Source: Ideonella sp. A 288 (GTDB taxonomy: Bacteria > Pseudomonadota > Gammaproteobacteria > Burkholderiales > Burkholderiaceae_C). Taken from it: a stretch of 57,490 nucleotides of DNA. The DNA is taken from the NCBI RefSeq assembly GCF_002198735.1, contig NZ_MWLO01000105.1, positions 1 to 57,490 on the forward strand. The letters run 5' to 3'. The notes under the pieces were generated by a model. That model did not search any database and had not been told where the DNA came from. It worked only from the letters and a program-made list of their open reading frames with translations. The translations under genes were made by a program, and so were the position numbers. This document shows, one piece after another, positions 1 to 57,490 of this stretch; within the stretch, counting starts at the first letter, position 1; each line of letters begins with the position of its first letter.

Positions 1-56
1 GCACTGGCGGCGGCGGCGGTGGTGGCCGCGGCGGCCGCCGGCGCGGCGGTCGCTGA
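1..56 (+). CDS. 3' end of an upstream gene with a Gly/Arg-rich tail (partial)
   Basis: In the frame starting at base 3 the sequence encodes a Gly/Arg-rich tail ([17 protein letters not shown]) that ends at TGA 54-56. Such RGG-type tails are typical of the disordered C-termini of RNA-binding proteins, including betaproteobacterial RluB-type pseudouridine synthases and DEAD-box helicases. An RluB-type gene before ndk is my guess from gene-order memory. Only 17 residues are visible, so the product cannot be named. The frame of ndk is also open back to base 1, but its translation there is an alanine-rich shadow. Confidence 0.4.
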
Positions 57-84
57 GCCGGTCGTCCGAGCCGGGCTCTGCGCA

Positions 85-112
85 TCGAGACATCACACGG
101 CCCGGCTAGAAT
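85..112 (+). promoter_or_regulatory. Probable sigma-70 promoter of ndk
   Basis: TCGAGA (85-90) and TAGAAT (107-112) are separated by 16 bases and lie 45 bases before the ndk ATG. The -10 box is the loop of a hairpin, CCCGGC (101-106) / GCCGGG (113-118), which is followed by a T-rich stretch. The site may therefore also act as a terminator for the upstream gene. Confidence 0.45.
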
Positions 113-156
113 GCCGGGTTTCACTTTTTCGAGTCTTTAGACCTCAGGAGAATTTC

Positions 157-582
157 ATGGCCATTGAACGCACGCTGTCGATCATCAAGCCCGATGCGGT
201 TGCCAAGAACGTGATCGGACAGATCTATGCGCGCTTCGAGGGCGCCGGTCTCAAGATCATTGCAGCCAAGATGGCGCACCTGTCGCGCGGCGAGGCCGAG
301 GCCTTCTACGCCGTCCACAAGGCCCGTCCGTTCTTCAAGGACCTGGTCGAGTTCATGATCTCCGGCCCGGTCATGATCCAGGCGCTCGAAGGTGAGGGCG
401 CCATCGCCAAGAACCGCGAACTGATGGGCGCCACCGACCCGAAGAAGGCCGAGAAGGGCACCATCCGCGCCGATTTCGCCGACAGCATCGACGCCAACGC
501 CGTGCACGGTTCGGACGCTCCCGAGACGGCCGCCGTCGAGGTGAGCTTCTTCTTCCCCGGCATGAACGTTTACAGCCGCTGA
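157..582 (+). CDS. ndk: Nucleoside diphosphate kinase
   Basis: Ndk transfers the gamma-phosphate of ATP to nucleoside diphosphates through a phosphohistidine and balances NTP and dNTP pools in the cytoplasm. The 141-residue product starts [15 protein letters not shown] and has the active-site region [12 protein letters not shown], where the histidine of HGSD is the catalytic residue. The length is the normal family length. The ATG at 157 is preceded by CAGGAG (145-150) at a good distance; the open frame upstream is low-complexity alanine and is not part of the protein. It is followed 17 bases later by rlmN. Confidence 0.97.
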
Positions 583-599
583 CCGGCCGGGCTCCCGGA

Positions 600-1754
600 G
601 TGGTCGTGGAGCGCCTCAACCTGCTCGACGTCGATCTCGACGGGCTCGTGGCGTTCTGCGGCGGGCTCGGCGAGAAGCGCTTCCGGGCCGTCCAACTGTT
701 CCGCTGGATCCACCAGAAGGGCGAGCTCGAGTTCGATCGCATGACCGATCTCGCGCGTTCACTGCGCGAGAAACTGGTCGAGGTGGCCGAGGTGAGGCCC
801 CTCACGGTCATCAGCGAGCACGTGTCGGCCGATGGCACGGTCAAGTGGCTGTTCGACGTCGGCCAGGGCAATGCGATCGAAACCGTCTTCATCCCCGAAG
901 ACGACCGCGGCACGCTGTGCGTGTCGTCGCAGGCCGGCTGCGCGGTGGGCTGCCGTTTCTGCTCCACCGGCCACCAGGGCTTCAGCCGCAACCTGAGCAC
1001 CGGCGAGATCGTCGCGCAGTTGTGGCACGCCGAGCACCACCTGCGCGTGCGGCTGGGCCTGAAGGACGGCGAACGCGCCATCGACAACGTGGTGATGATG
1101 GGCATGGGCGAGCCGCTGCAGAACTATGCGGCGCTGGTGCCGGCGTTGCGCACCATGCTGGATGACCATGGCTACGGCCTGTCGCGCCGCCGGGTGACGG
1201 TGTCCACCTCGGGCATGGTCGGCATGATCGACAAGCTGCGCGACGATTGCCCCGTGGCCTTGGCCGTGTCGCTGCATGCGCCTGACGATGCCCTGCGCGA
1301 CCAACTCGTTCCACTGAACCGCAAGGATGGCATTGCCGCGCTGATGCAGGCCTGCGTGCGCTACCTCGAGCGCGCGCCGCGCGACTTCATCACCTTCGAG
1401 TACTGCATGCTCGACGGCGTGAACGATTCGCCCGAGCAGGCGCGGCAGCTCGTGGATCTGGTGCAGGGCCGCGGGATGGCCGACGCGCCGCGCGTGTCCT
1501 GCAAGCTCAACGTCATTCCGTTCAACCCTTTCCCGGCGTCCGGCCTGAAGCGATCGCCGCGCGAGCAGGTGACGGCCTTCGCCAAGGTGCTGCAGGAAGC
1601 CGGCATCGTGACCACCATCCGCAAGACCCGCGGCGACGACATCGACGCCGCCTGCGGTCAACTGGCGGGCGAGGTGCAGGACCGCACCCAGGTCCAGGTG
1701 CGCATGATGCGTTCGCCCGTGCCCTCGCCACGCAGCCCGCGTGCGGTGCCATGA
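600..1754 (+). CDS. rlmN: Dual-specificity 23S rRNA/tRNA adenine-C2 methyltransferase
   Basis: RlmN is a radical SAM enzyme that methylates C2 of A2503 in 23S rRNA and A37 in some tRNAs. The 384-residue product has the CX3CX2C cluster motif as C114, C118 and C121 (GCAVGCRFC). The two further cysteines of the methyl-transfer mechanism are visible as C107 and C352 (DIDAACGQL), at spacings matching E. coli C118 and C355. GMGEPLQNY (about 168-176) is the SAM-binding GGE-like segment. The start is GTG at 600 or 606; no ATG fits. The stop overlaps the pilW start as ATGA. Confidence 0.96.
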
Positions 1755-2563
1755 TGCGCGTGCACCGTCGAAACCCTGCCCTGGTCGTGGTCACGGCCTT
1801 GCTGGCGGCATTGGCCGGCTGCGCCGCACCCGGACCGGACGGACAAGCGGTCGGTCGCGAGACGGTCACGGCATCCGAGCAAACCGATGCCGACCGCCGC
1901 GCACGGGTGCGCCTCGAATTGGCCACGGCCTACTTCTCGCGCGGCCAGCTCGAGACTGCGCTGGACGAACTCAAGCTGTCGCTGGCCGTCAAGCCCGATC
2001 AGGCCGAGGCCTACAACCTGCGCGGGCTGGTCTATGCCGCGCTCGGCGATGCCGCGGTGGCCGAGGCCAGTTTCCGCCGGGCGCTGCAGATCAATCCGCG
2101 CGATGCCGATGCGATGCACAACTATGGTTGGTTCCTGTGCCAGCAGCAGCGCTTCCCCGAATCGGTGGCGCAGTTCGGTCAGGCGCTCGAGCAGCCGCAG
2201 TACCGCGGCGCTGCCCGCACCCTCACGGCCCGTGGCCTGTGCCAGGCGAGGGCCGGCCAGTGGATGGAGGCCGAGGGCTCGCTGATGCGGTCATACGAGC
2301 TCGATCCGTCCAATCCGGCCACGGCCATGAACCTGACCGAAGTGCTGTACCGCCGAGCCGAGTACGAGCGCGCGCGGTTCTACATCGGCCGCGTCAACAG
2401 CCAGGCGAGCAGCGCCAATGCCCAGACGCTGTGGCTGGCCGCCCGCATCGAGCGCAAGCTGGGCGACATCCCGCGCATGCGCACGCTCGGCGACCAGCTC
2501 CGCGCGCGTTTCCCGCAATCGCCGGAAGCGCAGGCCTACGAACGTGGACAGTTCGATGAGTGA
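1751..2563 (+). CDS. pilW: Type IV pilus biogenesis/stability lipoprotein PilW (PilF-like)
   Basis: This is a 270-residue outer-membrane lipoprotein that, in its family, promotes multimerisation of the PilQ secretin. The N-terminus has a basic start, a hydrophobic stretch and the lipobox LAGC, with C24 as the lipidated cysteine. The remainder is a set of TPR helices (for example [20 protein letters not shown], about 51-70, then [20 protein letters not shown]). The start overlaps the rlmN stop by 4 bases and the gene overlaps the following RodZ-like gene by 8. The rlmN-pilW-rodZ-like-ispG-hisS order is conserved in many proteobacteria. Confidence 0.88.
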
Positions 2564-3482
2564 ACCCGCTGCCACCGCCGACCGCCCCGCCGCTGCCAGA
2601 GTGGGCGCGGGTGCCATGCTCCGCTCGGCCCGCCAGGCGCAGGGTTTGCACATTGCGGCCCTGGCGGCATCGATCAAGGTGCCGCAGGCCAAGCTCGAGG
2701 CCCTCGAGGCAGAGCGCTATCAGGACCTGCCCGACGCCACCTTCGCGCGGGCCCTCGCCCAGACCGTTTGCCGCGCGCTCAAGATCGACCCGGGGCCTGT
2801 GCTTGCCGGCCTGCCGGCCGGCCACACCGATCGGCTGGAGCGGGTCGATGGCGGCCTGAATGCCCCGTTCCGCGAGCGGCCTGGCCACGCCGACCCGATG
2901 GACTGGCGCTGGATCAAGCGTCCCAGTTTCTGGGTCGTGGCGTTGCTGCTGGGCGCTGCGGCGGCGGTGTCCTTCCTGCCCATGACATGGTTTCAGTCGA
3001 TGACCAAGGTGGTGGCCGCCATCGGCGGTCGTTCCGAGTCGGCCGACCCGGCCCGCGGCAATGCCATGCCGGCTGAGCTGCCGGCATCGGCGCTGGCGGG
3101 AGCCATCGTCGAACACGCGGACATGCGCACGGCAACGGTCACCACTGCTGCGGGCGATGCCGCGTCGGCGTCGGTGACCGGGCATGCGCCGCCTGCTGCG
3201 GTGGTGGTGGCGGCGTCGGTGCCGACCGTGGCGCCGGCTGCGCTCGCGTCGGCCACGCGCATCCGGGCGGTCCAGGCGTCGTGGGTGCAGGTCACCGATT
3301 CGCGGGGCCAGGTGCTGTTGTCGCGCGTGCTGGCCGCAGGCGAGGAGATCGGCTTCGACAACGAGCCGCCTCTCAAGCTTCGCATCGGCAATGCCAGTGG
3401 CACCGAGGTGCTGCGCAACGGCCAGCCCGTGGATCTGGCACCATCGACGCGCGACAACATCGCCAACCTCGAAATCCGATGA
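2556..3482 (+). CDS. RodZ-like membrane protein: helix-turn-helix plus DUF4115
   Basis: The 308-residue product has an N-terminal HTH of the RodZ type (about 18-78, [20 protein letters not shown]), a basic segment RWIKRPSF, one membrane helix (about 124-142), an Ala/Val/Thr-rich linker, and a C-terminal beta domain (about 228-308) of DUF4115 type. RodZ links the MreB cytoskeleton to the membrane in rods; this protein has the same architecture, but its role in cell shape is inferred. The start was placed at ATG 2556 because the longer open frame upstream lies within pilW and is Arg/Ala noise. It overlaps ispG by ATGA. Confidence 0.8.
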
Positions 3483-4792
3483 ACACGCCCCCCGACGCCG
3501 CGCGCCTGCCGATGTCCGACGCCGCCGACGGCGACACGCCGATCATGCCGGCGCACCCTGCGCCGCGCCGATCGCGCCAAGCCCGGGTGACCTGGGGGCA
3601 GCGCGTCGTCACCGTGGGAGGCGACGCGCCGGTGCGGGTGCAGTCGATGACCAACACCGACACCGTCGATGCCATCGGCACGGCGATCCAGGTGAAGGAA
3701 CTGGCGCAGGCCGGCTCCGAATTGGTGCGCATCACGGTGAACACGCCCGAGGCGGCAGAGGCCGTGCCGGCCATCCGCGACCAACTCGACCGCATGGGCA
3801 TCGACGTGCCCCTGATCGGCGACTTCCATTACAACGGCCACCGCCTGCTCACCGACTTCCCGTCCTGCGCCCAGGCCTTGTCGAAGTACCGCATCAACCC
3901 CGGCAATGTCGGCAAGGGCGACAAGCGCGACCGGCAGTTTGCGCTGATGGTGGAAGCGGCCGCCCGGCATGACAAGGCCGTGCGCATCGGCGTCAACTGG
4001 GGCAGCCTCGACCAGGAGTTGCTGGCCTCGCTGATGGACCGCAATGCCGGCCGTCGCGTGCCCTGGGATGCGAAGCAGGTGATGTACCAGGCGCTGGTCG
4101 AGTCGGCCCTGCAGTCGGCCGACTGGGCGCGCGAGCTCGGGCTCGACCCCAACCAGATCATCATCAGCTGCAAGGTCAGTGGCGTGCAGGACCTGATCAC
4201 GGTCTACCAGGCCCTGGCCAGCCGCTGCGACTATGCGCTGCACCTGGGCCTCACCGAGGCCGGCATGGGCACCAAGGGCACGGTGGCCTCGGCGGTGTCG
4301 CTGGGCCACCTGCTGCAACAGGGCATCGGCGACACGATCCGTGTGTCGCTGACGCCCCAGCCGGGCGAGGCGCGCACGCAGGAGGTGGTGGTCGCGCTCG
4401 AGATCCTGCAGGCGCTCGGGCTGCGCAGCTTCAACCCCAGCGTCACGGCCTGTCCGGGCTGCGGCCGCACCACCAGCACCACCTTCCAGGAGCTGGCCAA
4501 GCAGATCGACGACCACCTTCGCGCGATGATGCCCTCCTGGCGCGAACGCTACCCCGGCGTCGAGACCATGAAGGTGGCGGTGATGGGCTGCATCGTCAAC
4601 GGGCCCGGCGAGAGCAAGCATGCCGACATCGGCATCAGCCTGCCCGGCACCGGCGAGGCACCCGCCGCGCCCGTGTACATCGATGGCGAGAAGGCTCTGA
4701 CGCTGCGTGGCGATGGCATCGCGGCGGACTTCTTCCGCCTCGTCGAGGACTACATCGAACGCCGCTTCGGCAGCGTCACCAGCGGTCATTGA
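3479..4792 (+). CDS. ispG: 4-hydroxy-3-methylbut-2-en-1-yl diphosphate synthase (IspG/GcpE)
   Basis: IspG is the [4Fe-4S] enzyme that converts MEcPP to HMBPP in the MEP isoprenoid pathway. The 437-residue product shows the cluster ligands C325 and C328 ([10 protein letters not shown]), C371 ([11 protein letters not shown]) and E378. The substrate-binding segments [11 protein letters not shown] and GDFHYNGH are intact. There is an extra hydrophilic N-terminus of about 35 residues compared with the E. coli enzyme (about 372 aa), and an insertion between the TIM barrel and the cluster domain is short. A second MEP enzyme, dxr, lies at 31441. Confidence 0.97.
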
Positions 4793-4864
4793 CGCTCGCG
4801 TCCGCCTCGACCCGTCCGCTTCTCCACTGACTTTCAACGGGCGCCCCTCCGCGCCCGACATCTC

Positions 4865-6187
<1,323 letters not shown>

Positions 6188-6216
6188 TCCCCCTTTCGAT
6201 ACGAACAGTGGCCGAC

Positions 6217-6879
6217 ATGGCAAATCAACTCGACCTGCAGGAGCAGGAACAACTCGACGAATTCAAGGCCTTCTGGAAACAGTACGGCAATGCCATCACC
6301 TGGGTGGTGACGATTGCGCTGCTGGCCTTTGCCGGCTGGAACGGCTGGAATTGGTGGCAACGCGAGCAGGCCGCCAAGGCTGGTGCGCTTTTCGAGGTGT
6401 TGGACACCGCGGCACAGGCTGGCGATGCCGCGAAGACCTCTCAGGTGTTCGACGACCTGAAGGAGCGTCATCCGCGCACGGTCTTCGCGCAGCAGGCTGG
6501 TCTGCTGGCGGCCAAGGTTCAATACCAGGCCGGCGCGGTCGACCGCGCGCAGGCCATCCTGGGTTGGGTGGCCGACAAGGGCTCTGAAGACGAATACCGC
6601 ACGCTGGCACGCTTGCGCCTGGCGGGCGTGTTGATGGACGCCAAGAAGTATGACGAGGCGCTCAAGCAACTCGATGCCGCCACGTCGCCCAGCTTCGCCG
6701 CCCTGGTGGCCGACCGCCGCGGTGACGTGTTGCTCGCGCAGGGCAAGCGGGAGGAGGCCAAGGCGGCGTTCGCGGCGTCCTACAAGGGTCTGGACGAGCG
6801 GCTCGAGTTCCGGAAGATCGTCGAGGCCAAGCTCACGGCGCTCGGCGTGGCCCCCGCCGCTTCGGGGGCCGCCCCGTGA
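6217..6879 (+). CDS. YfgM-like membrane-anchored TPR protein
   Basis: A 220-residue protein with a cytoplasmic N-terminus (about 1-24, MANQLDLQEQEQLDEFKAFW), one membrane helix (about 26-45) and a periplasmic TPR-like domain. In its family (YfgM, ancillary SecYEG/PpiD translocon subunit) it sits between hisS and bamB, exactly as here. The start ATG 6217 was chosen over an upstream GTG because the family N-terminus is MxxxLDLQEQEQ. The stop overlaps the bamB start by 4 bases, so the two are probably translationally coupled. Confidence 0.85.
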   Translation: MANQLDLQEQEQLDEFKAFWKQYGNAITWVVTIALLAFAGWNGWNWWQREQAAKAGALFEVLDTAAQAGDAAKTSQVFDDLKERHPRTVFAQQAGLLAAKVQYQAGAVDRAQAILGWVADKGSEDEYRTLARLRLAGVLMDAKKYDEALKQLDAATSPSFAALVADRRGDVLLAQGKREEAKAAFAASYKGLDERLEFRKIVEAKLTALGVAPAASGAAP

Positions 6880-7994
6880 TGGGGGAGGGTGGTCTGCGCA
6901 CGGCAGCGGTCGTTCTGGCACTGGCGCTCGCCGGCTGTGCGGCCGAAAAGCCGAAGCCGACGCCCCTGGTGCCGTTGACGGCCAAGATTGCGGGTCGGCA
7001 GATCTGGAGCGCGCGGGTCGACGGCATCCGCATGCCGCTGAACCTGCCGGTGCGCGATGGCGCGGTGACCGTGGCTGGCGCCGACGGCACGGTGATGGCC
7101 CTCGACCTGCAGACCGGGCGCGAGCAATGGCGCGGGCAGGCCGGCGCCAGGCTGTCGGCTGGCGTGGGCACCGACGGGCGGTGGGCCGCGGTGGTCACCG
7201 TCGGCAGCGAACTCGTGGTGCTGGAGCGGGGTGTGCGAAAGTGGTCTGCGCGCCTGGATTCGAGCACCATCACCGCGCCCCTGGTGGCCGGTGAGCGGGT
7301 CTTCGTGATGGGGGTCGACCGCATCGTCCATGCCTTCGACGCCGTCGACGGTCGCCGCCTGTGGTCGTACTCGCGCACCGGCGAGGCGCTCACGCTGGCG
7401 CAGCCCGGCGTCCTCGTGGCCTACAAGGACACGTTGGTCGTGGGACAGGGTGCCTCGCTCGTCGGCATCGATCCCACCAAGGGCAGCGTGCGCTGGGAGA
7501 CGGCCATCACCTCGCCACGCGGCACCAACGAGGTCGAGCGCCTGAACGACCTGATCGGGCCGGCCCTGCGCCTGGGCGATCTGGTGTGTGCCCGCGCCTT
7601 CCAGACTGCGGTGGGCTGCGTGGCCGCCAACAACGCCACATTGAAGTGGAGCCGGCTCGTCGGCGGCCTGCAGGCCCTGGGAGGCGATGCCGACCTGCTG
7701 TTCGGCGCCGACGCATCCGACCGCATCACCGCCTGGCGCACGCCCAGCGGCGAGACGGCCTGGACCAACGAGACGCTGCTGTACCGCGGCCTCAGCGGGC
7801 CGGCCGTCGCGGGGCGCACCGTGATCTTCGGCGACGCCGAGGGCCAGGTGCATTTCCTCGATCGCCAGACGGGCGAAGCGCTGCTGCGCCAGACCACCGA
7901 TGGCTCAGCGGTGATCGCGCCGCCCGTGGTGGTGGGCACCACGGTGCTCGTGGCCACGCGCAACGGCGGCATCTTCGCCTTCCGCCCCGAGTGA
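6876..7994 (+). CDS. bamB: Outer-membrane protein assembly lipoprotein BamB
   Basis: BamB is the beta-propeller lipoprotein of the BAM complex. The 372-residue product has a lipoprotein signal ending LALAGC (C21 if translation starts at GTG 6876; ATG 6879 is equally possible) and repeated PQQ-type blades with the pattern GxVxALDxxTGxxxW (for example [13 protein letters not shown] and [12 protein letters not shown]). It partners BamA (34006), which is encoded elsewhere in this window. It is preceded by the YfgM-like gene with a GTGA overlap and followed by der. Confidence 0.93.
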
Positions 7995-8031
7995 GCGCCT
8001 TGCAGAGTCCGCAAGGCCCCGGGTCGCGCCG

Positions 8032-9369
8032 ATGAAGCCGGTCATCGCGCTGGTCGGCCGCCCCAATGTCGGCAAGTCGACCCTGTTCAACCGGTTGACG
8101 AAGAGCCGCGACGCCATCGTCGCCGACTTCGCCGGCCTCACGCGCGACCGCCACTACGGTGACGGCCGGCACGGCCGGCAGGAGTTCATCGCGGTCGACA
8201 CTGGCGGCTTCGAACCCCAGAAACCCACCGGCGTGGTGGCGATGATGGCGCGCCAGACCAAGCAGGCCGTGGCCGAGGCCGATGTGGTGATCTTCGTCGT
8301 CGACGCCCGCACCGGCGTGTCGGGGCAGGACCACGACATCGCGCGCTACCTCCGCACGTCGGGCAAGTTGGTGCTGCTGGCGGTGAACAAGGCCGAGGGC
8401 CTGATCGAATCGCCCAAGCTGGCCGAGTTCCACGAACTGGGCATCGGCGAGCCGCACCCGATCTCGGCATCGCATGGCCAGGGCATCCGCAGCCTGCTCG
8501 ATGCGGCGCTGCAGGCGTTTCCTGAGCCGGCCGAGGACGACGAGGCCGACGACGAGGCCAAGCCGATCCGCCTGGCCGTGGCTGGCCGCCCGAACGCGGG
8601 CAAGTCCACGCTCATCAACACCTGGCTGGGCGAGGAGCGCCTGGTGGCCTTCGACCAGCCAGGCACCACGCGCGATGCCATCAGCGTGCCTTTCGAGCAG
8701 GGCGGGCAGCGCTTCGAACTGATCGACACGGCGGGCCTGCGCCGCAAGGGCAAGGTGTTCGAGGCGGTCGAGAAGTTCTCGGTTGTCAAGACCTTGCAGG
8801 CCATTGCGGATGCCAACGTGGTGGTGCTGCTGATCGACGCCACACAGGGCATCAGCGACCAGGATGCCCACATTGCCGGCTACATCCTGGAGGCCGGTCG
8901 CGCCGTCGTCATCGCCGTCAACAAGTGGGAGGCGATCGACACCTACCAGCGCCAGATGCTCGAGCGATCGGTCGAACAGCGCCTGCCCTTCCTGAAGTTC
9001 GCCCAGGTGCTGTACATCTCGGCGCTGCAGCGCAAGGGCCTGGGCCCGCTGTGGAAGGCCATCGTCGATGCGCACCGCTCGGCCACCGCCAAGTTGCCCA
9101 CGCCGGTGCTCACTCGGCTGCTGCAGGAGGCCGTCACGCACCAGGCCCCCAAGCGGTCGGGCATGTCCCGGCCCAAGCTGCGCTATGCGCACCAGGGCGG
9201 CATGAACCCGCCGATCGTGGTCATCCACGGCAATGCGCTGGAGCACGTCACCGAGTCCTACAAGCGATTCCTCGAGGCGCGGGTGCGCGAGCACTTCAAG
9301 CTGACGGGCACACCACTGCGCATCGAGTTCCGCTCGTCGCGCAATCCGTTCGACGACGCGAAGAATTGA
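8032..9369 (+). CDS. der: Ribosome-associated GTPase Der (EngA)
   Basis: Der is a tandem two-domain GTPase needed for 50S assembly. The 445-residue product has the first P-loop GRPNVGKS (9-16) with DTGG (56-59) and NK (about 119-120), then after an acidic linker (EDDEADDEA) the second P-loop GRPNAGKS (185-192) with DTAG. A C-terminal KH-like domain ends PFDDAKN. The length is that of the family. It lies 37 bases downstream of bamB and 74 bases upstream of hfq. Confidence 0.97.
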
Positions 9370-9443
9370 GGACGCCCCGGAACCGAGGGCTTTCCCGGTG
9401 TGTTAAGGTCCATCGCTTGTGAACTCTCAACACGGAGCATATC

Positions 9444-9686
9444 GTGTCAAACAAAGGGCAACTCCTACAAGACCCCTTCCTCAACCTGCTGCGCAAGGAG
9501 CATGTTCCGGTCTCGATCTATCTCGTCAATGGCATCAAGCTCCAGGGCCACATCGAGTCGTTCGACCAGTACGTCGTGCTGTTGCGCAACACGGTCACGC
9601 AGATGGTCTACAAGCATGCCATCTCCACGGTGGTACCGGGCCGGCCGGTGAACTTCCACGCCAACGAACCGGGCGAGCAGGCCTGA
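9444..9686 (+). CDS. hfq: RNA chaperone Hfq
   Basis: Hfq is the hexameric Sm-like protein that pairs small RNAs with mRNAs. The 80-residue product (GTG start, [19 protein letters not shown]) has the Sm1 motif region [20 protein letters not shown] and the Sm2 motif YKHAIST. The C-terminal tail is very short (about 12 residues), as in other betaproteobacteria. GGAG at 9434-9437 lies six bases before the GTG. It is placed between der and hflX rather than after miaA, a typical Burkholderiales arrangement. Confidence 0.97.
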
Positions 9687-9723
9687 GCCCGCGCCACCGA
9701 ACGCGACCCGTCGCGGCCCGATC

Positions 9724-10944
9724 TTGAGTTCCGACGTGAGCGGCCCGCAAGGGTCGTCCGAGGGCGGGCCCTCCCGGGCCGTGCTGGTCGGTGTCGATTT
9801 CGGCACGGGACACTCCTTCGACCCCACCCTCGACGAACTGGCGCTGCTGGCGAGTTCGGCGGGGGACGAGACCGTCGCCCGTGTCATCGCGCGTCGCAGC
9901 GCGCCCGATGCAGCGTTGTTCATCGGCTCCGGCAAGGCGGACGAGGTCAAGGCCCTGGTAGTGCTGCATGGTGCCGACGGCGTGCTGTTCGACCAGGCTC
10001 TGTCGCCGGCCCAGCAGCGCAACCTCGAACGCCACCTGGGCGTGCCCGTGGCCGATCGCACCGCGCTGATCCTCGAGATCTTCGCGCGCCGTGCCAAGAG
10101 CCATGAAGGCAAGCTGCAGGTCGAACTGGCCCGGCTGCAATACCTGTCCACCCGGCTGGTGAGGCGTTGGTCTCACCTCGAGCGCCAGCGGGGCGGTGTC
10201 GGCCATCGCGGTGGCCCGGGCGAGGCGCAGATCGAACTCGATCGCCGCATGCTGGGTGAGCGCATCAAGACGCTCCGGGCCCGCCTCGAGAAGGTCAAGC
10301 GCCAGCGTGGCACGCAGCGCCGCGCCCGCGAGCGCAGCGGTTCGTTCCGCGTCTCGCTCGTCGGCTACACCAACGCAGGCAAGTCGACGCTGTTCAACGC
10401 CCTGGTGAAGGCGCAGGCCTATGCCGCCGACCAGCTGTTCGCCACGCTCGACACCACCACCCGGTCGATGTACCTCGAAGCACTGGGCACCAGTGTCTCG
10501 CTGTCCGACACCGTGGGCTTCATTCGCGACCTGCCGCACAAGCTGGTAGAGGCCTTCGAGGCCACCTTGCAGGAGGCAGCAGAGGCCGACCTGCTGTTGC
10601 ATGTGGTCGATGCCAGCAGCCCGGTCTTGCAGGAGCAGCGCGACGAGGTCGAGCGCGTGCTGCAGGAGATCGGCGCCGGCGATGTGCCGCAAGTTCTCGT
10701 GTACAACAAGATCGACCGCCTCGATCCGCTGCCTCGGCAGGCGCACGACTGGATCGAACGCAGCCCCGGGCACTGGGTACCTCGTGTGTTCGTTGGAGCG
10801 CTGCACGGCCAGGGCCTCGACGTGCTGCGTGGCCTGATTGCGCGGGCGGCGTCTCCCGAGGGCTTGAATCCGCCGCTCTCGGCGCCATCTCCTGACCTGA
10901 CTCCGGAATCCTCTCTCGGCTCGGCGTTACCATTCCCCCCCTGA
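9724..10944 (+). CDS. hflX: GTPase HflX
   Basis: HflX is a ribosome-binding GTPase that splits stalled or heat-damaged ribosomes. The 406-residue product has the N-terminal HflX domain (GADGVLFDQALSPAQQRNLE; GGPGEAQIELDRR), a basic helical linker, then the G domain with P-loop GYTNAGKSTLF, DTVGFIRDLPH and NKID. The start is either TTG 9724 or GTG 9736; neither has a clear Shine-Dalgarno sequence. The stop TGA shares its A with the hflK ATG, indicating translational coupling. Confidence 0.93.
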   Translation: MSSDVSGPQGSSEGGPSRAVLVGVDFGTGHSFDPTLDELALLASSAGDETVARVIARRSAPDAALFIGSGKADEVKALVVLHGADGVLFDQALSPAQQRNLERHLGVPVADRTALILEIFARRAKSHEGKLQVELARLQYLSTRLVRRWSHLERQRGGVGHRGGPGEAQIELDRRMLGERIKTLRARLEKVKRQRGTQRRARERSGSFRVSLVGYTNAGKSTLFNALVKAQAYAADQLFATLDTTTRSMYLEALGTSVSLSDTVGFIRDLPHKLVEAFEATLQEAAEADLLLHVVDASSPVLQEQRDEVERVLQEIGAGDVPQVLVYNKIDRLDPLPRQAHDWIERSPGHWVPRVFVGALHGQGLDVLRGLIARAASPEGLNPPLSAPSPDLTPESSLGSALPFPP

Positions 10945-12233
10945 TGAGCATGCAACCCACTTCCCGCGGCCCGATCGACCCATCCATCCCGCCGCGCGGC
11001 TGGATCGCACGCCAGTGGCATCGCCTCTGGATGTCCAATGGGCGAAATGACGGACCACCCGATCTCGACGAGTTGTGGCGAGACTTCAATCGTCGGCTCA
11101 GCGGCTTGTTCTCCGGCAAGGGCGGTGGCGGCCCCGGGTCCAACGATGGCGGCAGCAGCGGGGGCGGTGGCGGGGGAGGTGGCCTGCAGCCCGACGCGCG
11201 CAGTGCCGGCATCGGCCTCGGCCTGATCGCCCTGGTGGCGGCCATCGTGTGGGGCGGCAGCGGCTTCTTCATCGTGCAGGAAGGCCAGCAGGCCATCATC
11301 ACCACCTTCGGGCGTTACAGCGCCACGGTGGACGCCGGCTTCCAGTGGCGGTTTCCGTACCCGTTCCAGGCGCATGAGACCGTGTCGGTCACCCAATTGC
11401 GCACCGTGGATGTGGGTCGCAACAACGTGGCTCAGACCACGGGGTTGCGCGAATCGTCGATGCTCACCCAGGACGAGAACATCATCGACATCCGTTTCAC
11501 CGTGCAGTTCAGGCTGAAGGACGCCAAGCTGTACCTGTTCGAGAACCGTGACCCCGACAAGGCCGTCGAGCAGGCCAGCGAATCGGCTGTGCGCGAGATT
11601 GTCGGGCGCAGCAAGGTCGATTCGGTGCTCTACGAGCAGCGCGATGCGATCTCCGCGGATTTGGTGAAGTCGATCCAGAACCAGCTCGACCGACTGAAAG
11701 CGGGCATCCTCGTGGTCAACGTCAATGTGCAGCATGTGCAGGTGCCCGAACAGGTGCAGGCTGCGTTCAACGACGCCGTCAAGGCCGGTGCCGACCGTGA
11801 CCGCTTCAAGAACGAGGGTCAGGCTTACGCCAGCGACGTGATCCCCAAGGCCCGCGGCACGGCTGCGCGACTGCGCGAAGAGGCCGACGGCTACGGACAG
11901 CGCGTGGTGGCACAGGCCGAGGGTGATGCGCAGCGTTTCCGTGCCGTGCTCACCGAGTACCAGAAGGCCCCCACGGTCACCCGCGACCGGATGTACATCG
12001 ACACCATGCAGCAGGTCTACTCCAATGTCAGCAAAGTGATGGTCGACAGCCGTGCCGGGTCCAACCTGCTGTACTTGCCGCTCGACAAGTTGCTGCAGCA
12101 GCAGGGTGCCACCGCCGCAGTGACGGCTCCCACCCCGCCGAGCAGTTCCGTCCCCGAGAGCCTGGCCACGACCGGCGCCAATGATGCGCGCTCGCGCGAC
12201 GGTGGTCGCAGCCGCGACCGCGACGGCCGGTGA
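10944..12233 (+). CDS. hflK: HflK, membrane subunit of the HflKC/FtsH modulator
   Basis: HflK and HflC form a large SPFH-domain ring that encloses and modulates the FtsH protease. The 429-residue product has a long cytoplasmic N-terminus with an extreme Gly/Ser-rich run (about 58-80), a membrane helix (about 87-108, GIGLGLIALVAAIVWGG), the SPFH domain (about 110-300) and a helical region ending in a Thr/Ser/Asp/Arg-rich tail. The ATG overlaps the hflX stop by one base. hflC follows after 13 bases. Confidence 0.94.
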   Translation: MSMQPTSRGPIDPSIPPRGWIARQWHRLWMSNGRNDGPPDLDELWRDFNRRLSGLFSGKGGGGPGSNDGGSSGGGGGGGGLQPDARSAGIGLGLIALVAAIVWGGSGFFIVQEGQQAIITTFGRYSATVDAGFQWRFPYPFQAHETVSVTQLRTVDVGRNNVAQTTGLRESSMLTQDENIIDIRFTVQFRLKDAKLYLFENRDPDKAVEQASESAVREIVGRSKVDSVLYEQRDAISADLVKSIQNQLDRLKAGILVVNVNVQHVQVPEQVQAAFNDAVKAGADRDRFKNEGQAYASDVIPKARGTAARLREEADGYGQRVVAQAEGDAQRFRAVLTEYQKAPTVTRDRMYIDTMQQVYSNVSKVMVDSRAGSNLLYLPLDKLLQQQGATAAVTAPTPPSSSVPESLATTGANDARSRDGGRSRDRDGR

Positions 12234-12246
12234 TCGGGGGCACGAC

Positions 12247-13149
12247 ATGAATCGAATCGGACTTGCCGTCGCCAGCCTGCTCATCGCGGTGATGCTGGCC
12301 ACCTCCACCTTGTTCGTCGTCGACCAGCGCCAGGTCGCGGTGGTCTACGCCCTCGGTGAAATCAAGGAAGTCGTGACCGAGCCGGGGCTGAAGTTCAAGC
12401 TGCCGCCGCCGTTCCAGAACGTGGTCTTCCTCGACAAGCGCATCCAGACCCTGGACAGCCCCGAAACACGGCCGATCTTCACGGCCGAGAAGAAGAGCCT
12501 GATCATCGACTGGCTGATCAAGTGGCGCATCACCGAGCCGAGACAGTTCATCCGCAACAACGGCACCGACCAGCGCACGCTCGAGCCGCGCCTGAGCCCC
12601 ATCGTGCAGGCGGCGTTCAACGAAGAGATCACCAAGCGCACCGTGCGTGGCGTGTTGTCCGCCGAGCGTGACAAGGTCATGCAGGACGTGCGCAACCGCC
12701 TCGTCGACGAGGCCAAGGCCTTCGGCATCGAGATCGTCGACGTGCGCATCAAGCGCGTCGACTTCGTCGCCGACATCACCGACTCGGTGTATCGGCGCAT
12801 GGAATCCGAGCGCAAGCAGGTGGCCAATGAGTTGCGCTCACAAGGCGCGGCCGAAGGCGAGAAGATTCGTGCCGACGCCGACAAGCAGCGCGAGGTGATC
12901 ATCGCCGAGGCCTACCGCGATGCGCAAAAGGTCAAGGGCGAGGGCGACGCAAAAGCCTCGGCGCTGTATGCGGATGCGTTTGGACGAGACGCGTCATTCG
13001 CGCAGTTCTACCGCAGCCTCGAGGCTTATCGGGCCACCTTCCGCAACCGCAACGACGTGATGGTGCTCGACAGTTCCAGTGACTTTTTCAAGGCCATGCG
13101 CGGCGGCTCGTTGGCGCCGTCGCCTGCCCCTGCGGCTGGCAAGCGCTGA
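12247..13149 (+). CDS. hflC: HflC, membrane subunit of the HflKC/FtsH modulator
   Basis: Partner of HflK. The 300-residue product starts [17 protein letters not shown], a membrane anchor (about 5-24), followed by the SPFH domain with [20 protein letters not shown] and the helical arm [27 protein letters not shown] typical of HflC. The ATG at 12247 is the family start; the open frame continues upstream inside hflK and is disregarded. The gene ends 18 bases before the DUF2065 gene. Confidence 0.95.
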
Positions 13150-13167
13150 CGGGTCGGCGGCCGCTCC

Positions 13168-13353
13168 ATGGGCGACCTGATCCCGACCGCCCTGGCGCTG
13201 ATGCTGGTCATCGAAGGGGTCCTGCCCTTCCTGAGCCCCGGCCTGTGGCGCCAGGTCTTCGAGCGGGCCACGCGCATGAGCGACGGCCAGATCCGGTTCG
13301 TCGGGCTGTCGAGCATGCTGGTTGGGCTGCTGCTCCTGCTGGCCTGGAACTGA
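13168..13353 (+). CDS. Small two-helix membrane protein (DUF2065, YjeT-like)
   Basis: A 61-residue protein with two hydrophobic helices (about 5-24 and 44-60) separated by a basic loop ([20 protein letters not shown]). This is the pattern of DUF2065/YjeT proteins, which in many proteobacteria sit directly after hflC. The function is unknown; the position suggests a role with HflKC or FtsH, but that is inference only. Confidence 0.85.
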
Positions 13354-13410
13354 CGGCATCGGCGCCTGCGCGGCGCCCGCTTCTAAGGCGGGCCGCGCCG
13401 GAGCCGCCGG

Positions 13411-13416
13411 TACAAT
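13411..13416 (+). promoter_or_regulatory. Possible -10 box before hisZ
   Basis: TACAAT lies 26 bases before the hisZ ATG in the 89-base gap after the DUF2065 gene. No convincing -35 hexamer is seen about 17 bases upstream, so this is a weak call. Confidence 0.3.
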
Positions 13417-13442
13417 GCCACTTTCAATCCCCGGTGGTTTTC

Positions 13443-14606
13443 ATGTCCTCTGCTTGGCTGCTGCCCGAGCACATTGCCGATGTCTTGCCGGCCGAGGCGC
13501 GACACATCGAAGAGCTGCGCCGTGCCTGGCTGGAGATGGCGCGCGGCTATGGTTTCGAGTTGGTCATGCCGCCGATGCTCGAACACCTGGATTCGCTGCT
13601 CACGGGCACAGGCCATGAGCTCGACCTGAGGACCTTCAAGCTGGTCGATCAGCTGAGCGGCCGCACGCTGGGCGTGCGTGCCGACAGCACGCCCCAGGTG
13701 GCGCGCATCGATGCGCACCTGCTCAATCGCCAGGGCGTCACGCGGCTGTGCTACTGCGGCCCTGTGCTGCACACGCAGCCGCAGGGCCCGCGCGCCAGCC
13801 GCGAACCGCTGCAATTGGGCGCCGAGATCTATGGCCACGCCGGGCTGGAAGCCGACCTCGAGGTCCAGGAGCTGGCCCTCGACGGCCTGCGGGCGGCAGG
13901 CGTCGCCGGGCCCGTGCTCGACCTGGCCGACGCGCGCGTGCTGCGCGGCGTGATGGCCGGGCAGTCCGTGCCGCAGGCGCAGATGGACGACATCGTCTCC
14001 GCTCTGGCCGCCAAAGACCGCGCGCGGCTGCAAGCCCTTGGCGCGGGCCTGTCGGACACGTCTCGTGCCGGCCTGCTGGCCCTGCCCGATCTGTACGGCA
14101 ATCACGAGATCCTTGCCGTGGCGCGCAGTCGGCTGCCGGGCAGTCCGCTGATCGATGCCGCACTCGCCGACCTGGCCTGGATCGCGCGCCACGTGGCCAA
14201 GGCCTATCCCGAGGTGCAGGTCGGGTTCGATCTCTCTGACCTCGGCGGCTACGCCTACTACAGCGGCACCCGCTATGCCGTGTACGCACCGGGCAGCGCC
14301 GACGCCGTGCTGCGCGGCGGCCGCTACGACGAAGTGGGGGCGGTGTTCGGTCGCAATCGCCCGGCGGTGGGCTTCAGCACCGATCTGAAGGCGCTGGTGG
14401 CCTGCGCCGCGGCGCCGACCCGCCGAACCGCGGTGCGCGCGCCGTGGAGCGAGGATGCCGGCCTGCGGGCGGCCGTCCGCCGCCTGCGAGAGCAGGGCGA
14501 GATCGTGGTGTGCGTGCTGCCCGGGCATGAGCACGAGGGAGAAGAGTTCGATTGCGATCGGGAACTGGTCGCGGTCGGTGGTCAATGGGTGCTTCGCTCG
14601 CTCTGA
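13443..14606 (+). CDS. hisZ: ATP phosphoribosyltransferase regulatory subunit HisZ
   Basis: HisZ is a HisRS paralogue that joins the short HisG to form active ATP phosphoribosyltransferase, the first enzyme of histidine synthesis. The 387-residue product retains the class II core ([42 protein letters not shown]) but lacks the histidyl-tRNA anticodon-binding domain. The ATG at 13443 gives [16 protein letters not shown], the usual N-terminus. Its placement next to purA away from the his operon is common in betaproteobacteria. Confidence 0.93.
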
Positions 14607-15980
<1,374 letters not shown>

Positions 15981-16020
15981 CAGCGCACCGACGCAGCGCC
16001 GACGACAAGGAGACTTTCAC

Positions 16021-16542
16021 ATGCTGACCGACGACGGCAAGCACCTCTACGTGTCCTGGGACGAGTACCACATGCTGATCGAGCGCCTGGCGCTCAAGGT
16101 GGCCCATTCGGGCTGGGCCTTCGACCAGATCCTGTGCCTGGCCCGCGGCGGCATGCGCCCGGGCGACGTCCTGTCCCGCGTGTTCGACAAGCCATTGGCC
16201 ATCATGTCGACCAGTTCGTACCGCGCCGAGGCCGGCACGATCCAGGGGCGCCTGGACATGGCCAAGTACATCACGATGCCCAAGGGCGAACTGGCGGGCC
16301 GCGTGCTGCTGGTGGACGATCTCGCCGACTCGGGCGTCACGCTCAAGGCGGTGGTCGATCGCCTTCGCGGCGTCCCCGCGATCTCGGAGTTGCGCACCGC
16401 GGTGGTCTGGCTCAAGGGGATGTCGACCTACACGCCAGAGTACTTCGTCGAGCACCTGCCGACGAGTCCGTGGATCCACCAGCCGTTCGAAGAGTACGAC
16501 AACCTTCGGCCGGAAGAACTGGCCAAGAAGTTCGTCATTTGA
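16021..16542 (+). CDS. Purine-type phosphoribosyltransferase
   Basis: A 173-residue type I phosphoribosyltransferase. The PRPP-binding motif is VLLVDDLADSGVTLKAV (about 99-115), and an early LARGGMRPGDVLSRV segment matches xanthine/hypoxanthine-type enzymes (Gpt-like). Substrate specificity cannot be read from the sequence. AAGGAG at 16007-16012 is a strong ribosome-binding site for ATG 16021. The neighbouring purA supports a purine-salvage role. Confidence 0.85.
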   Translation: MLTDDGKHLYVSWDEYHMLIERLALKVAHSGWAFDQILCLARGGMRPGDVLSRVFDKPLAIMSTSSYRAEAGTIQGRLDMAKYITMPKGELAGRVLLVDDLADSGVTLKAVVDRLRGVPAISELRTAVVWLKGMSTYTPEYFVEHLPTSPWIHQPFEEYDNLRPEELAKKFVI

Positions 16543-16698
16543 TGGATGTCGGCGCACTCGCCCTGAGGTGCCTCGGCACCCACGGCGCGACTGTCCGCCC
16601 CCGGTGCCACGTGGCATCCGGCAATGCGCCCGGCACCGATCCCATTTGCCCGCTCGACGTTCGAGCCGGCACCCGTTCATTGGCGTGGCCCGACAACG

Positions 16699-16730
16699 AA
16701 AAAGGCCGACACTTGCGTGTCGGCCTTTTT
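16699..16730. terminator. Strong bidirectional intrinsic terminator
   Basis: A perfect 14-bp inverted repeat (16699-16712 and 16717-16730) with a TTGC loop has five A's on one side and five T's on the other, so it reads as a terminator on both strands. It separates the phosphoribosyltransferase gene on the plus strand from the tRNA-Leu on the minus strand. The 156 bases from 16543 to 16698 before it hold nothing I can identify. Confidence 0.93.
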
Positions 16731-16738
16731 ACAGTTTT

Positions 16739-16823
<85 letters not shown>

Positions 16824-16833
16824 AGGTACAGCT

Positions 16834-19092
16834 TTGGAGTCTAGCATAAACAAAAGCCAATCAGCAAGCGCCGCCCCCCTGGGCGCCGCGCTCATGAGCG
16901 AGGTCGAGGGCACGGTCCTGGGACATCGCGACGGTCACGGTTTCGTCCGCCGCGACGACAACGAACCCGACATCTATCTCGCGCCGCAGGAGATGCGCGC
17001 CGTGCTGCACCGCGACCGCGTGCGCGTGCGCGTGGTGCGCTACGACCGCAAGGGCCGACCCGAGGGCAGGGTGCTCGACATCATCGAACGCCGCAAGTCG
17101 CCCATCATCGGCCGCCTGCTGCACGAGAACGGCGCGTGGGTCGTGGCCCCTGAGGACAGGCGTTATGGACAGGACATCCTGATTCCCAAGAACGCCATCG
17201 CCAATGCCGCCGTGGGGCAGGTCGTCGCCATCGAGCTGACCGAGGCGCCGTCGATGTACTCGCAGCCCGTCGGGCGGGTCACCGAGGTGCTCGGGGAGAT
17301 CGACGACCCGGGCATGGAGATCGAGATTGCCGTGCGCAAGTACGAGGTGCCGCACCGGTTCTCGGCCGAGACGCTGGCGCAGGCAGCGGGCCTGCCCGAC
17401 CGCATTCGCCCGATCGACAAACGCCATCGCATCGACATCACCGACGTGCCGCTGGTCACCATCGACGGCGAGGATGCGCGCGACTTCGACGATGCGGTCT
17501 ACAGCGAGCCGTTCCAGCGCGGCCGTGGCAAGGGTGCGTTCAACGGCTGGCGCCTGGTGGTGGCCATCGCCGACGTGAGCCACTACGTGAAGCCCGGCGA
17601 GCCGATCGACGACGATGCCTACGAGCGCGCCACGTCGGTGTACTTCCCGCGTCGCGTCATCCCGATGCTGCCCGAGAAGCTGTCCAACGGCCTGTGCTCG
17701 CTGAACCCTGATGAAGAGCGCCTGTGCATGGTCTGCGACATGCTGGTCCGCGAGGACGGCGAGATCGAGGCCTACCAGTTCTTCCCGGCGGTGATGCGTT
17801 CGCACGCGCGGCTCACCTACACCGAGGTGGCGGCCGTGCTGGCGAACACCCGCGGGGTCGAGGCCCAACGCCGGCGAGACCTGGTGCCGCACCTGCTGCA
17901 CCTGCACGAGGTGTACCGCGCGCTGCTCAAGCGCCGCAGCCATCGCGGTGCCATCGACTTCGAGACCACCGAGACGCAGATCGTCTGCGACGACAACGGT
18001 CGCATCGAGAAGATCGTGCCCCGCACCCGCACCGAGGCGCACCGGCTGATCGAGGAGGCCATGCTGGCCGCCAACGTCTGCTCGGCCGACTTCATCGAGA
18101 CGCACAAGCACCCCGCGCTTTACCGCGTGCATGAGGGGCCCACGCCCGAGAAGCGCGTGACCCTGCAGAACTACCTGCGCGCGCTCGGCCTGGGGCTGTC
18201 GATCAGCGACGATCCTGCACCGTCAGAGATGCAGGCCATCGCCGAGGCCACGAAGGACCGGCCCGATGCGGCGCAGATCCATTCGATGCTCCTGCGCTCG
18301 ATGCAGCAGGCCATCTACACCGCTACCAACAGCGGCCACTTCGGCCTGGCCTACGAGGCCTACACGCACTTCACCAGCCCGATCCGCCGCTACCCCGACC
18401 TGCTGGTGCACCGTGTCATCAAGTCGCTGTTGCTGGGCAAGCGCTACCACCTGGCGCCGGCACCGGCCGGCATGCCCGAGGCGGCACCGCCCACGCGGCG
18501 CGCCGGCAAGCCGGTGGCCAAGCCGGGCGGGCAGCACCAGGAAGCCGAGCGCTGGGAGAGCGCCGGTGCGCACTGCAGCGCCAACGAGCGCCGGGCCGAC
18601 GAGGCCTCACGCGACGTCGAGGCCTGGCTCAAGTGCCGCTTCATGCGCGACCACCTGGGCGAGGAGTACGCCGGCAATGTGACCGCAGTCACCAGTTTCG
18701 GCGTGTTCGTCACGCTCGACGAGTTGTATGTCGAGGGGCTGGTCCACATCACCGAACTCGGCGGCGAGTACTTCCGCTACGACGAGACGCGGGCCGAGCT
18801 TCGCGGCGAACAGAGCGGCGTGCGCTATGCCGTCGGATCGCGGGTGCGGGTGCAGGTCAGCCGTGTCGACCTGGATGGGCGCAAGATCGACTTTCGCATG
18901 GTTCGCGAAGGCGGCGAGGGCGAGCCGCTGCTGGCCAAGGGCCGCAAGTCGGCCTCGGCCGTCGAGGCGCTGAAGGCGGTCAAGGCCCAGGATCGCGAAG
19001 TCAAGAAGGGACGGGGCAAGTCGGCGACGGGCCGGGGGGCACCGGCCAAGGCAGGCAAGGGCGCGAGGTCAGGCCGCAGCAGCCGTCGCTGA
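16834..19092 (+). CDS. rnr: Ribonuclease R
   Basis: RNase R is a processive 3'-5' exoribonuclease that degrades structured RNA. The product (752 aa from TTG 16834, or 732 from ATG 16894) begins directly with a cold-shock-type domain (GTVLGHRDGHGFVRRDD), then the RNB catalytic domain with TIDGEDARDFDDAV holding the metal-binding aspartates, an S1 domain (about 605-690) and a Lys/Gly/Arg-rich tail. It lacks the N-terminal helix-turn-helix domain found in E. coli RNase R (813 aa). A 40-residue Pro/Ala-rich insertion (about 540-585) precedes the S1 domain. The start is uncertain because neither codon has a clear ribosome-binding site. Confidence 0.93.
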   Translation: MESSINKSQSASAAPLGAALMSEVEGTVLGHRDGHGFVRRDDNEPDIYLAPQEMRAVLHRDRVRVRVVRYDRKGRPEGRVLDIIERRKSPIIGRLLHENGAWVVAPEDRRYGQDILIPKNAIANAAVGQVVAIELTEAPSMYSQPVGRVTEVLGEIDDPGMEIEIAVRKYEVPHRFSAETLAQAAGLPDRIRPIDKRHRIDITDVPLVTIDGEDARDFDDAVYSEPFQRGRGKGAFNGWRLVVAIADVSHYVKPGEPIDDDAYERATSVYFPRRVIPMLPEKLSNGLCSLNPDEERLCMVCDMLVREDGEIEAYQFFPAVMRSHARLTYTEVAAVLANTRGVEAQRRRDLVPHLLHLHEVYRALLKRRSHRGAIDFETTETQIVCDDNGRIEKIVPRTRTEAHRLIEEAMLAANVCSADFIETHKHPALYRVHEGPTPEKRVTLQNYLRALGLGLSISDDPAPSEMQAIAEATKDRPDAAQIHSMLLRSMQQAIYTATNSGHFGLAYEAYTHFTSPIRRYPDLLVHRVIKSLLLGKRYHLAPAPAGMPEAAPPTRRAGKPVAKPGGQHQEAERWESAGAHCSANERRADEASRDVEAWLKCRFMRDHLGEEYAGNVTAVTSFGVFVTLDELYVEGLVHITELGGEYFRYDETRAELRGEQSGVRYAVGSRVRVQVSRVDLDGRKIDFRMVREGGEGEPLLAKGRKSASAVEALKAVKAQDREVKKGRGKSATGRGAPAKAGKGARSGRSSRR
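16843..16848 (-). promoter_or_regulatory. Probable -10 box of the tRNA-Leu gene
   Basis: On the minus strand TATGCT lies 19 bases before the first tRNA base, within an unusually A/T-rich patch. A canonical -35 at 17 bases is not obvious (TTGCTG occurs at a 13-base spacing), so only the -10 is called. Confidence 0.4.
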
Positions 19093-19118
19093 GTGCATCG
19101 CGCCTGGGTCGGCATGCC

Positions 19119-20630
19119 TCAGGGCATGGGCCGCACCAGGGCCCGGCGTGCCAGCGCCTCGATGAGATCGCCCGCCCGCAGGGCCAGGTCCGGCGGGTGA
19201 TCGTCGGCTGCGCGGCCATGTGCCCACACCCCCGCGCAGGCCACGTCCATGGACGCGTCAGCGGGTTGTTGTGACCAGAGCCCGCCCAACCATCCTGCCA
19301 GCACGTCGCCGGTGCCGGCAGTGGCCAGTCGGGCGCTTCCCGTGGGGTTGATCGCGGTGATCATGCCGGGCGAAGCCAACACGCTGCCCGAGCCCTTGAG
19401 CACGACGGTGCACTGCGCCTTCTGAGCCAAGGCTTCTGCATGGCGCAGGCGGTCGGACTGCACTGTGGCCGTGTCGGTGCCTAGCCAGCGGGATGCCTCC
19501 AGCGGGTGCGGCGTGGCCACCGTGGCCAGGCCGTGGGAGGCACGAGCCCGAAGCGCTGCCTGCAAGGACGGGGAGATGGCGATGGCGTTCAATGCATCGG
19601 CGTCCAGCACCAGCCGCGCGGCATGGTGAACAAGCACCGGCAGGCAATCCGCCACCGCGTCGCCACCGCCACAGCCGCACACCACGGTGGATTGTCCCAG
19701 CAGGCCCGGGCGCAGTACGTCGGCAAGCTGGCGAGGCATAAGTTCGGGTCGGCCGGGGTCGGGGGCGGTGTTGCCGTCCAGGCGCGCCAGATAAACGCGT
19801 CCGGCACCTGCGGTCAGGGCCGCACGGGCGGCGAGCATCGCGGCACCACCCATGCCCTGGGCGCCGCCGACGACGATGACGTCGCCGAAGCTGCCCTTGT
19901 GTTGCGAGTGGCGGCGCAGCACCTGGACCGGTGGGCCGATCAATCGGGCGGTGGCGGCGGCCTCGTTCCCGTCGAGTCCGAGCGTGTCAAGCCAGATGCT
20001 GCCGCAGTGATCGCGGCCCTCGGCGGTGAACAGGCCTGGCTTGAGTGTCAGCAGCGACAGCGTGTGCGTGGCCCGCACCGCTTCGTCGCCGAGGCATTGG
20101 CCACGGTCGGCGGACAGACCCGAGGGCAGGTCGACGGCCAGCACCGGCGCGCCCGCGGCATTCAGCAGGCGGATGGCTGCGGCGATGTCGCCGGCCGGCG
20201 CCCGACTGGCGCCCAGGCCCAGCAGGGCGTCGATGGACAGGTCGAACGACGCCGCATCCGGCAGGTCGCGACCGATCGGAACGCCGGCCTGGAGCGCCTG
20301 CGCATGGGCATCGCGGGCGTCGTCGGGCAGGCGCTGCGGGTCGCCCAGCAGGCTGACGCGCACCGATCGACCGGCCTGATGCAGCCACCGGGCCGCCACC
20401 AGACCGTCGCCGCCGTTGTTGCCCGGGCCCGCCGCGATCCAGAGTCGTCGCGCATGCGGCGCGACGGCCAGCGCCAGGCGGGCCAGGGCCAAGCCCGCCC
20501 TCTGCATCAGCGCATGGGGTGGCAGCGCCTGCAGGGCGGCGCGCTCGATGCCACGGGTGGCCGCTGCGTCGTGAAGTGGCCAGGCCCGGATCGAGGGCAG
20601 CACGGCGACGGTGGTGGGGCGCTGGCGCAT
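19119..20630 (-). CDS. nnr: Bifunctional NAD(P)H-hydrate epimerase / ADP-dependent dehydratase
   Basis: Nnr repairs hydrated NAD(P)H. The 503-residue product has an N-terminal epimerase domain (YjeF_N; AAGPGNNGGDGLVAARWL, VDLPSGLSADRG) and a C-terminal ribokinase-like dehydratase domain (GGAQGMGGAAMLAARAALTAGAGRV, TGTGDVLAGWLGG with the catalytic GTGD motif). The start was placed at the ATG read from 20628-20630 (MRQRPTTVAVLPSIRAWPL), since the open frame upstream runs through the divergent intergenic region. It ends 26 bases from the rnr stop; the two genes converge. Confidence 0.9.
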   Translation of the reverse strand: MRQRPTTVAVLPSIRAWPLHDAAATRGIERAALQALPPHALMQRAGLALARLALAVAPHARRLWIAAGPGNNGGDGLVAARWLHQAGRSVRVSLLGDPQRLPDDARDAHAQALQAGVPIGRDLPDAASFDLSIDALLGLGASRAPAGDIAAAIRLLNAAGAPVLAVDLPSGLSADRGQCLGDEAVRATHTLSLLTLKPGLFTAEGRDHCGSIWLDTLGLDGNEAAATARLIGPPVQVLRRHSQHKGSFGDVIVVGGAQGMGGAAMLAARAALTAGAGRVYLARLDGNTAPDPGRPELMPRQLADVLRPGLLGQSTVVCGCGGGDAVADCLPVLVHHAARLVLDADALNAIAISPSLQAALRARASHGLATVATPHPLEASRWLGTDTATVQSDRLRHAEALAQKAQCTVVLKGSGSVLASPGMITAINPTGSARLATAGTGDVLAGWLGGLWSQQPADASMDVACAGVWAHGRAADDHPPDLALRAGDLIEALARRALVRPMP

Positions 20631-20693
20631 GCGTCGGGCTTGCGGGTTCGCCGCATGGAGAGGGGTCGTTCGATTGTGCTCTACTGCCCGTGG

Positions 20694-20714
20694 GCGGCCC
20701 ACCGGACGGGCCGC
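20694..20714. other. Hairpin in the nnr/TRAP intergenic region
   Basis: GCGGCCC (20694-20700) and GGGCCGC (20708-20714) form a 7-bp perfect stem with a 7-base loop, ending 11 bases before the Shine-Dalgarno sequence of the TAXI gene. It would fold in that gene's leader. The rest of the 109-base divergent gap shows no clear promoter boxes. Confidence 0.4.
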
Positions 20715-20739
20715 TCGCGACCCCCAGGAGATGTCACCC

Positions 20740-21687
20740 ATGAAGCGTTTGTTCGTCGCGGCGCTGGCCGCCTTCGCGCTGGCCGGCACGGTCCAGGCCC
20801 AGCAGTTCTTCCGCATCGGCACCGGCGGCACGGCAGGCACCTACTACCCGGTCGGCGGCATGATCGCCAATGCGGTGTCGCAGCCCGGCAAGATCGTCGT
20901 CACCGCGCAGGCCAGCAACGGGTCGGTGGCCAACGTCACCGGCATCGCCGGCGGCGCGATGGAGTCGGGCTTCTCGCAGGCCGACGTGGCCAGCTGGGCC
21001 TACACCGGCAAGGGCATCTACGAGGGCAAGCCCAATGTGCCCGGCCTGCGCCTGATCGCCAACCTGTACCCTGAGAGCGTTCACCTGGTGGCGCGCAAGG
21101 GCTCGGGCATCAAGACCGTGGCCGACCTGAAGGGCAAGCGGGTGGCGCTCGACGAACCGGGCTCGGGCACGCTGGTCAATGCCCGCATCGTCCTGGCTGC
21201 CTATGGCCTGAAGGAAGCGGACATCAAGCCCGAGTACGTCAAGCCCAACCAGGCGGGCGACAAGCTCAAGGACGGCGCGCTCGACGCCTTCTTCTTCGTG
21301 GGTGGCGCGCCGGCCGGCGCCATTGCCGAACTGGCATCGTCGGGCGCTGGCATCGAGTTGGTGCCGATCGACGGGCCCCAGGCCGATGCCATCCGCCAGA
21401 AGGACGGGTTCTTCGCGCCGGACCTGATCGCTGCCGACACCTACAAGGGCGTCGGTGCCGTCAAGACCCTGGCCGTTGGCGCCCAGTGGGTCACCAGCGA
21501 CAAGGCCGATGCCAACACGGTGTACGAGATCACCAAGGCCCTGTTCGGCGATGCCGCCCAGAAGACGCTGGCCGCCGGCCATGCCAAGGGCAAGTTCATC
21601 AACAAGGACAATGCCGTCAAGGGTGCGGGCATCCCGTTCCACCCGGGCGCCGAGCGCTACTACAAGGAAGCCGGCCTGCTGAAGTGA
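20740..21687 (+). CDS. TAXI-family TRAP transporter substrate-binding protein
   Basis: The periplasmic receptor of a TAXI-type TRAP transporter. The 315-residue product has a signal peptide cleaved after about residue 20 (TVQA/QQ), then the family hallmark FFRIGTGGTAGTYYPVGG and SNGSVANVTGIAGGAMESGFSQ. TAXI receptors bind small organic acids such as glutamate or 2-oxoglutarate in the few known cases; the ligand here is unknown. AGGAG at 20726-20730 decides the ATG at 20740. The permease gene follows after 4 bases. Confidence 0.92.
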   Translation: MKRLFVAALAAFALAGTVQAQQFFRIGTGGTAGTYYPVGGMIANAVSQPGKIVVTAQASNGSVANVTGIAGGAMESGFSQADVASWAYTGKGIYEGKPNVPGLRLIANLYPESVHLVARKGSGIKTVADLKGKRVALDEPGSGTLVNARIVLAAYGLKEADIKPEYVKPNQAGDKLKDGALDAFFFVGGAPAGAIAELASSGAGIELVPIDGPQADAIRQKDGFFAPDLIAADTYKGVGAVKTLAVGAQWVTSDKADANTVYEITKALFGDAAQKTLAAGHAKGKFINKDNAVKGAGIPFHPGAERYYKEAGLLK

Positions 21688-21691
21688 CGGC

Positions 21692-23893
21692 ATGACCGCC
21701 GCAGCCCTGCCCGACGAGCGCACGCTGCAGGCGCTCGAGCAAAAGTTCGACCCCGAGATGCGCTTCCGGCCGCTGGTGCGGCCGGCCAGCACCCTGGTGG
21801 GCGCGTTGCTGATCCTGCTGTCGGCGTTTCATTACTACACGGCGGGGTTCGGGCTGCTGCAGGAGGTCACGCACCGTGGCGTGCACCTGGCCTTCGTGCT
21901 GGGCCTGATTTTCCTGGTCTTTCCGCACCGCCAGGCGCTGCTCGAGCGCGCGGCGGTGCACCGCTGGCACTCGCCGGGCGGCGTGCCTTGGTTCGATTGG
22001 CTGCTGGCCGTGGCCATCGCCGCCGCGGTGCTGTACATCCCCTGGATCTTCGAGGACCTGGCATTCCGCGTGGGCAACCCCGGCCTGGTGGATGTCGCGA
22101 TGGGCTCGATCCTGATCGTCGCCCTCCTCGAGGCCACGCGACGCAGCATGGGGTGGCCGCTGCCCATCATTGCCATCCTTTTCATGGGTTATGCATTGGC
22201 CGGGCCGGTGTTCCCGGGGCTGCTCCAGCACGCGGGTGCCAGTTGGAGCCAACTGGTCAACCACCAGTACCTCACCAGCCAGGGCATCTACGGCGTGGCC
22301 GTGGGCGTGGTGGCCACCTACGTCTTCCACTTCGTGCTGTTCGGCGTGCTGGCCACCCGCATCGGGCTGGGGCAGTTGTTCCTCGACGTGGCCTCCAGCG
22401 TGGCCGGTCGCTATGCGGGCGGGCCGGCCAAGGTCAGCGTGTTCGGCTCGGCGATGTTCGGCATGCTGTCGGGTTCGTCGGTGGCCAATGCCGTGACGGT
22501 GGGCTCGCTCACCATCCCCGCGATGATCCGGGTGGGCTACCGGCGCGAGTTCGCCGGGGCCGTGGAGGCGGCCTCGTCAACCGGCGGGCAGATCACGCCG
22601 CCGGTGCTGGGCGCGGCGGCCTTCCTGATGATCGAGTTCCTGGCCGTGCCCTACAAGACCATCATCGCCGCGGCCGCCATCCCGGCCTTCATGCACTTCT
22701 TCGGTGTCTTCATGCAGGTGCATTTCGAGGCGCGGCGCTTCGGCCTGCGCGGCCTCACCGACGAGGAGATGCCGCGGCTGCGCGAATCGTTCCGCGACCG
22801 CTGGCCGACGCTGATCCCGCTCGTCCTGCTGGTCAGCGTGCTGGTCAACGGGCGCACGCCCTACATGGCGGCGTTTGCCGGCATCTCGTCCTGCGCCATC
22901 GTCGGCCTGGTCACGTCGGCCCGCGGCAACCGCCCCGTGCAGTGGGTGCTTCTGGCCGTGTTGCATGCCGTGCTGCTGGCGCTGGTGTACGGCGGCATCG
23001 AGAACGACAGCGTGCGCATCGGCCTGTTCGTGGCGGCGGTGGTGGCCACGCCGCTGTTGTTGCGCGGGTTGCGCATCGAGGGCCGCATCGCGCCGGGGGC
23101 CATGGTCGAGGCCTTCGAGACCGGGGCCAAGTACGCGCTGGCCGTCGGTGCCGCAGCGGCGACGGTCGGCCTGGTGATCGGCGTGGTCACGCTCACCGGT
23201 GTGGGCTTCAAGCTCAGCAGCATCATCACCGGCGCGGCGCAGGCCGTGGCCGGCGGCGTGGCCGACTGGCTGCCAGCATGGCTGATGTCGCAGCAGTCGC
23301 TCGCGCTCACGGTGGCGCTGGTGATGACCGGCCTGGTGTGCATCCTGCTGGGTTGCGGCATCCCCACCACCGCCAACTACATCATCATGGTCACGGTGGC
23401 CGCGCCCACACTGGTGCTGATGGGCGTGGAGCCGCTGGTGGCGCACTTCTTCGTCTTCTATTACGGTGTGCTGGCCGACATCACGCCGCCAGTGGCGCTG
23501 GCCGCCTATGCGGCCGCGGGCATGGCCGGCAGTGATCCGTTCAAGACCGGCAACATGGCCTTCCGCCTGGGCCTGGCCAAGGCGCTGGTGCCCTTCGTGT
23601 TCGTGTTCTCGCCGTCGCTGCTGCTGGTGGCCAAGGGCTTCACGCTGTATGACTTCGTGGTCACCTTCACCGGCTGCATCATCGGCATCACTTTCCTGGC
23701 GGCGGCGCTGTCGAAGTTCATGCTGGTCGAGATGCGCCGCTGGGAGCAGGCCGTGGCTGGCTTGGGTGCCGTGCTGATGGTGGCGCCGGGCCTGGTCAGC
23801 GGCCTGATCGGTCTGGCGGTGGTGTCGCCGGTGGTGCTGGCGCAGCTGGCACGGCGGCGTGTGCTGTCAGCCTCGCAGCCGGCCCAGGTCTAG
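21692..23893 (+). CDS. TRAP transporter fused permease (TAXI type)
   Basis: A 733-residue integral membrane protein combining the small (DctQ-like) and large (DctM-like) TRAP permease parts, as is normal for TAXI systems. Many hydrophobic helices are visible, with conserved stretches GSAMFGMLSGSSVANAVTVG, EAASSTGGQITPPVLGAAAFLM and GCGIPTTANYIIMV. It uses an ion gradient to move the ligand caught by the upstream receptor. Its last 27 bases overlap the 3' end of the convergent dadA-like gene. Confidence 0.92.
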   Translation: MTAAALPDERTLQALEQKFDPEMRFRPLVRPASTLVGALLILLSAFHYYTAGFGLLQEVTHRGVHLAFVLGLIFLVFPHRQALLERAAVHRWHSPGGVPWFDWLLAVAIAAAVLYIPWIFEDLAFRVGNPGLVDVAMGSILIVALLEATRRSMGWPLPIIAILFMGYALAGPVFPGLLQHAGASWSQLVNHQYLTSQGIYGVAVGVVATYVFHFVLFGVLATRIGLGQLFLDVASSVAGRYAGGPAKVSVFGSAMFGMLSGSSVANAVTVGSLTIPAMIRVGYRREFAGAVEAASSTGGQITPPVLGAAAFLMIEFLAVPYKTIIAAAAIPAFMHFFGVFMQVHFEARRFGLRGLTDEEMPRLRESFRDRWPTLIPLVLLVSVLVNGRTPYMAAFAGISSCAIVGLVTSARGNRPVQWVLLAVLHAVLLALVYGGIENDSVRIGLFVAAVVATPLLLRGLRIEGRIAPGAMVEAFETGAKYALAVGAAAATVGLVIGVVTLTGVGFKLSSIITGAAQAVAGGVADWLPAWLMSQQSLALTVALVMTGLVCILLGCGIPTTANYIIMVTVAAPTLVLMGVEPLVAHFFVFYYGVLADITPPVALAAYAAAGMAGSDPFKTGNMAFRLGLAKALVPFVFVFSPSLLLVAKGFTLYDFVVTFTGCIIGITFLAAALSKFMLVEMRRWEQAVAGLGAVLMVAPGLVSGLIGLAVVSPVVLAQLARRRVLSASQPAQV

Positions 23894-25156
23894 GCCCTCG
23901 ACGTCGATGGCCGGCGCCTTGCCGGCCACCAGGTCGGCCAGCACGCGGGCCGAGCCGCAGCCCAGGGCCCAGCCGCTGGAGCCATGGCCGAGGTTGAGCC
24001 ACACGCCCGGGGCGCCGCTGGCGCCCAGCACCGGTGGCCCGTCGGGCAGCATCGGCCGCGCGCCCTTCCATTGCTGCACCTGGGCCATCTGGGCGCATCC
24101 TGGGTACCAGTCGTCCAGCACCTTGTAGAGGGTGGCCAGGGCGGATTCGCTGGTGCGGTCGAGCCGCCCGCCGAGTTCGGCCCCGCCGGCCACGCGCACC
24201 CGCGCGCCGAGCCGGCTGATCGCCACCTTGTAGGCCTCGTCCATCACGCCGGATCTCGGGCCGATGTCGGGGTAGCCCTCGACGATGCGCAGCGGTGCGG
24301 TGATCGAGCAGCCGTGCACGGCCGCCAGCGGCAGCCGCAGGCCCAAGGGCGAAAGCAGCGGGGCCGCGCCCATGGCGGCACAGACGATCACCGCGTCGAA
24401 TTCGTCGGTGCGCGCGGGCTCGGCGGTGTCGCCCGTCGCCTGCAGCGCCCGGTGCACGACCTGCGGCCGCGGGCCGGGCACGATGCGCTGCACGTCGCGC
24501 TGGAACTGGAACGCGGCCGACAGCCGCTGCGCCTCGCCGCGCAGCAGGTGCGCGAACTGACGGCAGTTGCCGACTTCGTCGTCGGGCAGGTGCACTGCGG
24601 CATGCAAGGGGCTGTCGGCGCCCAGTCCGGGTTCGATGGCACGTGCCTTGGCCGCGTCGATCAGGTGGAAGTTCACGCCCAGCTCGGCGAGCATGCGGAT
24701 GCTGCCGCGGGCCAGCTTCAGGTCCTTGGGCGACCGCAGCAGCACCATGTAGCCCTGGGCCTGCTCGTAGTCGAGCCGCAGGTCGTGCGCCAGCGCGCGC
24801 AGGCGGGCCTGACTGTAGCGGGCCAGGCGGTGCATGCGGCCGCGGTTGGCCTGGAAGCGCGCCGCGCTGCAGGCCCGCCACCAGCGCCACATCCAGCGCC
24901 AATGGCTCGGCCCCAAGGGCTGCGACAGGCGCACCGGCGCGTGGGTGGACAGCAGGTGCATCAGCACCTTGGTCGGCATGCCCGGCGCGGCCCAGGGAGT
25001 GACATAGCCCGGCGCGACGATGCCGGCATTGGCGAAGCTGGTCTCCTCGGCGACGCTGCTGCGCCGCTCGAACACGGTGACCTGGTGGCCATCGACCGCC
25101 AGTTCATAAGCAGTCGTGACGCCGACGATGCCGGCGCCGATCACGGCAATCCGCAT
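23867..25156 (-). CDS. dadA: D-amino-acid dehydrogenase (DadA-like FAD oxidoreductase)
   Basis: A 429-residue FAD-dependent enzyme that would oxidise D-amino acids to 2-oxo acids and pass electrons to the respiratory chain. It has the dinucleotide-binding motif GAGIVG (7-12), the DadA-specific TSFANAGIVAPGYVTPWAAPG region and the C-terminal flavin segment WLNLGHGSSGWALGCGSARVLADL. Wording matches E. coli DadA closely along the whole length. GAGG lies nine bases before the ATG. It shares strand with the amidase, 80 bases upstream, and its 3' end overlaps the TRAP permease gene. Confidence 0.85.
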   Translation of the reverse strand: MRIAVIGAGIVGVTTAYELAVDGHQVTVFERRSSVAEETSFANAGIVAPGYVTPWAAPGMPTKVLMHLLSTHAPVRLSQPLGPSHWRWMWRWWRACSAARFQANRGRMHRLARYSQARLRALAHDLRLDYEQAQGYMVLLRSPKDLKLARGSIRMLAELGVNFHLIDAAKARAIEPGLGADSPLHAAVHLPDDEVGNCRQFAHLLRGEAQRLSAAFQFQRDVQRIVPGPRPQVVHRALQATGDTAEPARTDEFDAVIVCAAMGAAPLLSPLGLRLPLAAVHGCSITAPLRIVEGYPDIGPRSGVMDEAYKVAISRLGARVRVAGGAELGGRLDRTSESALATLYKVLDDWYPGCAQMAQVQQWKGARPMLPDGPPVLGASGAPGVWLNLGHGSSGWALGCGSARVLADLVAGKAPAIDVEGLDLGRLRG

Positions 25157-25170
25157 GTCAGCCTCGCTCG

Positions 25171-25226
25171 GCCGCCCGAAGGGGCTGACGCGCCCCTCGG
25201 GGGCTGCGAACGCAGTGAGCTTGGGG
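25171..25226. repeat. REP-like dispersed repeat element
   Basis: Between the amidase and dadA-like genes lies a 56-base palindromic element: CCCGA-A-GGGGC (25175-25185) pairs with GCCCCTCGGG (25192-25201), followed by the palindrome CTGCGAACGCAG and GTGAGCTTGGGG. I recognise this wording from intergenic repeats scattered in Comamonadaceae and Rubrivivax/Leptothrix-type genomes. No second copy was noticed in this window. Confidence 0.6.
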
Positions 25227-25236
25227 TCGATTCATG

Positions 25237-26577
25237 TCAGCTGACCCCGGCGAGTGCCGTTTCGATGGCCAGCGACGCGGACAGCACGGCGTCGTCGCTC
25301 ATCGCCGGGCCCCAGACCATCAGGCCAACGGGCAGGCCACCATCGATCGGGCAGGGCAGCGAGAGCGCGCAGCCGTCCAGCATGTTCACCGCCGACGGGT
25401 TGCGCAACAGCAGCCCATTGGTGGCGAAGAAGCGCTCGTCGCTGGCCAGCAGCGGGGCGATCGCCGGCGCCACCATGGGCAGCGTGGGCGACAGCAGGGC
25501 GTCGAAGCCCTCGACCGCGCGCTCGATGCGGGCGATCCAGTCGGCGCGGGCACGGTGCAGGTCGAGGTAGTCGGCGGCGGACATGGCCGCGCCACGGCGG
25601 ATGCGCAGCGCCACGCGCGGGTCGTACAGCGCCTCGCGCTCGCCGAGGCGCCGGCGATGCCAGGCCCAGCTTTCCGGCGCGGCGAAGCCGCCTTGCGCCA
25701 TCAGCGAGGACAACTCGGCGAGTGGGGGCAGGTCGATGTCGACAACGTGGGCACCGGCCCGGGCGATGGCGTCGATCGCGCGGTCGATGGCGCCCGCCAC
25801 CGCCGGTTCCAGGCCATCGAGCATCAACGTGCGCGGCATGGCAAACCGAAACGCGGCCAGCGGCTTGGGCGACAGCCTGGGTGCGCGTCCGGACAACACG
25901 CCATGCAGCAGCACCGCGTCGCCGACGCTGCGCGTGATCGCGCAGGCCGTGTCCAGCGTGGTGGACAGCGGGATCGAGCCGTCCAGGGGCGTCAGCCGCT
26001 GGGTGTTCTTGAAGCCGACCAGGCCCTGCAGCGCGGCCGGGATGCGGATCGAACCGCCCGTGTCCGACCCCAGCGCGGCGAAGGCCACGCCCAGCGCCAC
26101 CGACACGGCGCCGCCGGAGGTGGAGCCGCCAGGGATCAGCGCCTCGCCGGGGGGCGACGCCGGGTTCACAGGCGTGCCATGGTGCGGGTTGATGCCGACA
26201 CCGGAAAAGGCGAATTCGCTCAGGTTGGAGTGGCCCAGCAGCACCGCGCCGGCCTGCCGCAGGCGGGCCACCACCGGGCAGTCGGCCGCGGCGGGCGCGG
26301 CGTCGTCCATGGCGCGCGAGGCGCCGGTGGTGGGATGGCCCGCGACATCGAACAGGTCCTTCACCGTCACCGGCATGCCGGCCAGGGGCGGCATCGGCAC
26401 GCCGGCAGACCTCGCCAGGTCGATGGCCGACGCGGTGGCATGGGACTGCCGGTCGAAGCGGCGGACGAAGACGTGGGTGGCGGCCGGGCCGTCGGCCCGG
26501 GACAGGGCGAGGCGGGTGGCATCGGCGGCGGTGACGGCGCCTGATGCTAGAATCTTTGGGTTTATCTGGATGTCCAT
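25237..26577 (-). CDS. Amidase-signature family hydrolase
   Basis: A 446-residue amidase-signature enzyme. The Ser-cisSer-Lys triad is K73 (PVTVKDLFD), S152 (IPGGSTSGG) and S176 ([11 protein letters not shown]); the spacings of 79 and 24 match the family. It should hydrolyse an amide, but the substrate is not readable and it is not the GatA subunit (no gatB/gatC nearby). The start ATG is read from 26575-26577; starts further upstream at 26634 or 26637 are possible and none has a clear ribosome-binding site. The rpsB promoter lies inside its 5' coding end. Confidence 0.87.
26545..26553 (+). promoter_or_regulatory. Extended -10 promoter of rpsB
   Basis: TGCTAGAAT contains a TGn extension followed by TAGAAT (26548-26553). 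It would start transcription near 26560 and leave a leader of about 150 bases before rpsB. It lies within the first codons of the divergent amidase gene. Confidence 0.55.
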
Positions 26578-26711
26578 GCGTTCAAAGCTGTTCACTGCGC
26601 GGGACGACAGATCAACCACTCGCGAACCGGCCATCAAGAGGTGTCGTCGGGGGGCTTGCAGCCTCCACGCGATTCGCGCCGGATTCTAGATCCAACCTTC
26701 GGAGCAACTCC
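26560..26711 (+). promoter_or_regulatory. rpsB 5' leader, possible S2 autoregulatory RNA
   Basis: The leader of about 150 bases contains a hairpin with stem 26650-26656 / 26660-26666 (GGGGGCT / AGCCTCC, one G-U pair, loop TGC), followed by GGAGC (26701-26705) before the ATG. rpsB leaders in proteobacteria are known to fold for S2 feedback control; that this one does is inferred from length and position only. Confidence 0.35.
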
Positions 26712-27455
26712 ATGTCAGTCACCATGCGTGAAATGCTGGAAGCGGGCGTCCATTTCGGACACCAGACCCGCTTCTGGAACCCCAAGATGGCCCCCTTCAT
26801 CTACGGCCATCGCAACAAGATCCACATCATCAACCTCGAGAAGACGCTGCCCAAGTTCGAGGAGGCGATGAAGTTCGTGCGCAACCTCGCATCCAAGCGC
26901 GGCACGATCCTGATGGTGGGCACCAAGCGCCAGGCGCGCGACGTCATCGCGATGGAAGCGGCACGCTCCGGCCAGCCCTTCGTCGACCAGCGCTGGCTCG
27001 GCGGCATGCTGACCAACTTCAAGACCGTCAAGGGGTCGCTGAAGAAGCTCAAGGACATGCAGGCCACCAAGGAAGCCGGCATGGACACGCTGTCCAAGAA
27101 GGAAGCGCTGATGTTCGAGCGCGAGCTGACCAAGCTCGAGAAGGACATCGGCGGCATCCAGGACCTGAGCGCGCTGCCGGACGCCATGTTCGTCATCGAC
27201 GTCGGCTACCACAAGATCGCGGTCGCCGAAGCCAAGAAGCTGGGCATCCCGGTGATCGGCATCGTCGACACCAACCACTCGCCCGAGGGGATCGACTACA
27301 TCATCCCGGGCAACGACGACTCGGCCAAGGCGGTGGCGCTGTATGCGCGTGCCGTGGCCGACGCGGTGCTCGAAGGCAAGTCGAACGCCGTCAACGAGGT
27401 GGTGCAGGCTGCTGCAGGCACCGATGAATTCGTGGAAGTCAGCGAAGGCGCCTGA
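26712..27455 (+). CDS. rpsB: 30S ribosomal protein S2
   Basis: S2 is a late-assembling small-subunit protein. The 247-residue product starts [26 protein letters not shown], the universal S2 N-terminus, and has [17 protein letters not shown] and the coiled-coil hairpin region (about 105-155) rich in lysine. GGAG at 26701-26704 marks ATG 26712. It is followed by an attenuator-like terminator and tsf. Confidence 0.98.
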
Positions 27456-27478
27456 CGCCTGGCCGACCCCTGGAACGA

Positions 27479-27500
27479 GGGGCTGATTCAGCCCCTTTTT
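27479..27500 (+). terminator. Attenuator-like terminator between rpsB and tsf
   Basis: GGGGCTG (27479-27485), loop ATT, CAGCCCC (27489-27495) and then TTTTT (27496-27500). A terminator at this site reduces tsf readthrough in other proteobacteria; here it ends only 24 bases before the tsf ATG. Confidence 0.85.
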
Positions 27501-27524
27501 CGCAAACGTCCGGAGATTTTTGAG

Positions 27525-28433
27525 ATGGCAGCAATCACTGCAAGCATGGTCGGCGAACTTCGCGCCAAGACCGATGCCCCGATGATGGAATGCAAGAAGG
27601 CCCTGACCGAGGCCGACGGCGACATGGCGCGCGCCGAAGAGATCCTTCGCGTCAAGCTGGGCAACAAGGCCGGCAAGGCCGCGTCGCGCGTGACGGCCGA
27701 AGGCGTGATCGCCATCGCCAGCAACGGCAGCACCGGCGCGATCGTCGAGGTCAACTGCGAGACCGACTTCGTCTCCAAGAACGAGTCCTTCCTCGCCTTC
27801 ACCAAGGCCTGCGCCGACCTGGTGGCCAGCAGCAACCCGGCCGACGTGGCCGCGCTGTCGGCCCTGCCCCTGGCGCAGGACGGCTTCGGCCCCACGGTCG
27901 AGGACGTGCGCAAGGGCCTGATCGGCAAGATCGGCGAGAACATGTCGATCCGCCGCTTCAAGCGTTTCGCCGGTAACGCCAAGCTGGCCACCTACCTGCA
28001 CGGCACCGGCATCGGCGTGGTCGTCGAGTTCGACGGCAGCGACGTGGCCGCCAAGGACGTGGCCATGCAGATCGCCGCGTCCACCAAGGGCACGCGCGTC
28101 CTGGCCATCGACGTCAAGGGCGTGCCGGCCGACCTGATCGAGAACGAGCGCAAGATCGCCGCCGAGAAGGCCGCCGAGAGCGGCAAGCCGGCCGAGATCG
28201 TGACCAAGATGGTCGAAGGCGCGGTGCAGAAGTACCTCAAGGAAGTCAGCCTTCTCAACCAGGTCTTCGTCAAGGCCGCCGATGGCAAGCAGACCGTCGA
28301 GCAGATGCTCAAGGCCGCCAGTACCGCGGTGACGGGCTTCACGCTCTACGTGGTCGGCGAAGGCATCGAGAAGAAGGTCGACGACTTCGCGGCCGAAGTG
28401 GCCGCGCAGGTGGCGGCTGCCAAGGGCCAGTGA
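27525..28433 (+). CDS. tsf: Elongation factor Ts
   Basis: EF-Ts recycles EF-Tu-GDP. The 302-residue product starts [27 protein letters not shown] and has the EF-Tu-contacting TDFV motif ([14 protein letters not shown]) and the coiled-coil region. The start is the ATG after GGAGATTTTTGAG. Length and sequence match the family. A weak hairpin follows its stop. Confidence 0.98.
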
Positions 28434-28438
28434 CACGG

Positions 28439-28456
28439 AGCGGGCTCACGCCCGCT
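28439..28456 (+). terminator. Hairpin after tsf (weak terminator or processing site)
   Basis: AGCGGGC (28439-28445) / GCCCGCT (28450-28456) with a TCAC loop begins 5 bases after the tsf stop. There is no run of T's, so efficient intrinsic termination is doubtful. Confidence 0.4.
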
Positions 28457-28533
28457 TCATCACGGGCGCCTCGGCGTCCCTCGAGCCCACTTAAACTCGT
28501 CACCTTGCCCACCCTCCCGAGGAGCCCCACTGC

Positions 28534-29244
28534 ATGCCGGCCTACAAGCGCATTCTTCTGAAGCTCTCCGGTGAAGCCTTGATGGGCGACGATGCCTATG
28601 GCATCAACCGGGCCACGATCGTGCGCATGGTGCGCGAAGTGCAGGAGGTCACGGCGCTGGGTTGCGAGGTGGCCGTGGTCATCGGCGGGGGCAACATCTT
28701 CCGTGGCGTGGCCGGCGGCTCGGTCGGGATGGACCGGGCCACGGCCGACTACATGGGCATGCTGGCCACCGTGATGAACTCGCTGGCGCTGGCCGACACC
28801 ATGCGGCAGGAAGGCATGACCGCCCGCGTGATGTCGGCCATCAGCATCGAGCAGGTGGTCGAGCCCTACGTGCGGCCCAAGGCCTTGCAGTACCTGGAAG
28901 AAGGCAAGGTGGTGGTCTTCGCGGCCGGCACCGGCAACCCGTTTTTCACCACCGACACGGCCGCCGCGCTGCGTGGCGCCGAGATCGGTGCAGAGGTGGT
29001 GCTGAAAGCCACCAAGGTCGACGGTGTCTACACCGCCGACCCCAAGAAGGATCCGACGGCCACGCGCTATTCCACCGTGAGCTTCGACGAAGCCATCGCC
29101 CGCAACCTGCAGGTGATGGACGCGACCGCCTTTGCGCTGTGTCGCGACCAGAAACTGCCGATCAAGGTGTTCTCGATCGTCAAGCCGGGCGCCCTCAAGC
29201 GCGTGGTGCTCGGTGAGGACGAAGGCACGCTCGTCCATGTCTGA
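28534..29244 (+). CDS. pyrH: Uridylate kinase
   Basis: PyrH phosphorylates UMP to UDP and is a hexameric enzyme of the amino-acid-kinase fold. The 236-residue product has [11 protein letters not shown], the glycine-rich [10 protein letters not shown], the UMP-binding [18 protein letters not shown] and the ATP-binding [24 protein letters not shown] lies before the ATG at 28534. frr starts 15 bases after its stop. Confidence 0.97.
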
Positions 29245-29259
29245 GGAACTGATGCCATC

Positions 29260-29820
29260 ATGACCATTGCCGACATCAAGAAAACCGCCGAAACCAAGAT
29301 GGCCAAGTCCGTCGAGGCCTTCAAGGGCGAGTTGCAGAAGATCCGCACCGGCCGGGCCCATCCGGGCCTGCTCGATCAGGTGCACGTGGACTATTACGGC
29401 TCCATGGTGCCGATCAGCCAGGTTGCCAATGTGACCCTGCTCGACGCGCGCACCATCAGCGTCCAGCCCTGGGAAAAGGGCATGGCCCAGAAGATCGAGA
29501 AGGCCATCCGCGAAAGCGACCTCGGTCTCAATCCGGCGTCGCAGGGTGATCTCTTGCGCGTGCCCATGCCTGCGCTGACCGAAGAGCGCCGCCGCGATCT
29601 GACCAAGGTGGTGCGCCACGCCGGCGAGGAATGCAAGATCGCCGTGCGCAATCTGCGTCGCGACGCCATCGAGCACCTGAAGAAGTTGCTCAAGGACAAG
29701 CTGGTCGCCGAGGACGAGGAGCGCCGCGCGCAAGACGACGTGCAGAAGCTCACCGACCGCACCGTTGCCGAGGTCGACAAACTCGTGCACGCCAAGGAAG
29801 CCGAGATCCTGGCGGTTTGA
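29260..29820 (+). CDS. frr: Ribosome recycling factor
   Basis: RRF splits post-termination ribosomes with EF-G. The 186-residue product has the three-helix bundle with [22 protein letters not shown] and the tip/hinge sequence [16 protein letters not shown]. Length is standard. It lies between pyrH and uppS in the classic rpsB-tsf-pyrH-frr-uppS order. Confidence 0.98.
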
Positions 29821-29858
29821 GCCCCTGCGGCTCGAACGGCACTGGTCGACTTCCCTCG

Positions 29859-30575
29859 ATGCAATCGCCCGACACCGTGCCACGCCATGTCGCCATCGTG
29901 ATGGACGGCAACGGGCGTTGGGCTAAGAAGCGCTACCTGCCCCGGTTCTTCGGCCACAAGGCCGGCGTCGACACGCTGGTGCGCGTGATCGACAGTTGCC
30001 GCAGCCGTGGCATCCGCTACCTCACGGTGTACGCGTTCTCGTCCGAGAACTGGCGGCGTCCCGAGGACGAGGTGTCCGGCCTGATGGGCCTGGTGATCGT
30101 CGCGGTCACCAAGTACCTGGCGAAGTTGGCCGGTGACGGGGTGCGCATCGTCATCATCGGTGACCGCGAGTCGGTGTCCGATCGCCTGCGCAAGGCCTGG
30201 GACGAGGCCGAGGCGCTGACCCGCGACAACACGGGCCTCACGCTGTCGGTGGCCTTCAACTACGGTGGACGCTGGGACATCGTCCAGGCCTGCCGGCGCG
30301 CTGTGGCCGCGGGCCTGCGCGAAGACCAGATCGACGAGCAGTCGCTGAGCCGCTTCATGGCCACCGCCCACGCACCCGATCCCGACCTGCTGATCCGCAC
30401 CGGCGGCGAAATGCGCATCAGCAATTTCCTGCTTTGGCAGATGGCCTACACCGAGATGGTGTTCTCCGACTGCCTGTGGCCCGACTTCGGCGAGGCCGAA
30501 CTCGATCAGGCCCTGGCCTCGTTCGCCGGCCGCGAGCGCCGCTTCGGCGACGTCGGCGCGATGGCCGCGCGCTGA
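29859..30575 (+). CDS. uppS: Isoprenyl transferase (undecaprenyl diphosphate synthase)
   Basis: UppS extends farnesyl diphosphate with isopentenyl units to the C55 lipid carrier for cell-wall and O-antigen synthesis. The 238-residue product shows [16 protein letters not shown] with the catalytic D16, FSSENWRRP and the [15 protein letters not shown] substrate-binding motif. The start ATG 29859 gives [17 protein letters not shown]; the open frame continues upstream inside frr but is a shadow there. cdsA starts 11 bases downstream. Confidence 0.95.
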
Positions 30576-30586
30576 CAGGCATCGAC

Positions 30587-31426
30587 ATGCTCCTGCCGCG
30601 AATCCTCACCGCGCTGGCACTGCTGGCGGTGCTATTGCCGGCCCTGGCGGCCGACAGCCCGTTGCCGTTCCAATGGCTGACGCTCGTGCTGATCGGCGCG
30701 GCCGGATGGGAATGGGCCCGTCTGAACCACCCGACGGGTGGGGCGGTTGCGGTGGCCGTCGGCATCGGCCTGGCGCTCGGTTGCTGGGCGGTGTTGGGCC
30801 TTCTGACGAACCCTGCCTCGCTCGCGCCGCTGTGGTGGCTGGCGACGCTGGCCTGGGTGGTCGGTGCCGGCGCGGCCTTGCGCGGCGGACCGTCGCGCTG
30901 GCCGACGCTGCCGTGGGGCGTCCGCTGGGTGCTGGGCGTGCTGCTGCTGGGCACCGCGTGGCTGGCCATGGTGGGCGCGCATGCCAAGGGCGTGAACTTC
31001 CTGCTGTCGGCGATGTGCGTGGTCTGGATGGCCGACATCGCCGCCTACTTCGGTGGCCGCGCCTTCGGCAAGCGCAAGCTGGCCCCGACCATCAGCCCCG
31101 GCAAGAGCTGGGCCGGGGTCTACAGCGGCGCCATCGGGGTGGGGCTGCTGGCGGTGGCCTGGCTGATCGCGGATGTGCGCCTGGGCGCGGCCAACCCCAG
31201 CCTGTTCACCGTGCTGTGGCACCGCCTGGGTCCGGTGGGTTTCGCGCTGTCGCTGGTCGGCTTGACGGCATTGAGCGTGGTCGGCGATCTGTTCGAGTCG
31301 CTGGTCAAGCGCGCCGCCGGCGCCAAGGACTCGAGCCGCCTGCTGCCCGGGCATGGTGGCGTGCTCGACCGCGTCGATGCGTTGCTGCCGGTGCTGCCCG
31401 CTGCGATGGCGCTGGCCAGCCTGTGA
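30587..31426 (+). CDS. cdsA: Phosphatidate cytidylyltransferase
   Basis: CdsA makes CDP-diacylglycerol for phospholipid synthesis in the inner membrane. The 279-residue product has about eight hydrophobic segments and a full CDP-diglyceride synthase signature near its end ([20 protein letters not shown] followed by GVLDRVD), with the catalytic K-D and D-R-x-D residues. The ATG at 30587 gives the usual short N-terminus before the first helix. dxr follows after 14 bases. Confidence 0.95.
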
Positions 31427-31440
31427 TCCGGGGCCACTCC

Positions 31441-32631
31441 ATGACCCACCGGCAACGCATCTGCATCCTCGGCGCCACCGGCTCGGTCGGGCTGAGCACG
31501 CTCGACGTGATCGCCCGCCACCCCGAGCGCTACGAGGTGCTGGCGCTCACCGCCCACCAGCGGGTCGACGCGCTGGTCGAGCTTTGCACTCGCTGGCGGC
31601 CGCGCTATGCCGTGCTGGGCACGGCGGCGGATGCGGCGCGGGCGCGCGACCTGCTGCAGGCCGCCGGCGTGACCACGACCGTGCTGCACGGCGACGACGC
31701 GCTGGTGCAGATGGCCTCGCACCCGGAGGTCGACGCCGTGATGGCCGCCATCGTCGGCGCCGCGGGCCTGGCCCCGTGCATGGCCGCGGCGCAGGCCGGC
31801 AAGCGCCTGATGCTGGCCAACAAGGAGGCGCTCGTCGTCGGTGGGCGCCTGTTCATGGACGCGGTCAAGTGCGGTGGGGCCACGCTGCTGCCGATCGACA
31901 GCGAACACTCCGCCATCTTCCAGTGCCTGCCGGACGACCCCGCCGCCTGGGCGGCGCGCATCGATCACATCGTGCTCACCGCCTCGGGCGGGCCGTTCCG
32001 CACCCGCGACCCGGCCACCCTCACCGAGGTCACCCCGGAACAGGCCTGCGCGCACCCCAACTGGGTGATGGGCCGCAAGATCTCGGTCGACTCGGCGACG
32101 ATGATGAACAAGGCCCTCGAGGTCATCGAGGCCCGCTGGCTGTTCGACCTCGAGCCCTCGCGCATCCGCGTTGTGCTGCACCCGCAGAGCATCATCCACT
32201 CGATGGTGGTGTGCCGCGACGCGTCGGTGCTGGCGCAACTGGGCACGCCCGACATGCGCGTGCCCATTGCCGTGGGCCTGGCCCATCCGCAGCGCATCGA
32301 ATCCGGTGCCGAGCGTCTGGATTTCCTGGCGCTCGGGGCGCTGACCTTCGAGGCCCCGGACGACGCGCGTTTCCCGGGCCTGGGCCTGGCCTACGCGGCG
32401 CTCCGGGGCCCGGACGGCGCCACCGCCGTGCTCAATGCCGCCAATGAGGTGGCCGTGGCCGCCTTCCTCGACCGCCGCATCCGCTTCACCGACATCCACC
32501 GCGTCAACGCCCGCACCATCGACTCGGTGCGGCCCGAGGCTGGCGATGCCTCGTCGGTCGGGGCGCTGCTGGCGCTCGACGGGCGAGCCCGCCGTGCCGC
32601 CGAATCCGTCGTGCAGGAGGTCCTCCGATGA
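31441..32631 (+). CDS. dxr: 1-deoxy-D-xylulose 5-phosphate reductoisomerase
   Basis: Dxr is the second enzyme of the MEP pathway, making MEP from DXP with NADPH. The 396-residue product has the NADPH motif [24 protein letters not shown], the metal-binding [11 protein letters not shown], the flexible loop ASGGPFR and [23 protein letters not shown]. The start is ATG 31441 ([14 protein letters not shown]). Its stop overlaps the rseP ATG by 4 bases. Confidence 0.97.
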
Positions 32632-33998
32632 TCACCACCGTGCTGGCCTTCCTTCTCACGCTGGGCGTGCTCATCGTCGTGCACGAGTACGGCCACTACC
32701 GCGTCGCGGTGGCCTGCGGCGTGAAGGTGCTGCGCTTCTCGGTCGGCTTCGGCCGGGTGCTGTGGCGCCGGCAGGCGTCGCCCGATCACACCGAGTTCGT
32801 GCTCTGCGCCCTGCCGCTGGGTGGCTATGTGCGCATGCTCGACGAGCGCGAGGGTGACGTGCCTGCGGGCCAGGTCGAGCAGGCTTTCAACCGCCAGTCG
32901 CTGTGGAAGCGCACGGCCATCGTGTCGGCCGGCCCGATTGCCAACCTACTGTTGGCCGTGCTGCTGTATGCGGCGGCGCATGGCATCGGCATGGACGAAC
33001 CCAAGGCGCTGCTCGGCGCGCCGGCGCAGGGCAGCGTGGCCGAATCGGCTGGCATGCGCAGCGGTGATTGGGTGCAGGCCTGGCAGGACCCGCAGGGCGA
33101 ATGGCACGACGTGCAGTCGATCAGCGACGTGCGCTGGCAACTCACCCAGCACGCCATGAACGGGCAGACGCTGGTGCTGGCGGTCACCGACGCCAAGGGC
33201 CATGGCCGGCGCGAGCTTCGCCTGGCGCTCGACGCCATCGACAGTCGCCAGGTCGACGCGACGCTGGTGCGGCGCATCGGCCTGGGCGCACCCTACAGCG
33301 AGCCCGTGATCGGCGAAGTGAAGGCCGCCGGACCGGCCGAGTTGGCGGGCCTGCGCAGCGGCGACCGCGTGCTGCTCGTCGATGGCCAACCGGTCACCGA
33401 CGCCCAGGCCTTGCGCGAACGCATCCGCGCCGCCGGGGCGGCCACGCCCATCGCGCCGATGGCTTGGCAGGTGGAACGCGCCGGCCGCAGGATCGACATC
33501 GCGATCACCCCGCGCCTGGCGCGCGACGGTGAGCGCCAGGTCGGGCGCATCGATGCCTTCGTCGGCCAGCCGCCGGCCATGGTCAATGTGCGCCTCGGCC
33601 CGATCGATGCGTTGGCCAAGGGCATCGAACGCACCTGGGAGGTGTCGGCGCTGACGGTGCGCATGCTCGGCCGCATGCTCATCGGCGAAGCCTCGGTGCG
33701 CAACCTGAGCGGCCCGCTGACCATCGCAGACTACGCCGGCCAGTCGGTCAACCAGGGCCTGGTGTACTACCTGGGTTTCCTGGCCCTGGTGAGCGTCAGC
33801 CTGGGCGTGCTGAACCTGCTTCCGCTGCCGATGCTCGACGGTGGGCACCTGATGTATTATCTTTTCGAGGGCCTGACCGGCCGCCCGGTTTCGGACCTGT
33901 GGCTCGCGCGCCTCCAGCGCGGCGGCATCGCAGTGCTCCTCGCGATGATGTCCGTGGCCCTCTTCAACGACGTGGCTCGCTTGCTGGGCCTGCACTGA
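32628..33998 (+). CDS. rseP: Site-2 intramembrane protease RseP
   Basis: RseP cuts the anti-sigma factor RseA in the envelope-stress response. The 456-residue product has the zinc motif HEYGH (H19, E20, H23) in the first membrane helix, two periplasmic PDZ domains (about 110-290), and the second metal-ligand motif [12 protein letters not shown] near the C-terminus. It sits between dxr and bamA, as in most proteobacteria. Confidence 0.96.
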
Positions 33999-34005
33999 CC
34001 CATCG

Positions 34006-36309
34006 ATGACCTCCCTCTTTCCGACGACCTTGTTCCGTCCTGCGGCCGCCGTCGTGGCCATTGCCGCGGCACTGGCGCCGATGGTGTCACTGGCCGCCGA
34101 GCCCTTCGTGCTGCAGGACATCCGTGTCGAAGGCCTGCAGCGCACGGACCCCGGCACGGTGTTCGCCGCGCTGCCGTTCCGCGTCGGTGAAACCTACACC
34201 GACGACAAGGCCGCGGCCGCGCTGCGTGCCTTGTTCGCCACCGGCCTGTTCAAGGACGTGCGCATCGAGATCGACGGCAAGGTGGCCATCGTCATCGTCG
34301 AGGAGCGGCCGGTCATCCAGTCGGTCAACTTCGTCGGCCTGAAAGAGTTCGACAAGGACGTGCTGATCAAGTCCTTGCGCGACGCCGGCATCGGCGAGGG
34401 CCTGCCCTTCGACAAGGCCCTGGTCGATCGCGCAGAGCAGGAAATCAAACGCCAATACCTGTCGCGCAGCCTGTACGGCGCCGAGGTGGTGACCACCATC
34501 ACCCCCACCGACCGCAACCGGGTGAACGTCAGCTTCACGATGACCGAGGGCGATGCCGCCAAGATCAAGGAGATCCGCATCGTCGGCACCAAGGCCTTCG
34601 GCGAATCGACGCTGAAGGACCTGATGGACCTCACCGCGGGCGGCTGGCTCACCTGGTACACCAAGAACGACCGCTATTCGCGCGCCAAGCTCAATGCCGA
34701 CCTGGACACCATCCGGGCCTATTACCTGAACCGCGGCTACCTCGAGTTCGCCATCACCTCCACCCAGGTGACGATCTCGCCCGACAAGCAGGACATCTCG
34801 ATCACCATCACCGTGCAGGAGGGCCAGCCCTACACCGTGACGGCGGTGCGGCTGCAGGGCGAGTATTTCGGCCGCGAGGATCAGTTCCGCAGCCTGGTCA
34901 CCGTCCGTCCTGGCGAGGCCTATCAGGCCTCGGGCGTGGCCGCCACCGTGAAGGCCTTCACCGACCTGTTCGCCACCTATGGACACGCCTTCGCCCGCGT
35001 CGAACCCCGCACCGAGGTCGACCGCGCCACCGGCCAGGTGGCCCTGACGCTGGTGGCCGATCCGCAGCGCCGCGTCTACGTGCGCCGCATCGACGTGGCC
35101 GGCAACACCCGCACGCGCGACGAAGTCGTGCGCCGCGAGTTCCGCCAGCTCGAGTCGTCGTGGTACGACGGCGAGCGCATCAAGCTCTCGCGCGACCGTG
35201 TCGACCGGCTGGGCTACTTCAAGGAAGTGGCCGTCGAGACCAACGAGGTGGCCAATTCGCCCGACCAGGTCGACCTGGTGGTCAACGTCACCGAAAAGCC
35301 CACCGGCAATCTGCAGGTCGGCATGAGCTTTTCCAGCGCCGACCGCCTGGCCTTCTCGGCCTCGGTGCGGCAGGACAACGTGTTCGGCTCGGGCAACTAC
35401 CTGGGCCTCGAACTCAACACCAGCAAGAACGCCCGCAGTCTGGTGTTCAGCACCATGGACCCGTACTTCACGGTCGATGGCATCTCGCGCAGCATCGACC
35501 TGTTCTATCGCACCTCGCGGCCCTACAACAGCCTGGGCGACCAGTACCAGATCTCCAACCCCGGCGGCTCGGTCCGCTTCGGCGTGCCGTTCACCGAGTA
35601 CGACACCGTCTTCTTCGGCATCGGCCTCGAGCAGACCAACATCGGCGCCACGGCCGGCATCCCGAACCAGTATTTCGACTACCGCTTCCGCTACGGGCCG
35701 CGCAGCACGTCGCTGCCGCTGACCATCGGCTGGGCACGCGATCAGCGCGACAGTGCCCTCACGCCCACCGCCGGCCGCTACCAGCGCGTCAACCTCGAAT
35801 GGAGCGCCGGCGGCGACGTGCGCTACCTGCGGTCCAACCTGCAGTACCAGCAGTTCTTCCCGATCGGCAGCAAGCTCACGCTGGGCTTGAACGCCGAACT
35901 GGGCTATGGCAAGGGCCTCGGCGGCCGACCGTATCCGGTGTTCAAGAACTTCTACGGTGGCGGCCTGGGCTCGGTGCGCGTCTTCGAGCAGGGGTCGCTG
36001 GGGGTCATCGACCCCACTGGCGCCTACATCGGCGGGGCGAGCAAGTTCAACCTCAACAGCGAGTTGTATTTCCCGGTGCCGGGCACCGGCAACGACAAGT
36101 CGCTGCGCATCTTTGCGTTTGCCGACATGGGCAATGTCTGGCGCGAAGGCGAGCGCCTGGACGCCAAGAGCCTGCGCGCCTCGGCCGGCTTCGGCCTGTC
36201 CTGGATCTCTCCGGTGGGCCCGCTCAAGCTGAGCTGGGGTACGCCGTTGCGCAGCCAGCCCACGGATAGAATCCAACGCTTCCAATTCCAGATCGGGACC
36301 GCGTTCTGA
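34006..36309 (+). CDS. bamA: Outer-membrane protein assembly factor BamA
   Basis: BamA inserts beta-barrel proteins into the outer membrane. The 767-residue product has a signal peptide (cleavage after about MVSLAA/EPF), five POTRA domains (about 35-430, beginning VLQDIRVEGLQRTDPGTVF) and a 16-strand barrel ending in RIQRFQFQIGTAF with the C-terminal aromatic signature. The conserved loop 6 motif VRGF/IRGY is not exact here; the matching region reads SVRVFEQGSLG. The stop shares one base with the skp ATG. bamB is at 6876. Confidence 0.96.
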   Translation: MTSLFPTTLFRPAAAVVAIAAALAPMVSLAAEPFVLQDIRVEGLQRTDPGTVFAALPFRVGETYTDDKAAAALRALFATGLFKDVRIEIDGKVAIVIVEERPVIQSVNFVGLKEFDKDVLIKSLRDAGIGEGLPFDKALVDRAEQEIKRQYLSRSLYGAEVVTTITPTDRNRVNVSFTMTEGDAAKIKEIRIVGTKAFGESTLKDLMDLTAGGWLTWYTKNDRYSRAKLNADLDTIRAYYLNRGYLEFAITSTQVTISPDKQDISITITVQEGQPYTVTAVRLQGEYFGREDQFRSLVTVRPGEAYQASGVAATVKAFTDLFATYGHAFARVEPRTEVDRATGQVALTLVADPQRRVYVRRIDVAGNTRTRDEVVRREFRQLESSWYDGERIKLSRDRVDRLGYFKEVAVETNEVANSPDQVDLVVNVTEKPTGNLQVGMSFSSADRLAFSASVRQDNVFGSGNYLGLELNTSKNARSLVFSTMDPYFTVDGISRSIDLFYRTSRPYNSLGDQYQISNPGGSVRFGVPFTEYDTVFFGIGLEQTNIGATAGIPNQYFDYRFRYGPRSTSLPLTIGWARDQRDSALTPTAGRYQRVNLEWSAGGDVRYLRSNLQYQQFFPIGSKLTLGLNAELGYGKGLGGRPYPVFKNFYGGGLGSVRVFEQGSLGVIDPTGAYIGGASKFNLNSELYFPVPGTGNDKSLRIFAFADMGNVWREGERLDAKSLRASAGFGLSWISPVGPLKLSWGTPLRSQPTDRIQRFQFQIGTAF

Positions 36310-36827
36310 TGAAGACCACCTTGTTCAAGTCCGTCGTCCTCGTGGCCTGCTCCCTGGCCGCTGTTGGCGCGTCGGTGGCGCAGGAGTTGAAGATCGGCTA
36401 CGTCAACAGCGAACGTGTGCTGCGCGAGGCCACGCCTGCCAAGGCCGCCCTGGCGCGGATGGAGTCCGACTTCACCAAGCGCGACAAGGACCTCAACGAC
36501 CAGGCGGGCCGCCTGAAGGCCGCTGCCGACAAGCTGGAGAAGGACGCCCCGACGCTGTCCGAGGCCGAGCGCAACCGCCGCCAGCGCGACCTGGTCGAGC
36601 AGGACCGCGACCTGCAACGCAAGCGCCGTGAGTTCCAGGAAGACCTCAACCAGCGCCGCAACGAAGAAACCGCCGGGCTCGTCGAGCGGGCCAACAAGGT
36701 CATCAAGCAGATCTTCGACGCCGAGAAGTACGACCTGATCCTGCAGGACGTCGTGTTCGCCGGCCCGCGCGTCGACATCACCGAGAAGGTGATCAAGGCG
36801 TTGAACGCGGCCCCTGCCGCGCGCTGA
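36309..36827 (+). CDS. skp: Periplasmic chaperone Skp/OmpH
   Basis: Skp holds unfolded outer-membrane proteins on their way to BamA. The 172-residue product has a signal peptide (about 1-25, ending SVAQ/ELKIG), the [11 protein letters not shown] strand, long charged coiled-coil arms (about 50-130) and the C-terminal strand [18 protein letters not shown]. The start ATG overlaps the bamA stop as TGATG. lpxD follows after 6 bases. Confidence 0.93.
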
Positions 36828-36833
36828 AGGCCC

Positions 36834-37868
36834 GTGGCCGTGCCCGCCGAGGTGCGGCTGGCCGACATCGTCGCCGCGCTCGGCGGCACGCTGAGCGGCG
36901 ATCCCCGGCTGGTCATCGATCGCCTGGCGCCGCTGGAGTCGGCCGATGCCGCCAGCCTGAGCTTCCTGTCCAACCCGCGCTACGCCGCCCAGCTGGGGTC
37001 CACGGCGGCGGCGTGCGTGATCGTCTCGCCCGCGATGCGCGAGGCGGCCGTGGCTCGCGGCGCGGCGATCGTCGCCGACGACCCTTACCTCTATTTCGCG
37101 CGACTCACCCAGTGGTGGGCGGCTCGGCGGCGCGCGGTCGCCACGCCCGGCATCCACCCCAGCGCGGTGGTCGAAGCCGGGGCACTTGTCGATGCGTCGG
37201 CCTCGGTGGGCGCACTGTCCTACGTGGCCAGCGGCGCCATCATCGGCTCAGGGGCTGTGATCGGCAGCCACGCACACATCGGCCCCGGGGCCCAGGTGGG
37301 CGAGTGCACGCGCCTGGCCCCCAGGGTGACGCTGGGCGATGCCTGCCGCATCGGCGCGCGTGGCATCGTGCATGGCGGCGTGGTGATCGGCGCCGACGGC
37401 TTCGGCTTCGCGCCCACGCAGGGCCGCTGGGAGAAGATCGAGCAACTCGGGGCGGTGCGCATCGGCGACGACGTCGAGATCGGCGCCAACACCTGCATCG
37501 ACCGTGGTGCCCTAGACGACACGGTGATCGAGGACGGCGTCAAGCTCGACAACCTGATCCAGGTGGGCCACAACGTGCGCATCGGGGCGCACAGCGCCAT
37601 GGCCGGATGCGTGGGCATCGCCGGCAGCGCGGTCATCGGACGCCATTGCACCGCGGGCGGCGGCGCCATCATCCTCGGCCACCTGCAACTGGTCGACCAT
37701 GTGCACATCACGGCGGCCACGGTGGTCACCCGGTCGATCCTCAAGCCGGGCCAGTACAGCGGCCTGTTTCCCTTCGACGACAATGCGTCGTGGGAGAAGA
37801 ATGCCGCCACGCTGAAACAGCTGCACACCCTGCGCGACCGGCTGCGCGCCCTCGAGAAGAAATCATGA
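36834..37868 (+). CDS. lpxD: UDP-3-O-(3-hydroxyacyl)glucosamine N-acyltransferase
   Basis: LpxD adds the N-linked hydroxyacyl chain in lipid A synthesis. The 344-residue product has an N-terminal uridine-binding domain (about 1-100), a left-handed beta-helix of hexapeptide repeats (about 100-310, with [15 protein letters not shown] and the catalytic-histidine region [18 protein letters not shown]) and a helical C-terminus. The start is GTG 36834 ([18 protein letters not shown]). The stop overlaps fabZ by 4 bases. Confidence 0.95.
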
Positions 37869-38317
37869 CCGCACCCGTGCTCGACATCCACAAGATCCTC
37901 AAGAAGCTGCCGCACCGGTACCCGATCCTGCTGGTCGACCGGGTGATCGCGCTCGAAAAGGACAAGTCCATCAAGGCGCTGAAGAACGTCACGATCAACG
38001 AGCCGTTCTTCACCGGCCATTTTCCGAATCGGCCGGTGATGCCGGGCGTGCTGATGCTCGAAGCGCTGGCGCAGGCCGCCGCGCTGTTGTCGTTCGAGTC
38101 GATGGGCGGCGAACTCGACGACGACATGGTGGTGTACTTCGTCGGCATCGACGGCGCGCGCTTCAAGCGTGTGGTCGAGCCCGGCGACCAACTCATCCTC
38201 GAAGCCTCCATCGATCGCGTCAAGGGCGGCATCTACAAGTACAAGGCGCGCGCCAGCGTCGACGGCGAGACCGCCGTCGAGGCCGAGCTGATGTGCACGA
38301 TGCGCCGCGTGACCTGA
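37865..38317 (+). CDS. fabZ: 3-hydroxyacyl-[ACP] dehydratase FabZ
   Basis: FabZ dehydrates 3-hydroxyacyl-ACP in fatty acid elongation and competes with the Lpx enzymes for 3-hydroxymyristoyl-ACP. The 150-residue hot-dog protein has the active site [20 protein letters not shown], with catalytic H52 and E66. The ATGA overlap with lpxD fixes the start. lpxA begins 11 bases after its stop. Confidence 0.97.
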
Positions 38318-38328
38318 CGGAGCGGGCG

Positions 38329-39120
38329 ATGGCGAAGGTCCATGCCACCGCGATCGTCGACGCGGGTGCGGAATTGGCCGATGACGTCGAGATCGGCCCC
38401 TACGCCGTCATCGGTGCGCAGGTGCGCATCGGTGCTGGCAGCGTCGTCGGCGCGCACTGCGTGATCGACGGCCGCACCACCATCGGCCGCGACAACCGCT
38501 TCCACCCGTTCAGTTCGATCGGCGGCATGCCGCAGGACATGAGCCACGGCGGCGAAGTCACCGAACTGGTGATCGGCGACCGCAACACGGTGCGCGAGTT
38601 CTGCACCTTCAACACTGGCACCTTCAAGGAGCAGGGTGTCACGCGCATCGGCAGCGACAACTGGGTGATGGCCTATGTGCACATCGCCCACGACGTGCAA
38701 CTGGGCAGCCACACCATCCTGGCCAACAACGCCACGCTGGCCGGCCATGTGCGCGTGGGCGACTGGGCGGTGATCGGCGGGCTGACGGGCGTGCACCAGT
38801 TCGTGAAGATCGGCGCGCACGCCATGGTCGGCTTCCAGGGGCACGTCGCCCAGGACGTGGCCCCCTTCATGACGGTGGACGGCAACCCGCTGGCCACCCG
38901 TGCGGTGAACGTCACCGGCCTCAAGCGCCGGGATTTCAGCCCCGGGCGGATCGCGCTGATCCGCAGGATGCACAAGCTCATCTTCCGCGACTCGCTCCCG
39001 CTGGAACAGGCCCGCGCCCGGATCGAGTCCTTGCGCGGCCAGGGCGACCCCGCGGCCGATGGTGACGTGCAGGTGATGCTGGAATTCCTGGCTGCGTCCA
39101 CCCGCGGCCTGGTCCGCTGA
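38329..39120 (+). CDS. lpxA: UDP-N-acetylglucosamine acyltransferase
   Basis: LpxA performs the first step of lipid A synthesis. The 263-residue product is a left-handed beta-helix of hexapeptide repeats with [16 protein letters not shown], the catalytic histidine in [22 protein letters not shown], and a helical C-terminal domain. The start ATG 38329 ([16 protein letters not shown]) is preceded by GGAGCGGGCG. Confidence 0.97.
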
Positions 39121-39127
39121 CGCTCGC

Positions 39128-40273
39128 ATGACCGATGCGGCGCCGCGGCTGGCGATGGTCGCCGGCGAGGCCTCCGGCGACCTGCTTGCCGGCCTGTTGC
39201 TGCGCGGCGTGCGCGCCCGCTGGCCGGGTAGCCGGTCGATGGGCATCGGCGGGCCTCGCATGGCCGAGCAGGGCTTCGAGGCGTGGTGGCCGCACGAGCG
39301 CCTGTCGGTTTTCGGCTATGTCGACGCGCTGGCGCGTCTGCCCGAGTTGCTGCGCATCCGCCGCCATTTGGCGCAGCGCCTGCTGCAAGACCGTCCCTCG
39401 GCCTTCATCGGCGTCGACGCGCCGGACTTCAATTTCGGGCTCGAGACCCGTCTGCGCGAGGCGGGCATCAAGACGCTTCATTTCGTCTGCCCGTCGATCT
39501 GGGCCTGGCGCCGCGAGCGGGTGCACAAGCTCGCCCGTGCGGCAGATCATGTGCTGTGCCTGTTCCCGTTCGAGCCCGCGCTGCTGCACGCGCACGGCAT
39601 CGCGGCCACCTTCGTCGGCCACCCGCTGGCCGACGCGATCCCGATCGATCCTCCCCGATCCGCGGCGCGCGTGGCGCTCGGCCTGTCCGACCGCGCGCAG
39701 GTCGTGGCCTTGCTGCCCGGCAGCCGCCACAGCGAGATCGCGCAGATCGCGCCACGCATCGCGGCGGCGGCGGCGCTGATGCACGGCCTGCGTCCGCATC
39801 TCGACTTCGTGCTGCCCGTGTCGCCCGGGCTGAGGCCGCTGGTGGAGCCCCTGCTGGCCCGACATGCGCCCAGCGTGCCCATCCGCCTGCTCGACGGCCG
39901 TTCGCACGAGGCGCTGGCCGCTTGCGACGTGACCCTGATCGCCAGTGGCACCGCCACGCTGGAGGCGGCACTCTTCAAGCGGCCGATGGTCATCACCTAC
40001 CATCTGGCCTGGCTGAACTGGCAGCGCATGAAGCGCATGAGCTACCAGCCCTGGTTCGGCCTGCCCAACATCCTCTGCCGCGAATTCGTTGTGCCCGAAC
40101 TCATCCAGGAGGCCGCCACGCCCGAGGCGCTGGCTCGCGATACGCTGGCCTGGCTCGACGACGCGCCCCGCGTGAGCGCATTGCAGCGGCGCTTTCTCGA
40201 TCTGCACCATCAACTTCGCCAGGACACCGCCCGGCGCGCCACCGATGCCATCGCGCAAGTCCTCGGCGCTTGA
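39128..40273 (+). CDS. lpxB: Lipid-A-disaccharide synthase
   Basis: LpxB condenses UDP-diacylglucosamine with lipid X at the inner membrane. The 381-residue GT19-family product begins with the motif [15 protein letters not shown] and has [35 protein letters not shown] and [20 protein letters not shown]. The start is ATG 39128, seven bases after lpxA. Its last 29 bases overlap the start of rnhB. Confidence 0.96.
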
Positions 40274-40925
40274 CCTGCGCACGCTCGGCCCCGGCTGGGA
40301 TGCACCCGGCCTGGTGGCCGGCGTCGACGAGGCCGGGCGCGGCCCGCTGGCGGGCCCGGTGGTGGCTGCGGCCGTGATCCTGGACGACCTGCATCGCATC
40401 GAGGGCTTGGCCGATTCGAAGGCCCTGACGGCCCGCCGCCGAGACCAGCTGTACGACGAGGTCCGCGCCAAGGCGCTGGCTTGCTGCGTCGCCGAGGCCA
40501 GCGTCGAGGAGATCGACCGCCTGAACATCCTGCAAGCCACGCTGCTGGCCATGCAGCGTGCGGTGGCCGGCCTGCGGCTGGTGCCCAAGCGGGTGGTGGT
40601 CGATGGCAATCGCCTGCCGACCTTGCCGATGCAGGCGGCGGCCGTGGTCAAGGGGGATGCGCGGGTGGCGGCCATCTCGGCCGCATCGATCCTGGCCAAG
40701 GTGCACCGTGACCGCCTGTGCGAAGGTCTGCACGACGCGCACCCCGCCTACGGCTTTGCCGTCCACAAGGGCTACCCGACGGCCCAGCACCTGGCGGTGC
40801 TGCGGCAGATCGGCCCATGTGTTGCGCACCGTGTGAGTTATGCGCCGGTGCGCGAGGCGCTCGCGTGCAGGACCTCCTCAGACCTGCCGGACGGCATGGC
40901 CCGGGCCGTTGGACGCGCACCGTGA
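40245..40925 (+). CDS. rnhB: Ribonuclease HII
   Basis: RNase HII removes ribonucleotides from DNA. The 226-residue product has [21 protein letters not shown] with catalytic D28 and E29, the VVVDGNRLP segment and [14 protein letters not shown]. The start ATG 40245 lies inside lpxB; a later start would cut close to the active site, so the overlap is accepted. The stop overlaps the next gene as GTGA. Confidence 0.95.
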
Positions 40926-41695
40926 CCGAACCGGTGCTTGTCAGTTCGCGCGACAACCCGCTGTTGCAGCGCCTGCGCAAGATGGCCCGCGACCCGACGG
41001 CCTACCGCCGGCTTGGCGAGGCCTGGCTCGAAGGCGAGCACCTGTGCAGCGCCCTGTGCCAGCACGGCGGCCGGCCGGCGCAGGCGGTGGTGTCCGACTC
41101 TGCCTGGCAGCAGCCGGCGCTGCGGGCTCTGGCGGCCTCGGCAGCGCGCATCGTGGTGGTGCCCGATGCCCTGTTCGACTCGGTCAGCACGCTCGGCTCG
41201 CCGGGGAGGCTCGGCTTCCTGGTGGCGCTGCCCGTCGGTCAGGCCCTGCGGCCCGATGCCGCCAGCGTCGTGCTCGACCGCGTGCAGGACGCCGGCAACG
41301 TCGGCAGCATCCTGCGCAGCGCGGCAGCCTTCGGCGTGGCCCAGGTGCTGGCCCTGCAAGGCACGGCCGGGCTGTGGTCGCCCAAGGTGCTGCGCGCCGG
41401 CATGGGTGCGCATTTCGGCCTGCACCTGGTCGAAGGCCTGGACTCCGCCGACCTGTCGGCCCTGGCCGTGCCCTGGATCGGCACCAGCCTGCGCACCGAT
41501 CGCCTGCTGCCGCAGGCGAAGCTGCCTTGGCCCTGCGCCTGGCTGGTGGGGCACGAAGGGCAGGGCGTCGACGAGGCACTGCTGTCACGCTGCAGCCAAG
41601 TGGTGCGCATCCCGCAGCCGGGGGGCGAGGAATCGCTCAACGTCGCCGCCGCCGCCGCGGTCTGCCTCTACGAGTCGCAGCGCCAGCGCGGTTGA
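40922..41695 (+). CDS. TrmH/SpoU-family RNA 2'-O-methyltransferase
   Basis: A 257-residue SPOUT methyltransferase. It has an N-terminal substrate-binding domain (about 1-95, [18 protein letters not shown]) and the three SpoU motifs: [28 protein letters not shown] and [22 protein letters not shown]. The target RNA cannot be read; it resembles the group sometimes annotated as YsgA/TsnR-like. The start is GTG 40922, overlapping the rnhB stop. Confidence 0.9.
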
Positions 41696-41720
41696 CCGCG
41701 TCGGCGCGGCCCGGCCAGGC

Positions 41721-42545
41721 TCAGTAGATCAAGCGGTCCGGCCGGATGTCGCGCAGGATGGTGGTGGCGATCTCCTCGATCGACTTGTGCGTCGAACTCA
41801 GCCACGACACGCCGTGGCGTCGCATCATGGCTTCGGCCTCGTTCACCTCGTAGCGGCAGTTTTCGATCGACGCGTACTTGCTGCCCTGGCGGCGCTCGTT
41901 GCGGATCTGCGAAAGCCGCTCGGGGTCGATGGTCAGGCCGAAGCACTTGCTCAGGTGCTCGTTCACCGACTTGGGCAGCTTGCCGCGCTCGAAGTCCTCG
42001 GGCACCAGCGGGTAGTTCGCGGCCTTGATGCCGTGTTGCATGGCCAGGTACAGCGAGGTCGGCGTCTTGCCACAGCGGCTGACGCCGAGCAGGATCACGT
42101 CGGCACTGTCCAGGTTGCGCGACGACTGGCCGTCGTCGTGGGCCAGCGAGAAGTTGATGGCCTCGATGCGGTCGTTGTACTCGGAGCTCTTGGCCGCATC
42201 GGAAAAGCGCCCGACGCGGTGGTTGCTCTTCATGCCGAACTCCACTTCCAGCGGCTCGACGAAGGCACGGAACATGTCCAGCGCCATGCCCAGGCAGTCG
42301 GGCGAGGTGACGATGCTGCGCACCTCGTCGTTCACCAGCGTGATGAAGACGATCGGACGGCAGCCTTCCGCCCGCGCCACCTGGTTGATCTCGCCGACCA
42401 CCGCGCGGGCCTTCTCGACCGTGTCGATGAAGGGCCGCCGCACATGGCGGGGCTTGGCCGAGAACTGGGCCAGGATGGAATTGCCGAAGGTCTCGGCGGT
42501 GATGCCGGTGCCGTCCGATACAAAGAACACGCTTCGATGGGGCAT
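41721..42545 (-). CDS. ppsR: PEP synthase regulatory protein (kinase/pyrophosphorylase)
   Basis: PpsR (DUF299) phosphorylates and dephosphorylates PEP synthase on a threonine near its catalytic histidine. The 274-residue product has VFFVSDGTGITAETFGNS at the N-terminus and the P-loop GVSRCGKT (154-161). The ATG read from 42543-42545 gives the family start MPHRSVFFVSDGTGI; a further ATG at 42590 is possible. It is transcribed away from its target gene ppsA, whose ATG is 200 bases away. Confidence 0.95.
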   Translation of the reverse strand: MPHRSVFFVSDGTGITAETFGNSILAQFSAKPRHVRRPFIDTVEKARAVVGEINQVARAEGCRPIVFITLVNDEVRSIVTSPDCLGMALDMFRAFVEPLEVEFGMKSNHRVGRFSDAAKSSEYNDRIEAINFSLAHDDGQSSRNLDSADVILLGVSRCGKTPTSLYLAMQHGIKAANYPLVPEDFERGKLPKSVNEHLSKCFGLTIDPERLSQIRNERRQGSKYASIENCRYEVNEAEAMMRRHGVSWLSSTHKSIEEIATTILRDIRPDRLIY

Positions 42546-42585
42546 GGGAACTTCCCGTTGCTCGGCCTTCAGCCGATCTTCAGGG

Positions 42586-42591
42586 ATCATA
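42586..42591 (-). promoter_or_regulatory. Possible -10 box for ppsR
   Basis: On the minus strand TATGAT lies 40 bases before the ppsR ATG. No good -35 is seen at 16-18 bases. Confidence 0.3.
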
Positions 42592-42604
42592 GGCGCATCG
42601 TCCG

Positions 42605-42610
42605 TAGAAT
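42605..42610 (+). promoter_or_regulatory. Possible -10 box for ppsA
   Basis: TAGAAT lies 135 bases before the ppsA ATG. It and the opposing ppsR -10 are only 13 bases apart, so the two promoters would overlap. No good -35 is visible. The remaining leader (about 42617-42745) holds nothing else I can identify apart from GGAG (42735-42738) before the start. Confidence 0.35.
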
Positions 42611-42745
42611 CGACGACAACGCGCCCGATGCAGCGACACCCGCGATGACCCCGTTCCGCCCCTCCCCCGATGGCCGCCGTGTGGCGGTGGGGAGCCGTGT
42701 CGCTTTCCAGGCCACCCCGGTTTCTCACCATCACGGAGCTTTCCC

Positions 42746-45154
42746 ATGTCAACCCTTCCTCTGGCGACCGCCCTGGTCGTTCCGTTCGAACAACTGAGGA
42801 TGACCGATGTCGAGGTGGTCGGCGGCAAGAACGCCAGCCTCGGCGAAATGATCAGCCAGCTGGCTGCCTCCGGGGTGCGTGTGCCCGGCGGGTTCGCCAC
42901 CACGGCCCACGCCTTTCGCGAGTTCCTGCACCACGGTGGTCTCACCGACCGCATCAGCGCGCGCCTGTCGGCGTTGGACACCGATGACGTCAAGGCGCTG
43001 GCCCAGGCCGGCGCCGAGATCCGCGGCTGGGTCGTCGACGCGCCGTTCCCGGCCGATTTCGAGGCGGCGGTGCGGCAGTCGTTTGCCGACCTCACCCGCG
43101 ACAACGCCGACGCCAGCTTCGCCGTGCGCTCGTCGGCCACCGCCGAGGACATGCCGGACGCGTCCTTTGCCGGCCAGCAGGAGACCTTCCTCAACGTGCA
43201 TGGCATCGACGACGTGCTGCACAAGATGAAGGAGGTGTTTGCCTCGCTCTACAACGACCGCGCCATCAGCTACCGCGTGCACAAGGGCTATGCCCACCAC
43301 GACGTGGCGCTGTCGGCCGGCGTGCAGCGCATGGTGCGCTCCGACCTCGGTGCCGCCGGCGTGATGTTCACCATCGACACCGAGTCTGGCTTCGAGGACG
43401 TGGTCTTCATCACCGCCAGCTACGGCCTGGGCGAGACGGTGGTGCAGGGCGCCGTCAACCCCGACGAGTTCTACGTGCACAAGCCCGGGCTGAAGGCCGG
43501 CCGGCTACCGATCATCCGCCGTTCGCTGGGTTCCAAGCTCATCCGCATGGAGTTTGCCAGTGACCAGGACCGCCTGGCCACCGGCCGCCTGGTGCGCACC
43601 GTCGACACGCCGCCCGAACTGCGCAACCGCTATTCGCTGGTCGACGCCGACGTCATCGAGCTGGCCCGCTACGCACTCGTCATCGAGCAGCACTACGGCC
43701 GCGCGATGGACATCGAGTGGGGCAAAGATGGTGTCGACGGCAAGCTCTACATCCTGCAGGCCCGGCCCGAGACCGTGAAGAGCCAGTCGGCGTCGCAGGT
43801 GGAGCACAAGTACCGCCTGAAGGGCAATGCCGGCCGCACGTCCACGCTGCTGGCCGAAGGCCGGGCCATCGGCCAGAAGATCGGCACCGGCCCCGTGCGG
43901 CTGGTGCACTCGATCGCCGAGATGGACCGCGTGCAGCCCGGCGATGTGCTGGTCACCGACATGACCGATCCCAACTGGGAGCCGGTGATGAAGCGCGCCT
44001 CGGCCATCGTCACCAACCGTGGCGGCCGCACCTGCCATGCGGCCATCATCGCGCGCGAACTGGGCATCCCGGCGGTGGTGGGCTGCGGCGACGCCACCGA
44101 GCGACTGGCCGACGGTGCCCTCGTCACCGTGGTGTGCAGCGAGGGCGACACCGGCTTCATCTACGACGGCCTGCTCGAGACCGAGATCTCCGAGGTGCGG
44201 CGCGGCGAGATGCCCTACAGCCCGATCAAGATCATGATGAACGTCGGCAACCCGACGCTGGCCTTCGACTTCGCGCAGATCCCGAATTCGGGCGTCGGCC
44301 TGGCGCGGCTCGAGTTCATCATCAACAACAACATCGGCGTGCACCCGAAGGCGATCCTCGACTACCCCAACGTCGACCCCGACCTGAAGAAGGCCGTCGA
44401 GTCGGTGGCCCGCGGCCACGCGTCGCCGCGCGCGTTCTACGTCGACAAGCTCGTCGAGGGCGTGGCCACCATCGCCGCCGCGTTCTGGCCCAAGACGGTG
44501 ATCGTGCGGCTGTCCGACTTCAAATCCAACGAGTACCGCAAGCTCATCGGCGGCAAGCGCTACGAGCCGGACGAAGAAAATCCGATGCTGGGCTTCCGCG
44601 GCGCGTCGCGCTACATCAGCGGCGACTTCGCCGATGCCTTCGGCATGGAATGCGAAGCCCTCAAGCGCGTGCGCAACGAGATGGGCCTGACGAACGTCGA
44701 GATCATGGTGCCCTTCGTGCGCACCGTGCGCCAGGCCGAGCGGGTGACGCAACTGCTGGCTGGCCGTGGCCTGGCGCGTGGCCAGAACGGCCTGCGCCTG
44801 ATCATGATGTGCGAGGTGCCGAGCAACGCGATCCTGGCCGACCAGTTCCTCGAGTACTTCGACGGCATGTCGATCGGCTCGAACGACCTGACGCAGCTGA
44901 CGCTGGGCCTGGACCGCGACTCCGGCCTGGCCCAGTTGGCCGAGGACTTCGACGAACGCGACCCCGCCGTCAAGGCGCTGATCTCGCGGGCCATTGCGGC
45001 CTGCCGCGCCACCGGCAAGTACATCGGCATCTGCGGACAGGGCCCCAGCGACCACCCCGACTTCGCCGACTGGCTGGCCGCGGAAGGCATCGTGTCCATC
45101 TCCCTCAACCCGGACAGCGTGGTGGACACCTGGGTGCGGCTGGCCGGCGCCTGA
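42746..45154 (+). CDS. ppsA: Phosphoenolpyruvate synthase
   Basis: PpsA makes PEP from pyruvate and ATP for gluconeogenesis. The 802-residue product has an N-terminal ATP-grasp domain ([21 protein letters not shown]), the swivelling phosphohistidine domain with [18 protein letters not shown] (H431), and the C-terminal PEP/pyruvate barrel with [17 protein letters not shown]. The threonine two residues before H431 (TCH) is the expected site of PpsR control. A 7-bp hairpin follows the stop. Confidence 0.97.
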
Positions 45155-45159
45155 CCGCC

Positions 45160-45176
45160 TGACGAGGGCCTCGTCA
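45160..45176 (+). terminator. Hairpin after ppsA
   Basis: TGACGAG (45160-45166) / CTCGTCA (45170-45176) with a GGC loop starts 5 bases after the ppsA stop. There is no T-run, so termination would be weak or Rho-assisted. Confidence 0.4.
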
Positions 45177-45236
45177 CGGCGCCCGGAGCCTTTGGCGATC
45201 GGGTGATGCCCCGGGAGGCACGGCGTCCTGGGGCGG

Positions 45237-45242
45237 TATGCT
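45237..45242 (+). promoter_or_regulatory. Possible -10 box before the symporter gene
   Basis: TATGCT ends nine bases before the ATG at 45252, so transcription from it would begin only two or three bases ahead of the start codon. No Shine-Dalgarno sequence is present. No -35 match is seen. Confidence 0.25.
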
Positions 45243-45251
45243 CGGGCGCCG

Positions 45252-47381
45252 ATGGCTGCCCGACAACCGCCCACAGAACTGATCAGCCGAGTGTTCCGCG
45301 ACCGGCTGAACCGGCGCTATGCGCTGTTCGCCGTGGCGGTGGTGCTGTTCGTGATCGCACTGGCCTTGCTCGAACGCAGCGGCTGGCCCCGAAGCTGGAT
45401 CAGTGCCAGCTTCCTGATCGCCACGGTGCTGGTCTATGCCGGCATCGGGCTGGCCAGCCGCACGACCATCGAGGCCGAGTACTACGTGGCAGGCCGGCGC
45501 GTGCCGGCGATGTACAACGGCATGGCCACCGCCGCCGACTGGATGTCGGCGGCCTCGTTCATCGGCACGGCGGGCGTGATCTACCTGCAGGGGTTCAGCG
45601 GGCTGGCCTACATCCTCGGCTGGACCGGAGGGTTCTGCCTCGTCGCGCTGCTGCTGGCACCGTATCTGCGGCGGTTCGGTCGCTTCACGGTGCCCGATTT
45701 CCTCGGCGCCCGCTATGGCGGCCGCATGCCGCGCCTCATCGGTGTGGCGGCCACGGTGCTGGTGAGCTTCGTGTATGTCGTCGTGCAGGTCTACGGCATC
45801 GGCCTGATCACCTCGCACCTCACCGGCTTCAATTTCGAGATCGGCATCTTCGTCGGCCTGGGCGGGGTGCTGGTGTGCTCGTTCCTGGGCGGCATGCGCG
45901 CCGTCACCTGGACGCAGGTGGCGCAGTACATCGTGCTGATCCTCGCCTACATGGTGCCGGTGCTGTGGCTGAACGTGAACCAGAACGGTTCCTGGGCACC
46001 GCTGTTCAGCTACGACAAGCAACTGCAGATCGTCACCGAACGAGAAGCCCAACTGCTCATCGACACCCGGGAGATCGAAGTCCGGCGCATCCTGGAAGGG
46101 CGGGCCGTCACCCTGCGAGGCAAGCTGGCCGACCCGTCCGCCGCGCTGACCGAGGAGCGCGCGCAGCTCGAGCGCGAGATCCAGTTGCTCCGGGCGCAGA
46201 ACACCTCGTCGCTGGGCCTGCAGCAGTTGCAGCGCCGCCTGGAGCGCTTGCCGCGCAATGAATCGGAGGCGCGCGCGCAGTACCAGCGCGAGCTCGACCA
46301 GACACTGGTCCAGGCGGCGCCCCTGGCAGGACTGGCTCCCCAGGTGAAGCCCTATCCGGTCGAGGACAGCGTCGAGGCCATTTCCGGCATCGACCGGCGC
46401 AACTTCCTGGCGCTGGTGTTCTGCCTGATGCTGGGCACCGCAGCCATGCCGCACGTGCTGATGCGCTACTACACCTCTCCGTCGGTGGCCTCGGCACGCA
46501 ACTCGGTGGGCTGGTCGCTGTTCTTCATCGCCATGCTTTACCTCAGCGCACCGGCGTTTGCGGTGATGGTGAAGTACGAGGTCTTCACGGAGATCGTCGG
46601 CATGCCGTTTGCCGATCTGCCGGCCTGGATCCGGCGCTGGTCCAAGATCGATCCGTCGCAGGTCGGCGTCCAAGACATCAACGGCGATGGCTTCCTGCAA
46701 CTGGCCGAACTGCGCCTGGGCGGCGACCTCATCGTGCTGGCAGCACCTGAGATCGGTGGGCTGCCCGTGGTGGTGACCTACCTGGTGGCCGCCGGCGGGC
46801 TGGCGGCGGCGCTGTCCACGGCCGACGGCCTGCTGCTCACCATTGCCAGCGCGCTGTCCTACGACCTGTACTACCGCGAGATCAATCCGAAGGCTTCGCC
46901 GATCCGTCGGGTGATGCTGTCGAAGATGCTGGTGCTGCTGGTCGCGATCATGGCGGCCTGGGCCGCGTCGGCGCGCATGGCCGGCATCCTGCCCTTCGTG
47001 ACGACCGCCTTTTCGTTGGCGGCTGCGGCCTTCTTCCCGGCGCTGGTGGCGGGCATCTTCTGGCGCCGTGCCAACCGGGCCGGCGCGGTCGCCGGCATGT
47101 TCGTGGGCCTGGCGGTGTGCATCGGCTACATCGTGGCCAACCTGCCGGTCGTGCAGCGGGCATGGGGCCTGGCCTCCGGCACGCTGGCGACGCGCTGGTT
47201 CAACATCGACCCCATCGCCGCCGGCGTGTTCGGCGTGCCGGCCGGCCTGCTGGCGCTGGTCGTGGTCAGCCTGTTGACCGCGCCACCCGGCCCCGACGAG
47301 ATGGAATTGCTGCGCCACCTGCGCAGCCCCGAAGCCCAGCCTGGCACCGGCCGGTCGGGCGGTTCGACGCGAAGGCTATAA
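45252..47381 (+). CDS. Large sodium/solute symporter, VC_2705 type
   Basis: A 709-residue member of the sodium:solute symporter family (TC 2.A.21). Helices appear from about residue 23, with the family segments YYVAGRRVPAMYNGMATAADWMSAASFIGTAG and FTVPDFLGARYGG. Between helices a hydrophilic, helical stretch of about 130 residues (245-375) rich in Glu, Arg and Gln is inserted. A second loop carries a 12-residue EF-hand motif, DINGDGFLQLAE (475-486). The transported solute is unknown. Its stop codon overlaps the -10 box of the rpsF operon. No ribosome-binding site precedes the ATG. Confidence 0.85.
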   Translation: MAARQPPTELISRVFRDRLNRRYALFAVAVVLFVIALALLERSGWPRSWISASFLIATVLVYAGIGLASRTTIEAEYYVAGRRVPAMYNGMATAADWMSAASFIGTAGVIYLQGFSGLAYILGWTGGFCLVALLLAPYLRRFGRFTVPDFLGARYGGRMPRLIGVAATVLVSFVYVVVQVYGIGLITSHLTGFNFEIGIFVGLGGVLVCSFLGGMRAVTWTQVAQYIVLILAYMVPVLWLNVNQNGSWAPLFSYDKQLQIVTEREAQLLIDTREIEVRRILEGRAVTLRGKLADPSAALTEERAQLEREIQLLRAQNTSSLGLQQLQRRLERLPRNESEARAQYQRELDQTLVQAAPLAGLAPQVKPYPVEDSVEAISGIDRRNFLALVFCLMLGTAAMPHVLMRYYTSPSVASARNSVGWSLFFIAMLYLSAPAFAVMVKYEVFTEIVGMPFADLPAWIRRWSKIDPSQVGVQDINGDGFLQLAELRLGGDLIVLAAPEIGGLPVVVTYLVAAGGLAAALSTADGLLLTIASALSYDLYYREINPKASPIRRVMLSKMLVLLVAIMAAWAASARMAGILPFVTTAFSLAAAAFFPALVAGIFWRRANRAGAVAGMFVGLAVCIGYIVANLPVVQRAWGLASGTLATRWFNIDPIAAGVFGVPAGLLALVVVSLLTAPPGPDEMELLRHLRSPEAQPGTGRSGGSTRRL

Positions 47382-47382
47382 T
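47377..47382 (+). promoter_or_regulatory. -10 box of the rpsF-priB-rpsR-rplI operon
   Basis: A perfect TATAAT includes the TAA stop of the symporter gene. It predicts a leader of about 100 bases before rpsF. No clear -35 hexamer at 17 bases. Confidence 0.55.
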
Positions 47383-47388
47383 CGCCGG

Positions 47389-47489
47389 CTTTTCACCGGA
47401 CGGTGCATTCCTGTGCCGTCCACTTGCCGCACCGGCGTGTCGACGCTTGCCGGGCGGCTTCCGATCTTCGGAAACCTCAAGGAGCGTTC
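47389..47489 (+). promoter_or_regulatory. rpsF leader, possible S6:S18 binding RNA
   Basis: The leader before rpsF is rich in CCG/CGG pairs and ends with a 6-bp hairpin TTCCGA/TCGGAA (47459-47464 and 47468-47473) and AAGGAG (47479-47484). Leaders before rpsF in many bacteria fold into an S6:S18-binding element; a covariance-model search would be needed to confirm it here. Confidence 0.35.
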
Positions 47490-47852
47490 ATGCGTCATTA
47501 CGAGATCGTGCTCGTGATCCATCCGGATCAAAGCGAGCAGGTTCCAGCCATGCTGGAACGGTACAAAGGCATCGTCACCGCCGCGGGCGGCAAGGTGCAT
47601 CGGGTCGAGGACTGGGGCCGCCGCCAGATGGCCTACCAGATTCAGAAGCTCGCCAAGGCGCACTATGTGTGCCTGAACATCGAGTGCAGCAAGGAAACCC
47701 TGGCTGAGATCGAGACCGGCTTCCGCTTCAACGACGCCGTGTTGCGCCACCTCACCGTGTCGCGACCCAAGGCAGACACCAACCCGTCCGTCATGATGAA
47801 GATGGTCGAGAAGGAAGAAGCCCGCAAGTCGAACCAGGAAACCAGCGCCTGA
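47490..47852 (+). CDS. rpsF: 30S ribosomal protein S6
   Basis: S6 binds S18 on the small-subunit platform. The 120-residue product starts [25 protein letters not shown] and includes [23 protein letters not shown], with a charged C-terminal tail. AAGGAG six bases upstream sets the ATG at 47490. The stop overlaps the proposed CTG start of priB (CTGA). Confidence 0.98.
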
Positions 47853-48193
47853 CAGACGAACACGCCGCCACGCCCGACCGCGCACCGTCGAACCGGCTGG
47901 TTCTGACGGCGCAACTGGTCGAACGAGGTGCCGTGCGATACACCCCCGCCGGCCTTCCGGCCCTCGACCTGATGCTCAAGCACGAGTCGACGGTCACCGA
48001 GGACGGCCAGCCCCGCAAGGTCTCGATGGAGATCAAGGCGGTGGCGATCGGGGCGATCACACGGGCCCTCGGCGAGCTGCTTCTTGGAACATCCGCCGGA
48101 TTCGCCGGGTTCCTCACAGCAGCACGCAACGGACGCGGCCTGTCGTTCCATGTCACGTCGCTCGACACCGATTCACCGCACACCGCAATCTAG
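47849..48193 (+). CDS. priB: Primosomal replication protein N (PriB), probable CTG start
   Basis: PriB is a single-stranded-DNA-binding OB-fold protein that helps PriA restart replication forks. The conserved fold begins at [33 protein letters not shown]. Only a GTG at 47933, in the middle of this strand, is a standard start, and using it would remove the first beta strand. Upstream in frame there is no ATG, GTG or TTG until well inside rpsF. A CTG at 47849 overlaps the rpsF stop and has AGGA (47836-47839) nine bases ahead, giving a 114-residue protein. It lies between rpsF and rpsR, its usual place. Confidence 0.85.
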
Positions 48194-48210
48194 ATTGAAA
48201 GAGGTTCACC

Positions 48211-48501
48211 ATGCCCCCGCCACGTGGTAAAGGTAAGTTCTCCAAGGACCGCAAGCCCAAGCGCAACCAGCAATCGCTGCTGTTCAAGCGCAAGCGCTTC
48301 TGCCGCTTCACCGTCGCCAACGTCGAAGAGATCGACTACAAGGACGTCGACACGCTGCGCGACTTCATCGGCGAGAACGGCAAGATCACGCCGGCCCGCC
48401 TGACCGGCACGCGCGCGTTCTACCAACGCCAGCTCACCGTGGCCATCAAGCGTGCGCGCTTCCTGGCCCTGGTGCCGTACAGCGACCAGCATCGCGTCTG
48501 A
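48211..48501 (+). CDS. rpsR: 30S ribosomal protein S18
   Basis: S18 pairs with S6. The 96-residue product has the core [22 protein letters not shown] and [15 protein letters not shown] basic N-terminal extension ([20 protein letters not shown]) makes it about 20 residues longer than E. coli S18, which is common in betaproteobacteria. GAAAGAGG lies before the ATG. rplI starts 13 bases after the stop. Confidence 0.98.
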
Positions 48502-48514
48502 AGGAGCCAAGACC

Positions 48515-48967
48515 ATGCAAGTGATCCTGCTCGACAAAGTCGCCAACCTGGGCAACCTGGGTGATGTGGTCAAGGTCAAGGACGGCTACGCCCGCAACTT
48601 CCTGATCCCGACCAAGCGCGCCCGTCGCGCCACGGCCGTGGCCATCAAGGAGTTCGAGGGTCGCCGCGCCGAACTCGAGAAGACCGCCGCCGAGAAGCTG
48701 GCCGCGGCGCAAGCCGTCGGCGAGAAGCTCGCCGGCAAGACCGTCACCATCGCCCAGAAGGCCGGCGTGGATGGCCGCCTGTTCGGCTCGGTGACCAACT
48801 TCGACGTGGCCGAAGGCCTGAAGAAGCTGGGCTTCGACATCCCGAAGGCCAACGTTCGCATGCCGAACGGCCCGCTGAAGACCGTGGGAGAGCACCCGGT
48901 CCAGGTGGCGGCGCACACCGACGTGGTGGTCGAGGTCACGGTGCACGTGGTGCCCGAGGCCGACTGA
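48515..48967 (+). CDS. rplI: 50S ribosomal protein L9
   Basis: L9 spans from the L1 stalk base to the neighbouring ribosome. The 150-residue product starts [30 protein letters not shown], followed by a long helix (about 41-75) and the C-terminal domain with [24 protein letters not shown] precedes the ATG at 48515. A strong terminator follows 28 bases after the stop. Confidence 0.98.
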
Positions 48968-48995
48968 TCCACCCGCTGCGCGTTCATCGCGACGA

Positions 48996-49019
48996 GGGCC
49001 GGCTCTGCCGGCCCTTTTT
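48996..49019 (+). terminator. Intrinsic terminator of the rpsF-rplI operon
   Basis: GGGCCGGC (48996-49003), loop TCT, GCCGGCCC (49007-49014), then TTTTT (49015-49019). A textbook terminator that separates rplI from dnaB. The 94 bases after it, up to dnaB, show no convincing promoter. Confidence 0.95.
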
Positions 49020-49113
49020 CTTTTCTCCAGCCGCATTTCAACAGCCGGCCCCCCGCTTCTCCACAGGCTTGCCCACAGGCCTGCGGGTGACCCCGATTTA
49101 TCATCGCCCGGAC

Positions 49114-50532
49114 ATGTCAGCAGTCTTCAATCCCCCAGGCGCTCCCACCACCGACGACGAGGTCTCGCGCCTGCGCGTGCCCCCGCATTCCAACGAGGCC
49201 GAGCAGAGCGTGCTGGGCGGCCTGCTGATCGACAACCTGGCCTGGGACCGCGCCGGCGACCAGATCACCGACAGCGACTTCTACCGCTTCGAGCACCGCG
49301 AGATCTTCATCGCGATCTCGGCCCTGATCGCCGCCAGCAAGCCGGCGGACGTGATCACCGTGTTCGAGCAGTTGCAGAGCACCGGCAAGGCCGAGGCCTG
49401 CGGTGGCCTGTCGTACCTCAACGCCCTGGCGCAGAGCGTTCCCAGTGCCGCCAACCTGCGCCGTTATGCCGAGATCGTCCGCGAGCGCGCCATCCTGCGC
49501 AAGCTCATCTCGGCCAGCGACGAGATCGCCACCAACGCCTTCAACCCGCAGGGCCGCCCGGTCTCGCAGATCCTGGACGAGGCCGAGGGCCGCATCTTCA
49601 AGATCGGCGAGGAAGGCTCGCGCAACAAGCAGGGCTTCATCGGCATCGACCGGCTGACCATGCAGCTGATCGAGCGTGTGACCGAGCTGCACGAGAACGG
49701 CGCCGAAGACGTCACCGGCATCCGCACCGGCTTCTACGACATGGACAGCATGACGGCGGGCCTGCAGAAGGGCGACCTGATCATCCTGGCCGCGCGGCCG
49801 TCGATGGGCAAGACCGCCTTCGCGCTGAACATCGCCGAGAACGTGGCCGTGCGCGAGGGCCTGCCGGTGTTGGTGTTCTCGATGGAAATGGGCGCCGCGC
49901 AGCTGGCCTTGCGGATGGTCGGCTCGCTCGGCCGCATCGACCAGTCGCACCTGCGCACCGGGCGGCTCAAGGACGACGAATGGGGCCGGCTCACCGAGGC
50001 CGCCGAGTACCTGAGCAAGGCGCCGATGTACATCGACGAGACGCCGGCGCTGAACCCGGCCGAGCTGCGCGCGCGCTCTCGCCGCATGGCCCGGCAGTTC
50101 GGCGGCACGCTCGGCCTGATCGTGGTCGACTACCTGCAGCTGATGAGCGGCACCAGCAAGAGCGACGGCGAGAACCGCGCCACCGAGATCAGCGAGATCT
50201 CGCGTGGCCTGAAGGCGCTGGCCAAGGAACTGCAGTGCCCGGTGATCGCGCTGTCGCAGCTCAACCGCAGCGTCGAGACCCGCACCGACAAGCGGCCGAT
50301 GATGAGCGACCTGCGCGAGTCGGGCGCCATCGAGCAGGACGCCGACATCATCATGTTCATCTACCGCGACGAGTACTACACCAAGGAGCAGTGCAAGGAG
50401 CCCGGCATCGCCGAGATCATCATCGGCAAGCAGCGCAACGGGCCGGTGGGCACTGTCAAGCTCACCTTCCTGAAACCGCTGACCAAGTTCGACAACCTGG
50501 CGCCGGGCAGCTCTGGCGGCGGGGAATACTGA
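49114..50532 (+). CDS. dnaB: Replicative DNA helicase DnaB
   Basis: DnaB is the hexameric 5'-3' helicase at the fork. The 472-residue product has the N-terminal primase-interacting domain (about 20-170), the linker, and a RecA-like domain with Walker A ARPSMGKT (227-234), Walker B LIVVDYLQLM and SQLNRSVETR. There is no intein. The start ATG 49114 gives MSAVFNPPGAPTTDDEV and lacks a strong Shine-Dalgarno sequence. The operon neighbour rplI is separated from it by a terminator. Confidence 0.97.
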   Translation: MSAVFNPPGAPTTDDEVSRLRVPPHSNEAEQSVLGGLLIDNLAWDRAGDQITDSDFYRFEHREIFIAISALIAASKPADVITVFEQLQSTGKAEACGGLSYLNALAQSVPSAANLRRYAEIVRERAILRKLISASDEIATNAFNPQGRPVSQILDEAEGRIFKIGEEGSRNKQGFIGIDRLTMQLIERVTELHENGAEDVTGIRTGFYDMDSMTAGLQKGDLIILAARPSMGKTAFALNIAENVAVREGLPVLVFSMEMGAAQLALRMVGSLGRIDQSHLRTGRLKDDEWGRLTEAAEYLSKAPMYIDETPALNPAELRARSRRMARQFGGTLGLIVVDYLQLMSGTSKSDGENRATEISEISRGLKALAKELQCPVIALSQLNRSVETRTDKRPMMSDLRESGAIEQDADIIMFIYRDEYYTKEQCKEPGIAEIIIGKQRNGPVGTVKLTFLKPLTKFDNLAPGSSGGGEY

Positions 50533-50601
50533 CCGGCCAGCCGACTTGGCAGACGGTCATTCCGGTGCCCTGGGAAGGGCCATTGGACGGGGGTGCGTGA
50601 A

Positions 50602-50617
50602 CTGTATATATTCACAG
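50602..50617. promoter_or_regulatory. LexA (SOS) operator
   Basis: CTGTATATATTCACAG fits the LexA consensus CTGT-N8-ACAG, and the flanking bases extend the symmetry to ACTGT/ACAGT. The centre is AT-rich in an otherwise GC-rich region and contains a -10-like TATATT (50607-50612). It ends one base before the ATG at 50619, so bound LexA would block both polymerase and the start site. Confidence 0.85.
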
Positions 50618-50618
50618 T

Positions 50619-51749
50619 ATGCGCACCGTGCCAATCGTTCCCGTTCCGTCCCAGCCCATGGGAGCGCCGGCCGAGCCGGTCAAGGGACGCGGCACGGGCT
50701 GGAACCTGCCCCATCGCTTCGAGCGCGTGCAGCGCGAGCCGGTCGACGACGGCTGGGGCGAGGTCGAGCAGGCCGTGCAGAGCGATGTGGTGCCGCCGCA
50801 GACCCAGGTGCTCGAAGAGCGCGTCAAGTCCATCCTGGCCAGCAACGATTCGCCCGACATCGGCTTCGACCTGTCGATCAACCCCTACCGGGGCTGTGAG
50901 CATGGGTGCATCTACTGCTACGCGCGCCCCACGCACAGCTACCTGAACCTCTCGCCCGGGCTCGATTTCGAGACCCGCATCGTCGCCAAGGTGAATGCCG
51001 CGCAGCGCCTGCGCGAGGCCTTCATGGCGCCGGGCTACGAGCCGCAGATGCTCAACATCGGCTCCGTCACCGACGCCTACCAGCCGGCCGAACGCCGCAT
51101 GCGCATCACCCGCGGCGTGATCGAGGTGATGAGCGAGTTCTCGCATGGCTTTTCGCTGCTCACCAAGTCGTCGGGTGTCGAGCGCGACCTCGACCTCATC
51201 GCGCCGATGGCCGAGCAGCGCCTGGCCGCGGTCTACGTGTCGATCACCACGCTCGATGCCGCGCTGGCGCGGGTGCTCGAACCCCGTGCTGCGTCGCCCG
51301 AGCGGCGGCTGCGCACCATCCGCACGCTGGCGCAGGCCGGCGTGCCGGTGGGCGTGAGCGTGTCGCCGGTGATCCCGTTCATCAATGAACCCGAGCTCGA
51401 ACGCATCCTCGAAGCCGCGCGCGACGCGGGTGCGTCGTCGGCGTTTTCGATCGTGCTGCGCCTGCCCTGGGAGGTGAACCCGCTGTTCCAGCAGTGGCTG
51501 CAGCAGCACTTCCCCGAGCGCGCCGATCGGGTGATGGCGCGGGTGCGCGAGATGCGCGGGGGCCGCGACAACGATAGCCAGTTCGGCAGCCGCATGACCG
51601 GGCAGGGCATCTGGGCCAGCCTGCTGCGCCAGCGTTTCGACAAGGCCACGCGGCGGTTGGGGCTGCAGAACGACCGTGCGGGACTCGACCTCAGCCGCTT
51701 CCGGCGGCCTGCTGTGCGGGGTGATGAGCGGCAGGGCCGCCTGTTCTGA
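50619..51749 (+). CDS. Radical SAM protein of the PA0069/SplB-like family, under a LexA box
   Basis: A 376-residue radical SAM protein with cluster cysteines C93, C97 and C100 (GCEHGCIYCYARPTH) and the surrounding DLSINPYRGC and NIGSVTDAYQPAE motifs of the PA0069 family, which is related to spore photoproduct lyase (SplB, COG1533). The substrate is unknown. The N-terminal part (KGRGTGWNLPHRFE, about 22-36) is family-typical. ATG 50619 directly abuts an SOS operator and has no room for a Shine-Dalgarno sequence; ATG 50658 is an alternative start that keeps all conserved parts. It is convergent with the receiver-TPR gene. Confidence 0.88.
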   Translation: MRTVPIVPVPSQPMGAPAEPVKGRGTGWNLPHRFERVQREPVDDGWGEVEQAVQSDVVPPQTQVLEERVKSILASNDSPDIGFDLSINPYRGCEHGCIYCYARPTHSYLNLSPGLDFETRIVAKVNAAQRLREAFMAPGYEPQMLNIGSVTDAYQPAERRMRITRGVIEVMSEFSHGFSLLTKSSGVERDLDLIAPMAEQRLAAVYVSITTLDAALARVLEPRAASPERRLRTIRTLAQAGVPVGVSVSPVIPFINEPELERILEAARDAGASSAFSIVLRLPWEVNPLFQQWLQQHFPERADRVMARVREMRGGRDNDSQFGSRMTGQGIWASLLRQRFDKATRRLGLQNDRAGLDLSRFRRPAVRGDERQGRLF

Positions 51750-51751
51750 CA

Positions 51752-51786
51752 CCGCCCACGGTCGGCGCATCACCGACCGTGGGCGG
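51752..51786. terminator. Long hairpin between convergent genes
   Basis: A perfect 14-bp inverted repeat (51752-51765 and 51773-51786, loop CGCATCA) begins 2 bases after the radical SAM stop. There is no T-run on either side, so it may work as a bidirectional transcript end or a protective 3' structure rather than a classic terminator. Confidence 0.65.
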
Positions 51787-51834
51787 AGCGTCGATGGCAA
51801 TGGCCCGGTGCCTGAGCCCCGGGGCCCTGCCGGC

Positions 51835-53460
51835 TCAGCGGCGCAGCAGCAGTCCGCCGGGCGACCGGCCGGTGCGCCGCACCCCGGCCAGGTGCGTGAT
51901 CGGGTGGCAGAAGCGGCGCTGCAGGCTCGTGGTCTCTGTCAGCAGGTGGGCGCTGTCCTCGATGGTCTCGGCATGGCGCTGGGCCACCAGGCCCGCCATC
52001 TCGATGAGCTTGGCGTTCAGCGTGTCCGTGCCTTGCTGCAGCAGGGTTTGCACGGCCAGGCGGGGTTCGCCGCGCAGCGAGAAGCTCATCGCCTGTTCGG
52101 CCATGCCGGTGATCTCGGCGTGGCAGGCGCGGATGGTGGGTTCGAGCACCTCATGGTGTCCGGTGGCCGCCACCAGCATCTCGGTCACGGCCTTCGACAC
52201 GCAGAAGCGCATGCCGATGTGGCGTCCGACCAGGGCCATGTCCTCGGTGCCCGAGGACACCGGCGGCAGGCGGCTCCACAGTGCCAGCACCACGGTGGCG
52301 GCCTCGAGGTCGAAGCCTTCCGCCTCGTAGCTTGCGGCCATCGCGCGCGCCGTGTCGGTGGCGTTCTGCGCATCGCGCCCTTGCAGCGCCAGCAGTGCCG
52401 CGGTGGCATCGTCGAATCGCTGCAGGCGGGTCGAGCCGGCATGGCGCTCGGCGTAGCGGCGGATCTGTTCGCGCACCGCGGCCAGGCCCTTGGTGTCTCC
52501 GCTGTCGTGGCGCAGCAGCGCCAGCAGCATCAGCGTCAGCGCATCGAAGAGCTTGCTGCGCAGGCCCATGGCCATGGTGCGTTCCAGCATGCGCAAGGCC
52601 TCGGCGTGTTCGCCCTGGTAGAACGCCAGGGTGCCGCAGTGCTGCAGGCGCAGCAGGCAGCCCGGGGTCAGCTGCGCCGCATTGCGGTAGGTCAGCAGAG
52701 CCTGGCCGAAGTCGCCCTGGTCGACGTGCACCCGGCCCAGCACGTCGTAGGCGTCGGCATGCTGCGGATGGTCGGTCAGCAGGGCTTCGATGGTGCGCCG
52801 GGCCGGCACCACTTCGCCGCCCGCCAACTGCGCGCGTGCGATGCCCAGCCGCGCCCAGGGTTGCGCCTTTTCCTTGGCCACGGCCTCGTAGATGCGCCGT
52901 GCATCGGACGAGCGGTTCAGCTTGAGCATCAGCTCGGCCGCCACGCGCCCGCAGAACTGCCAGTAGCTCTCGCGCTGGCTGAAGCGGTGGATGCACAGGC
53001 GCAGCGCGCGCTCGTTGTCCTGTCGCTCGAGGGCTTCGAAGATGTCCTTGAGCATGCGCTTGCGGCGCCGCGCCTCCATCAGTCGCTCGCCCAGCGAGGC
53101 GGCGGTGTAGGGCTTGAGCAGGTAGCTGTCCAGCGCCGATTCGGCGGCCTCGACGATCTTGGCGTAGGTGGCCTCGCCGGTGACCATGATGAACACCGTG
53201 GCGTGCGGCAGCAGGTTCTCGCGGCGCAGTTCGTCCAGCAGGTCCTGGCCGGACATGGCCGACGACTCGAAGTGGTAGTCGCACAGCACGATGTCGTAGG
53301 GCCGCCGTTCCAGCAGCAGCCGGGCATCGTTCACCCGGCCGGTTTGCTTGATGTGGCCGACCCCCAGGTCGCGCAGCTGAGCCGACATCACGCTGCGCGA
53401 GGTCGGGTTGCCGTCGATGACCAGCGCGTGCGCCTGGTCGATGTCGCGGTCGATCAGCAT
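51835..53460 (-). CDS. Response regulator with receiver domain and TPR array
   Basis: A 541-residue protein. The N-terminal receiver domain (about 10-135) has the phospho-acceptor D61 (IVLCDYHFES), T94 (MVTGEATY) and K116 (LLKPY); only one of the usual two upstream acidic residues (D16) is seen. The rest is helical TPR repeats (for example ARLGIARAQLAGGEVVPARR, AYDVLGRVHVDQGDFGQALL). There is no DNA-binding or enzymatic output domain, so it probably acts through protein contacts. No kinase gene is adjacent. A sigma-28-like promoter lies about 100 bases before its ATG. Confidence 0.87.
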   Translation of the reverse strand: MLIDRDIDQAHALVIDGNPTSRSVMSAQLRDLGVGHIKQTGRVNDARLLLERRPYDIVLCDYHFESSAMSGQDLLDELRRENLLPHATVFIMVTGEATYAKIVEAAESALDSYLLKPYTAASLGERLMEARRRKRMLKDIFEALERQDNERALRLCIHRFSQRESYWQFCGRVAAELMLKLNRSSDARRIYEAVAKEKAQPWARLGIARAQLAGGEVVPARRTIEALLTDHPQHADAYDVLGRVHVDQGDFGQALLTYRNAAQLTPGCLLRLQHCGTLAFYQGEHAEALRMLERTMAMGLRSKLFDALTLMLLALLRHDSGDTKGLAAVREQIRRYAERHAGSTRLQRFDDATAALLALQGRDAQNATDTARAMAASYEAEGFDLEAATVVLALWSRLPPVSSGTEDMALVGRHIGMRFCVSKAVTEMLVAATGHHEVLEPTIRACHAEITGMAEQAMSFSLRGEPRLAVQTLLQQGTDTLNAKLIEMAGLVAQRHAETIEDSAHLLTETTSLQRRFCHPITHLAGVRRTGRSPGGLLLRR

Positions 53461-53561
53461 CGGGCGTCCCGCCGCTGGAAGGGGGGCGGCCGCGGGGCGG
53501 GCGAGCGATGGAAGGCGAGGAGGGGCATGCGCGGGCCTGGGCGGACTGCAGCGATGCCTTC

Positions 53562-53588
53562 ATATCGGCCCCGCGCGGCGGGGCTTGA
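53562..53588 (-). promoter_or_regulatory. Sigma-28 (FliA)-like promoter of the receiver-TPR gene
   Basis: On the minus strand TCAAGCCC, 11 bases, then GCCGATAT (53562-53569) match the flagellar consensus TAAAGTTT-N11-GCCGATAA at 7 of 8 bases in the -10 and 4 of 5 in the TAAAG core. Spacing is exact. It predicts a leader of about 95 bases. The rest of the 161-base gap between this gene and dnaJ shows nothing else. Confidence 0.5.
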
Positions 53589-53621
53589 GCGCAGGGGCCG
53601 CCGGGCCTCTGCGGCGGCGAC

Positions 53622-54761
53622 CTACTTGAACAGGTCCTTGACCCGGTCGGTCCAGCTCTTGGCCGTGGGCGAGTGCTTGTCGCCGCCCTTGCGCAGCGAT
53701 TCGTCGAGCTCCTTGAACAGCTTGCGCTGGTGCTCGGTGAGCTTGACCGGCGTTTCCACCGAGACGTGGCAGTACAGGTCGCCCGGGTAGCTGGAGCGCA
53801 GCCCCTTGATGCCCTTGCCGCGCAGCCGGAAGGTCTTGCCGTGCTGGGTGCCCTCGGGCAGCTCGATCTCGGCCTTGCCGCCGAGGGTGGGCACCTCGAT
53901 CGAGCCGCCCAGCGCCACCGTCGTCAGCGGCACCGGCACCTTGACGTGCAGGTCGTCGCCGTCGCGCTCGAAGAGGTCGTGCTCCTTGATGCGGATCTCG
54001 ATGTACAGGTCGCCCGGGGGGCCGCCGTTGGTGCCCGGCTCGCCATTGCCGGCCGAACGGATGCGCATGCCTTCGTTGATGCCGGCGGGGATCTTCACCT
54101 CCAGCGTCTTCTGTCGCTTGATCTTGCCGGCGCCGTTGCAGGTGGTGCAGGGCTCGGGGATGATCTTGCCGCTGCCCTGGCAGTGCGGGCAGGTTTGCTG
54201 GATGCTGAAGAAGCCCTGGCGGATGTGCACCGTGCCCGAGCCATTGCAGGTGGTGCAGGTCTTGGCACTGGTGCCCGGCTTGGCGCCGGTGCCCTTGCAG
54301 GTCTCGCAGTTGTCCCAGGTGGGGATGCGGATCTGCGCGTCCTTGCCGTGGGCGGCTTCCTCGAGCGTGATCTCCATCGCGTAGCTCAGGTCCGAGCCGC
54401 GATAGACCTGCTGGCCGCCCCCGCGCCGGGCTCCGGCGGCGCCACCGAAGATGTCGCCGAAGATGTCGCCGAAGGCATCGGCGAAGCTGCCGCCGCCGCC
54501 GCCGCCGAACCCGCCCATGCCGGCGTTCGGGTCCACGCCCGCATGGCCGTGCTGGTCGTAGGCCGCCCGCTTCTGCGGGTCGGAAAGCATCTCGTAGGCC
54601 TCCTTGGCCTCCTTGAACTTCTCTTCCGACTTCTTGACGTCGTCACCCTGGTGGCGGTCGGGGTGGTGCTTGGCCGCCAGCCGCCGGTAGGCTTTCTTGA
54701 TGTCGTCGTCGGAGGCGTTCTTGGGGACGCCGAGGATGTCGTAGAAGTCGCGCTTGGCCAT
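53622..54761 (-). CDS. dnaJ: Chaperone protein DnaJ
   Basis: DnaJ delivers clients to DnaK and stimulates its ATPase. The 379-residue product has the J domain with HPD (33-35), the Gly/Phe-rich region (about 82-107), four zinc-binding CXXCXGXG repeats (152-212: [32 protein letters not shown]) and the C-terminal client-binding domains. It follows dnaK on the same strand after a 191-base gap with two hairpins. Confidence 0.98.
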
Positions 54762-54883
54762 GGACTAGCTCTCGAGGATGCGTGGCTCGGCCACCTTGCT
54801 TGACCCCCATGCCGGGGCGGTCCGGTCGATGCCGGGCCCCGGGGGTGCTCAGTACCGCTGAATGGAGATCGCCGCGCCGGGCC

Positions 54884-54900
54884 CCGGGGCAGGGCCCCGG
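54884..54900 (-). other. GC-rich hairpin in the dnaK-dnaJ gap
   Basis: CCGGGGC (54884-54890) and GCCCCGG (54894-54900) form a 7-bp stem with a 3-base loop. It lies 23 bases beyond the larger UUCG hairpin in the transcript direction. Confidence 0.45.
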
Positions 54901-54922
54901 AGGCTCGAACGCGGCGCGAAGA

Positions 54923-54949
54923 CCGGACAGCCCCGAAGGGCTGTGCCGG
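54923..54949 (-). other. UUCG-capped hairpin directly after dnaK
   Basis: In the minus-strand transcript, 3 bases after the dnaK stop, CCGG-c-ACAGCCC folds with GGGCTGT-CCGG around a TTCG tetraloop (11 bp with one bulged base). There is no T-run after it. Such a hairpin can slow 3' exonucleases or attenuate transcription into dnaJ. Confidence 0.6.
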
Positions 54950-54952
54950 AGA

Positions 54953-56887
54953 TCACTTCTTGACTTCCTTGAACTCGGCGTCGACCACGTTCTCGTCGGC
55001 CGGCTTGGCATCGGCTTTCGGTGCCTCGCCCGCGCCTGGACCCGCGGCGCCACCGGCGGCAGCGGCCTGCTCGGCATAGACCTTCTCGCCCAGCTTCTGG
55101 CTGGCGGCCATCAGGGCCTCGGTCTTGGCGTCGAGGGCGGCCTTGTCGTCGCCCTTCAGCGCTTCCTCGGCGTCCTTCAGCGCGGCCTCGATCTTTTCCT
55201 TCTCGCCGGCGTCGAGCTTGTCGCCATGCTCGGCCAGGCTCTTCTTCACCGAGTGCACCATCGCGTCGGCCTGGTTGCGGGCCTGCACCAGTTCGAGCTT
55301 CTTGGCGTCCTCGGCCGCGTTGAGCTCGGCGTCCTTCACCATCTTCTGGATCTCTTCCTCGGTGAGGCCGGAGTTCGCCTTGATGGTGATCTTGTTTTCC
55401 TTGCCGGTGGCCTTGTCCTTGGCGCCGACGTGCAGGATGCCGTTGGCGTCGATGTCGAAGGTGACCTCGATCTGCGGCAGGCCGCGCGGCGACGGCGGGA
55501 TGCCTTCGAGGTTGAACTCGCCCAGGCTCTTGTTGCCCGTGGCCATCTCGCGCTCGCCCTGGTAGACCTTGATCGTCACGGCCGGCTGGTTGTCGTCGGC
55601 GGTGGAGAACACCTGCGAGAACTTGGTCGGGATCGTGGTGTTCTTCTTGATCATCTTGGTCATCACGCCGCCGAGCGTCTCGATGCCCAGGCTCAGCGGG
55701 GTGACGTCCAGCAGCAGCACGTCCTTGCGCTCGCCGCCCAGCACCTGGCCCTGGATGGCCGCGCCCACGGCCACGGCCTCGTCCGGGTTGACGTCCTTGC
55801 GCGGTTCCTTGCCGAAGAACTCCTTCACCTTCTCCTGCACCTTGGGCATGCGGCTCATGCCACCGACCAGGATCACGTCGTCGATGTCGGTGAGCTTCAC
55901 GCCGGCATCCTTCACGGCGATCTTGCAGGGTTCGATGGTGCGGGCGATCAGTTCGTCGACCAGCGACTCGAGCTTGGCGCGGGTGAGCTTGATGTTCAGG
56001 TGCCGCGGGCCGGTGGCATCGGCCGTGATGTACGGCAGGTTCACGTCGGTCTGCGTGCTGTTGGACAGCTCGATCTTGGCCTTCTCGGCCGCTTCCTTCA
56101 GGCGTTGCAGGGCGAGCACGTCCTTGGTCAGGTCGACGCCTTGCTCTTTCTTGAACTCGGTGACGATGTAGTCGATGATGCGCTGGTCGAAGTCTTCGCC
56201 GCCCAGGAAGGTGTCGCCGTTGGTCGACAGCACCTCGAACTGCTTTTCACCGTCGACGTCGGCGATCTCGATGATCGAGATGTCGAAGGTGCCGCCGCCC
56301 AGGTCGAACACCGCGATCTTGCGATCGCCCTTGCCGTGCTTGTCCAGGCCGAAGGCCAGGGCCGCGGCAGTGGGCTCGTTGATGATGCGCTTGACGTCCA
56401 GGCCCGCGATGCGGCCGGCGTCCTTCGTGGCCTGGCGCTGGCTGTCGTTGAAGTACGCGGGCACCGTGATCACGGCCTCGGTGACCTCTTCGCCCAGGTA
56501 GTCCTCGGCGGTCTTCTTCATCTTGCGCAGCACCTCGGCGCTGATCTGCGGCGGCGCGAGCTTCTTGCCGCGCACCTCGATCCAGGCGTCGCCGTTGTCG
56601 GCGGCCAGGATCTTGTAGGGCATCAGGTCGATGTCCTTCTGCACTTCCTTCTCGGTGAACTTGCGGCCGATCAGGCGCTTGGACGCGTAGACCGTGTTCT
56701 TCGGGTTGGTGACCGCCTGGCGCTTGGCCGAGGCGCCCACCAGCACTTCACCGTCTTCCTGGTAGGCGATGATCGACGGCGTGGTGCGCGCACCCTCGCT
56801 GTTCTCGATCACCTTGGTGGTGTTGCCTTCCATGATGGCCACGCACGAGTTCGTGGTGCCGAGGTCGATGCCGATGATCTTGCCCAT
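54953..56887 (-). CDS. dnaK: Chaperone protein DnaK (Hsp70)
   Basis: DnaK is the ATP-driven Hsp70 chaperone. The 644-residue product starts [21 protein letters not shown] and has the phosphate-binding [14 protein letters not shown], the [14 protein letters not shown] motif, the linker [15 protein letters not shown] and a C-terminal lid ending [16 protein letters not shown] (read on the minus strand at 56894-56898) precedes the ATG. grpE lies 90 bases upstream on the same strand, so the order of transcription is grpE-dnaK-dnaJ. Confidence 0.99.
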
Positions 56888-56977
56888 GTGTTGCTCCTGA
56901 AGAGGAAATTTGCTTGCGGTCGAGGTGTGGTCCGGGACGGCGGTTTCAAGCCCTGCCGGCCCGAAGCTTGTTCTGGA

Positions 56978-57490
56978 TCACTTGGGCGCCGTCACGGTCA
57001 CCAACGCTGGCCGCAGCACGCGGTCGGCGATCAGATAACCTTTTTGCAGCACGGTGACCACGGTGTTCGGGTCTTGCTCAGCCGGCACCACGCTGATGGC
57101 CTGGTGGTGGTGCGGGTCGAAGCGCGTGCCGGCTGGCGGGGCGATGGGCAGCACCTTGTTGCGCTCGAGTGCCGCATTCAATTGCCGCAACGTGGCGTGC
57201 ACGCCTTCGAGCACCTGCTCGACCTTGGCCTCGGGCATCGCGATGGCGGCCTCGAGGCTGTCCTTCACCGGCAGCATGCTCTCGGCAAAGGCCTCGATGG
57301 AGAACTTGCGCGCCTTCGACACCTCTTCTTCGGCGCGGCGGCGGGTGTTCTCGGCCTCGGCCTTGGCGCGGAGGTAGGCGTCGGCGGCTTCGGCCCGGCG
57401 GGCCTCCAGTTCGGCCAGGCGCTGTTCGATGGTCGGCTGCGGCGGGGCAGCTTCGGTGGCCGGCGCGCATTGTCGCTGGCCAGGGCACGC
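56978..57490 (-). CDS. grpE: Nucleotide exchange factor GrpE (5' end beyond the window)
   Basis: GrpE releases ADP from DnaK. About 170 residues are visible: the coiled-coil stalk ([36 protein letters not shown]) and the C-terminal beta domain ([20 protein letters not shown]). The frame stays open to the window edge with no in-frame start codon, so the start lies outside. The extreme visible N-terminal part ([17 protein letters not shown]) is low-complexity and unusual in having two cysteines. Confidence 0.93.

Follow-up and report, generated by a model that had tools for sequence, protein, structure and literature searches.

An exact LexA box abuts the start codon of a PA0069-family radical SAM gene whose product resembles spore photoproduct lyase in fold

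Radical SAM genes have been placed under LexA before, as the available portions of several papers show. Control of a gene called 'splB' was predicted in alpha- and betaproteobacteria from two divergent motifs (PMC3323433, 2012), where the gene is interpreted in terms of photoreactivation and claimed as the first such case. The published LexA motifs are GTTC-N7-GTTC for the alphaproteobacteria and CTGT-N8-ACAG for most beta- and gammaproteobacteria (PMC3323433). SplB-like radical SAM genes were subsequently noted within SOS operons (PMC3765255, 2013), SplB (COG1533) was listed as SOS-regulated in several species, with the Bacteroidetes added (PMC8565304, 2021), and in Streptomyces venezuelae ChIP-seq showed LexA bound to the radical SAM gene vnz_31145, which mitomycin C induced 19.97-fold (PMC9380542, 2022). 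LexA regulation is thus not new, having already been published for 'splB' and for the Streptomyces gene. In the spore photoproduct lyase of B. subtilis Cys141 is essential, according to the accessible text of PMC3742179.

The window analysed here, by which we mean the whole stretch of 57,490 bases, contains a PA0069-family radical SAM gene preceded by an exact CTGT-N8-ACAG match (Table 1). A single T at position 50618 separates this box from the ATG at 50619, in agreement with the initial annotation, which had described a near-perfect LexA box one base before the start codon. Its description of an AT-rich island in a GC-rich region is also borne out, as 11 of the 16 bases are A or T, a content reached by 0.14% of the 16-mers in this window of 68% GC. 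The exact pattern occurs nowhere else in the window. Allowing up to one mismatch gives eight sites where 15.9 would be expected, and the looser pattern thus shows no enrichment. The gene upstream lies on the same strand, ends 86 bases before and, from the reading of its frame, is presumably that of the replicative helicase DnaB. The next downstream frame of comparable length that was taken as a gene is on the opposite strand, and the PA0069-family gene therefore probably stands alone.

Table 1. Features of the operator, promoter and gene, in window coordinates.
Feature	Position	Strand	Basis
LexA operator (SOS box) CTGTATATATTCACAG, overlapping the -10 element	50602..50617	+	Exact CTGT-N8-ACAG; kept in relatives
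-35-like hexamer TGGACG, 17 bases 5' of the -10	50584..50589	+	9/12 consensus matches together with the -10; putative function
-10-like hexamer TATATT within the LexA operator	50607..50612	+	Promoter scan; putative function
PA0069-family radical SAM protein gene, 376 aa	50619..51749	+	NF033668, 457.8 bits; Radical_SAM PF04055
CxxxCxxC [4Fe-4S]/SAM motif; C93, C97 and C100 are the protein's only cysteines	50895..50918	+	Cys in 261/261 relatives
S149 codon, placed from motif spacing opposite the catalytic Cys141 of the B. subtilis spore photoproduct lyase	51063..51065	+	Shared T-D motif, by eye

The host genome (6.98 Mb) contains 22 exact CTGT-N8-ACAG sites compared with 10 for the pattern read backwards, and about half of the exact sites may be chance matches. 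By this comparison an exact match says little by itself, and it is position and conservation that carry the case. LexA is encoded in the genome (222.5 bits). Family searches placed exact boxes upstream of imuA (at 7 nt), dnaE2 (22 nt), a full-length integron integrase (12 nt; box on contig C22, 69483-69498; L036) and a truncated integron integrase frame that falls under the family cut-off (49 nt; box on contig C73, 882-897; L127), covering four of the 22 exact sites besides that of the PA0069-family gene. Both recA and lexA are preceded by a one-mismatch box. The presence of LexA and of boxes at imuA, dnaE2, the integron integrase, recA and lexA indicates, at the level of sequence, that the host possesses an ordinary LexA system using this same motif.

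Conservation was investigated in the best 80 of 594 relatives from a scan of public genomes, which are mainly Burkholderiales and Pseudomonas. An exact box lies within -200 to +70 of the expected start in 57 of these 80, whereas dinucleotide shuffles of the same loci gave a mean of 0.11 and at most 2, gene-body windows 0/80 on both occasions, the reversed pattern 1 and the N7 and N9 spacings 0. A further nine have a one-mismatch box within -90 to +60, one, a Hyphomonadaceae MAG, has GTTC-N7-GTTC instead, and in 13, including Rhodanobacter and Dyella (L199-L201), none of these three forms was found. Among the same best 80, all eight Pseudomonas and Stutzerimonas loci carry the exact box. The statement in the initial annotation that PA0069 was listed in the LexA regulon of P. 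aeruginosa could not be confirmed, as no paper in the literature searched joins PA0069 and LexA; in the available part of one paper naming it, PA0069 serves as a chromosome tag site. Considering frames of at least 120 aa and setting aside those overlapping the gene, no cluster of neighbours extends beyond 17 of the 80 loci. No conserved neighbour points to a pathway. Such sharing stays at the level of clade synteny, and the LexA box is the sole recurring feature found beside the gene.

A deeper draw of gammaproteobacteria gave a sparser picture. A PA0069-family match was present in 133 of 369 genomes, over the cut-off in 117, and 111 of these 117 loci were taken, the others being dropped for a contig edge (G051, G062, G362, G366), a split frame (G085) or an internal stop (G314). 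The exact box was found in 12 of the 111, its end lying -2 to +36 of the expected start in all 12, and a box with up to one mismatch occurs within -90 to +60 in 19, the four control windows giving 1, 0, 1 and 2. The LexA motifs of other groups gave one match or none each upstream of the gene in this draw. Judged by its boxes, the PA0069-family gene is under LexA regulation in only a minority of cases at this depth. LexA is over the cut-off in all 12 exact-box genomes, and at least 25 of the 111 have the gene with no box and no LexA match that passes the family cut-off, which suggests that the enzyme is useful without SOS. At the curated cut-off the association between box and LexA is not significant (12/86 versus 0/25, p = 0.065); at a threshold of 189 bits it reads 12/59 versus 0/52 (p = 0.0003), though this threshold was picked post hoc from the data and no conclusion is drawn from it. 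A comparison of the lexA box with the gene box covered 53 of the 111 genomes: an exact box precedes lexA in 14, where the box of the PA0069-family gene is exact in five and has one mismatch in three, and six genomes have an exact box at the gene and none exact before the nearest lexA match. Matches with stops or split frames in G027, G108, G314, G364 and G174 suggest that the gene has been lost in some lineages.

Outside the window's class the operator takes another form. In a survey of the phylum 171 of 398 genomes were over the PA0069-family cut-off, 112 of them, by table count, in other classes, and 70 of these 112 loci were sampled as the 30 best plus 40 spread over families; that they are alphaproteobacterial we infer from the motif and the family spread. 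Exact GTTC-N7-GTTC, in constant orientation, lies upstream of the gene in 65 of the 70, and CTGT-N8-ACAG in none. Controls on the same 70 gave none in gene-body windows, 1 each for GTTC-N6-GTTC and GTTC-N8-GTTC, 4 for CTTG-N7-CTTG and a mean of 0.69 in shuffles, the largest value being 4. This class-specific switch at the same gene indicates that the PA0069-family gene bears whichever operator its host's LexA is predicted to read. The initial annotation had proposed a LexA-controlled family conserved across classes and a scan for boxes upstream of orthologues; the control and its conservation across classes hold up, with the enrichment strong in near relatives, but universality does not, given the 12 of 111 in the gammaproteobacterial draw. 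When four box states were placed on a tree of 261 proteins the number of changes came to 36, where shuffling gave a mean of 125 (FastTree; many forks are weak). In the five plasmid- or phage-borne relatives scanned, strict LexA motifs were absent. One of the five, from Nonomuraea, carries GAAC-N4-GTTC at 145 nt upstream of the stretch that matched, and on a Legionella adelaidensis plasmid (L356, 2320-5068) a PA0069-family gene is divergent from polX, with none of six LexA motifs upstream.

In this region the promoter scan yields one candidate, TGGACG-17-TATATT (50584-50612), against a mean of 0.0 in shuffles. The ATG has its A 7 bases beyond the -10, at the predicted transcription start, and no Shine-Dalgarno sequence fits between the box and the ATG. 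With the -10 inside the operator, this arrangement suggests that the window's clade makes a leaderless or near-leaderless SOS mRNA in which operator, -10 and start codon overlap. Among 77 box-bearing loci the first in-frame ATG or GTG follows the box after 1 nt in 15, after 2 or 3 nt in six and after 7-187 nt in the rest. The 15 comprise the window locus, 13 of its nearest relatives and L185; in all of them the box core reads as a -10 element, and the T-[TG]-G triplet 17 bases upstream of the -10 is kept at its three positions in 11 (T), 15 (T or G) and 12 (G) loci. The leaderless reading applies to the window's clade, spacings in related clades being longer and variable.

The initial annotation had assigned the protein to a 'PA0069/SplB' family, of which the first half stands. 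The protein scores 457.8 bits against the NF033668 model ('PA0069 family radical SAM protein'), whose cut-off is 360, and is the only match to that family in the host genome. The second half does not stand, as Pfam SPL (PF20903) gives no match at E ≤ 0.001 to the protein and none in its own genome; at that threshold the general Radical_SAM model PF04055 is the only Pfam hit. The Rv2578c family NF038135 is a clear relative (212.2 bits, E 9e-63), but the protein falls far under its cut-off of 430 bits and is not a member; the available part of the Rv2578c literature shows no link to LexA. The closest solved fold is that of spore photoproduct lyase (PDB 4fhc, 4k9r and mutants), and the resemblance takes in both the radical SAM core and the lyase's C-terminal part. 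When the PDB was searched with a sequence profile, no spore photoproduct lyase came up at E ≤ 1, the best match being SkfB at E 0.001, so only the fold reveals the link. Against three SPL sequences, profile-profile comparison aligned no more than residues of about 194-295 (probability 81.6), and the placement of Cys141 on S149 therefore depends on the T-D motif, matched by eye. On this placement a cysteine occupies the site in 0 of 261 relatives. Since the only cysteines of the window protein are its three cluster ligands, the lyase's hydrogen donor is absent: the protein has the spore photoproduct lyase fold, yet lacks its cysteine. The initial annotation had proposed a lesion or nucleic-acid substrate not yet described; what holds at the level of sequence is that the lyase chemistry as known does not fit. 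Both the Pfam model and the absent cysteine led us to discard membership of the true SPL family. Invariant polar residues of the protein are R103, H106, D116, E118, K124, T151, D152, Q155, E158, K183, E221 and R223, some of which may line the pocket. Two kinds of Pfam SPL gene occur in one genus (L344, L345 and L346 versus L350, L351, L352, L347 and L348), the shorter kind, as read in L350, having no cysteine at the C141 site. Distant relatives include the 'radical SAM mobile pair protein B' on Bacteroides plasmids and proteins of bicaudaviruses of Acidianus.

Several other explanations were weighed. The excess of exact sites in the genome over the control pattern is small enough, 22 against 10, to raise the idea that the box is a chance match, but we consider the chance of this close to negligible given conservation in relatives far above shuffles, the motif switch between classes and the fixed 1-nt spacing to the ATG in 15 loci. 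Translation could also begin downstream, for example at M14, behind an ordinary leader, in which case the mRNA would not be leaderless. Residues before about 20 are indeed poorly conserved, and the structure model has a pLDDT below 50 for residues 1-56; the ATG lies exactly 1 nt past the box in 15 of the 77 box-bearing loci, nearly all of them close relatives, however, and a later start seems unlikely.

As to function, the protein might be a true SPL-type photolesion repair enzyme, as the 2012 label 'splB' implies, with a hydrogen donor other than cysteine. The nearest solved fold agrees with this, as does a weak, sub-cut-off match to Pfam SPL (20.3 versus 27 bits) of the PA0069-family gene of genome G563. 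Tyr99 of the window protein, which matches B. subtilis Y97, is Tyr in 261/261 relatives, and a UV-lesion repair reading is shared by the available texts of PMC3323433 and PMC9380542. This reading is nevertheless very unlikely: the C141-matching site is never Cys in the 261, although the B. subtilis enzyme needs its C141 (PMC3742179, as available), and 29 of the 261 share with the window protein the lack of any cysteine beyond the cluster. The site of the radical-relaying B. subtilis Y99 is Phe in 165 and Tyr in 96, as in the window protein, and true SPL (PF20903 over its cut-off) occurs in just five of 299 genomes of the phylum, all of a single genus and all keeping a PA0069 gene besides. Alternatively, the enzyme may be SOS-induced and act not on DNA lesions but on RNA, a nucleotide, a peptide or a metabolite. 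Spore photoproduct lyase leads the fold comparison by 4 Z units, and the neighbouring frames of at least 120 aa included no conserved gene, for instance for a precursor peptide; a substrate of this sort has appreciable weight but seems somewhat unlikely.

The explanation that we favour, and regard as probable, is a LexA-controlled, short-leader or leaderless radical SAM enzyme that is SPL-like without being an SPL. The box, its position and conservation, the fold resemblance and the missing cysteine are supported by the sequence, and from these we infer LexA binding, induction, the leaderless transcript and the substrate. In undamaged cells LexA on 50602-50617 would cover the -10 and the start codon and silence the gene. 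DNA damage would lead to RecA-driven self-cleavage of LexA, freeing the promoter, and RNA polymerase would initiate at the A of the ATG or beside it to give a short-leader or leaderless mRNA. The enzyme would then apply its 5'-deoxyadenosyl radical to another DNA lesion or, in stressed cells, to some other nucleic-acid or nucleotide substrate; this step draws on regulation and fold only, and with no hydrogen-returning cysteine the enzyme most likely acts on something other than spore photoproduct. More tentatively, the PA0069 family may be a widespread SOS-induced radical SAM repair system that returns hydrogen without cysteine and reverses a lesion lacking a known direct-reversal enzyme, with leaderless mRNA in the window's clade, where the operator has fused with the -10 and the start codon; we see this as possible, at rather less than even chances. 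Should it prove to be radical SAM DNA repair of a second kind, a damage-induced direct-reversal system for a lesion that has never been named would be present in many bacteria of soil and water and in plant-associated ones. The operators point to when the enzyme is produced, and the absent cysteine shows which known chemistry to drop.

What is added to the published work is the set of non-SPL residues, which makes the substrate question testable, and a clade in which the operator is fused to the start codon. Compared with spore photoproduct lyase itself (4fhc, 4k9r; PF20903), the window protein lacks both the Pfam SPL match and the fourth cysteine. The 'splB' of PMC3323433 is, in the text available, likewise a radical SAM gene with class-specific LexA boxes, and its betaproteobacterial genera (Burkholderia, Cupriavidus and Variovorax) are among the box-bearing relatives found here. 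The available passages of PMC3323433 and PMC8565304 speak of a spore photoproduct lyase homologue, whereas the window gene is of the PA0069 family and without the lyase cysteine; 'splB' in proteobacterial SOS lists should not be taken as a proven photoproduct lyase. According to PMC3323433 no such regulation was seen in the gammaproteobacteria, in contrast to the exact box in 8/8 Pseudomonas and Stutzerimonas loci. The vnz_31145 gene of S. venezuelae, from what is available of PMC9380542, differs from the window gene in having an actinobacterial LexA motif and is like it as a LexA-bound radical SAM gene. It would seem likely that the published 'splB' genes and vnz_31145 belong to the PA0069 and Rv2578c families.
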